Shown here piece after piece: positions 1 through 41,149 of a DNA stretch of 41,149 bases (position 1 is its first letter; every line of letters starts with the position of its first letter). This stretch comes from Burkholderiales bacterium (GTDB lineage Bacteria > Pseudomonadota > Gammaproteobacteria > Burkholderiales > Burkholderiaceae_E). The notes under the pieces were generated by a model. It saw only the letters and a list, made by a program, of their open reading frames with translations. It was not told where the DNA came from and searched no databases. The position numbers were made by a program, and so were the translations under genes. Where the stretch lies: assembly GCA_003576795.1 (NCBI GenBank), contig QEVN01000003.1, positions 1-41,149 of the forward strand, in the 5' to 3' direction.

Positions 1-304
1 GAAGCCGGGCGACGCGATGGTCGGCGAGGACGTCGAGCTGGTCGCCACCTGCTGTCCGGACAACGGCGGACGCGGCGCCTACGACCGGCTGATCGGCGAC
101 GCGCTGCGCGGCGACTCGTCGCTGTTCACGCGCGACGACACCGTGGAGGCCGCCTGGCGCGTCGTCGATCCGGCGCTGCGCGACGACCGGCCGGTGCTGC
201 CGTACGAGCCCGGAAGCTGGGGGCCGGCGGCGGCCGCAAAGATCGTCGCCGACGGCGAGTCCTGGCACGATCCGCATCCACGCGCGGGAGGCGCAACGAA
301 ATGA
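1..304 (+). CDS. zwf: Glucose-6-phosphate dehydrogenase, C-terminal end (partial)
   Basis: This is the last 100 or so residues of a protein whose start lies left of the window. The reading frame is open from base 2. The segment with a Y-x-R-L-I-x-D-A-L-x-G-D core, then F-T-R-x-D-x-V-E-A-A-W and a late G-S-W-G-P motif near the C-terminus, matches the C-terminal domain of glucose-6-phosphate dehydrogenase, which oxidises glucose-6-phosphate to 6-phosphogluconolactone with NADP(+) in the cytoplasm. The stop codon overlaps the start of the transketolase gene (ATGA, 301-304), so the two are translationally coupled. Finding pgl and gnd close by on the other strand supports the call. Only the C-terminus is visible, so catalytic residues cannot be checked. 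Confidence 0.87.
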
Positions 305-2406
305 AGGGCGACGGCACGAACCGCCGAAGGCCGTTCGACGAGATCGATGAACGCTGCGTCGACACCTTGCGCTTCCTGTCGGTGGACATGGTGCAGAAAG
401 CCGACAGCGGCCACCCGGGGTTGCCGCTCGATGCGGCGCCGATGGCCTGGGTGCTGTGGAGCCGCTTCCTGCGTCATGCCCCCGCCGATCCGCACTGGCC
501 CGATCGCGACCGCTTCGTGCTGTCGGCCGGTCACGGCTCGGCGCTGCTCTACGCGCTGCTCTTTCTCACCGGCTACGAGCTGTCGCTCGACGACCTGAAG
601 CGGTTCCGGCAATGGGGAAGCCGCACCGCGGGGCATCCCGAGCGCGGACACGCGCCGGGAGTCGAGGTGACCACCGGGCCGCTCGGCCAGGGGCTGTCGA
701 ACGCGGTGGGCATGGCGATCGCCGAGGCGCAGCTCGCCGCGCGCTACAACCGGCCCGGACACGAGCTGGTCGACCATCGCACCTTCGTGCTGGCGAGCGA
801 CGGCGACCTGATGGAAGGCGTGGCGTCCGAGGCGGCTTCGCTCGCCGGGCACCTGAAGCTCGGCAAGCTCGTCGTGCTCTACGACGACAACCACGTGACG
901 CTCGCCGCCGGCACGCCGATCACCTTCAGCGAGGATCGCGCTGCGCGCTTCGCCGCCTACGGGTGGCATACGCAGACGGTGGACGACGGCAACGACCTCG
1001 AGGCGCTCGATGCGGCGATCGCCGCCGCCTGCGACGAGCCGCAACGCCCGTCGCTCGTGCTCGTCCGCACGCACATCGGCTATGGCTCGCCCGAGCAGGA
1101 CAGCTACAAGGCGCACGGCTCGCCGCTGGGCGACGAAAACGTCGCGGCCACGAAACGCAGGCTCGGCTGGCCGCAGGCGCCCGCTTTTCTCGTGCCCGAC
1201 GACGCGCGCGCTCGGGCGCGCGAGGCGATCGAGCGCGGGCGGAAGCGGATCGACGGATGGCGCGCGAAGCTCGCTGCCTACGAGGCGGCGTACTCCTCCG
1301 AAGCGGCCGAGCTGCAGCGCCGGCTGCGCGCGGAGCTGCCCTCGGACTGGGATGCGCAGATTCCGGCCTTTCCGGCGGACGCGAAGGGCGTGGCCACGCG
1401 CGTCGCCGGCGGCAAGGTGCTGAACGCCATTGCCACGCGGCTGCCGGCGCTCACCGGAGGTTCGGCCGACCTCGACCCGTCGACGCACACCGCGTTGAAG
1501 GGGATGGGCGAATTCAACCCGGTGCCGGCGATGAAGCCGAAACCGCAGGACACGCCCAACGGCGACTGGAGCTACGCCGGCCGCAACATCCATTTCGGCG
1601 TGCGCGAGCACGCGATGGGCGCGATCCTCAACGGCCTTGCTGCGCACGGCGCGATGCTGCCCTTCGGCGCCACCTTCCTCACTTTCTCCGACTACATGCG
1701 ACCGCCGATCCGGCTGGCCGCGCTGATGGGGCTGCAGGTCTTCTACGTGTTCACGCACGACAGCATCGCGCTCGGCGAGGACGGGCCGACGCATCAGCCG
1801 GTCGAGCAGATCGCCGGCCTGCGCGCGGTGCCGAACCTGAACGTGATCCGCCCCTGCGATGCGAACGAGACGGCGGTTGCGTGGCGCGTGGCGATCGAGA
1901 CGCGCGATCGGCCGACGGCGCTGATACTCACGCGGCAGAACGTGCCGGTGCTGGATCGGGGGGTGTTCGCTTCGGCGCAGGGGTTGCGACGCGGGGCGTA
2001 CGTGCTGAAGGACTTCGTGGCGGCGGGCGGCGGGCCGCGGGCCTCCGGCCGGCGCGACGAAGCGTCGGTGCTGCTGATCGCGACGGGCAGCGAGGTGTCT
2101 TTGGCCGTTCAGGCCGCCGAGCGGCTGGCGGCGGAAGGGGTTCCGGCGCGCGTCGTGTCGATGCCGTGCTGGGAACTGTTCGAAGCGCAGGACGCGGCGT
2201 ATCGCGAATCGGTGCTGCCAGGGAACATGCGTGCACGGCTGGCGATCGAGGCGGCCTCGCCGATGGGGTGGGAGCGCTGGGTGGGCGACCGGGGGGATGT
2301 GATGGGCGTCGACCGTTTCGGCGCATCGGCACCGGGAGACGAGGTCATGCGCAGGTATGGGTTCGACGTGGAGAACGTGGTGCGGCGGGCGAAGGGGCTC
2401 ATATAG
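301..2406 (+). CDS. tkt: Transketolase
   Basis: A 701-residue transketolase, the normal length for the bacterial enzyme. It moves two-carbon units between sugar phosphates in the non-oxidative pentose phosphate pathway, using thiamine diphosphate and Mg2+. The N-terminal half has the GHPG substrate-site motif (about residue 38) and the thiamine-binding G-D-L-M-E-G motif (about 165-170). The middle has the transketolase signature around [10 protein letters not shown] (about 495-505), followed by the C-terminal domain. The start is fixed by the ATGA overlap with the upstream zwf stop. The gene runs rightward and converges on pgl, with a tandem-repeat spacer between them. Confidence 0.97.
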
Positions 2407-2431
2407 GGGAGTCCGCTCCGGCCTACGCTGG

Positions 2432-2500
2432 CCGCAACCCCCGGGCCGCAACCCCCGGGCCGCAACCCCCGGGCCGCAACCCCGGGCCGCAACCCCCGGG
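2432..2500. repeat. Five-copy 14-bp tandem repeat between tkt and pgl
   Basis: Five consecutive copies of the unit CCGCAACCCCCGGG start at 2432, 2446, 2460, 2474 and 2487. The fourth copy lacks one C (13 bp). Every unit ends in the self-complementary CCCGGG. The array starts 25 bp after the tkt stop, and about 130 bp separate it from the pgl stop at 2628. It lies where two convergent transcripts meet, so it could help end or slow transcription, but there is no T-run typical of an intrinsic terminator. The rest of 2407-2627 shows no gene. Confidence 0.9.
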
Positions 2501-2627
2501 CCGCGCCGACCGCCGCTACCGTTGCGGCGGCGTCGATTGCGATTTCGAGCAACCGATTGATGCGTTTCGATCCGGGGAATCGATTCCACGAGCGAAAATG
2601 CTACAAACGGTAGCGACAGTTGCAGCG

Positions 2628-3344
2628 CTACTCCCTGCGAGGGCGGTTCGACCAGTCTTGAAGCAGCGCCGCCTCGACCAGCACATCCACGCCTTCCACC
2701 CCCCGGATCGAAGCGGCCGGAATATCCTCTCCCGCACGCCACTGCCGCACCGCGTCTCGCTTCGACGCGCCGGCAACCAGGAACAACACGCGACGCGCGC
2801 GACTCAACCGCGCTGCGCTCATCGACACGCGCTCGGGCGGCGGCTTCGGCGCATCGAAGACGGCCAACACATCCGGCGAACCCGGGGCATCGCCGCGATC
2901 GTGTCCGGGAAAGAGGCTGGCCGTATGGCCGTCCTCGCCGAGCCCGAGCAGCACCAGATCGAAAAGATCGACTTCGACAAGCGTTCGTCCATAGGCGCGC
3001 GCGGCGTCCGCCGCCCCCTGCTCCGCCGGAATCCGATGAACCGCACCGGCCGGTACCGGCAGGCGATCGAGCAGCGTCTCGCGCGCCATCCGGTCGTTGC
3101 GCTGTTCGTCGTTCACCGGCACGCAACGTTCGTCGCCGAAATAGACCGCCCAGCGAGACCAATCGGTGCGCAGACCGACGAGCTTGCGATAGACGTTGCG
3201 CGGCGTGTTGCCGCCGGCGAGCGCGATGCGAAAACGCCCCTGCCGGGCGAGCGCCTCGGCTGCCGCGTGCGAGATGCGCGCAACCGCCTCGTCTTCGAGC
3301 GCCGCCGCATCGCGCATCGGATGCCAACGCGGCCCGTTGCGCAC
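2628..3344 (-). CDS. pgl: 6-phosphogluconolactonase
   Basis: A 238-residue protein of the 6-phosphogluconolactonase/glucosamine-6-phosphate isomerase fold. It hydrolyses 6-phosphogluconolactone, the step between Zwf and Gnd. Visible family motifs are the A-L-A-G-G-N-T-P-R phosphate loop (about residues 40-48), the Y-F-G-D-E-R-C-V-P segment with N-D-x-x-N-D following (about 65-80), and G-L-G-E-D-G-H-T-A-S-L-F-P-G (about 140-153). The chosen start is the GTG at 3344, which overlaps the TAG stop of gnd, has AAGGAGG a few bases upstream, and keeps an N-terminal R-W-H that the family usually has. An ATG at 3317 is the alternative. It is the last gene of the leftward galU-glucoamylase-gnd-pgl group. 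Confidence 0.92.
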   Translation of the reverse strand: MRNGPRWHPMRDAAALEDEAVARISHAAAEALARQGRFRIALAGGNTPRNVYRKLVGLRTDWSRWAVYFGDERCVPVNDEQRNDRMARETLLDRLPVPAGAVHRIPAEQGAADAARAYGRTLVEVDLFDLVLLGLGEDGHTASLFPGHDRGDAPGSPDVLAVFDAPKPPPERVSMSAARLSRARRVLFLVAGASKRDAVRQWRAGEDIPAASIRGVEGVDVLVEAALLQDWSNRPRRE

Positions 3345-4252
3345 TACTCCTCCTTCCTCATCGCATGCCCGCCGAACTGGTTGCGCAGCGCCGACAGCAG
3401 CTTGTCGGCGAACGAGTCGTCGTCGCGCGAGCGCAGCCGCTCGATCAGCGACTGCGTGATCACCGGCGCCGGCACGTTCAGCTCGATCGCCTCGGCCACC
3501 GTCCAGCGGCCTTCGCCGGAATCCTCGACGTACGGGGCGATCCCTTCGAGCGTCGGGTTCTCCTCGAAGGCGCGCGCGGCGAGGTCGAGCAGCCACGAAC
3601 GCACGACGCTTCCGTGCCGCCAGATCTCGGCCACCTGGTGCAGGTCCAGGTCGAAGTCGGGCTTGTGCGAGAGCACCGAGAAGCCTTCCGCGTAGGCCTG
3701 CATCAGGCCGTACTCGATGCCGTTGTGCACCATCTTCGTGAAGTGCCCGGCGCCGCTCGGACCCACGTGCCCCCAGCCGCGATCGGGCGCTGGCGCCAGC
3801 GCTTCGAAGATCGGGCGCAGCCGCTCGACGACCGCGTCGTCGCCCCCCACCATTAGGCTGTAGCCCTCGGCCAGGCCCCAGACGCCGCCGCTCGTTCCGG
3901 CGTCGACGTAGTCGATGCCGCGTTCGGCGCAGGCGCGCGCGCGCCGCTGCGAATCCTTGTAGAACGAGTTCCCCCCGTCGATCAGCGCGTCGCCGCGCTC
4001 GAGCAGTCCGCGCAGCGACCCGACGGTGCGCTCGGTGATCGCGCCGGCGGGCACCATCGTCCAGGCGGCGCGCGGCTTCGCGAGCGCGGCGACGAGGGCC
4101 TCGAGCGAATCGACCGGCTGGCCGCCTCCCTGGGCGAGCGCCTTGCGCGCGTCGGGCTGCGGGTCGAAGCCGATCACCTCGTGTCCGGCGCGAACGAGAC
4201 GCGTGGCGAGGTTCGCGCCCATGCGGCCCAGGCCGATCATTCCGAGTTGCAT
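3344..4252 (-). CDS. gnd: 6-phosphogluconate dehydrogenase, decarboxylating, short form
   Basis: A 302-residue protein that decarboxylates 6-phosphogluconate to ribulose-5-phosphate. The length matches the short (GntZ/YqeC-like) class rather than the ~470-residue class. The N-terminal Rossmann motif is G-L-G-R-M-G-x-N at residues 7-14, followed by an acidic F-D-P that often accompanies NAD(H) preference; this is an inference. The substrate motif D-A-G-T-S-G-G-V-W-G (about 117-126) and catalytic H-F-T-K-M-V-H-N-G-I-E (about 170-180) are intact. The start codon lies inside the last 16 bp of the upstream glucoamylase-like gene, and the stop overlaps the pgl start, so the three are probably cotranslated. 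Confidence 0.95.
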   Translation of the reverse strand: MQLGMIGLGRMGANLATRLVRAGHEVIGFDPQPDARKALAQGGGQPVDSLEALVAALAKPRAAWTMVPAGAITERTVGSLRGLLERGDALIDGGNSFYKDSQRRARACAERGIDYVDAGTSGGVWGLAEGYSLMVGGDDAVVERLRPIFEALAPAPDRGWGHVGPSGAGHFTKMVHNGIEYGLMQAYAEGFSVLSHKPDFDLDLHQVAEIWRHGSVVRSWLLDLAARAFEENPTLEGIAPYVEDSGEGRWTVAEAIELNVPAPVITQSLIERLRSRDDDSFADKLLSALRNQFGGHAMRKEE

Positions 4253-5592
4253 GTCGATCTCCGGTGGTCGTTGGTGGCAGCGAGCCACCCTCCCTCGAAA
4301 CCCGCACGCCGCAGCCCTTCGACCAGCGGCGCGCAGCTGCGCATCAGCTTCCAGATCAGGCCGCTGCGGTGGTTCTCGGTCATCAACACGTTCGGTCCGA
4401 GGTTCAGCCCGAAGTGGTACGGCGAGATCCATCCGGGCGATCCTCCCGCACGCGCGAAGGTGGCGTTGTAGGTGGCGCGGAATCCGTAGCGATAGGAATC
4501 GTGCAGCTTCAGGTGCTCGATCCAGTGATGGATCGTCGGCAGCACGATCTCCGGCGCGAAGGGCATCGACGCGACGACCGCCCACGGCGCGAGCGTGCCG
4601 TCGTCGGGTCCGAAGGGCACGCCTCGGCCGAGGTAGTCGTAGAAGCGTCGCTGGATGCCGTCGATGCGTTTCGTCGTCGGACCCGGCCCGTCGCTCGCGG
4701 TGATTCCCCACGCATGCTCGCCGTAGCCCTGGAAGCGCTGCGGATTCTCGTGCGCATAGCGCTGCTGCACGATCGTCGCGCGGCGGCTGTTCTCGAAATA
4801 ATCGATGCCCCTGCCGCGCATGTACGCATCGCGGATGCCGCGGAAGTCCACCCACACGTGCGAAAGCTGGTGCGTGAACAGCGGTCCGGCGTACAGGTAG
4901 TCGACGTCGTAGTAGCGGATCCACTCGTAGGAGGCGCACCACGCCGCCCACGATTCGGCCGGCACCGGATGCGTCGGCGAGCCGAGCGCGAGCAGGTACA
5001 GCAGCATCGCCTCGTCGTAGCCTTCCCAGCGGTAGCGCAGGAACCCCGATTCCGGGCGCCAGCCGTGGCCGATCGTCTGCGCGGTTCCTTTGGTGTTCGC
5101 GCGGCCCAGCGCCCATTTCCAGTCGACGCGTTCGTAGAGCCGCTGCGCAAGTTCGCGCAGTTCGCGCTCGCCGGCTTCGTCGGAGTCGAAGTACTGCGCG
5201 GCGCACAGCATCCCGGCGATCAGGAACGCGGTGTCGACCGTCGACAGCTCGCAGCGCCAGGCGCGCCGGCCGCTCTTCATGTCGAGGAAGTGGTAGTAGA
5301 AGCCGCGGTGTCCGCTGGCTGCGGGGCTTCTGCTCTGCTCGCTGTCGCGAAAGAAGCGCAGCGCCGCGAGCACGCGCGCCTTCGCGTCGCCGCGGGAGAC
5401 GAAGCCTCGTTCGACCGCCACCGGGTAGCACGACAGCGCCAGGCCGGTGGCCGCGATGCTGGCCGGCCAGCCCTCGGCGGTCTTGTCGACGACGAGTCCG
5501 TTCGCCGGATTCGTCTCGTGCAGGAAGTAATCGAAGGCGCGCTGCTGCACGCGCTGCAGCCGGCGTTCCTCCGCAGACGGTACGTCGCCCAT
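4237..5592 (-). CDS. Glucoamylase-like protein (Glycoamylase/GH144-type domain)
   Basis: A 451-residue protein recognised as the 'putative glucoamylase' family (Pfam PF10091), which also holds the GH144 endo-beta-1,2-glucanases. Features seen include an N-terminal helix with F-D-Y-F (about residue 20), a G-F-Y-Y-H-F-L-D-M segment (about 97-105), S-T-V-D-T-A-F-L-I-A-G (about 117-127), a W-E-G-Y-D-E-A-M segment (about 190-197), and an aromatic-rich C-terminal half with G-Y-G-E-H-A-W-G-I (about 290-298). No signal peptide or membrane segment is visible, so it is probably cytoplasmic. It sits between galU and gnd. That suggests a role in turnover of an intracellular glucan or oligosaccharide feeding the pentose phosphate pathway, but the substrate is not known. 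Confidence 0.8.
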   Translation of the reverse strand: MGDVPSAEERRLQRVQQRAFDYFLHETNPANGLVVDKTAEGWPASIAATGLALSCYPVAVERGFVSRGDAKARVLAALRFFRDSEQSRSPAASGHRGFYYHFLDMKSGRRAWRCELSTVDTAFLIAGMLCAAQYFDSDEAGERELRELAQRLYERVDWKWALGRANTKGTAQTIGHGWRPESGFLRYRWEGYDEAMLLYLLALGSPTHPVPAESWAAWCASYEWIRYYDVDYLYAGPLFTHQLSHVWVDFRGIRDAYMRGRGIDYFENSRRATIVQQRYAHENPQRFQGYGEHAWGITASDGPGPTTKRIDGIQRRFYDYLGRGVPFGPDDGTLAPWAVVASMPFAPEIVLPTIHHWIEHLKLHDSYRYGFRATYNATFARAGGSPGWISPYHFGLNLGPNVLMTENHRSGLIWKLMRSCAPLVEGLRRAGFEGGWLAATNDHRRSTCNSE

Positions 5593-5619
5593 TGCGGACG
5601 ATCGTACCGCGCGAGCGCG

Positions 5620-6441
<822 letters not shown>

Positions 6442-6520
6442 GGTGTTCGTATTCGACGCGGGAGGAACCGGGGATGGTACAGCGCCAGCCATGAAACACC
6501 GGCGATAGAATGGCCGCGCG

Positions 6521-7336
6521 ATGGAACCCTGGATCTCGGTCAGCACCACCCGGGATGCCGCGCGTGTGGACGGCCGCGACGGCCCGGCACGCTTCGAGCC
6601 CGCCCGACTCGAGGGTTTCGCGGGCGGCACGCGCATGGGCCTGTGGTGGATGCCGGCCGATCGCGAGCCGCGCGGAACCGTCCTCTGCGTGCAGCCGCTG
6701 GGCAGCGAGCAGCCCTGCGCGCGACGCGTGATCGCCGCGCAGGCCTGGCGGCTCGCCGCCCGCGGATGGGCGGTGCTCGTGCCCGATCTCTACGGTTGCG
6801 GAGATTCGGCGGGCGAGCCGGCCGGAATCACGCTCGACGCCTGGCGCAACGACCTGCTTCGCTGCGCGATGCTCGTGCGCCGGAGCGCGCAGGGGCCGAA
6901 CGTGCTCTGGGGCGTGCGTGCCGGAGCGCTGCTCGGCGTCGACATCGCGGTCGCGCTCGACCAGTTGCTCGACGCGCATCTCTACTGGCAGGCGCCGGAG
7001 AGCGGCCGTGGCGCCGCCGATGCGCTCGCCGCCTCGCCGGGCTTTCCCGCGCGCCTGCTCGAATCGCTCGGCGAATTGCGAATGCAGGCGCCGCCCACCG
7101 CCGAGCGCGGTACGCCGCCCGCGGTGGCCTTCGTCGAGATCAACGAGGCGCCCGTCTCGCTCGGCGACGTTTCCGCTGCCACGCGCGCGCTCACCGAATC
7201 GTGGCTCGATGCCGGCTATCTGGCCGGGGCGCGCGCGGCGCGCGTTCCCCCATTCTGGGACGAGGCGCAATTCGCACGACCGCTTCCCGCGGCGCTCTTC
7301 GACACGACCGAGGATTTCCTCGAGTCGTTGCATTGA
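6521..7336 (+). CDS. Alpha/beta hydrolase resembling exosortase A-associated hydrolase 2
   Basis: A 271-residue alpha/beta-hydrolase-fold protein. The string V-Q-P-L-G-S-E (about residue 57), the W-A-V-L-V-P-D-L-Y-G-C-G-D-S-A-G strand-turn (about 83-98) and L-D-A-W-R-N-D-L (about 106-113) resemble the 'hydrolase 2, exosortase A system-associated' family (TIGR03101). At the nucleophile elbow the expected G-x-S-x-G reads G-V-R-A-G (131-135), so there is no serine nucleophile at the usual place. The next gene, 27 bp downstream, resembles the partner hydrolase 1. No exosortase or polysaccharide genes are in the window. It starts 79 bp from the divergent galU start, so promoters probably lie in 6442-6520. 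The family call is from memory of the motifs. Confidence 0.62.
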   Translation: MEPWISVSTTRDAARVDGRDGPARFEPARLEGFAGGTRMGLWWMPADREPRGTVLCVQPLGSEQPCARRVIAAQAWRLAARGWAVLVPDLYGCGDSAGEPAGITLDAWRNDLLRCAMLVRRSAQGPNVLWGVRAGALLGVDIAVALDQLLDAHLYWQAPESGRGAADALAASPGFPARLLESLGELRMQAPPTAERGTPPAVAFVEINEAPVSLGDVSAATRALTESWLDAGYLAGARAARVPPFWDEAQFARPLPAALFDTTEDFLESLH

Positions 7337-7363
7337 ACGACGCGTGAGCAGCGCGCCGACCGC

Positions 7364-8149
7364 ATGACGATCCTCGAACAGCCTCGCATCATCGGCGGCG
7401 TGACCGGGTCGCTGGTCGGCGTGACCACGGCCGTCGTTCGCACGGCCGACATCGCCGTGCTCGTCGCGCCGGTTCCCGCGCATCCGCGCACGGGCGAGCA
7501 CCGGCTGCACGTACGGCTGGCACGCGAACTGGCGCGCGTCGGCGTGCCTTCGCTGCGTTTCGACCCGGCCGACGGCGGCGACAGCGCACCGAGCGCTGCG
7601 CAGGCGGCGCGCTATGACGGCGATCTCGTCGCCGCGGCAACCGATCTGCTCGTGCTGCATCCCGATGCGCAACTCGTGCTGGTCGGCTTCGGCGATGCGG
7701 CGCTGCCGATCGCTCGATCGCTGCCCGCGGTGCGCACCGCCGCGCTGCCGGTGAACGCGCTGTGCTTCGTCGATCCGCGGCTGGCGACGGTGCGACCGAT
7801 CGAAGCGCGCGGCCTGTGGCGGCGGATCACCGGGCGCGCGTCGCCGACGATCGAGGCGCTGCGCGGCGACTCGCCTTCGCTGCACGACGACGAGCGGACC
7901 TGGCTCGAACTGCCCGACCGGCTGCGCGGCGCGTCGTTGCACGTGGCCACCGGCCACGATCTGCATGCGCGCGAGCTGATGCGTACGCTGCTCGCCGAAG
8001 ACAAGGATTGGCGGCGCGCCCTGCACAATGGCGAGCGGTTTCGGAGCGTCGACGGCGCCGATGCGGGCTATGCGCAGGCCGAGCACTGGCGCACGCTCGT
8101 CGAGTGGATCGTGCAGCAGATCACGCATCGCAGGCGCCGGGGACGCTGA
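7364..8149 (+). CDS. Alpha/beta hydrolase-like protein resembling exosortase A-associated hydrolase 1
   Basis: A 261-residue protein with a degenerate alpha/beta-hydrolase core. The stretch V-A-P-V-P-A-H-P-R-T-G-E-H-R (about residues 34-47) followed by L-A-R-E-L-A-R-V-G-V-P-S-L-R-F-D-P-A-D-G-G-D-S (about 51-73) parallels the hydrolase 1 family (TIGR03100), where the usual text is close to 'GSHRQF...LAxxGxPxLRFDxRGxGDS'. The nucleophile elbow reads G-F-G-D-A (108-112), so neither Ser nor Cys occupies the expected position. It follows the hydrolase 2-like gene, and its last 29 bp overlap the convergent end of the TadE-like gene. Enzymatic activity is doubtful on sequence grounds. Confidence 0.55.
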   Translation: MTILEQPRIIGGVTGSLVGVTTAVVRTADIAVLVAPVPAHPRTGEHRLHVRLARELARVGVPSLRFDPADGGDSAPSAAQAARYDGDLVAAATDLLVLHPDAQLVLVGFGDAALPIARSLPAVRTAALPVNALCFVDPRLATVRPIEARGLWRRITGRASPTIEALRGDSPSLHDDERTWLELPDRLRGASLHVATGHDLHARELMRTLLAEDKDWRRALHNGERFRSVDGADAGYAQAEHWRTLVEWIVQQITHRRRRGR

Positions 8150-9314
8150 AGCTGCGCTCGCCGCCGAGGTTCAGCCACCCAGGGTTGCGCGCACGGCTGC
8201 CGTCGGCATCGGCGCCCACGGTGAGGCGCGTTGCCTTCGATGCGCTGGCGGGGTCGTCGGGCGCCGCGGCGCTGACACTTGCTCCAGGACCGGGCGTGGG
8301 TGCAGCCTCGGGCGTGGTTGCGGCCTCCGCCCCGGCCTCGCCCTCGGTCGCAGGATCGGTCCCCCCGGTCCCGGGATCGGCTGAAGGCGCCGGCAAGCCC
8401 GCGCCGGCGGCGGGCCCCATCGTCGGCAGCGACGCCGTCCGAACGGGAGATTCCGCTCGATGCGCGGTCCGTGCGCTGCGGCGCGCGGCGCTCTGCATGC
8501 GCACGGTGGCGCTCACGCGCACTGGCCAGCGCGGAACGATGCGTCCCGTGGCGTCGGGCGCGCGATGGATCGCACATGCCCAGGCGCGCGGCGCCGACGG
8601 CGCCGGTATGCCGAGATCGACGAGTCCGAGCCTTCGACGCGAGGGCGCCTCGCAGCCGTCGACGATGCGCATCAGCCACGCCGCGATGCTGCCGACGAGC
8701 GGCACGCTCAGCGGAACGCCGTAGCGCAACTCGAGCTTCAGCACGTTCGCATCGTTCAGCGTCTGCTGCGATCGGGCGCCGATCGGCTCGCGTCCGCGCA
8801 TTCCCGCGACACCGCCCGCCGGCATTCGCAACCACGGCCACTGCAGGCTGTCGTTCGGAATCTCGGCCGTGCCCGGCATCGGCCGACCGAAGGCATCGCG
8901 CGCGGGTTCCGCCCAGTCGTCGAAGCTTTCCATCGTGGGAGCGATCTGCCGCCAGTCGATCCACCCTGCGGCAAGGCCCTGGCCGAGACGCGCCTGGGCG
9001 GCCGCGAGCGCCGCGGCCGGCGCACGCGGCATCCCCGCGCCCTGCCAGAACGGCAGCAGGCCGCGTGCGAGCCCGGCCTCGATCGCATCGGGACGCGCCT
9101 GGGCGACGCTGCCCGCACGCGCCGCTTCGAACAACCCGTACTCGACGGCGGTGCGCGCGTGCAGCAGCAGCGCCCACTGCAAGCCGCCGAGCCCGAGCAT
9201 CAGCACGATCGGCGCGGCGAGCAGCATCTCCACGATCGCGCTCGCCCTTTGCCGGCGACGCTTCCGGCATGACTGCCGCCAGCCGATTCCCCGGGATGTG
9301 GCGTGCACGTTCAC
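8121..9314 (-). CDS. TadE-family pilus assembly protein with long C-terminal tail
   Basis: A 397-residue protein, last in the leftward Tad operon. After a basic N-terminus comes a class III-type prepilin motif, with A-S-A-I-V-E-M-L-L-A-A-P and one hydrophobic helix (about residues 22-45); the Glu would be +5 after cleavage before S-A-I-V-E. The middle is a globular pilus-minor-protein region. The last ~120 residues are rich in Ala, Pro, Gly, Glu and Thr and look disordered, ending in a short N-L-G-G-E-R-S-F tail. The start chosen is GTG at 9314, overlapping the stop of the TPR gene (GTGA); GTG at 9308 is possible. It likely sits in the inner membrane facing the periplasm. Confidence 0.75.
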   Translation of the reverse strand: MNVHATSRGIGWRQSCRKRRRQRASAIVEMLLAAPIVLMLGLGGLQWALLLHARTAVEYGLFEAARAGSVAQARPDAIEAGLARGLLPFWQGAGMPRAPAAALAAAQARLGQGLAAGWIDWRQIAPTMESFDDWAEPARDAFGRPMPGTAEIPNDSLQWPWLRMPAGGVAGMRGREPIGARSQQTLNDANVLKLELRYGVPLSVPLVGSIAAWLMRIVDGCEAPSRRRLGLVDLGIPAPSAPRAWACAIHRAPDATGRIVPRWPVRVSATVRMQSAARRSARTAHRAESPVRTASLPTMGPAAGAGLPAPSADPGTGGTDPATEGEAGAEAATTPEAAPTPGPGASVSAAAPDDPASASKATRLTVGADADGSRARNPGWLNLGGERSFSVPGACDA

Positions 9315-9976
9315 GGCCGCGCGGCTCCGCGCGTTGCGCGTTCCGTCGTCGCGAACGCTTCCAGCCGACGTTGCGTTCGCTCGATCTCGCGCGCGAGCGG
9401 CGCCGGATTCGCCGTCGCGGTCGCGGCTTCGCCCAGTTGCTCGAGCGAACGCAGGCTCTGTCGCGCAAGCTCGAGATTGATCAGCGCGACGTTGTAGATC
9501 GCCTTGGCCCGCAGCGACGGCTCGGTCTCGACGCCGGCCTGGCTGCGCGCCGCCGCTCGCCGATAAGCGGCCAGCGCCTTGAACCAGTCGCGCCGCTGGT
9601 GATGGACATTGCCCAGCCGCAGCCACGCCTGCGCGTTCGACGGCTGCAACGCCAGCAGACGCTCGTAGCCTGCCACCGCTTCGTCGAAGCGGCGCGCACG
9701 ATAGGCGTCCTCGGCCTGCGACTGCAGCGCGGCAAGCTCGGAGGGCGACGGCGTGGCGACGGCCTCCCTTCCCACCGCGCGCTGCGGGACGTACTGCAGC
9801 GTGGACCGCGGCGCAGTCGCGGAGCCGGTCGAAGCCGCGGTCGCCGCCGACGTCGACGGCTCTTCTTCGTCGAACAGATCCGCCCCACCCTGCATCAGGC
9901 CGCCTTCGGTCGCGCACGCGATCGGCGCCAGCGCCGCCAGCACGAGCGCCGCAGCGCGCATCACACGCCCCATCAT
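9311..9976 (-). CDS. TPR lipoprotein, TadD-like
   Basis: A 221-residue lipoprotein. The start at 9976 has a strong AAAGGAGG six bases upstream and overlaps the DUF192 stop (ATGA). The signal peptide ends in a lipobox-like L-A-P-I-A-C (Cys at about residue 19), so it is likely an outer-membrane-directed lipoprotein. Tetratricopeptide-type helices appear in Y-R-A-R-R-F-D-E-A-V-A-G-Y-E-R-L-L-A-L-Q-P and the next W-L-R-L-G-N-V-H-H-Q-R-R-D-W-F-K-A-L repeat (about residues 88-135). By position and architecture it matches TadD, the TPR lipoprotein of Tad systems thought to support secretin assembly. Sequence identity to a named TadD cannot be tested here. Confidence 0.78.
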   Translation of the reverse strand: MMGRVMRAAALVLAALAPIACATEGGLMQGGADLFDEEEPSTSAATAASTGSATAPRSTLQYVPQRAVGREAVATPSPSELAALQSQAEDAYRARRFDEAVAGYERLLALQPSNAQAWLRLGNVHHQRRDWFKALAAYRRAAARSQAGVETEPSLRAKAIYNVALINLELARQSLRSLEQLGEAATATANPAPLAREIERTQRRLEAFATTERATRGAARP

Positions 9977-10341
9977 CGCTGTCCTCCTTTCGGGTCGTCG
10001 GTCCAGCGAAGGCGCATTCCCGGCCGCAGGCCGAGCCGGTGCGCCTCGCCCGCACGCAGTTCGAGCACGGCGCGCGCACGAAGCGCGCCGCGCACCCGTC
10101 GCGGCGGCACGCCCTCGCAGACGCGAAGCACTTCGCCGCTGCGCGCGACGAAGACGAGGTCGAGCGGGCCGCGCACGCCGAGGGTGTGGACCGCCCGGCA
10201 CGGCTCGATCCACAGCCCGGCGCCGGCAACGGGCAGCGGCTGCGCGATCAGCCCGATCAAGCGCTCGACTACACGCGCGGCGCGCCGCACGCGCAGGCGA
10301 ACGGCGCCCGGCTCGCCGACGACGAGACCCGTTCGCCGCAT
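9973..10341 (-). CDS. DUF192 family protein
   Basis: A 122-residue protein of the DUF192 family (PF02643). Family features seen are L-R-V-R-R-A-A-R-V near the start, then W-I-E-P-C-R-A-V-H-T-L-G-V-R-G-P-L-D-L-V-F-V (about residues 47-68), a form of the usual 'C..VHTfgM..piDvvFld' signature, and a final V-L-E-L-x-A-G-E-A-x-R-L-G-L-x-x-G (about 93-109). No signal peptide is visible. The ATG at 10341 shares one base with the tadC stop, and the 3' end overlaps the TPR lipoprotein start, so it is embedded in the Tad operon. Its biochemical role is not established. Confidence 0.82.
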   Translation of the reverse strand: MRRTGLVVGEPGAVRLRVRRAARVVERLIGLIAQPLPVAGAGLWIEPCRAVHTLGVRGPLDLVFVARSGEVLRVCEGVPPRRVRGALRARAVLELRAGEAHRLGLRPGMRLRWTDDPKGGQR

Positions 10342-11222
10342 CAGAGCACTCCCTCGACGAGCAGGCGCTGCACGATCGGAAACAGCAGGATCGCGAAGGT
10401 GCCGGGAAAGATGAACAGCACGAGCGGCAGGAGCATCTTCACCGGCGCCTCCATCGCGAGTTTCTCCGCGCGAAGGAAGCGCTCGGTTCGACGCTGCTCG
10501 GCCTGCGCGCGAAGGATCGGCGCAAGACTCGCGCCCTGCCGTTCGGCCGCGACGAGCGCGGCAACGACGTTCGAGACTGCCGGCAACGCGAGCCGCGCGG
10601 ACATCGCACGCAGCGCTTCGTGACGCGGCTGGCCCGCGTGCACGTCGCGCAGCACGCGTCGCCATTCGTCGCGCAGCGCTCCCGACGGACCGTGGGCGGC
10701 CGCATGTGCCAGGGCTGCGCCGAGATTCAGGCCGGCCTCGACGCTGAGCGTGACGAGATCGAGGTCATGAGGGAGCTGGCGCAGGATCGCGTGCCTGCGG
10801 CGCGCGATGCGATCGCGCAGCGCGAGCCGCGGAAGCGCGGCGCCGAGGGCCGCCGCGACGAGCACGGCCGGCAGCGAGCCCGAGCCGAGGGCTGCGAGCG
10901 CGGCGCCGACTCCGGCCGCCGCGGCGATCGCAAGCAGGAGCTGGCCGACGACGAGATGCTCGGGACCCAACTGCGCGTCGAGCGCGGCGCGCGCGAGTGC
11001 AGCACGCAAGCGTTCGCGGTGCGCAACGCCGACGAAGCGCGCGATCGCCGGCGCGATCCGTGCGACGACCGGCCAACCCAGACGCCAGGTCCACGGCAGC
11101 CGCTCGGCGCTCTCCGGCTCGACGGGCACCGCGGCGCTCGAAGCCGCCGAGAACAGCGCCCACGAAACCAGCGCAACCGCGACGAAGGTCGCGCCCAGCG
11201 AAACGGCGAGCCAGGCGTTCAT
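10341..11222 (-). CDS. tadC: Tad secretion inner-membrane protein TadC (type II secretion F family)
   Basis: A 293-residue inner-membrane platform protein. It has an N-terminal transmembrane helix (residues ~5-25), a paired hydrophobic region (about 95-140), a conserved cytoplasmic T2SSF domain with L-P-H-D-L-D-L-V-T-L-S-V-E-A-G-L-N-L (about 147-165), and two C-terminal hydrophobic segments ending L-L-P-L-V-L-F-I-F-P-G-T-F-A-I-L-L-F-P-I. With TadB it forms the platform on which the CpaF ATPase works to extrude Flp pilin. The ATG at 11222 overlaps the tadB stop (ATGA). Confidence 0.92.
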   Translation of the reverse strand: MNAWLAVSLGATFVAVALVSWALFSAASSAAVPVEPESAERLPWTWRLGWPVVARIAPAIARFVGVAHRERLRAALARAALDAQLGPEHLVVGQLLLAIAAAAGVGAALAALGSGSLPAVLVAAALGAALPRLALRDRIARRRHAILRQLPHDLDLVTLSVEAGLNLGAALAHAAAHGPSGALRDEWRRVLRDVHAGQPRHEALRAMSARLALPAVSNVVAALVAAERQGASLAPILRAQAEQRRTERFLRAEKLAMEAPVKMLLPLVLFIFPGTFAILLFPIVQRLLVEGVL

Positions 11223-12082
11223 ACGTCGATGGCGACGATTCGATGGATCGCCAGCCCGCCGGCCAGCTGCAGCAGCGCAACGGTGCCGCACACGACCCAC
11301 CCCTGCCAGGTAGTGAAGAGCGCACGCATCGCAACCGGTTCGATCGCGAACAGCGCTGCGGCGAGCAGCGAAGGCAACGCGCCCATCACCCACGCCTGCA
11401 GGCGCCCCTGCGCGGTGAGCGCGCGGATCTTGCCCTCGATCGAGAGCTTGTGACGCATCGAGGCAGCCAGCGATTCGAGCGTCGCAGCCATGCTTCCGCC
11501 CACTGCCGAGCCGATGCGCAGGGCCGAGGCGAACAGCACGCTCTCCTCGATCGGCATGCGGCGGCCGAAGGACGCAAGCGCGTCGTCGAGCGAGACGCCC
11601 AGGCGCTGCTCGCGCAGCAGCAGGCCGAACTCGTGACGGGCCGGCGCCGGCAGTTCGCCCGCCGCCTGCGCGAGCGCCTGCATCAACCCGCTTCCCGAAC
11701 GCAACCCGCCGGCGACGAGCATCAACGCATCGGGCATCTGCTGCCGGAAGGCCTCCCTGCGCCGACGGCGCAGTTGCGCGAGGGCGAGGCGCGGCAGCAG
11801 CGCCGCGGCGAGCGCGATACCGAGCGCGGCGTGCCAGGCGGCGGTGGCCCACCACGCCGCGACCGCCCCGCACAACGTGAGCAGGTGCTGTGCGGCGAGC
11901 AGCCGGGTGGTGTCGACGAAGAGGAACGCTTCGCGCATCCGGACGCCCACGCCGCGCTCGAAGCGCTCCCGATGCCGGGCCGCGAAGCGCGCTCCGTAGC
12001 GTACGAACAGCAGGAGCAGCGCGATTGCCGCGCCGAACGCGCCGAGGAGCGCGAGACCGAGAGAGGTTGCGGACTGCGCCAT
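11219..12082 (-). CDS. tadB: Tad secretion inner-membrane protein TadB (type II secretion F family)
   Basis: A 287-residue membrane protein of the same T2SSF family as its neighbour TadC. It has an N-terminal helix (about residues 7-27), a second hydrophobic block (about 67-95), the domain signature M-P-D-A-L-M-L-V-A-G-G-L-R-S-G-S-G-L-M-Q-A-L (about 113-134), and C-terminal hydrophobic segments. The start at 12082 is two bases after the cpaF stop, and the stop overlaps tadC. Two tandem F-family proteins directly after a CpaF ATPase is the hallmark of a Tad system. Confidence 0.92.
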   Translation of the reverse strand: MAQSATSLGLALLGAFGAAIALLLLFVRYGARFAARHRERFERGVGVRMREAFLFVDTTRLLAAQHLLTLCGAVAAWWATAAWHAALGIALAAALLPRLALAQLRRRRREAFRQQMPDALMLVAGGLRSGSGLMQALAQAAGELPAPARHEFGLLLREQRLGVSLDDALASFGRRMPIEESVLFASALRIGSAVGGSMAATLESLAASMRHKLSIEGKIRALTAQGRLQAWVMGALPSLLAAALFAIEPVAMRALFTTWQGWVVCGTVALLQLAGGLAIHRIVAIDV

Positions 12083-12084
12083 GA

Positions 12085-13737
12085 TCAAGCCCCTTCCGCC
12101 CGGAAGATCGACAGGTCGAGCGGCTCGCCTTCTTCGCGCAGCCGCTCGTAGAACTGCGGCACGTTTCCGCAGCCGCCGAAGCGCCCCCCGGCCCAGCGAA
12201 AGAGCGGCTGCATCAGCACGCGCGCGCCTTCGAGACCGGTCAGCTCGACGACCTCGACGACGCGCCGCCGGCCGTCGGCCATCCGGGCCTGGTGCACGAC
12301 GACGTCGATCGCGCCGACGATCTGCTCGCGGATCGCGGCCACCGGCATGTCGACCTCGGCCATCAGCACCATCGTCTCGAGCCGGGAGATCACGTCGCGC
12401 GGGCTGTTGGCGTGCACGGTGGTGAGCGAGCCGTCGTGCCCGGTGTTCATCGCCTGCAGCATGTCCAGCGCCTCGCCGCCGCGGCATTCGCCGACGACGA
12501 TGCGATCCGGTCGCATGCGCAGCGCGTTGCGCACGAGGTCGCGAATGCTGACCAGCCCGCGGCCTTCGGCATTCGCCGGTCGCGCCTCGAGCGTGACGCG
12601 ATGCGCATGCGCCAGGCGCAGCTCGGCGGCGTCCTCGATCGTGACGACGCGCTGCCCCGGTTCGATGAGATTCGACAACAGGTTCAGCAGCGTCGTCTTG
12701 CCCGAGCCGGTGCCGCCCGAGACGATGACGTTGCGGCGCGATCGCACGCAGACCGCGAGGAAATCGAGCATCGGCTGCGAGAGCGAGCCGTTCGCCACGA
12801 GATCGGCCGGCGAGAACAGGCGCCGATTGAAGCGCCGGATCGTGATCGCCGGTCCGCGCACGGCGAGCGGCGGAATGACCGCGTTCACGCGCGAGCCGTC
12901 GGGCAGCCGCGCATCGACCATCGGCGACGACTCGTCGATGCGTCGACCGAGCGGCGCGACGATGCGGTCGATCGCGGCGCGCACCGCGTCTTCGCCGGTG
13001 AAAGAGGCGTCGGTGGCTTCCAGCCGCCCGTTTCGCTCGACGAAGATCTCGTCGGGCGCGTTGACCATGATCTCGCTGATCGTCTCGTCGCGCAGCAGCG
13101 GCTCGAGCGGCCCGAGACCGATCGCCTCGTCGACCACCTCGCGGGCGAGCCGGTCGCGATCCACGTGCTCGGGCAACGCGCGCTCGCCGTGCGCGATCTC
13201 GCGCAGCAGCGCCTCGATCTCCGCGTGCAACTGCTCGGCGCTCAACTGCCGGATGTCCTGGCGACGCAGGTCGATCGTGGCGAGGAGCCGCCGGTGCAGC
13301 AGCCGCCGCCACGGAACGAGACCGTCGGACGGAACGAGCGTCGGCGCCCGTTGCGCTTCCCGGCCGTCCGCCCGGATACCGTGCGCATCCGCAGGCTCCG
13401 CGTCGGCGCGCTGCGCGTCGCCGTGCCGGCCACGCGCGGCGTCTTCGCCCGCCCGATGCACGCGCACGCGGTATCCGGCGATCTCGATCTCGTCGTCCTC
13501 GGCGAGCGGCGCGTACTCCGCGATGCGCTCGCCGTTGACCCACGTTCCGCCGAGGCTGCCGCGATCGACGAGCTTGAACCCCTGCTCGATGCGCACGATC
13601 TCGGCGTGCACGCGCGCGACGCGCCAGCCCGGCAGGTGCACGGCACTGTCGGCGCGCCGCCCGATGCGCGCCGGGAAGCGATCGATGCGCAGGTTGCGGG
13701 CCGACCCTTCGTCGGTTTCCACGGAGAGCGTCAGCAT
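12085..13737 (-). CDS. cpaF: CpaF/TadA pilus ATPase with N-terminal FHA domain
   Basis: A 550-residue fusion. Residues 1-~90 form a forkhead-associated (FHA) domain with I-G-R-R (25-28), A-R-V-H-A-E-I (41-47) and G-S-L-G-G-T-W-V-N-G (about 60-69). A charged, low-complexity linker follows (about 95-140). The rest is a secretion ATPase: M-V-N-A-P-D-E-I-F-V-E (about 223-233), Walker A G-G-T-G-S-G-K-T (about 339-346), R-M-R-P-D-R-I-V-V-G-E-C-R-G-G-E (about 400-415) and H-x-N-S-x-R-D motifs. It powers pilus assembly at the inner membrane. In the FHA domain the usual Ser of S-R-x-H is Ala41. The gene starts one base from the cpaC stop. The FHA domain implies control by a phosphorylated partner, an inference. 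Confidence 0.93.
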   Translation of the reverse strand: MLTLSVETDEGSARNLRIDRFPARIGRRADSAVHLPGWRVARVHAEIVRIEQGFKLVDRGSLGGTWVNGERIAEYAPLAEDDEIEIAGYRVRVHRAGEDAARGRHGDAQRADAEPADAHGIRADGREAQRAPTLVPSDGLVPWRRLLHRRLLATIDLRRQDIRQLSAEQLHAEIEALLREIAHGERALPEHVDRDRLAREVVDEAIGLGPLEPLLRDETISEIMVNAPDEIFVERNGRLEATDASFTGEDAVRAAIDRIVAPLGRRIDESSPMVDARLPDGSRVNAVIPPLAVRGPAITIRRFNRRLFSPADLVANGSLSQPMLDFLAVCVRSRRNVIVSGGTGSGKTTLLNLLSNLIEPGQRVVTIEDAAELRLAHAHRVTLEARPANAEGRGLVSIRDLVRNALRMRPDRIVVGECRGGEALDMLQAMNTGHDGSLTTVHANSPRDVISRLETMVLMAEVDMPVAAIREQIVGAIDVVVHQARMADGRRRVVEVVELTGLEGARVLMQPLFRWAGGRFGGCGNVPQFYERLREEGEPLDLSIFRAEGA

Positions 13738-13738
13738 T

Positions 13739-15076
13739 TCATTCGGCCATCTGCAGCCGCTCGCGCGCCTGCTCGACGTGCTCGGCGCTGCGCTCCGCTG
13801 CGGCGCGCTGGGTTTCGCTGCCGGGGGAGACGAAGCGCGGCGTGATGAAGACGACCAGCTCGGTGTTGCTGTTGCGAAACTCGCGCGAGCGGAACAGCGC
13901 GCCGAGGATCGGCAGCTCGCCCAGCCCAGGCACCTTGTCGATCGAGCGCGATGCGTCCTCGCTCAGCAGTCCGGCGATGACGAGCGTTTCGTTCTCGCGC
14001 AGGTTCACCTCGGTTTCGGCGCGGCGCTTGGTCAACCCCGGAACGTCCTGCACCTGGACGTCGAAGTTGATCGCCGAAATCTCGGTGGCGATCTTGGCGG
14101 CGATGACGCCCGTTTCGCTCGCCACCGGCTCGACCTCGAACTTCACGCCGTACTCCTTGAATCCCACCGAAACCGTTCCCAGCCCGCTGGCGAAGGGCAC
14201 CGGCAGTTCGCCTCCGGCGACGAAGCGCGCCGAGCCGCCGCTGCGGCACGACAGGCGCGGCTCGGCGAGCACGAGCGCGTCGCCGTTCTGCACGAGCAGG
14301 TTGATGACCGAGCCGATCGAGGTGGCGAGCCCGAGCGCCGTCGCGAAGGGCGGCACGCGCGTGCGTACCTCGAGGCCGGCTTCGGCCGCCGCGCCTCCCG
14401 GACGGAAGGCGGTGCTGCGATGCAGGTCGCCGATGATCCCGAAGCTCGGCCCCTGCATGCTCGAACTCCAGCGCACGCCGATGTCGTCGAGCCGGTCGCG
14501 CCGGATCTCGACCATTCGCACGTCCATTTCGATCATTCGCTCGAGCCCCACGCGGCTGATCAGGTTCACGATCTGCGGATAGCGGCGTGCGATCTCGGTC
14601 ATGCGGGCGGCTTCCTCCTCCGACAGCTCGTTGCCCTCGAGCACGACCTTGTCGCCGACGATGCGAGCGCGGATGCGGCTCGACTCGCCGAGCATCGCGC
14701 GCACCTCGGCGAGCAGCCGGTTCGCATCGGCGGGAACGACGTGAATCTCGAAGCTGCTCTCGCTGCCGTCGGCGGCCCATAGATGCAGCGTGCTTTGCCC
14801 CGGCGCCTCGGGAATCACCAGCACCTGCCCGCCGTCGAGTGCGGTGGCCTGAATCACCTTTCCGTTGCCCACCGCGACGCGCTTCAGTTCGCCGGCGCGG
14901 ATGAGATGCACCTGTCCGACGTGCAGCTCCACCGGGGTCGGCGGCGCCCCCGCCGCCCGGGCCGTGGGAAGGACGCAGCCGAGCGCGGCGGCTGCGCACA
15001 GCATCGACATCGGCCCCGAAGTACGCGCCATCGCGAACACGCGACGAAGGCCCGCGCGAAGAAGCGTCGTGCTCAT
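13739..15076 (-). CDS. cpaC: Tad secretin CpaC/RcpA
   Basis: A 445-residue outer-membrane secretin. A signal peptide is visible (hydrophobic residues ~20-38, A-R-A before the mature start). The N-terminal pilus-assembly domain (about 45-120) and a BON-like segment (about 120-175) precede the secretin domain. That domain carries V-R-M-V-E-I (about 187-192), the L-A-E-P-R-L-S-C-R-S-G segment (about 269-279), a V-P-G-L-G-E-L-P-I-L-G-A-L-F-R-S motif (about 378-393) and E-L-V-V-F-I-T-P-R (about 402-410). It forms the pore for Flp pili. The start at 15076 overlaps the cpaB stop (ATGA). No linked CpaD/RcpB gene is present. Confidence 0.95.
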   Translation of the reverse strand: MSTTLLRAGLRRVFAMARTSGPMSMLCAAAALGCVLPTARAAGAPPTPVELHVGQVHLIRAGELKRVAVGNGKVIQATALDGGQVLVIPEAPGQSTLHLWAADGSESSFEIHVVPADANRLLAEVRAMLGESSRIRARIVGDKVVLEGNELSEEEAARMTEIARRYPQIVNLISRVGLERMIEMDVRMVEIRRDRLDDIGVRWSSSMQGPSFGIIGDLHRSTAFRPGGAAAEAGLEVRTRVPPFATALGLATSIGSVINLLVQNGDALVLAEPRLSCRSGGSARFVAGGELPVPFASGLGTVSVGFKEYGVKFEVEPVASETGVIAAKIATEISAINFDVQVQDVPGLTKRRAETEVNLRENETLVIAGLLSEDASRSIDKVPGLGELPILGALFRSREFRNSNTELVVFITPRFVSPGSETQRAAAERSAEHVEQARERLQMAE

Positions 15077-16167
15077 TGCGCCTCCGGCGTCGGTTGCACG
15101 GGCGGCATCTCGCGAGCGGCGCTGCGCGCGAAGCGATGCAGCTTCCACACGGTTTCGTCGGCCCCGCCAGTCGCGCCGTTCGGCGGCGCCGGGATCGCCG
15201 GCGCATCGCCGATCCGTGCGCGCCCCTGCTGCGCGGCACCCGGCTCGGACGGTCGCGACGCTTCGAACCCCTCGATCGGCGCCTGTCCGACACTCGTCGT
15301 CGCCACGAGCGCGCCGCGCCCGCCGACGATGATCTCGGGGCCGATCGGCCTGGGTGCGACCGGCATACGTTGCGGCACGTCGATGCCGAGCAGCGCGTTG
15401 AGGTCCATCGCTCGCGCGCGCAACGGCTGCCGATCCTCGGGGTTGCGCAGCATCGCGGTGAGCTTTCCGCTGCGCTGCGCGACGATCAGCTCCTGCGCCT
15501 GCGAAGGCGACACTTCGACGGTGATCGCGGTGAAGTGACGCATGCCGGCGGCATCTCCCTTGTCGGCGCGCACCTGTCGGCCGGTGGCGAGCACCGCGAG
15601 GTCCTGCATCAACGTGGACGTGATTTCCGGCGCCGGCGGCATGCCGGGCAACCCTGGCGGGCGCACGGTGAACAGCAGGTCGATGCGGTCGCCCGGCTGC
15701 AGCATTCCCGACACCGAATTGACCTCGTCCACGAGCACCGACATCGCGCGTATCCCCGGGCGGATCCGCGTGGAGAAGGTCGACGCATCGGCGCCGACGA
15801 CGGCGCCCGCGATCAACGGTTCGCCGCTGCGCATCGGCACGCCGAGGCGGGCGCCGACGTGCTGCTCGAAGCGATCGGGACGCACCGCGCTGCCGGGAAC
15901 GAGATCGACCGGCACCTCGCGCACCGCCATGCTCCCCGTGTCCACGATGGCGCCGGCTTCGAGATCGTGGCGCGCGACGACGATCTCGATCGTGGCCTGG
16001 GACGGTGCGAGCCGCGCCTTTTCGATCTCGATGCGTTCGGCGAGGTAGCCGCGCGCACCGAACACCGCGAGCGCGCCGAATCCGATGGCGGCCGCGACGA
16101 GCAGTCCGGAGCGATGGCGTGCAGCGAGGGCGCCTGCGCGCCGCGCCAGGGCGAGCGGGGGGATCAT
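15073..16167 (-). CDS. cpaB: Flp pilus assembly protein CpaB/RcpC
   Basis: A 364-residue protein with one N-terminal membrane helix (about residues 20-42), then an SAF/RcpC-type domain: I-V-V-A-R-H-D-L-E-A-G-A-I-V (about 62-75), V-P-M-R-S-G-E-P-L (about 108-116), V-L-V-D-E-V-N-S-V-S-G-M-L-Q-P-G-D-R-I-D-L-L (about 141-162). It is periplasmic and is thought to work with the secretin. The last ~80 residues are Pro/Ala-rich and probably flexible. Both ends overlap neighbours by 4 bp. Confidence 0.9.
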   Translation of the reverse strand: MIPPLALARRAGALAARHRSGLLVAAAIGFGALAVFGARGYLAERIEIEKARLAPSQATIEIVVARHDLEAGAIVDTGSMAVREVPVDLVPGSAVRPDRFEQHVGARLGVPMRSGEPLIAGAVVGADASTFSTRIRPGIRAMSVLVDEVNSVSGMLQPGDRIDLLFTVRPPGLPGMPPAPEITSTLMQDLAVLATGRQVRADKGDAAGMRHFTAITVEVSPSQAQELIVAQRSGKLTAMLRNPEDRQPLRARAMDLNALLGIDVPQRMPVAPRPIGPEIIVGGRGALVATTSVGQAPIEGFEASRPSEPGAAQQGRARIGDAPAIPAPPNGATGGADETVWKLHRFARSAAREMPPVQPTPEAQ

Positions 16168-16328
16168 GGGAGCGAGATCGTTGCGGTGAAGCGCTGGTAG
16201 CGGTCGGCAGCAGCGGAAAAGAACGACTCGAGCGGGCTGTGCGGACCGGCGGTGATCGCCAATACGAACAGGGCGACGACGAGCAGATACTCGAGCATCG
16301 TCTGCCCTTGCGAACGACGGGCATTCAT
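16164..16328 (-). CDS. Small Flp-type pilin-like protein, 54 residues
   Basis: A very short gene in the middle of the Tad operon. The N-terminus is R-R-S-Q-G followed by Q-T-M-L-E-Y and a hydrophobic helix L-L-V-V-A-L-F-V-L-A-I. This matches a class III prepilin site: cleavage after Gly8 puts Glu13 at +5, followed by Tyr, as in Flp pilins. The mature protein would be only 46 residues, with a polar C-terminus containing F-F-S-A-A-A-D-R-Y-Q-R-F. ATGA overlaps on both sides (with the secreted protein upstream and cpaB downstream) make it a genuine translated gene. It may be a minor pilin distinct from the main Flp at 19270-19548. Confidence 0.8.
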   Translation of the reverse strand: MNARRSQGQTMLEYLLVVALFVLAITAGPHSPLESFFSAAADRYQRFTATISLP

Positions 16329-17068
16329 CGGGGTGTCTCCACGTGGTGCAGGACGGCGCTCGCGCCCTGCGGTTGCCGATGCAGCGTGACGAGCAGCTCG
16401 GCGTTCGCGCCGCGATAGAAGCGCGCACGGTCGTCGTTCCAGCGCAGGTCGCGCGGCGATCCCCTCGTCCGCATCGGCTCGTAGCCGGCGCGCAGCAGGT
16501 GGCGCTCGAGGTGCTGCTCGGCGTCGTCGAGCGAGCGCGTGAAATGCGCGACGAGCGTCGTCGCCCTGCGCTCGCCGTCGCCGCCCGACGAGAGCTGGCG
16601 CACGAGTTGCGCGTCGGCGGGAACGAGCCGCGCGAGGGGCTCGCCTCCGCTCCCGCCCGCGGCTCGCGACCACCGGGTGAACAGGCCTTCGCTGCCGCCG
16701 CGCGCCGACGCCCGCAGTTGCAGCGTCTCGAAGCCCTCGAAGCCCGACGCTCGATCGAGCGCGCCACCAGCCGCGCCGGCGAGGCGCGACAACACGAACC
16801 AGTCCCCGGTGTGCGCCTGCAGCACCGTGTCGGCGCCCTGCGCACGCCAATGACGCTCGATCTCTCCAAGTGCGTCGCGCGGCGCCCGCGCGCTGCGCAG
16901 CTCGAAGACGACGACCGAGTGCCCGGCGATCGAAGCGTCCGGAATCGCGAGACGGGCACTGTCGATTCCAGGCAGCGACTGCAGCGGCTCGAGTTCGTCG
17001 GCATGCGCCTGCAGGTGCACCGCGGCCAGCGGCAGTGCGGCGAGCAGCAATGCAGTGCGCGGATTCAT
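16325..17068 (-). CDS. Secreted protein of unknown function in the Tad operon
   Basis: A 247-residue protein with a clear signal peptide (N-P-R-T-A-L-L-L-A-A-L-P-L-A-A-V, cleavage probably after A-H-A near residue 22). I do not recognise a named domain. The mature part has two similar-looking alpha/beta segments: H-S-V-V-V-F-E-L-R-S (about 45-54) with E-I-E-R-H-W-R-A-Q-G (about 63-72), and T-T-L-V-A-H-F-T-R-S-L-D-D-A-E-Q-H-L-E-R-H-L-L-R-A-G-Y (split at about 169-195). This suggests an internal duplication. It overlaps the genes on both sides by 4 bp, so it is very probably a periplasmic accessory of the pilus system. Confidence 0.72.
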   Translation of the reverse strand: MNPRTALLLAALPLAAVHLQAHADELEPLQSLPGIDSARLAIPDASIAGHSVVVFELRSARAPRDALGEIERHWRAQGADTVLQAHTGDWFVLSRLAGAAGGALDRASGFEGFETLQLRASARGGSEGLFTRWSRAAGGSGGEPLARLVPADAQLVRQLSSGGDGERRATTLVAHFTRSLDDAEQHLERHLLRAGYEPMRTRGSPRDLRWNDDRARFYRGANAELLVTLHRQPQGASAVLHHVETPR

Positions 17069-17904
17069 CGGCCGATCCGGTCGATCGGCACGCGGTCGAC
17101 GTCTGCTTGATGCGGACGGAAGTCCGAGGCGCGCGGCTCGAGCCCGGCGACGTCCATCAGCTGCATCGACCACCGCGTGAGCTGGTAGCCGAGACCGAAC
17201 GCCGCTTCATGAACCGGATCCACCTGCTGCCCGGCTTCGACGCGCGATTGCACCGAATGCGGCTCGGTTCCGTACGGCCCCGACGCGTTCCACGCGTCGG
17301 TGACCAGCGCCACGCGCGCGTGCATCAGCAGCGGCAGCGAGTCGAGGCGATCGAGGTTTTCGTTGCCCACCTGGCTCGGCGACACGCGCACCCGCAACTC
17401 CGAGGTCGCCAGGCCGCCGTCCAGCGACAGGCCGAAGCGCGAGGGCCCGGCGAGCCGGTCCAGCAGCTGGCCCGCAGCGCCCGCAGCGCGACCGATTGCC
17501 GTGGAGCGCCCGGCGTCGAAGCGCGACGGTGTCACGACAATGGACACGTCCGCGTATCGTTCGAGCAGCGGGCGCAGCCGGCGATCGGTCCACAGCGCAT
17601 TGCGCTCCTGCGCGGGAGCGCCGTCGTCGAGGATGTCCGCGGTGAAGATCTCGCGATCGATGCGACCGAAGTGCCGACGCCGCGCATCCTCGGCAAGCGC
17701 GGCGCGCGCATGCGCGTCGCTGCAGTCGTCGGGACGCACGCTGCACTCGAAGGCGAGCGTGCGCGAGGCGGCGATCGTCGCCTGCTGCATCGACTGGAAC
17801 TTGCCGAGCAGCACGATCAGCAGCGCGAGCGGAACCAGCGCGATCGCGGCGACGAGCGCTTCGACGAGCGCCTGCCCGCGTTGGGCGCGCGCTTCAGTGC
17901 GCAT
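17065..17904 (-). CDS. TadE-like minor pilin/assembly protein
   Basis: A 279-residue protein beginning with the class III prepilin-type motif A-Q-R-G-Q-A-L-V-E-A-L-V-A-A-I-A-L; cleavage after the Gly would put Glu at +5. One long hydrophobic helix follows (about residues 14-34). The remaining ~240 residues are a periplasmic domain with two Cys (about 50 and 57), which may pair. The C-terminus ends P-I-D-R-I-G-R. The ATG at 17904 lies 11 bp inside the preceding tadG-like gene, and the stop overlaps the next gene. It resembles TadE/TadF-type minor pilins in layout. Confidence 0.78.
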   Translation of the reverse strand: MRTEARAQRGQALVEALVAAIALVPLALLIVLLGKFQSMQQATIAASRTLAFECSVRPDDCSDAHARAALAEDARRRHFGRIDREIFTADILDDGAPAQERNALWTDRRLRPLLERYADVSIVVTPSRFDAGRSTAIGRAAGAAGQLLDRLAGPSRFGLSLDGGLATSELRVRVSPSQVGNENLDRLDSLPLLMHARVALVTDAWNASGPYGTEPHSVQSRVEAGQQVDPVHEAAFGLGYQLTRWSMQLMDVAGLEPRASDFRPHQADVDRVPIDRIGR

Positions 17905-19255
17905 AGCTCGTCGCCGCCGCACGTTGCGCCTGGCTCGGCTCGGCGAGGCGGGCCTGCCAGTAGGGGCTGTACAGGCTCGCGTATTCGATGCGCTCGGGCG
18001 CGCCCGGCGGGCGGCGGAAATACGCTTCGCCGACGGCCATCGCCCACAGCCGATTGCCGGCGAAGGACTCGAACAGGCGCAGCCGGCCGATGCCGACGTC
18101 CAGCGCATTGGCCGTGCGCACGTTCCGGGCTTCGGTGCGCGCGAGCACGACGACCTGCGACACCGGGAAGCGCGCGTCGGCCAGCGCCGCATAGTTCAGC
18201 TCGCGCACGCGCTCGATGCCGCCGTAGCTGTCGAAGCCCGCATATCCTTCGCCGTCGATCTCCGTCTCGGCCAATACGGTGGCCAGACCGTTGTCGAGCG
18301 TGTTGCCCGGATTGCCGACGATGCCCGGCGAGCCCGAACCATCGGAAGCCTGCGACGCGCCCCACCCCACCGGCATCCATTCGCGCTGCCTGCAGCTGCC
18401 GAACAGGAACCCGCTCTTGCGCCAGTTGTGGATCGACGCCGTATCGACGGCCTGCCAGCGCTCGAGATCGGGCGCCATTCCGGTACCGCCGCGCTTGCGC
18501 CACCAGCGGAACCATCTGTCGATGCTCGTCGTCCGACCGAAGCACGACGACGGCAGCAGCATCAGCCGCAGGTTGTCGCTTCGGGGGCCGCGCACGAAGG
18601 GATCCAGCGAATCGACGACGACGTCGCGCAGCCTTCCGCGCTCGGCGTCGCTCGCGTAGCGCCGCGTGAAACGCGAGAACGCGCCGTCGTCGCCGAGCGC
18701 GAACGCGAAGAAGGCCGGGTCGTTCGCGCGCGCCACCTCGTTCGCAACCGCGCCGAGCCCGAAGGAATCGGCCGCCAGTTGCAGAGCCTCCTGGCTGCGC
18801 GCGAGCAGCGACTTGTAGCCCGACGACGAATCCGCTCGCACGCGGATCTCCTCGGCAGCCGTGACCTCGGTGAGTTGGCGCGCCGTACGAGCCACCGTGG
18901 CGGCCGCCCCCAGCACTGTCGCGGCAGGCGGCCAGGCGGCGGCGAGCGTGCCGGCATTCCCGGTGAAGCGCTCGAAGTACTTCGACCAGGAGACGAGGGT
19001 GACGGCCTGCGCGACGGCAACCTCCTGCGCGACGATCGCTCGGTTCGCGTAGGCGTGGAAGTTCAGCACGCGTGCGCGCCACAATGCCGCGCTGTAGGCG
19101 GCGGAGTCGGCCGCGTTGACGAGGCGCTGCTTCGTGGCGACGACCTGCCCCGTGCCGAAGAGCAGGAACAGCGCGAGCGACGCTACGAACAGCAGCGCAA
19201 GCGCGAGCACGAGCGCCTGCCCGCGCTGCGATGCCTCGGCCTTGGCTGTGCGCAT
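17894..19255 (-). CDS. TadG-like pilus assembly protein
   Basis: A 453-residue protein with an N-terminal R-G-Q-A-L-V-L-A-L-A-L-L hydrophobic helix (about residues 11-40), followed by the stretch A-T-K-Q-R-L-V-N-A-A-D-S-A-A-Y-S-A-A (about 40-57), which is typical of the TadE/G-like putative Flp pilus-assembly domain (PF13400). The large remainder is periplasmic with no recognised domain; two Cys residues (about 247 and 288) could pair. There is no +5 Glu, so it may not be processed like a pilin. It follows the flp pilin gene after 14 bp. Confidence 0.82.
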   Translation of the reverse strand: MRTAKAEASQRGQALVLALALLFVASLALFLLFGTGQVVATKQRLVNAADSAAYSAALWRARVLNFHAYANRAIVAQEVAVAQAVTLVSWSKYFERFTGNAGTLAAAWPPAATVLGAAATVARTARQLTEVTAAEEIRVRADSSSGYKSLLARSQEALQLAADSFGLGAVANEVARANDPAFFAFALGDDGAFSRFTRRYASDAERGRLRDVVVDSLDPFVRGPRSDNLRLMLLPSSCFGRTTSIDRWFRWWRKRGGTGMAPDLERWQAVDTASIHNWRKSGFLFGSCRQREWMPVGWGASQASDGSGSPGIVGNPGNTLDNGLATVLAETEIDGEGYAGFDSYGGIERVRELNYAALADARFPVSQVVVLARTEARNVRTANALDVGIGRLRLFESFAGNRLWAMAVGEAYFRRPPGAPERIEYASLYSPYWQARLAEPSQAQRAAATSYAH

Positions 19256-19269
19256 CGCAGTCGCCCGGC

Positions 19270-19548
19270 TCAGCGGTTGTTCGCGTCGTAGTTGTCCAGG
19301 CCCTTGCGCGCATTGGCGTTCGTCGACGCGGTGGTCGCGTTCGCCTGTGCGTTGCCGATGGCGGTGGAGGCGGTCTGCCCCGACACCTCGAGCGCGAGAC
19401 CGGCGGTCTGGTTGCGGATGGTCTGGCCGAACAGCGTGTAGACGCCGATGGCTGCGACGGCGATCAAGGCGACGACGATGATGTATTCGGTCATGCCTTG
19501 GCCACGCTGCCTGGACGATCGGGAGGCGCGAGCGGGAAGCGGATGCAT
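19270..19548 (-). CDS. flp: Flp-family major pilin
   Basis: A 92-residue pilin precursor, first in the leftward Tad operon. The leader is basic and ends R-Q-R-G; cleavage after Gly16 leaves Q-G-M-T-E-Y with Glu at +5 and Tyr at +6, the classic Flp signature. A hydrophobic helix I-I-V-V-A-L-I-A-V-A-A-I-G-V follows. The mature C-terminus is Ala/Thr/Asn-rich and helical, ending K-G-L-D-N-Y-D-A-N-N-R. It is preceded by an AGGAG sequence and a possible promoter at 19591-19619. Confidence 0.92.
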   Translation of the reverse strand: MHPLPARASRSSRQRGQGMTEYIIVVALIAVAAIGVYTLFGQTIRNQTAGLALEVSGQTASTAIGNAQANATTASTNANARKGLDNYDANNR

Positions 19549-19590
19549 GGGACGGTCTCCTGTTGCGCCGGAAGGAGGGGCGCAGGAACC

Positions 19591-19619
19591 GTTATAGGCG
19601 CGCGAATCACGCGCCGGAA
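19591..19619 (-). promoter_or_regulatory. Possible sigma70-type promoter for the Tad operon, with inverted repeat
   Basis: Read leftward, TATAAC (19596-19591) follows TTCCGG (19619-19614) with a 17-base spacer. The -10 is good and the -35 is poor. The spacer holds an inverted repeat, GGCGCG at 19597-19602 and CGCGCC at 19610-19615, which could be a repressor or activator site. The rest of the 19549-19926 intergenic region holds the aceA terminator and no convincing gene. Confidence 0.35.
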
Positions 19620-19874
19620 TTCGACGCTCGGCCGATTCGGCGGCCTAGGACGTTCGTCGCGACCGTTCGACCCACCCCGGTTTCACGCTGCGCGATGACG
19701 TGCTGCCGGCGCTGGGACTATCGGTGACCGAGGCTGAAGGAGCGCGGAGGGGGCGCACGGATGCGGCTGGGCCAGCAGACCGCTCACGATGTCCGGCGGG
19801 CCGAGCAGAAGCGGAAGAAGTCGCGACTGCGGGTACGGCCGGCGCCGTGACCGCCCGCCTTCGGCGAGACTCCA

Positions 19875-19903
19875 AAAAGAACGGGCCGGCAAACGCCGGC
19901 CCG
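19875..19903 (-). terminator. Rho-independent terminator of aceA
   Basis: Read leftward, a 9-bp GC-only stem (CGGGCCGGC, loop GTTT, GCCGGCCCG; 19903-19882) is followed by TTCTTTTTGG. This is a well-formed intrinsic terminator 24 bp after the aceA stop. It should insulate the Tad operon, transcribed in the same direction, from aceA read-through. Confidence 0.88.
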
Positions 19904-19926
19904 CATACCCACCGAATCAGCCGCGC

Positions 19927-21252
<1,326 letters not shown>

Positions 21253-21665
21253 GAGGTTCTCCTGGACGAGTTGAAGACCGTTTCGGCGGCGAACCGCGCG
21301 TCCGGCGCAATCGGGCGGGCGGGATCGAATCGTCGTCGAGATGCAGCAAAGCTTAGCGACTCGTGATGCAATGCAATATGACCGAATGCGCTTGTTGTGA
21401 GAAAAGTTTTCCTGCGGCTTATCAATAGGCTACGATATTTTTATCGTATCGTGGAACGATCTCCGCAGCTCGTGAAATATGAAGATGCCGCATTGCACCG
21501 CGCAAATCCCGTATTGTGGAACGGATTTTCCGAATCCGAGAAACGATGCTTCGAAGACCCCGGCCGCCGTGCAACGCGCGATCGACCCATCACTTGATTT
21601 CGCTCAAATACGTCGTCTGGTACACTGAATGATCATTCATTCACTCGACCGGAGGACCGAAATCG
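21253..21665. promoter_or_regulatory. Divergent aceA / enoyl-CoA hydratase regulatory region, partly AT-rich
   Basis: This 413-bp region separates two divergent genes. The part around 21340-21540 is visibly richer in A and T than everything around it. It holds a perfect inverted repeat ACGATA-TTTT-TATCGT (21432-21447) and a near-direct repeat, GTATCGTGGAACGAT (21446-21460) and GTATTGTGGAACGGAT (21511-21526). A short reading frame at 21397-21597 has no good ribosome site and no recognisable protein, so no gene is called. Promoters for both neighbours must lie here. Confidence 0.6.
21626..21639. promoter_or_regulatory. Palindromic operator candidate TGAATGATCATTCA
   Basis: A perfect 14-bp palindrome 26 bp before the ATG of the first gene of the CoA-catabolic cluster. 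The half-site TGAATGA is typical of TetR-family regulators of acyl-CoA metabolism; the Bacillus FadR consensus has the same half-sites with a longer spacer. The TetR gene at 28196-28882 ends this cluster and is the natural candidate to bind here. A second ATTCA follows at once (21640-21644 region), giving a partial direct repeat. Confidence 0.6.
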
Positions 21666-22424
21666 ATGGGCGGACTGCAACAGGAACGACTCGGCAACCT
21701 GCTGCGCGTCACGCTCGACGAGCCTCCGGTGAACGCGCTCAGTCGGGCGCTGATCGAAGCACTGGGCCAGGTTGCCGAAACCGTCGCCGCCGACCCTTCG
21801 ATCTCGGTGCTGCATCTGCGCAGCACCGGGCGGGCCTTCTGCGCCGGGGCGAATCTGGACGAGATGCGCGTGGGCTTCTCCGGTCCGCAGGGCCTGGAGC
21901 AGCAACTGGTTTTCGTGCGGCGGCTGCAGCAGGTGTTCGAGCGCATCGAGCGGCTCGATGCGGTGAGCGTGGCCGAGGTGGGCGGTCATGCGCTGGGCGG
22001 CGGGCTGGAGCTGGCGCTTGCCTGCGACCTGCGCATCGGCGCTGCCGAGGCGCGCATCGGCCTGCCCGAAGTCGAGCTGGGCCTGGTGCCCGGTGCCGGC
22101 GGTACGCAGCGGCTCACGCGACTGTGCGGCCCGGCGCTCGCACGGCGCCTGATCCTCGGCGCCGAGACCCTCGACGGGCGCACCGCCGAGCAGCTCGGGC
22201 TGCTGCACTGGGCCGTGCCGAAGGCCGAGCTTGCCGCTCGCGCGCAGGCGCTGGTCGACCGGCTCGCGCAACTGCCGCGCGCCGCGCTGGCCGAAGCGAA
22301 GGCGTGCATCGACTGCGCCACCCGTCCGGGAACCGAAGGCTTCGAGCACGAGCTCGTCTCCACGCGCCGGCTGATGACCGACGCCGAGACCCAGCGGCGC
22401 GTGGCCGCCTTCCTCGCGCGCTGA
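21666..22424 (+). CDS. Enoyl-CoA hydratase
   Basis: A 252-residue crotonase-fold protein, likely hydrating 2-enoyl-CoA to 3-hydroxyacyl-CoA. The oxyanion-hole segments are G-R-A-F-C-A-G-A-N-L-D-E-M (about residues 54-66) and G-G-H-A-L-G-G-G-L-E-L-A (about 107-118). Both catalytic glutamates of classical hydratases are present at Glu115 and Glu135, 20 residues apart as in the mitochondrial enzyme, followed by P-G-A-G-G-T-Q-R-L. It is first in a rightward cluster with an SDR, a second crotonase, an acyl-CoA dehydrogenase and a TRAP transporter. A GGAGG-type site lies about 10 bp before the ATG. Confidence 0.9.
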   Translation: MGGLQQERLGNLLRVTLDEPPVNALSRALIEALGQVAETVAADPSISVLHLRSTGRAFCAGANLDEMRVGFSGPQGLEQQLVFVRRLQQVFERIERLDAVSVAEVGGHALGGGLELALACDLRIGAAEARIGLPEVELGLVPGAGGTQRLTRLCGPALARRLILGAETLDGRTAEQLGLLHWAVPKAELAARAQALVDRLAQLPRAALAEAKACIDCATRPGTEGFEHELVSTRRLMTDAETQRRVAAFLAR

Positions 22425-22482
22425 CCTTCTCCGACCGCTTCCTTCTTCTTCCCTCTTCGATCCCTTTTACGGAGCACTCGCA

Positions 22483-23229
22483 ATGAAACTGGACGACCGG
22501 ATCGCCATCGTCACCGGCGCCGCCTCGGGCATCGGACTGGCCACGGCGCAGCGCCTGGCCGAAGCCGGCGCCACGGTGATGCTCGGCGACATCGACGACG
22601 CACGCGGCGAGCAGGCCGCCGCCGACTTGCGCGCAGCCGGCCTGCGCGCCGACTACGCGCACTGCGACGTGACGAGCGACGCCTCCGTGGCGGCCTTTCG
22701 CGACGCCGCGCTGCAGCGCCACGGCCGGGTGGACATCATCGCCAACGTCGCCGGCTGGGGCAAAATCCAGCCCTTCCTCGAGAACGACGACGCGTTCATC
22801 GCCAAGGTGGTGGAGCTGAACTTCATGGGGCCGCTGCGCATCGTGCGCGCGTTCCTGCCGCAGATGATCGAGCGCAAGCAGGGCAAGATCGTCAACGTCT
22901 CCAGCGACGCCGGGCGCGTGGGCAGCCTGGGCGAGACGGTGTACTCGGGCGCCAAGGGCGGCGTGATCGCCTTCACCAAGGGCCTGGCGCGCGAGACCGC
23001 CCGCCACGGCATCACCGCCAACTGCGTGTGCCCCGGACCCACCGACACGCCGCTGCTGCAGGCGGTGCCCGAGAAGCACCGCGAGGCCTTCCAGCGCGCC
23101 ATCCCGATGAAGCGCTTCGCCAAGCCCTCGGAGATCGCCGACGCCGTCGTCTTCTTCGCCAGCGGCCGTTCCGATTACATTACCGGCCAGGTGCTCAGCG
23201 TCAGCGGCGGCCTGAGCATGGTGGGTTGA
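22483..23229 (+). CDS. SDR-family 3-hydroxyacyl-CoA dehydrogenase, BadH-like
   Basis: A 248-residue short-chain dehydrogenase/reductase. The cofactor motif T-G-A-A-S-G-I-G is at residues 11-18 and the catalytic Y-x-x-x-K is Tyr154-Lys158, with Ser in [11 protein letters not shown]. The block S-D-A-x-R-V-G-S-x-G-E-x-V-Y, then H-G-I-T[11 protein letters not shown] and the C-terminal [12 protein letters not shown] closely recalls BadH, the 2-hydroxycyclohexanecarboxyl-CoA dehydrogenase of Rhodopseudomonas palustris. The likely role is NAD-dependent oxidation of a 3-hydroxyacyl-CoA made by the neighbouring hydratase. The BadH resemblance is from memory; the exact substrate is not shown. Confidence 0.85.
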
Positions 23230-23258
23230 TTCACGAACACAGACAGCAGGAGCACTCG

Positions 23259-24077
23259 ATGTACAAGATTTCCGCAAAGGACCTCAAGCCCGAACACTTC
23301 CGCTTCGAGGTCGACGGCAAGGTGGCCACCCTCACGCTGAACCGCCCCGAGCGCAAGAATCCGCTGACCTTCGAGTCGTACGCCGAGATGCGCGACCTGT
23401 TTCGCAAGCTCGCCTACGTCCCGGAGATCAAGACCGTGGTGCTCACCGGCGCGGGCGGCAACTTCTGCTCGGGCGGCGACGTGCACGAGATCATCGGCCC
23501 GCTTACCAAGATGGACATGGGCGGGCTGCTCGAGTTCACGCGCATGACGGGCGACGTCGTGCGCGCGATGCGCAACATGCCCCAGCCGATCGTCTGCGCC
23601 ATCGACGGCATCTGCGCGGGCGCCGGCACGATGCTCGCCTGCGGCTCCGACATCCGCTTCGGCACGCCCAAGAGCAAGGTGGCGTTCCTGTTCGTGAAGG
23701 TGGGACTGGCCGGCGCCGACATGGGCGCGTGCACGCTGCTGTCGTCGATCGTCGGGCACGGGCGCGCCTCGGAACTGCTGTTCACCGGTCGCGCGATGCC
23801 GGGCGAGGAAGCCGAGCGCTGGGGCTTCTACAACGCGCTGGTCGAACCCGAGGCGCTCGCCGAGCGGGCCAGGCAGATGGCGCAGTCGCTCGCCGACGGC
23901 CCCACCTTCGCGCACGCGATGACCAAGAAGATGCTGCTGCAGGAATGGAACATGGGCCTGGAGGAGGCGATCGAGGCCGAGGCGCAGGCGCAGGCGATCT
24001 GCATGCAGACGCAGGATTTCCACCGCGCTTATCATGCGTTCGTCGCAAAACAGACCCCGAAGTTCGAAGGCGATTGA
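23259..24077 (+). CDS. Crotonase-family protein lacking hydratase glutamates
   Basis: A 272-residue enoyl-CoA hydratase/isomerase-fold protein. Fold motifs include [11 protein letters not shown] (about 28-38), the oxyanion segment [14 protein letters not shown] (about 67-80) and [12 protein letters not shown] (about 116-127). Where classical hydratases have two glutamates, this protein has Met125 and Phe145; a nearby Asp154 is kept in G-L-A-G-A-D-M-G. So it is unlikely to be a plain hydratase; isomerase, hydrolase or C-C lyase activity is possible. It lies 29 bp after the BadH-like gene and 3 bp before the acyl-CoA dehydrogenase. An AGGAG site precedes the ATG. Confidence 0.85.
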
Positions 24078-24080
24078 CGC

Positions 24081-25277
24081 ATGTCCGACCGGACGTTTCT
24101 CGATTGGCCGTTTCTCGATTCCCCGCATCGCGCGCTTGCCGAAGCGCTCGAGGCGTGGGCGGAAACAGCCTTGCCCGGCCTCGACGTTCCGCACGATTGC
24201 GGCAACGAGGCGCTCGATGCCGCCTGCCGGCGAATCGTCGCCTCGCTGGGTGACGCGGGCCTCCTGCAGCTGAGCGTTCCGGCTCCCTACGGCGGGCGGC
24301 ACGAGAAGCTCGACGTGCGCAGCCTGTGCCTGGCGCGCGATACGCTCGCGCGCCATCACGCACTCGCCGACTTCGCCTTCGCGATGCAGGGCCTGGGCAG
24401 CGCGCCGATCACGATCGCCGGCTCCGACGCGCAGAAGAAGCGCTTCCTGCCCGACGTCGCGCGCGGCCGCTCGCTCGCGGCCTTCGCGCTGTCCGAGCCC
24501 GATGCGGGCTCGGACGTCGCGGCAATGCGCACGCGCGCCACGCGCGACGGCGACGGATGGCGCATCGACGGTTCCAAGACCTGGATCTCCAACGCCGGCA
24601 TCGCCGACTTCTATACGGTGTTCGCGCGCATCGGCGACGAGCCGGGCGCGAAGAACCTCGCCGCCTTCATCATTCCCGCCGACACGCCGGGGCTCGACGC
24701 CTCGGCGCGCATCGACGTCATCGCGCCGCACCCGCTGGGCTCGGTGCGCCTGGACGGCTGCCGGGTGCCCGACGACGCGCTGATCGACCGCCCGGGCGCC
24801 GGCTTTCGCATCGCGATGGCCACGCTCGACGTATTCCGCTCGACGGTCGGCGCCGCGGCCCTGGGCATGGCGCGCCGCGCGCTCGACGAAGCGCTTGCGC
24901 GCACGCGCGAGCGCGAGGTCTTCGGGCAGAAGCTCGCCGACTTCCAGCTCACGCAGGCGAAGATCGCCGAGATGGCGCTCGCGGTCGACGCGGCGGCGCT
25001 CCTCATCTATCGTGCCGCCTGGACGAAGGACACGCAGCGCGAACGCGTGACGCGCGAGGCGTCGATGGCCAAGCTCTTCGCCACCGAGTCGGCGCAGACG
25101 GTCATCGACCAGGCCGTGCAGTTGTTCGGCGGCACGGGCGTGATCCACGGCGCCACGGTCGAGCAGCTGTATCGGGAGATACGCGCATTGCGGATCTACG
25201 AGGGCACCAGTGAAATCCAGAAGCTCGTGATCGCCGCCAAGACCTACGAGGCTTTCGCCAACGGCCCGGGCAGCTGA
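24081..25277 (+). CDS. Acyl-CoA dehydrogenase
   Basis: A 398-residue FAD-dependent acyl-CoA dehydrogenase, normal length. It introduces the 2,3-double bond of an acyl-CoA and passes electrons to ETF. Signatures seen are [12 protein letters not shown] (about residues 134-145), [11 protein letters not shown] (about 169-179), [14 protein letters not shown] (about 276-289), L-F-G-G-T-G-V (about 348-354) and I-Y-E-G-T-S-E-I-Q. The catalytic base position is Glu374. It is fourth in the cluster; its product would feed the enoyl-CoA hydratase at 21666. No acyl-CoA ligase is next to it. Confidence 0.95.
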
Positions 25278-25313
25278 CCCGGGTCCATCCTGAAAATCCC
25301 TGGAGGAGAAGAC

Positions 25314-26342
25314 GTGGAAAAGAGAACTTTCCTGAAGAACACGCTCGCCGTCGCCGGCGCGGCTGCCGTGCCCGGCATCGTGAAGCCGGTGCGCGCGCAG
25401 GAGCAGATCAAGCTGCGCATGTCGCACTTCCTGTCGCCGATGGCGCCGGCGCAGACCAAGCTCTTCCAGCCCTGGGCCGAGCGCGTCGAGAAGGATTCCG
25501 GCGGGCGGATCAAGTGCGAGATCTACCCGTCGATGCAGCTCGGCGGCAAGCCGCCGCAGCTCTACGACCAGGTGCGCACGGGCGTCGCCGACATCATCTG
25601 GACCGTTCCCGGCTACACGCCCGGGCGCTTTCCGATCTCGGCGGTGTTCGAGCTGCCTTTCGTCGTCGGCGAAACCGCCGAGGCCACCGCGCGCGCGATC
25701 TGGGATTTCTACAAGCTGCACCTGCGCGAGGAATACAAGGACGTCCACCCGATCGTGCTGCATTGCCACGCACCGGGCCTCGTGCACATGAAGGACAAGC
25801 TCGTCACGAAGATGGAAGACCTGCAGGGCAAGAAGCTGCGCCTGCCCACCAAGCCGGTGGGCGACGCGCTGAAGCTGCTGGGTGCCTCGCCCGTCGGCAT
25901 GCCCCTGCCCGAGGCCTACGAGGCGCTGTCGCGCGGCGTGGCCGACGGCGTGACCGTGCCCTGGGAGGTGATGAAGCCGCAGCGCCTGAACGAGCTGACG
26001 AAGTACCACACGTACACGGGTCTGTACACGAACGTGTTCCTGATGGCGATGAACAAGCAGAAGTACGAGAGCCTGCCGGCCGACCTGAAGGCGGTCATCG
26101 ACAAGAACTCGGGCGACAACTTCATCGGCGAAGTGGGCAAGGCGTGGGACGACGCCGAGATGCCCGGTCTCCAGCAGGCGAAGGAGCTCGGTCATGAGAT
26201 CAGCCGCCTGTCGGCCGAGGAGAAGGCGCGCTGGCAGAAGGCGACGCAGCCGGTCGTCGACGCGTGGATCGCCGGCACGCCGAACGGCCGGAAGCTCTAT
26301 GACGAAGCGGTTGCGCTGATCGCCAAGTACGAGAAGAAATGA
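25314..26342 (+). CDS. dctP: TRAP transporter solute-binding protein (DctP family)
   Basis: A 342-residue periplasmic binding protein that captures a carboxylate for a TRAP transporter. The N-terminus E-K-R-T-F-L-K-N-T precedes a hydrophobic stretch and V-R-A-Q, resembling a KR-variant Tat signal peptide with cleavage near residue 29. The mature part begins I-K-L-R-M-S-H-F. The domain shows the DctP features V-G-D-A-L-K-L-L-G-A-S-P-V-G-M-P-L-P-E-A-Y-E-A-L (split at about 182-205) and G-V-A-D-G-V-T-V-P-W-E-V (about 209-220). The start is a GTG preceded by GGAGGAG. The stop overlaps dctQ. The ligand is unknown; the catabolic neighbours suggest the acid they degrade. Confidence 0.93.
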   Translation: MEKRTFLKNTLAVAGAAAVPGIVKPVRAQEQIKLRMSHFLSPMAPAQTKLFQPWAERVEKDSGGRIKCEIYPSMQLGGKPPQLYDQVRTGVADIIWTVPGYTPGRFPISAVFELPFVVGETAEATARAIWDFYKLHLREEYKDVHPIVLHCHAPGLVHMKDKLVTKMEDLQGKKLRLPTKPVGDALKLLGASPVGMPLPEAYEALSRGVADGVTVPWEVMKPQRLNELTKYHTYTGLYTNVFLMAMNKQKYESLPADLKAVIDKNSGDNFIGEVGKAWDDAEMPGLQQAKELGHEISRLSAEEKARWQKATQPVVDAWIAGTPNGRKLYDEAVALIAKYEKK

Positions 26343-26863
26343 GCGAGGGCGAGGGTCGGATCACCGACGCCGCCCCTGCCCGCCCGGGCGCCGAACAGGC
26401 GCTCGAGCGGGCGTGCACGTGGCTGGCGATCGCCGGCGGAATCGTGATGCTCGGTTTCACCGCCGTCTCGGTACTGAGCATCTTCAGCCGCAGCCTGTTC
26501 AACTCGCCGCTGGTCGGCGACTTCGAACTGGTCGAACGCGGAACGGCGATCGCCGTCTTCGCGATGCTGCCCTACTGCCACCTGCGGGGCGGCAACGTCG
26601 CCGTCGACATGTTCGTCGGCATGTTCCCGCCCGCGCTGCGCCGGCAGCTCGCGATCGTCGGCGACGCGATGTTCGCCGTCGTCGCGGCGCTGATGACGTG
26701 GCGCCTGACGCTCGGCGGCTGGAACCAGTACGAGTTCCACGACATGTCGATGATGCTGCTGATCCCCACCTGGTGGATCTTCGTGCCCATCGTCGTCTCG
26801 ATGGCGCTGCTCACGCTGGTGTGCGTCGCCCGCGCGATGCGCGGCGGAAAGAAATTCGCCTAG
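26339..26863 (+). CDS. dctQ: TRAP transporter small membrane subunit (DctQ family)
   Basis: A 174-residue membrane protein with four predicted helices (about residues 32-54, 70-85 with the following conserved loop, 105-124, 140-162). The family motif F-S-R-S-L-F-N-S-P-L-V-G-D-F-E-L-V-E-R (split at about 49-67) is clear. It overlaps dctP by 4 bp (ATGA) and bridges the binding protein and the large DctM subunit. Confidence 0.93.
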   Translation: MSEGEGRITDAAPARPGAEQALERACTWLAIAGGIVMLGFTAVSVLSIFSRSLFNSPLVGDFELVERGTAIAVFAMLPYCHLRGGNVAVDMFVGMFPPALRRQLAIVGDAMFAVVAALMTWRLTLGGWNQYEFHDMSMMLLIPTWWIFVPIVVSMALLTLVCVARAMRGGKKFA

Positions 26864-26882
26864 AAGAATAAAGGGGACCTCC

Positions 26883-28199
26883 TTGAGCGGGATGACCATA
26901 TCGCTGCTGATGTTCGGCGTGCTCGTCGTGTTGCTCGTGCTCGGCATTCCGGTGGGGCTCACGCTGCTGCTCGTGGGCGGCGTGGGCTACATCTGGGTGT
27001 CGGGGCTCGAACCGATGCTCAACTACATGAACTCGGCGCCCTATTTCCAGGCGGCGAACTACTCGCTGTCGGTGATTCCGCTGTTCATTCTCATGGGGCA
27101 GTTCGCCACCGGATCCGGACTGTCCACCGGCATCTTCAATGCGGCTGCTGCCTGGCTCGGACATCGCCGCGGCGGCATCGCGATGGCCGGCATCGGCGCC
27201 TGCGCGGCCTTCGGCTCGATCTGCGGCTCCTCGCTCGCCACCGCGGCGACGATGGCGCACGTGTCGCTGCCGGAGATGAAGCGGCTGAACTACTCGGGGC
27301 GCCTGGCCACCGGGTCGCTCGCCGCCGGAGGCACGCTGGGCATTCTCATTCCGCCGTCGGTCGTGCTCGTCGTCTACGCGATCCTCACCGAGCAGTCGAT
27401 CGGCAAGCTGTTCCTGGCAGCGATGGCGCCCGGAATCCTCGCCGCGCTCGGCTACATGGTTGCGATCGCCATCGTCGTGCGTTTCGATCCGAAGGCCGGG
27501 CCGGCGGCGCCGAAGGCGTCGATGGCCACGCGACTGAAGACGCTGGCGGAACTGCTGCCGGTCATCATCGTCTTCGTCGTCGTCATGGGCGGCATCTACG
27601 GGGGCTTCTTCACGCCCACCGAAGGCGCGGCCGTGGGCGCGGCCGCCACGGGCGCGATCGCCGTCTTCAACGGAATGCGGCTGAAGGGCATCCTCGAGTG
27701 CCTGCTCGGCACGGCGAGCCTCACCGCGATGATCTTCCTCATCCTGATCGGCGCGGATCTGTTCAACGCCTTCCTCGCGATCACCCAGATGCCGAACCAG
27801 GCGGCGGCCGCGATCGCCGGCAGCGGCTATTCGCCGATGACGATCCTGCTGCTGATCCTGCTGTTCTACGTCGCGCTCGGCTGCGTGATGGATTCGATGT
27901 CGATGATCCTCATCACGATCCCGGTGCTGTTCCCGATCGTGATGGGGCTCGACTACGGACTGTCGCACGAGCACACCGCGATCTGGTTCGGCATCCTCGT
28001 GCTGATCGTCGTCGAGATGGGACTGATCACGCCGCCCTTCGGGCTGAATGTCTTCGTCATCAACTCGATGGCGCCCGGCGTGCCGATGGCCGAATCGTTT
28101 CGCGGCGTGCTGCCCTTCCTCGCCAGCGACTTCATCCGCGTCGGAATCCTGATCGTGTTCCCCTTCATCACGCTCGGGCTGTTGCGCTTCATCGAGTGA
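26883..28199 (+). CDS. dctM: TRAP transporter large permease subunit (DctM family)
   Basis: A 438-residue membrane protein with about 12 hydrophobic helices, the normal size. It is the sodium-coupled transport channel of the TRAP system. Recognisable segments are the N-terminal G-I-P-V-G-L-T-L-L-L-V-G (about 23-34), S-V-I-P-L-F-I-L-M-G-Q (about 63-73), G-S-I-C-G-S-S-L-A-T-A-A-T-M (about 112-125), L-A-A-G-G-T-L-G-I-L-I-P-P-S (about 147-160) and G-L-I-T-P-P-F-G-L-N (about 380-389). I favour the TTG at 26883, about six bases after AAGGGGA; an ATG at 26892 is the alternative. Confidence 0.95.
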   Translation: MSGMTISLLMFGVLVVLLVLGIPVGLTLLLVGGVGYIWVSGLEPMLNYMNSAPYFQAANYSLSVIPLFILMGQFATGSGLSTGIFNAAAAWLGHRRGGIAMAGIGACAAFGSICGSSLATAATMAHVSLPEMKRLNYSGRLATGSLAAGGTLGILIPPSVVLVVYAILTEQSIGKLFLAAMAPGILAALGYMVAIAIVVRFDPKAGPAAPKASMATRLKTLAELLPVIIVFVVVMGGIYGGFFTPTEGAAVGAAATGAIAVFNGMRLKGILECLLGTASLTAMIFLILIGADLFNAFLAITQMPNQAAAAIAGSGYSPMTILLLILLFYVALGCVMDSMSMILITIPVLFPIVMGLDYGLSHEHTAIWFGILVLIVVEMGLITPPFGLNVFVINSMAPGVPMAESFRGVLPFLASDFIRVGILIVFPFITLGLLRFIE

Positions 28200-28882
28200 G
28201 CACGTCGAGCCCGGGAAGGCGCGGATCGGGCTCCCCCCGAAGCGGCGCAGCGCGGCCCGATCCGCGAAATCCGCCGGTGAAGGCGCGCGTCGGCGACGAG
28301 GCACTCGTCGCGCAGCGCCGCCAGCAGATCGTCGCGGCCGCGGTGGAGCTCTTCTCCGGGCAGGGCTACTACCGCACCACGGTGCAGGAAATCGCCGCGC
28401 GTGCCGGCATCAGCACCGGCCTCGTCTACCAGTACGTCGAGGACAAGGACGACGTGCTGCTGCTGGCGATCCTGGAGGTCGTCGACGCCTACGGCCGCGA
28501 GATCCCGGCCGCACTGGAAAAGCTCGACGATCCGCTCGAGCGCTTCCGCACCGCGGTGACGACCTACTGCCGGGTGGTCGATCGGCTGCGCGACGCGACG
28601 GTGCTCGCCTACCGCTCGACGCGTTCGCTGTCGCCGGCGCACCGAAAGCTGGTGATGCAGGCGGAGCTGAAGTCCAACGAGCTGATCGCCCGCACGATCC
28701 AGGACTGCGTCGACGCGAAGGTCTTCGCCGACGACGTCGACGTCGAGTTCCTCACGCACCAGGCGGTGATGTTCGCGCACTCGTGGGCGCTGAAGCACTG
28801 GCGGCTTTCGCAGCGCTACCGGCTCGACGAGTACGTGCAACGCGGGCTGGCGATGTTCCTGGCGGCGTCGCTGCGCCGGTAG
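28196..28882 (+). CDS. TetR-family transcriptional regulator
   Basis: A TetR regulator with a helix-turn-helix in the N-terminal part: I-V-A-A-A-V-E-L-F-S-G-Q-G-Y-Y-R-T-T-V-Q-E-I-A-A-R-A-G-I-S-T-G-L-V-Y-Q-Y-V (in two parts, about residues 45-82). The C-terminal ligand domain has A-Y-R-S-T-R-S-L-S and W-A-L-K-H-W-R-L, common in acyl-CoA-responsive members. The GTG at 28196 overlaps the dctM stop (GTGA) and gives 228 residues. A GTG at 28277 would give 201 residues, and a hairpin lies between the two, so the start is uncertain. It ends the catabolic/TRAP cluster and probably controls it through the palindrome at 21626. Confidence 0.88.
   Translation: MSTSSPGRRGSGSPRSGAARPDPRNPPVKARVGDEALVAQRRQQIVAAAVELFSGQGYYRTTVQEIAARAGISTGLVYQYVEDKDDVLLLAILEVVDAYGREIPAALEKLDDPLERFRTAVTTYCRVVDRLRDATVLAYRSTRSLSPAHRKLVMQAELKSNELIARTIQDCVDAKVFADDVDVEFLTHQAVMFAHSWALKHWRLSQRYRLDEYVQRGLAMFLAASLRR
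28220..28266 (+). repeat. 12-bp inverted repeat at the dctM/tetR junction
   Basis: CGCGGATCGGGC at 28220-28231 pairs with GCCCGATCCGCG at 28255-28266, perfect over 12 bp with a 23-base loop. It lies within the low-complexity N-terminal extension of the TetR gene if the first GTG is used, or just upstream if the second is used. It could attenuate expression of the regulator relative to the transporter. Confidence 0.6.
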
Positions 28883-28948
28883 CGGGCGGGACGCCCCTCG
28901 ACGTCGCGCGCCGGCGCCCCGATCCGACGCGCCGGCACCGCCCGCTAC
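28879..28948. repeat. Inverted repeat at the tetR/rmuC convergent junction
   Basis: GTAGCGGGCGG (28879-28889) and CCGCCCGCTAC (28938-28948) are perfect 11-bp inverted copies that include the stop codons of the two convergent genes. The interior is also GC-rich and can fold. There is no T-tract, so it is at best a bidirectional transcription barrier. Confidence 0.55.
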
Positions 28949-30318
28949 GGCTCGGCCTGCATCTCGTCGTCGAGCAGCTGCACGGCCGCCGGCTCGGCCA
29001 GCGACTCCACGCCGCGCAGCTTGCGCTCGATCGCACGCGTGCGCGTCGCCGCCGTGCCCAGCGTCGTGCCGGCCCGGTCGATGTGCTCCTTCGCCTTCGC
29101 GAGCACGTCGCCGAACTTGCCGAACTCGGTCTTGACCGCGCCGAGCAGCTGCCACACCTCGCTCGAGCGCTTCTCCACCGCGAGCGTGCGAAAGCCCATC
29201 TGCAGGCTGGACAGGATCGCCGCGAGCGTGCTCGGTCCGGCCACCACCACGCGCCAGCTGCGCTGCAGCTCGTCGACGAGCCCGGGGCGGCGCACGATCT
29301 CCGCGTACAGCCCTTCGGTGGGCAGGAACAGCAGCGCGAAATCGGTGGTCGCCGGCGGCGCGACGTACTTGTTGCGGATCGTCTTCGCCTCCAGGCGCAG
29401 GCGCTGCTCGAGCTGCTTGCCCGCCGCCTCGGCGGCCGCCGGGTCGGCGCGCTCCTGCGCGAGCACGAGACGGTCGTAATCCTCGCGCGGAAACTTCGCG
29501 TCGATCGGCAGCCATACCGGCGAGTCGCCCGTGCTGCCGGGCAGGCGGATCGCGAACTCGACGCGCTCGTTCGAGCCCGGCACCGGCGCGACGTTGCAGC
29601 CGTACTGCTCGGGCACGAGCAGCTGCTCGAGCAGCGACGCGAGCTGCACCTCGCCCCAGGTGCCGCGCGTCTTCACGTTGGTCAGCACGCGCTTGAGGTC
29701 GCCGACGTCGGACGCCAGCGCCTGCATCTCGCCCAGCCCCTTGTGCACCTGCTCGAGCCGGTCGGACACCTGCTTGAACGACGCGCCCAGCCGCTGCTCG
29801 AGCGTCGCGTGCAGCTTCTCGTCGACCGTGCGGCGCATCTCCTCGAGCTTGACCGCGTTGTCGGCCTGCAGATCGCGCAGCCGGCGCTCGAGCGTCTCGC
29901 GCAACGACTCGAGCCGCAGCTCGGTGCCCTCGCGCAACGCGTTCAGCCGCTGCTCGTTGCTCTCGCGCAGCGCGCCCAGCCGCTGCTCGTTGGCCTCGGT
30001 GAGCTTGGCCAATTGCTGCGCGAAGGCATCGATCTGGTTGTTCTGCACGCTGGCGATCGTGCCCATCTGCTGCGTGAGGCTGCGCCCCAGGTCGGCGAGC
30101 GAGGCGCCCAGCTCGCGCCGGTTCTCGCGCGCCTGCACGCTCGTCTCCTCGCGCAGCTCGCGCTGCGTATCGAGCTGCATCCGCGTAGCCTGCGCCAACG
30201 CGTCGAGCACCGGCGCGGCGACGTCCGGAGGCCGGCGCAGCAGCAGCACGAGCAGCAGTACGGTGGAAAGCGCCGCGAGCGCGACGGCGGCGATCAGCAG
30301 GATGTCGGTCGAAACCAA
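28945..30318 (-). CDS. rmuC: DNA recombination protein RmuC
   Basis: A 457-residue RmuC-family protein, linked to limiting rearrangements at inverted repeats. A membrane anchor (about residues 4-25) is followed by a long coiled coil rich in E-Q-R-L-x-A-L-R-E repeats (about 35-210). The conserved nuclease-like domain follows, with T-R-G-T-W-G-E-V-Q-L (about 218-227), W-L-P-I-D-A-K-F-P-R-E-D-Y (about 270-282), T-D-F-A-L-L-F-L-P-T-E-G-L-Y-A-E (about 323-338) and a final F-G-K-F-G-D-V-L. The start is uncertain: TTG at 30318 with GAAGG upstream fits best; an in-frame GTG farther upstream exists. Confidence 0.92.
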   Translation of the reverse strand: MVSTDILLIAAVALAALSTVLLLVLLLRRPPDVAAPVLDALAQATRMQLDTQRELREETSVQARENRRELGASLADLGRSLTQQMGTIASVQNNQIDAFAQQLAKLTEANEQRLGALRESNEQRLNALREGTELRLESLRETLERRLRDLQADNAVKLEEMRRTVDEKLHATLEQRLGASFKQVSDRLEQVHKGLGEMQALASDVGDLKRVLTNVKTRGTWGEVQLASLLEQLLVPEQYGCNVAPVPGSNERVEFAIRLPGSTGDSPVWLPIDAKFPREDYDRLVLAQERADPAAAEAAGKQLEQRLRLEAKTIRNKYVAPPATTDFALLFLPTEGLYAEIVRRPGLVDELQRSWRVVVAGPSTLAAILSSLQMGFRTLAVEKRSSEVWQLLGAVKTEFGKFGDVLAKAKEHIDRAGTTLGTAATRTRAIERKLRGVESLAEPAAVQLLDDEMQAEP

Positions 30319-30403
30319 GGGAAAACCTTCGCGGGCCCGCGGTTGTCGGGAAGCGGGATATCCGGGAGGATACGACACGATGAACCCCTGACAGGAGGCC
30401 AAG

Positions 30404-30832
30404 ATGAGAGCCCGCGCCGTACCCTTTGCCGTCGCAGCCGCATCCGTGCCCGGCATTCTTGCCGTCCTCGTTCTGGCGCTGCCCGCGCCGGCCGTCGCAG
30501 CGCCCTCCGGCGCGCCGAGCGCCGTCTTCCAGTGCTCGACGCGCGACGGCGGTACCGTGTTCTCCGACGAACCCTGCGTGGGGGCGCCGCACGTGCGCGT
30601 ATGGACGCCGCGTGCGGGCGCGCAGGGCATCGAGCGATCGTCCCCGTCGGCGCCCGCGCCGGCCGCTCCGGCCGCGATGGTGGCTGCGGCCATGGGACAG
30701 GGCTCGAGCGCCGGCGCGACCGACTACGGCCCCTACGTCGATTGCCAGCGTCGCGGCGGACGCTTCGACGTCGCCGCGCGCATCTGCCGCCTGCCCGACG
30801 ACGCCGCGCGGCAGATGTTCGACGCGAAATAG
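30404..30832 (+). CDS. Small secreted DUF4124-like protein
   Basis: A 142-residue protein with a long signal peptide (residues ~1-32, A-V-A-A cleavage area). The mature start F-Q-C-S-T-R-D-G-G-T-V-F-S-D-E-P-C (about 42-58) resembles the DUF4124 pattern of a short strand, Gly turn and 'x-S-D-x-P-C'. An Ala/Pro/Ser-rich linker leads to a second Cys-containing segment, D-C-Q-R-R-G-G-R-F-D-V-A-A-R-I-C (about 113-128). Four Cys could form two disulfides. It is divergent from rmuC with an AGGAGG-like site before the ATG. Function unknown. Confidence 0.72.
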   Translation: MRARAVPFAVAAASVPGILAVLVLALPAPAVAAPSGAPSAVFQCSTRDGGTVFSDEPCVGAPHVRVWTPRAGAQGIERSSPSAPAPAAPAAMVAAAMGQGSSAGATDYGPYVDCQRRGGRFDVAARICRLPDDAARQMFDAK

Positions 30833-30889
30833 CGGGGGGCCCGCCTCGCGCCGCCGGGTCGGCGCCAGGCGTCGTTACAGTTCTCGACG

Positions 30890-33382
30890 CTAAGCGTCTC
30901 GCAATGTAAGGAGCGGCGGCGCGCGCAACACGGCGCGCAGGCTGAACCAGCCGGCGACCAGCGCGAGCGCCGCGCCGACGGCGGCGCCGACGGGTACGAT
31001 GGCCCAGCGCGGTTCGTAGGCGAAGCCGAACACCTGTTCCGCCAGCGCCCAGCCGATCGCGATCGAGCCGAGCGCCGCGAGCAGGCCGGCGAGTCCGCCG
31101 CTGAACGCGAGCTCGATGCGTTGCGCGCTCGACAACTGGCGCGCCGACGCGCCGAGCGCGCGCATCAACCCCGCCTCGCGAATGCGCTCGTCGCGCGAGC
31201 TGGCGAGCGCCCCCCACAGTACGGTGACGCCGGCGGCCAGCGTCAGCACGAACAGGAACTGCACGGCCTGGATCACCTGGTCGAGCATCGCCTGCACCTG
31301 GCGCACGATGTTCCCGGTGTCGAACACGGTGAGGTTGGGGAACTCGCGCACCAGGCGGCGGTCGACCGGGTCGTCCACCGTCGGCTGGTGGTAGGCGGTG
31401 ATCCACGTCTGCGGCCGGTCGGCGAGCGCCTCCGGCGACAGGATCATGAAGAAGTTCACCTTCATCGAATCCCAGTCGACGCGCCGCACGTTGACGATGC
31501 GCGCGGTGACGGTTTCGCCTGCGATGTCGAAACCCAGCTCGTCGCCCAGCGAAAGCTTCAGCGTGCCGAGGATGCCCTGCTCCACCGACACCTCGGAACG
31601 GCCCGGCCGGAAGGGCTCGCCTTCGACGATGCGGTTGTGCGCGGGTATCCCGCGCGCGTACGAGAGATTGAACTCGCGGTCGATCAGGCGCTGCGCGCGG
31701 TCCTCGTCGTAGTCCTCGGGGCGCACGGGCGCCCCGTTGATCGTGACGAGGCGTCCGCGCACCATCGGATGCAGTTCGGGCTGCGCGACCCCGGCCTGCG
31801 CGAGCGCCGCGCGAACGGCGTCGACCTGGTCGGGCTGGATGTTGACGACGAAGCGGTTCGGCGCGTCGGGCGGGCTGGCCTGTCGCCACCCGTCGATCAG
31901 GTCGGTGCGCGTGACGGTGAGCAGCATCAGCGCCATCAGCCCCACCGACAGCGCGACCGTCTGCGTCACCGTCATCGTGCGACGGCGCGACCAGGAGGCG
32001 AAGGCCAGCCGCAACGCCGGACTGCCGGCGACGAAGCCGGCGTGGCGCAGCGGTTCGAGCGCGCGTACGGCGGCGAGCGCCACGCCGACGAAGACGACGA
32101 CGCCGATGGCGAAGCCGCCGATCGCCACCAGCGCGAGACGACGATCGCCGGCGAACCAGAGCAGCAGCGCTGCGAACGCCAGCGCCGCCGACGCGGCCGC
32201 CGCCCAGGCCGAGGCCGGCGCGCCGACCACCTCGCGGCGTAGCACGTGCAGCGGCGCCACGCCGGCCAGGCGCAGGAACGGCCAGGCGCCGAAACCGGCC
32301 ATCAGCACGACGGCGGCGAGCAGCGCCTGCGCCGCCGGTCGCCACCCGGGCAGCGGCAGCTGCATCTGCAGCAGCGGCGTCATCGCGGCGACGAGCGCGA
32401 AATGCACGAGCCAGCCGAGCACGACGCCGGCAAGCGCGCCGAGCAGCGCCACCCACAGCAGCTCGAGCCCGAGCAGCGCGAGCAGGCGCTGCTGCCGCAG
32501 GCCCAGCGCCTTCATCACCGCGCAACCGTCGAGGTGACGCTCGGCGAAACGACGCGACGCGAGCCCGATCGCCACCGCCGCGATGAGCGCCGACAGCAGC
32601 GCGACGAGCGACAGGAACCGCTCGGCGCGATCGAGCGTGGCGCGCAGCTCCGGCCGGCCGCTTTCCAGCGACTCGATGCGCGCGCCGCCGGGCAGGCGCG
32701 GCTCGGCCCATTGGCGGAAGCGGGCGACGGCCTCGGCCTCGCCCGCAAGCATCAGGTTCCAGTGCACGCGGCTCGCCGGCTGCACGAGCCTGGTCGCCGG
32801 AAGCTCGTCGAGCGCGAACATGGCGCGCGGCGCGAAGTTCACGAAGCCGGCGCCGCGATCGGGTTCGAAGGTGATCAGCGCGTCGAGCCGGAACGCGCGC
32901 TCGCCGAAATGCACCGTGTCGCCCACCGACACGCCGAGCGCGAGCGCGAGTTGCGGGTCGAGCCAGACCTCGTCGCCCTGCGGCGCGCGGGTCGCCTCGA
33001 CGTCGCCCTCCGTCGCCTGCCGCTGCACGCGAACGCGCCCGCGCAGCGGATAGTTCGACGACACCGCCTTCACGGCGGCCAGTTGCGGCATCCCGCCGGC
33101 GAGCGCCATGCTCGGGAACACGGCGCTGCGCGCCACCTGCAGGCCGAGCGCCTGCGCCTGCTCGGCGAAGGAGGCATCGAGCGGCTGGTCGGAGCCGACG
33201 ACGAGGTCGGCGCCGAGCAGTTGGGCGGCCTCCTGGCCGAGCGCCATGCGCATCCGGTCGACGAAGAACCCGACGCTGGCGATCGCCGCCACGGCCACCA
33301 GCAGCGCGACGACGAGCAGGCGCAACTCGCCCGCGCGCCAGTCGCGCAGCGTGAATCGGAAGGAGAGCAGGAGGTCGCGCAT
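30890..33382 (-). CDS. FtsX-like ABC transporter permease, YbbP type
   Basis: An 830-residue membrane protein with two FtsX-type permease repeats. The N-terminal helix (about residues 20-42) is followed by a periplasmic MacB-like domain (about 45-240) and a first trio of helices (about 255-385). More helices run at about 420-475; a second periplasmic domain (about 530-690) and a last helix trio (about 710-820) complete it. It resembles E. coli YbbP, usually encoded with the ATPase YbbA. No ATPase gene is next to it here; the neighbour upstream is the YhhQ-like gene. The start M-R-D-L-L-L-S-F at 33382 is preceded by a GGAG-like motif. Confidence 0.88.
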   Translation of the reverse strand: MRDLLLSFRFTLRDWRAGELRLLVVALLVAVAAIASVGFFVDRMRMALGQEAAQLLGADLVVGSDQPLDASFAEQAQALGLQVARSAVFPSMALAGGMPQLAAVKAVSSNYPLRGRVRVQRQATEGDVEATRAPQGDEVWLDPQLALALGVSVGDTVHFGERAFRLDALITFEPDRGAGFVNFAPRAMFALDELPATRLVQPASRVHWNLMLAGEAEAVARFRQWAEPRLPGGARIESLESGRPELRATLDRAERFLSLVALLSALIAAVAIGLASRRFAERHLDGCAVMKALGLRQQRLLALLGLELLWVALLGALAGVVLGWLVHFALVAAMTPLLQMQLPLPGWRPAAQALLAAVVLMAGFGAWPFLRLAGVAPLHVLRREVVGAPASAWAAAASAALAFAALLLWFAGDRRLALVAIGGFAIGVVVFVGVALAAVRALEPLRHAGFVAGSPALRLAFASWSRRRTMTVTQTVALSVGLMALMLLTVTRTDLIDGWRQASPPDAPNRFVVNIQPDQVDAVRAALAQAGVAQPELHPMVRGRLVTINGAPVRPEDYDEDRAQRLIDREFNLSYARGIPAHNRIVEGEPFRPGRSEVSVEQGILGTLKLSLGDELGFDIAGETVTARIVNVRRVDWDSMKVNFFMILSPEALADRPQTWITAYHQPTVDDPVDRRLVREFPNLTVFDTGNIVRQVQAMLDQVIQAVQFLFVLTLAAGVTVLWGALASSRDERIREAGLMRALGASARQLSSAQRIELAFSGGLAGLLAALGSIAIGWALAEQVFGFAYEPRWAIVPVGAAVGAALALVAGWFSLRAVLRAPPLLTLRDA

Positions 33383-33404
33383 CGGTCGTTCGTCCGCGCG
33401 CCGT

Positions 33405-34112
33405 TCAGAAGCGGAACGGCGTGAAGTTGGTGTCGCGGTCGTACCAGTCCTCGTTCTCGGCGCGCTTGAGGAATCCGACGACCGCATAGGTGACGGGCGT
33501 GAACGCCGCCTCGACGAGCGTCTTGCCGACCCATTGCGAGAGCATCAGCGTCGGCAGCATCTCGTCGGGCAGCAGGCCCGCGCCCCAGAACGCCACAGGA
33601 TAGAACAACAGCGAGTCGACTCCCTCGCCGAGGATCGTCGAGCCGATCGTGCGCAGCCACAGGTACCGGCCTGCGGTCATCACCTTGAGTCGTGCCAGCG
33701 CGTAGGAGTTGACGAACTCGCCGCAGAAATAGGCGATCAGCGAAGCGATGACGACGCGCCAGGTGTTGCCGAAGGCCACTTCGAAGGCCTGCTGGTGCGG
33801 CCAGCCGGGCGCCGGCGGCATCCGCACGACCGCCCACGACATGAATGCGGCGAACAGCATCGCGACGAATCCGGTCCAGATGACGCGGCGCGCGCGCGCG
33901 TAGCCGTAGACCTCGGTGAGCACGTCGCCGAAGATGTACGACAGCGGAAAGAAGAGCACCGCCGCGCCGAAAGTGAGCGTGCCGAAGACCGGCACGTCGA
34001 CCTGCACGGCCTTGCCGGGGCCCAGCAGGTTCGAGCAGAGGAAGACGGTGACGAAGGCGGCCAGCAGCAGCTCGTAGTAGCGATAGCTGCGCGGGCGAGG
34101 TTTTTTATCCAT
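33405..34112 (-). CDS. Queuosine precursor transporter, YhhQ family
   Basis: A 235-residue membrane protein (COG1738), with six or so hydrophobic helices. It likely imports 7-cyano-7-deazaguanine or a related base used to make queuosine in tRNA. Family motifs seen are L-C-S-N-L-L-G (about 25-31), F-P-L-S-Y-I-F-G-D-V-L-T-E-V-Y-G-Y (about 55-71), A-Y-F-C-G-E-F-V-N-S-Y (about 129-139) and R-T-I-G-S-T-I-L-G-E-G-V-D-S (about 156-169). It is 22 bp upstream of the ABC permease gene. No preQ1-type riboswitch was convincing upstream. Confidence 0.93.
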   Translation of the reverse strand: MDKKPRPRSYRYYELLLAAFVTVFLCSNLLGPGKAVQVDVPVFGTLTFGAAVLFFPLSYIFGDVLTEVYGYARARRVIWTGFVAMLFAAFMSWAVVRMPPAPGWPHQQAFEVAFGNTWRVVIASLIAYFCGEFVNSYALARLKVMTAGRYLWLRTIGSTILGEGVDSLLFYPVAFWGAGLLPDEMLPTLMLSQWVGKTLVEAAFTPVTYAVVGFLKRAENEDWYDRDTNFTPFRF

Positions 34113-34194
34113 GGTAGGCCTCGAACATGGCTAGGGGCGCAGCATAGCGGAGGCTTTGCAGGTGCGTGGCTGCGCGCACGCTTCATCTGTGCGG

Positions 34195-34400
34195 GGCGCG
34201 AGAGCGAAGGGGGCGGGCGCCCGAGGCGCGCACGGCTTCGGCCCCGGCTTCGCCGGGGCTTCCCGGCCCTACCTCGCAAACTCGCACCCGCTGCCGAGGG
34301 GCGCTTCGCGCCCCCCGGCGACGGGTCCCGCGAGTTTGCTTTCGGTAGCGGCCGGCTCGCCGAGCGCGCCTCGGACGCCCGCCCCCTTCGCTCTCGCGCC
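34195..34400. repeat. 206-bp palindromic element with 42-bp arms
   Basis: The left arm 34195-34236 is the reverse complement of 34359-34400 at 40 of 42 positions (mismatches at 34220/34375 and 34232/34363). Inside are a hairpin GCCCCGGC-TTC-GCCGGGGC (34241-34259), a second pair GCAAACTCGC (34276-34285) with GCGAGTTTGC (34330-34339), and a central hairpin GGGGCGC-TTC-GCGCCCC (34298-34314). There is no open reading frame. It fills most of the 391-bp gap 34113-34503 between two divergent genes. It could be a mobile-type palindromic repeat or the DNA for a structured RNA. No clear target-site duplication was seen at its ends. Confidence 0.85.
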
Positions 34401-34503
34401 AGCGTCGCGTCCCGGTACGCGCAACCCCGTACCTGCGTTCGCTGCTACGATGAATTGAGATGAGCCTGGTGTTTTTTCGACAGTTCCCCGCGGAGCCTTT
34501 CAC

Positions 34504-35352
34504 ATGAACTTCCGCTTCGAGATCGTCGATCGTGTGGCTCGGCTGACGTTGAATCGGCCGGAGGCGTTCAACTCGATGAGTCCCGCTTTCTGGCGCGAGC
34601 TGGACGGGATTCTCGAGCGGCTGCAGCGCGAGGCGCCGGCACGGGTGCTGGTGATCGACTCGACGGGCAGGCATTTCAGCTCGGGGATGGCGCTGGAGGT
34701 CTTCGGATCGTCGATCTCGCTGGACGACTCGCGCGCCGCGTCGCGCGCGAACATCGCGCTGCTGCTGGCGGACATGCAGCGCACCTTCGATCGGCTCGCG
34801 CAGTTGCGAATGCCGGTGATCGCCGCGATCCAGGGCGGCTGCATCGGCGGGGGCGTCGACCTCGTCTGCGCCTGCGATCTTCGCTACTGCACGAACGATG
34901 CGTTCTTCTGCGTGCAGGAGATCAACATCGGGCTCGCCGCCGATCTCGGCACGCTGCAGCGCCTGCCGAAGCTGATTCCCGAAGGCGTGGCACGCGAGCT
35001 GGCGTACACGGGGCGCCGGCTGCCGGCCGCGCGCGCGCTGGCGCTGGGCCTGGTCAACGACCTGTTCGAGACGCAGGAAGCGATGCTCGACGAAGTGCTG
35101 AGCGTCGCCCGCGAGATCGCGACGAAGCCGCCGGTGGCCGTGTGGGCGAGCAAGCAGGCGATCGACTACGCGCGCGACCATCCGGTGGCCGACGGGCTGC
35201 AGCAGATGGGCTGGCTGCAGTCGGGCCTGTGGGACAACGAAGCGGTGGCCGAAGCGATCCGCGCGCGCGCCGAGAAACGCGCCCCGCGCTTTTCCGATCT
35301 CGAGCCGCTGCGCCGCTTCGCCGAGGCCGACGAGGAAGGCGACGCGCAATGA
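34504..35352 (+). CDS. Crotonase, delta3,5-delta2,4-dienoyl-CoA isomerase-like
   Basis: A 282-residue crotonase-fold protein. The key residues fit dienoyl-CoA isomerase rather than hydratase: Asp119 (in G-G-G-V-D-L-V), Glu139 (in V-Q-E-I-N-I-G-L) and Asp147 (in G-L-A-A-D-L-G-T-L-Q). Their spacing of 20 and 8 residues equals that of Asp176, Glu196 and Asp204 in the rat enzyme. The oxyanion segment is G-R-H-F-S-S-G-M-A-L-E-V-F (about 56-68). It would isomerise a 3,5-dienoyl-CoA to the 2,4-form in unsaturated fatty acid breakdown. The stop overlaps the next gene (ATGA). An in-frame CGGAG site precedes the ATG. Confidence 0.85.
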   Translation: MNFRFEIVDRVARLTLNRPEAFNSMSPAFWRELDGILERLQREAPARVLVIDSTGRHFSSGMALEVFGSSISLDDSRAASRANIALLLADMQRTFDRLAQLRMPVIAAIQGGCIGGGVDLVCACDLRYCTNDAFFCVQEINIGLAADLGTLQRLPKLIPEGVARELAYTGRRLPAARALALGLVNDLFETQEAMLDEVLSVAREIATKPPVAVWASKQAIDYARDHPVADGLQQMGWLQSGLWDNEAVAEAIRARAEKRAPRFSDLEPLRRFAEADEEGDAQ

Positions 35353-36020
35353 CGAAGGACATCGTCGTCGACTGGTACTTCGACTTCGTCTCGCCTTTCG
35401 CGTACCTGCAGAGCACGCAGCTCGATCGCATCGCCGAGCGTGCGACGCTGCGCTGCCGCCCGGTGCTCTTCGCCGGATTGCTGAAGCACTGGGGCAACGT
35501 CGGTCCGGCGGAGATCGCGCCGAAGCGCCAATGGACCTTCGAGCACGTGGCCTGGATCGCGCAGTCGAACGGCCTCGCGCTGACGCTGCCGCCGATGCAC
35601 CCCTTCGTGCCGCTCCCGCTGCTGCGCCTGGCCATCGTCCTGGGCAGCGAGCCGGACGTCGTGCGACGGCTGTTCGCCTTCGTCTGGCGCGACGGACACC
35701 TGCCCACCGAGCGCGATGCGTTCGCGGCGCTGCTCGACGAGTTCGGCGTGCGGCCCGAAGCGCTCGAATCGCCGCAGACGAAGCAGACGCTGCGCGCGAA
35801 CACCGACGAGGCGATCGCCGCCGGCGTGTTCGGCGTGCCGACCGCCGTGATCGAAGGCGAGCGCTACTGGGGCTTCGATTCGACGCCGATGATCGTCGCG
35901 CGGCTTGAAGGCCACCCGTTCTTCGCGTCGGACGCCCTGCGGACCGCGCGTGCGCTGCCCGAAGGCGTGCAGCGGGAAGGCGTGCAGCGCCCGGGCGCGC
36001 TCAACCCCTCGGCAGGATGA
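35349..36020 (+). CDS. 2-hydroxychromene-2-carboxylate isomerase / DsbA-like oxidoreductase
   Basis: A 223-residue thioredoxin-fold protein of the NahD/kappa-class GST family. The N-terminus W-Y-F-D-F-V-S-P-F-A-Y (about residues 9-19) gives the glutathione-site Ser15 in place of a CxxC pair. Other family parts are H-W-G-N (about 48-51), K-R-Q-W (about 60-63) and A-G-V-F-G-V-P-T-A-V-I (about 159-169). The last ~25 residues hold an imperfect short repeat (E-G-V-Q-R twice) and overlap the 3' end of the convergent quinone oxidoreductase gene. It is coupled to the isomerase-like crotonase, so it may act in the same pathway. Substrate unknown. Confidence 0.86.
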   Translation: MTKDIVVDWYFDFVSPFAYLQSTQLDRIAERATLRCRPVLFAGLLKHWGNVGPAEIAPKRQWTFEHVAWIAQSNGLALTLPPMHPFVPLPLLRLAIVLGSEPDVVRRLFAFVWRDGHLPTERDAFAALLDEFGVRPEALESPQTKQTLRANTDEAIAAGVFGVPTAVIEGERYWGFDSTPMIVARLEGHPFFASDALRTARALPEGVQREGVQRPGALNPSAG

Positions 36021-36981
36021 CGACCTTCCCCTTCACGCGCCGCTCCATCACGTCGCGCAGCGCCTGCCCCGCCTGCTCCAGCGCGTAGCGGTGCGTCACC
36101 GGCGGATGCACCTTGCCGGACGCATACAGCCCGAACAGCTCCTTCATGTGCTCGCGCGTGCGTTTCGGATCGCGCTGGATGAAGTTTCCCCAGTACGCGC
36201 CGACCAGCGACGCGGTCTTCAGCAGCGGCAGGTTCAGCGGCATCTTCGGGATCTCGCCGGCAGCGAAGCCGATCACCAGATGCCTGCCCTCCCACGCGAT
36301 CGAGCGGAACGCCTGCTCGCTGAGCTCGCCCCCCACCGGGTCATAGATGACGTCGGGCCCGTTGCCGCCGGTGAGCGCCGCGATCCGCTCGCGCAGGTTC
36401 TCGTGCGAGTAGTCGATCGTCGCGTCGGCGCCGTGCTCGCGGCACAGCGCGAGCTTGTCCTCGCTGGAGGCGCAGGCGATCACGCGCGCGCCCATCGACT
36501 TGCCGATCTCGACCGCCGCGATTCCCACGCCGCCCGCGGCGCCGAGCACGAGCAGGGTCTCGCCCGGCTGCAGCTTCGCGCGATCCTTCAGCGCGAAGAG
36601 GCTCGTACCGTACGCGAGCACGTAGGCCGAAGCCGTCGCGAAATCCATTCCGTCGGGCATCGGAACGACCCGCTGTGCGTTCACGACGAGCTGCTCGGCG
36701 TAGCCGCCCCACGGGGTGTTCGCGATCACGCGATCGCCGGCCTTCCATTGCGTCACGCCCTCGCCCACCGACCGCACGACGCCGGCCACCTCGGCGCCCG
36801 GCGTGAACGGCAGCGGCGGCTGCACCTGGTATTTCTTCTGGATGATCAGCGAATCGGGGTAATTGACGCCCGCCGCGTGCACGTCGATCAGCACCTCGCC
36901 GGTCGCCGGCGCCGGCGACGCCACTTCCTCGACGACCAGCGACTCGGGCGGACCCCATTGCCTGCAGACGACGGCTTTCAT
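36001..36981 (-). CDS. NADPH:quinone oxidoreductase family protein
   Basis: A 326-residue medium-chain dehydrogenase/reductase of the quinone oxidoreductase (zeta-crystallin) type, with no catalytic zinc ligands evident. It has an N-terminal GroES-like domain with H-A-A-G-V-N-Y-P-D (about 37-45) and P-F-T-P-G-A-E-V-A-G-V-V (about 58-69), then a Rossmann motif L-V-L-G-A-A-G-G-V-G-I-A-A (about 142-154). It likely reduces quinones or enones using NADPH in the cytoplasm. The start at 36981 is chosen because the N-terminus M-K-A-V-V-C-R-Q-W-G is canonical; the longer in-frame opening upstream is not. Confidence 0.94.
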   Translation of the reverse strand: MKAVVCRQWGPPESLVVEEVASPAPATGEVLIDVHAAGVNYPDSLIIQKKYQVQPPLPFTPGAEVAGVVRSVGEGVTQWKAGDRVIANTPWGGYAEQLVVNAQRVVPMPDGMDFATASAYVLAYGTSLFALKDRAKLQPGETLLVLGAAGGVGIAAVEIGKSMGARVIACASSEDKLALCREHGADATIDYSHENLRERIAALTGGNGPDVIYDPVGGELSEQAFRSIAWEGRHLVIGFAAGEIPKMPLNLPLLKTASLVGAYWGNFIQRDPKRTREHMKELFGLYASGKVHPPVTHRYALEQAGQALRDVMERRVKGKVVILPRG

Positions 36982-37120
36982 TCGATTTCCCCCGATGGAC
37001 CGCGCCGTGCGGCGGCGCCGGCGCCCAGCCGATTCTAGCGATTCGCCTGCGCCGCGCCACGCCGTGCCGGGCACCGCCCGTGCAGTGCCTTCAGCGTCTT
37101 CGTTTGCTAGTCTCCGGTGC

Positions 37121-38287
37121 ATGCTGCCCGAGCCCCGAAACGACCTCGACGAGTGGACCGCGCGGTTCCTGCGCGAAACCACCGAGCACGCGCTCATCGT
37201 CGTGCGCCCCGACGGCATCATCGAAGGCTGGTTCGGAGCGGCGACCCGACTCTTCGGCTACGAGGAGAGCGAAGCGATCGGTCTCGACGTCGGCGAACTC
37301 TTCATCCCCGAGGACCGGCGCATGGGGATCGATCGGCAGGAGATCCGCGCAGCGCTGGCGGCGGGTAGATCCGAGGACGATCGCTGGCACCTGCGCAAGG
37401 ATGGCAGCCGCTTCTGGGGCAGCGGCGTGCTGTCGGCGCTGCGCGACGCGGACGGAGGCGTCTCGCGGCTCGTCAAGCTGATGCGCGACCGCACCGACCT
37501 GCGCACGCAGATCGTCGCGTCGCAGAACCGGCTCGCCGCCCGCGAACGGGAGAACCGGCACCGATCGGAGTACGTGGTGTCGATCGCGCACGAGATGCGC
37601 AACGTACTCTCGCCGATGCAGAACGCGGCAACGCTGATCGGCCTGTCGAACGACGAAGCGGTGCGCAGGCGCTCGCTGGACGTCCTGCAGCGCCAGCTCG
37701 ACGGGCTGTCGAAACTGCTCGACGACCTCGCCGGTGCGTCGCATCCCGCACCCGAGCGCTTCGTGCTCGAGCGCCATCCGGTCGTCGTCCAGGACGCGGT
37801 CGACCAGGCGGAAGCGGCCGTGCGCGCCACCGTCGAAGAGAGGGGACAGGGCCTCGCCTGCACCTATCCGCTGATCCGCTTCGCGGTCGATGCCGACCCG
37901 CAACGGCTCCAGCAGATGCTGCTGAACCTGCTCGGCAACGCGATCAAGTTCACGCCGCCCGGCGGACACATCGCGATGAGCGCAACGATCGAAGGCGACA
38001 TGGCGGTGATCCGCGTGACCGACAACGGCATGGGCATCGCGCCGGAACTGCTGCCGCACATCTTCGAGCTGTTCACGCGCGACGACGCCCGCGCCACGGC
38101 GCCGGGACTGGGCGTGGGACTCGCAGTGGTGAAGGAGCTGGCCGTGATGCACGGCGGCGGCATCGAGGCCCGCAGCGCGGGGATCGGCAAGGGCAGCGTG
38201 TTCGCGCTGCGGCTGCCGCTCGCGCATGCGGGCAGCAATCCCGAGACGCCGCGAGTGACCCGACCGACGGGCGAAGGCGCGCCGTAG
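37121..38287 (+). CDS. PAS-domain sensor histidine kinase
   Basis: A 388-residue cytoplasmic histidine kinase. Residues ~15-125 form a PAS domain (A-L-I-V-V-R-P-D-G-I-I-E-G-W ... F-G-Y). A short coiled linker (about 128-150) leads to the H-box S-I-A-H-E-M-R-N with phospho-acceptor His157. The ATPase part has N-L-L-G-N-A-I-K-F-T (N box, about 269-278), D-N-G-M-G-I (about 302-307) and G-L-G-V-G-L-A-V-V-K (about 328-337). There is no transmembrane segment and no response-regulator gene next to it, so it is an orphan. It is divergent from the quinone oxidoreductase. Confidence 0.93.
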   Translation: MLPEPRNDLDEWTARFLRETTEHALIVVRPDGIIEGWFGAATRLFGYEESEAIGLDVGELFIPEDRRMGIDRQEIRAALAAGRSEDDRWHLRKDGSRFWGSGVLSALRDADGGVSRLVKLMRDRTDLRTQIVASQNRLAARERENRHRSEYVVSIAHEMRNVLSPMQNAATLIGLSNDEAVRRRSLDVLQRQLDGLSKLLDDLAGASHPAPERFVLERHPVVVQDAVDQAEAAVRATVEERGQGLACTYPLIRFAVDADPQRLQQMLLNLLGNAIKFTPPGGHIAMSATIEGDMAVIRVTDNGMGIAPELLPHIFELFTRDDARATAPGLGVGLAVVKELAVMHGGGIEARSAGIGKGSVFALRLPLAHAGSNPETPRVTRPTGEGAP

Positions 38288-38295
38288 CCAGGCTC

Positions 38296-38301
38296 TATAC
38301 T
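38296..38301 (+). promoter_or_regulatory. Possible -10 element of the tRNA-Ser gene
   Basis: TATACT lies 12 bases before the first tRNA nucleotide. No good -35 was found at 16-18 bases upstream, where the histidine-kinase gene ends. Confidence 0.35.
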
Positions 38302-38312
38302 CTTGGCCCCTG

Positions 38313-38401
38313 TGGAAGAGTGGCCGAGCGGCTTAAGGCACCGGTCTTGAAAACCGGCGACGGGCGACCGTCCGTGGGTTCGAATCCCACCTCTTCCGCC
38401 A
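38313..38401 (+). tRNA. tRNA-Ser (anticodon TGA)
   Basis: An 89-base class II tRNA. The acceptor stem GGAAGAG pairs with CTCTTCC, followed by discriminator G and an encoded CCA end. The anticodon stem CCGGT/ACCGG flanks the loop CTTGAAA, giving anticodon TGA, which reads UCN serine codons. A long variable arm (about 38357-38374) fits serine. The T-arm GTGGG-TTCGAAT-CCCAC is canonical. Confidence 0.97.
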
Positions 38402-38493
38402 TGCCAGGCAGCGAATCGCCCCCTCTGACGCGGCGCCCGATTCGACAACGGCATGGCCCGCCCTGAGCGGACCCGGCGATACGCTCCCCGGCG

Positions 38494-38886
38494 CTAGCGG
38501 GTCATGCGCACCGTCCATCCGTTGCGCATTGCACCCTCGAGCCTGCCATCGCCGACGCGCTTCATCGTCAAGGTGAAGTCGGGGCAACCGCTCAACACCT
38601 TCGACCGCATCACCCGGAAGACCAGTTCCTCGGCGCTCGCGCTGCGCACGATGATCGGGGCTTCGCGGCCGGCGCACGCATCGCGTTGATCGTGCGCGTT
38701 CGTCGCCCAGGTTCCGGCGTCGTCCTTCACGTCCACGCTGCCCTCGATCCCGGCGCGCTGGTCGCTGTCGATCGAAAGCTTCCAGGTTCCGTTGTGCGGA
38801 TTCGGCGTCTGGGCGAATGCGCCTGCCGCGACAAAGCAGAGCGCGACGAAGGCTCCCCGCGGGAATCGGGCGATGGTTCGAAGCAT
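38494..38886 (-). CDS. Small secreted protein of unknown function
   Basis: A 130-residue protein with a signal peptide (hydrophobic residues ~11-25, A-F-A before the mature Q-T-P-N-P-H). The mature part begins N-G-T-W-K-L-S-I-D, a pattern common in small beta-rich secreted proteins, and has three Cys residues. The C-terminus V-G-D-G-R-L-E-G-A-M-R-N-G-W-T-V-R resembles a last beta-hairpin. The ATG at 38886 is chosen over a farther one because AAGGGAG lies seven bases before it and the signal peptide starts directly. No named family recognised. Confidence 0.75.
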   Translation of the reverse strand: MLRTIARFPRGAFVALCFVAAGAFAQTPNPHNGTWKLSIDSDQRAGIEGSVDVKDDAGTWATNAHDQRDACAGREAPIIVRSASAEELVFRVMRSKVLSGCPDFTLTMKRVGDGRLEGAMRNGWTVRMTR

Positions 38887-39088
38887 GATCACTCCCTTCC
38901 GAAGGCCGATGTCGAGAACGAAAGAAACGACCATCGTGCCGAGCGGTACGCATTACCCCGCGGGTGCGATTCCCGCTCCCTGCGTCGGAAATCTAATCAT
39001 GCGCCCGGCCGATGCGCCAGTCCCCGTTTGGCTCGCGGGTTGTCGCCGCAGTCGCGTCCAGCTCCGGCACTCCGGTCCGCAGAGAAAA

Positions 39089-39102
39089 CAAACGATTGTT
39101 TG
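39089..39102. promoter_or_regulatory. Inverted-repeat operator candidate before the TetR/mutase genes
   Basis: CAAAC-GATT-GTTTG is a perfect 5+5 inverted repeat in an A/T-rich pocket, 54 bp before the TetR start at 39157. AAAC-N4-GTTT sites are typical of TetR-family regulators, so autoregulation of the TetR-mutase operon is likely. The surrounding intergenic region 38887-39156 shows no other feature. Confidence 0.45.
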
Positions 39103-39156
39103 CCTTCCGGCCTCAACTGCGCTACCTTCTGCGCCGATGACCCACGCACCTCGCCC

Positions 39157-39780
39157 ATGACCCGCGCATCCGATCCCGCCGCCGTCGCGCCCGCCGGCGC
39201 AAAAGCCGGCCTGAAGCGGATGAACAGCCGCCTGCCGCAGCTGCTCGACCGCGCCGCGGCCGTGTTCGCCGAGCACGGTTTCGCCGGCGCATCGGTGCGC
39301 GAGATCGTCGGCCCGATCGGGATGCTGCCCGGCTCGCTCTACAGCCACTTCCCGACCAAGGAAAGGCTGCTGGTGGCGGTGTACCGCGAAGGAGTCGACC
39401 GGATCTCCAGAGTCGTCGACGAGGCGATCGCCAAGGAGAGCGACCCGTGGGCGCGCCTGGAGGCCGCCTGCGTCGCGCATCTGCGCTCCCTGCTCGACAA
39501 GACCAGCTATTCGCAGGTCGTCATCCGCGTGCGCCCGTCCGACGCCCCTTCCGCGGCCGAGGAGCTGATCGCGCTGCGCAACGACTACGAATCGCGTTTC
39601 ACCGCGCTCGTGGATGCGCTCGAACTGCCGCGCAACGTCGATCCCCGCGACTTCCGGCTGCTGCTCGTCGGCGCGTTGAACTGGAGCCAGACCTGGTACC
39701 GCCCTTCCGGCAACCGCAAGCCGGCGGATATCGCGAGGCGGTTCGTGCAGATCCTGAAGACCGGCATTGCCGACCATTGA
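39157..39780 (+). CDS. TetR-family transcriptional regulator
   Basis: A 207-residue TetR protein. The HTH lies at about residues 29-68: [21 protein letters not shown], then [14 protein letters not shown]. The C-terminal domain includes [10 protein letters not shown] (about 178-187), frequent in regulators of acyl-CoA metabolism. It is the first of three rightward genes (11-bp gap to the B12 subunit) and is preceded by an inverted repeat. It likely senses a CoA ester linked to the mutase substrate; this is inference. Confidence 0.9.
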
Positions 39781-39791
39781 AGGAACGAAGC

Positions 39792-40220
39792 ATGGAGAAG
39801 AGCGCACTGCGCCCCCGCGTGCTGATCACGAAGATCGGCCTGGACGGCCACGATCGCGGCAGCAGGCTCGTGGCGGCCGCCTGCCGCGACGCGGGGATGG
39901 AAGTCATCTACACGCCGCCCTGGCAGACGATCGCTGCGGTCGTGAAGATCGCCTCCGAGGAGGACGTCGACGTGATCGGCATCTCTTCGCTGGCGACCGA
40001 TCACCTGATCGTGCCGAAGCTGATGTCGGCGCTCGTCGAAGCCGGGCTCTCGCACATCGCCGTCGTCGTCGGAGGCATCGTGCCCGACAACGAGGAGGAA
40101 GCGCTGCTCGAGTCGGGCGTGCGCGAAGTCTTCCATCCGGGAACCCCGCTCGAGGCGATCACCGAGCGGATTCGCCGGTACGCGATCGAAACACGCGCCC
40201 AGGGCGCCGCATCCGAATAG
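39792..40220 (+). CDS. Cobalamin-binding small subunit of an acyl-CoA mutase
   Basis: A 142-residue stand-alone B12-binding domain. The D-x-H-x-x-G motif is D-G-H-D-R-G at residues 18-23, with His20 as the probable lower cobalt ligand. S-S-L-A-T-D-H follows at about 60-66 and G-G-I-V-P at about 93-97, as in the C-terminal domain of methylmalonyl-CoA mutase. Such split subunits occur in isobutyryl-CoA mutase and 2-hydroxyisobutyryl-CoA mutase. It lies 14 bp before the large-subunit gene. Confidence 0.93.
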
Positions 40221-40234
40221 CGAGGAACAAAGCC

Positions 40235-41149
40235 ATGGGACGTCCCGTACCCTCGACCCCCGCTCCCGGGAAGACCGACAGTGCCGAAGCACGAAGGCTC
40301 TGGGAAAAGGACTACGCCGACGCCGTGCCCGTCGACCGCCTGGTGCACAACGTATCGGGCATCCCGATCAAGCCGCTGTACACCGAGCGCGACTGGGACG
40401 GCTACGGCACGGACAACCCGCTCGGCTATCCGGGACAGGCGGACTTCACGCGCGGCATCTACGCCTCGATGCACCGCGGCCGCACGTGGACGCAGCGCCA
40501 GCTGATCGGCCTGGGCACGCCGAAGGAATACAACCAGCGGCTGCTCACGATCATCGGACAGGGTGCGACGGCGGTATCGCTGATCCCCTGCAACTCGGTC
40601 TACCGCGGCTACGACATGACCTCGGTCGACCCGCAGCTGCTCGGCACCTGCGGCGTGGTGATCAACAACGTCGAACACATGGCGGAGAGTCTCGACGACG
40701 TCGACATCGGCGAGATGTCGTGCTCGCTGAACGATCCGTCGCCGTTCACGCTGCTCGCGTTCATGCTCATCGTGGCCGAGCGCCGGGGAATCGACTGGCG
40801 CAGGATCTCCGGCACGTCGAACCAGAGCGACTACATCTCGCATTTCGTCGCGAACCACATGTTCTACCGGCTCTCGCTGACGGGCGCGCGCCGGATGCTG
40901 ATCGACCACATCGCGTACTGCCGCGAACGCGTTCCGCGCTGGAATCCGATGTCGGTCGTCGGCCAGCACATGCAGCAGGCCGGAGCAACGCCCGCGGAGG
41001 TGATCGCCTTCACGCTGTCCACCGCGATCCAGAACGCCGAAGACTGCATTGCGCGCGGCATGGATCCCGACCAGTTCCTGCCCCGCTTCACCTTCTTCTT
41101 CGACATCTCGCTGAGCTTCTTCGAGGAGATCGCCAAGTTCCGCGCGGCG
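40235..41149 (+). CDS. Acyl-CoA mutase large subunit, divergent methylmalonyl-CoA mutase family (partial)
   Basis: The first 305 codons of a protein continuing beyond the window. The TIM-barrel entry resembles B12-dependent acyl-CoA mutases: [15 protein letters not shown] (72-86), V-Y-R-G-Y-D (about 123-128), G-Q-H-M-Q-Q-A-G-A (243-251) with the conserved His245, and [17 protein letters not shown] (about 287-303). The active site differs from methylmalonyl-CoA mutase. The stretch equivalent to M-V-R-N around Arg207 reads F-V-A-N (204-207), the Tyr before the catalytic His is Gln244, and T-I-Q-N-D is T-S-N-Q-S-D. So the substrate is probably not methylmalonyl-CoA. The ATG follows a GAGGAA site. 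Confidence 0.88.

Follow-up and report, generated by a model that had tools for sequence, protein, structure and literature searches.

The window analysed here (the whole 41,149-nucleotide stretch of contig QEVN01000003.1 from a Burkholderiales bacterium, assembly GCA_003576795.1) contains a large palindrome between two divergently transcribed genes, a Vut_1 family transporter gene and an enoyl-CoA hydratase/isomerase gene (Table 1). Inverted-repeat measurement bore out the original prediction that its two 42-bp arms are complementary at 40 of 42 positions (95%), and the palindrome is the longest high-identity inverted repeat within 400 bp spacing in the 41 kb window; the remaining inverted repeats shown, with arms of at least 25 nt, have only 70-85% complementarity. 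The 206 nt element is predicted to fold end to end as a single hairpin with a side stem at a three-way junction, and this fold displays the nested and side stems that had been proposed from the letters of the sequence. Its energy is -188.3 kcal/mol, compared to -115.5 kcal/mol (sd 5.1) for shuffled sequences (z -14.3), and 0 of 200 shuffles were equally stable. The two arm mismatches, which had been taken as a sign of selection for folding, give a divided answer: the A-A mismatch 34232/34363 stands at a position where most copies of the element keep a purine-purine mismatch, as judged by eye from the alignment, whereas the mismatch 34220/34375 is private to the window copy. In the window copy, a scan for intrinsic terminators with loops of up to 8 nt gave 0 terminator-like sites between 34000 and 34600, and direct reading of the sequence shows no T run. 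The proposed connection with rmuC is incidental in view of the distance of this gene and of a scan of 20 genes upstream of other copies, none of which is RmuC.

Table 1. Features of the palindrome and its surroundings (window coordinates).
Feature	Position	Strand	Basis or remark
rmuC	28945-30318		PF02646; 3.9 kb from palindrome
Vut_1 family transporter gene	33405-34112	-	PF02592; gene start faces palindrome
5' arm	34195-34236	+	Site-private except position 34232; fold, arm-to-arm match, divergence from orthologs
Conserved type-A core	34225-34370	+	Covariance model R1 match, 112.8 bits
A of A-A mismatch	34232	+	Partner 34363; fold and alignment by eye
Side hairpin of three-way junction	34240-34260	+	Fold; conserved in type-A alignment
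Main inner arm	34263-34355	+	Fold, alignment, covariation
Inner-arm stems	34263-34273/34344-34355 and 34276-34290/34322-34339	+	Fold
Conserved asymmetric internal loop of inner arm	34274-34275/34340-34343	+	Fold, alignment
Apical stem-loop	34292-34320	+	Fold; sequence differs among species
Conserved TCC bulge of inner arm	34327-34329	+	Fold, alignment
3' arm	34359-34400	+	Fold, arm-to-arm match, divergence from orthologs
Enoyl-CoA hydratase/isomerase gene	34504-35352	+	PF00378; gene start faces palindrome

The palindrome belongs to a family of giant extragenic palindromes, dispersed and largely confined to one genus, in Zeimonas arvi and uncultured Burkholderiaceae, where the genus label Zeimonas for the whole group of 18 genomes is an assignment made in this analysis. 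BLAST against its own genome gave two more good places (C137, 85%; C167, 93%) plus two weak ones, and matches were obtained in 17 of 41 genomes (own and relatives), of which 16 belong to its own genus, although some cover a flanking gene only. The element is thus neither single-copy nor lacking conservation in relatives, and the expectation of a repeated extragenic palindromic element with an orderly conserved internal structure is supported by both BLAST and covariance models. Model R1 (type A) is present in 13 of the 18 genus genomes, as is model R2 (type B), which gave 26 hits in G003 and 25 in G008, type-A copies included. Family-wide, 16 of 74 genomes carry the element, namely 13 of 18 in the genus and 3 of 56 others; these three belong to one sister genus and have one copy each, one of which is a worn relic. 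The number of copies per genome is very uneven, from about 27 in G003 down to 1 in G006. For further comparison, 118 copies were compiled, consisting of 99 hits (two in L130 replaced by L160) and 21 added by hand.

A strict core pattern retrieved 32 stretches from a GTDB contig collection, every one of which belongs to a Burkholderiaceae record (the isolate Zeimonas arvi CC-CFT501 among them), and 0 matches from viral contigs. The window element matched no plasmid and no Rfam family at gathering score, and a relaxed E-value gave nothing convincing for this copy or for six other loci; the family is also undescribed in the open-licence PMC papers searched. The carriers do not group into one clade in a tree of relA from 17 genomes, and the element-free G002, G004, and G014 fall among them with weak support; from these sequences, the patchy distribution is read as probable old presence with later losses. 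G016 has a truncated match at a contig end (G016:C497:1-75, 35 bits), making its absence from this genome doubtful. Since elements often lie at contig ends (G016:C497:1-75, G000:C167:1-129), fragmented assemblies probably undercount them.

The core of the element is approximately 120-150 bp long (139-156 positions in the covariance models), occurs as types A and B, and combines conserved internal loops with strongly covarying stems. In the alignment of 42 type-A copies, 22 of the 39 pairs are changed on both sides, 242 both-side changed cells are found versus a shuffle mean of 76, and 96.4% of the cells are paired, compared to 79.7% in shuffles and 34-45% when the alignment is slid. The type-A loops and loop-closing bases are invariant, and this conservation holds despite the re-matching of the arms. 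Type B has the same base and side hairpin as type A and a different inner arm, and a third core form is seen in L129 and L135. One gene can be associated with different core types: according to R1 and R2 scores, the mog-like gene has type A in G001, G005, and G009, and type B in G003 and G008. In most copies read by eye, a purine-purine mismatch is retained a few bases outside the junction; because plain arm re-matching would erase such a mismatch, we infer selection or recognition at the core edge. In addition, the type-A copies of G003 and G008 show species-specific apical stems despite their orthologous positions, which suggests conversion among dispersed copies.

Each core is centred in a near-perfect palindrome, the arms of which are private to the site. 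Among the 64 of 76 hits measured against swapped flanks, 53 have an arm score above the best (17) of 300 such controls. In 39 comparisons of orthologs, partly reusing the same copies and not all independent, arm identity averages 0.95 inside a copy, 0.70 from ortholog to ortholog, and 0.57 for random copies, with 0.92 for the gene flanks and 0.88 for the core. At the window locus, where the element is common to three species (G000, G011, and G017), arm indels affect both arms together. The possibility that the arms are phage-derived spacers was rejected after a pooled query with 16 of the 97 collected arm segments gave no phage match.

Arm lengths were obtained for 107 of the 118 compiled copies, the rest being too close to a contig or locus end. 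In the clade of G001, G003, G007, and G008, 40 of 69 copies have arms that stop matching 24-28 nt from the model boundary, and the wider interval of 24-37 nt takes in 62 of 69; in the other genomes, the break falls at 24-28 nt in only 1 of 38 copies, with a spread up to 153. The break in the short-arm clade usually coincides with a conserved outer motif, and on the 3' side, between +20 and +34, TGGA[TG] or TCGA occurs in 39 of its 69 copies versus 1 of the 38 others. The fixed distance of the arm break counts against undirected template switching, which predicts no such ruler.

At the 79 sites flanked by a called gene on either side, with orthologous sites counted separately and 18 sites that miss a gene on one side set aside, 48 elements lie in convergent, 28 in tandem, and 3 in divergent regions. 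The corresponding numbers for 118 background gene pairs separated by 40 bp or more are 22, 62, and 34, with a convergent share inflated by the use of the window and 32 element-holding stretches as background. All three divergent sites represent one orthologous locus, that of the window. Many copies are single; the 18 multi-copy sites, 17 doublets and one triplet, all run + to -, that is, face to face, and comprise 12 convergent doublets as well as 5 doublets and the triplet in tandem regions. A 3'-UTR function deduced from sense orientation (78 of 94) was dismissed as an artefact because a convergent element is always sense to one neighbour. The gap between relA and the mog gene measures 629-869 bp and holds two elements in G001, G005, G008, and G009, and G003 likewise has two; the gap measures 27-95 bp without an element in G002, G004, G006, and G014, and these empty sites are too diverged for reading a target duplication. 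In the 830-bp gap between relA and the mog-like gene at G008:C3 (L165), the two elements have between them a short additional segment that may contain reading frames. In G006 and G013 (L051, L084), an apparent LexA box, TACTGTATGNACRTACAGTA, lies next to the element and upstream of a gene resembling dnaE2, with names assigned by eye.

Palindromes also extend into coding sequence. Between a phoH-like gene (PF02562) and a convergent threonine-dehydratase-like gene, named by eye from its sequence, the palindrome enters the coding sequence to a depth that varies by genome. In G009 (L074), 36 nt encoding SRLADYATDAL-stop, including a G009-specific Tyr, terminate both convergent genes; in G005 only 15 nt (TDAL-stop) are common to the same pair, and in G013 gene 2 terminates in LLAPSP. 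As judged from these sequences, the C-terminus of the convergent neighbour in G009 has become a copy of the other gene's end. Of 88 copies for which an upstream stop codon was called, 20 have an arm that runs past it, and in 8 of 107 measured copies the arm passes the stop of the downstream gene; several of these cases depend on gapped, weaker outer arms.

These properties define a new REP/BIME-like family that is unusual in size and behaviour. Like REPs and BIMEs, the Zeimonas elements are dispersed extragenic palindromes found singly or paired, mainly between convergent or unidirectional genes and rarely between divergent ones (3 of 79). PMC3733652 defines a REP as a 20-40 bp palindrome with a GTAG or CGTC tag at one end. 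The Zeimonas elements differ in having about 150-450 bp, a multi-loop core, and site-private arms, and in reaching at most a few tens of copies; moreover, the GTAG of the window copy sits inside the core rather than serving as an end tag. Their face-to-face arrangement in 17 of 17 doublets and one triplet resembles REPINs, for which PMC3116915 presents inverted doublets as a repeating arrangement, but each Zeimonas member forms a very large hairpin on its own, and no RAYT was found in the copy-rich genomes G003, G005, and G008. Strict membership in REP or MITE families, which had been among the suggestions, gains no support, as neither a tagged 20-40 bp hairpin nor a RAYT in the copy-rich genomes is found.

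Palindromic repeats of comparable type are present in enterobacteria, Neisseria, and Rickettsia. ERIC is a family of intergenic hairpins of 100-170 bp thought to be MITE-derived. NEMIS/Correia, YPAL, and RPE are characterized in the same terms in PMC2229807. All four are similar to the Zeimonas elements in size and as intergenic hairpins, with the Rfam searches as the sequence comparison. None of them is known to have site-private arms or an arm ruler. Arms that are apparently actively matched occur in the long perfect inverted repeats of Nematomorpha mitochondria, for which template switching is proposed; these repeats lie within genes and apparently have no common core, unlike the Zeimonas elements (PMC6649704).

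Taken together, we regard it as somewhat probable that the core is of mobile origin and that its hairpin makes replication switch template, thereby rebuilding the arms from one flank; the fast-changing yet matched arms and the gene end copied in G009 agree with this reading. The creation and maintenance of hairpins by template switching are documented in PMC8794818. The core would be spread by a trans-acting enzyme, as its distribution suggests, and could be retained through recognition of its internal loops. It would then stall replication so that the nascent strand folds back and one flank is copied onto the other, and repeated events of this kind may lengthen and re-match the arms. Selection would purge promoter copies, leaving mostly those at gene ends. 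The spreading step is weakened by the fact that no mobilising enzyme was found. PF01797, the RAYT-type Y1/tyrosine transposase, has hits in 3 of the 18 genus genomes, 2 of them over cut-off, and no convincing element lies beside the three hits (L144, 21.3 bits; L145, 17.2; L146, 14.7); a RAYT or transposase partner was rejected because this family is too rare among the 18 genomes. As for survival of the palindromes, the scarcity of curated-level SbcD nuclease, which exceeds the curated cut-off in 6 of 101 genomes, may be permissive at most, and loss of canonical SbcCD was rejected as a genus-specific cause because the scarcity is family-wide. A weak SbcD-like match, in no case over the curated cut-off, is present among carriers only in G001, G003, G007, and G008; it is also found in the element-free G010 and G004 and is missing from long-arm carriers. 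The short-arm clade carries a YhaO-like Mre11-family gene, an association that amounts to one contrast and no test because G001, G003, G007, and G008 form one clade with G016. At L143 (1486-2760), a YhaO-like metallophosphoesterase gene adjoins a WYL-type regulator (names by eye).

The strong covariation, the conserved internal loops, and the location at gene ends could also be explained by an RNA element under selection at the 3' ends of mRNAs, acting in stability, processing, or bidirectional termination, with pairing kept by compensatory selection. The stem length fixed in one clade and the retention of an element by the same gene across species despite a change of core type, as at relA and its convergent mog-like neighbour, would agree with such a role. 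However, templated copying of the arms yields the same covariation, and thus covariation alone is no proof of RNA selection. Among single copies in tandem regions, where orientation is interpretable, the bias is weak, with 14 sense and 8 antisense; the upstream genes at other copies, 20 of which were scanned against Pfam, are diverse housekeeping genes with no common function; the window copy lacks a T-run terminator; and four genomes have no element at relA. We consider an RNA role rather unlikely on this basis. Dispersal, the very uneven copy number, the face-to-face doublets, and the empty orthologous relA-mog sites would fit a MITE- or REPIN-like non-autonomous DNA transposon, with palindromic ends serving as transposase sites and with arms that are ordinary terminal repeats after drift, but the rarity of PF01797, absent from the copy-rich genomes, and arms that are private to each site instead of common to most copies make this origin improbable.

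A comparably low probability is given to a self-writing palindrome, in which a dedicated activity, either cellular or derived from the element, would recognise the core, fold the strand back, and copy a measured length of flank across. If so, the measured flank would be about 32 bp in one clade and 60-150 in others, and the arms would be made, renewed, and lengthened in the life cycle of the element, with host gene ends occasionally rewritten. Several copies do lie at contig ends of fragmented assemblies, as would be seen with an assembly artefact, but an artefact or chance hairpin is hardly conceivable given the stability of the predicted fold, the copies at orthologous positions, and the presence of the element in the Zeimonas arvi isolate as well as in genomes assembled into 3-4 contigs.

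A bacterial chromosome is expected to rid itself of long near-perfect palindromes; Zeimonas keeps dozens of them at homologous sites, and their arms remain complementary even as they change rapidly. The family offers a natural system in which to watch palindrome growth by template switching, to distinguish covariation that is templated from covariation that is selected in RNA-like structures, and to ask what nucleases determine palindrome length, and it illustrates one way for a hairpin to take over the C-terminus of an adjacent protein.

Near the window palindrome, a preQ1-type riboswitch candidate (RF00522; 20.2 bits, under the gathering score of 39) overlaps the start of the Vut_1 gene on the minus strand at 34090-34130, and its AAAAAACCTCG / CGAGG motif recurs partially, as read by eye, in L020 and L022.
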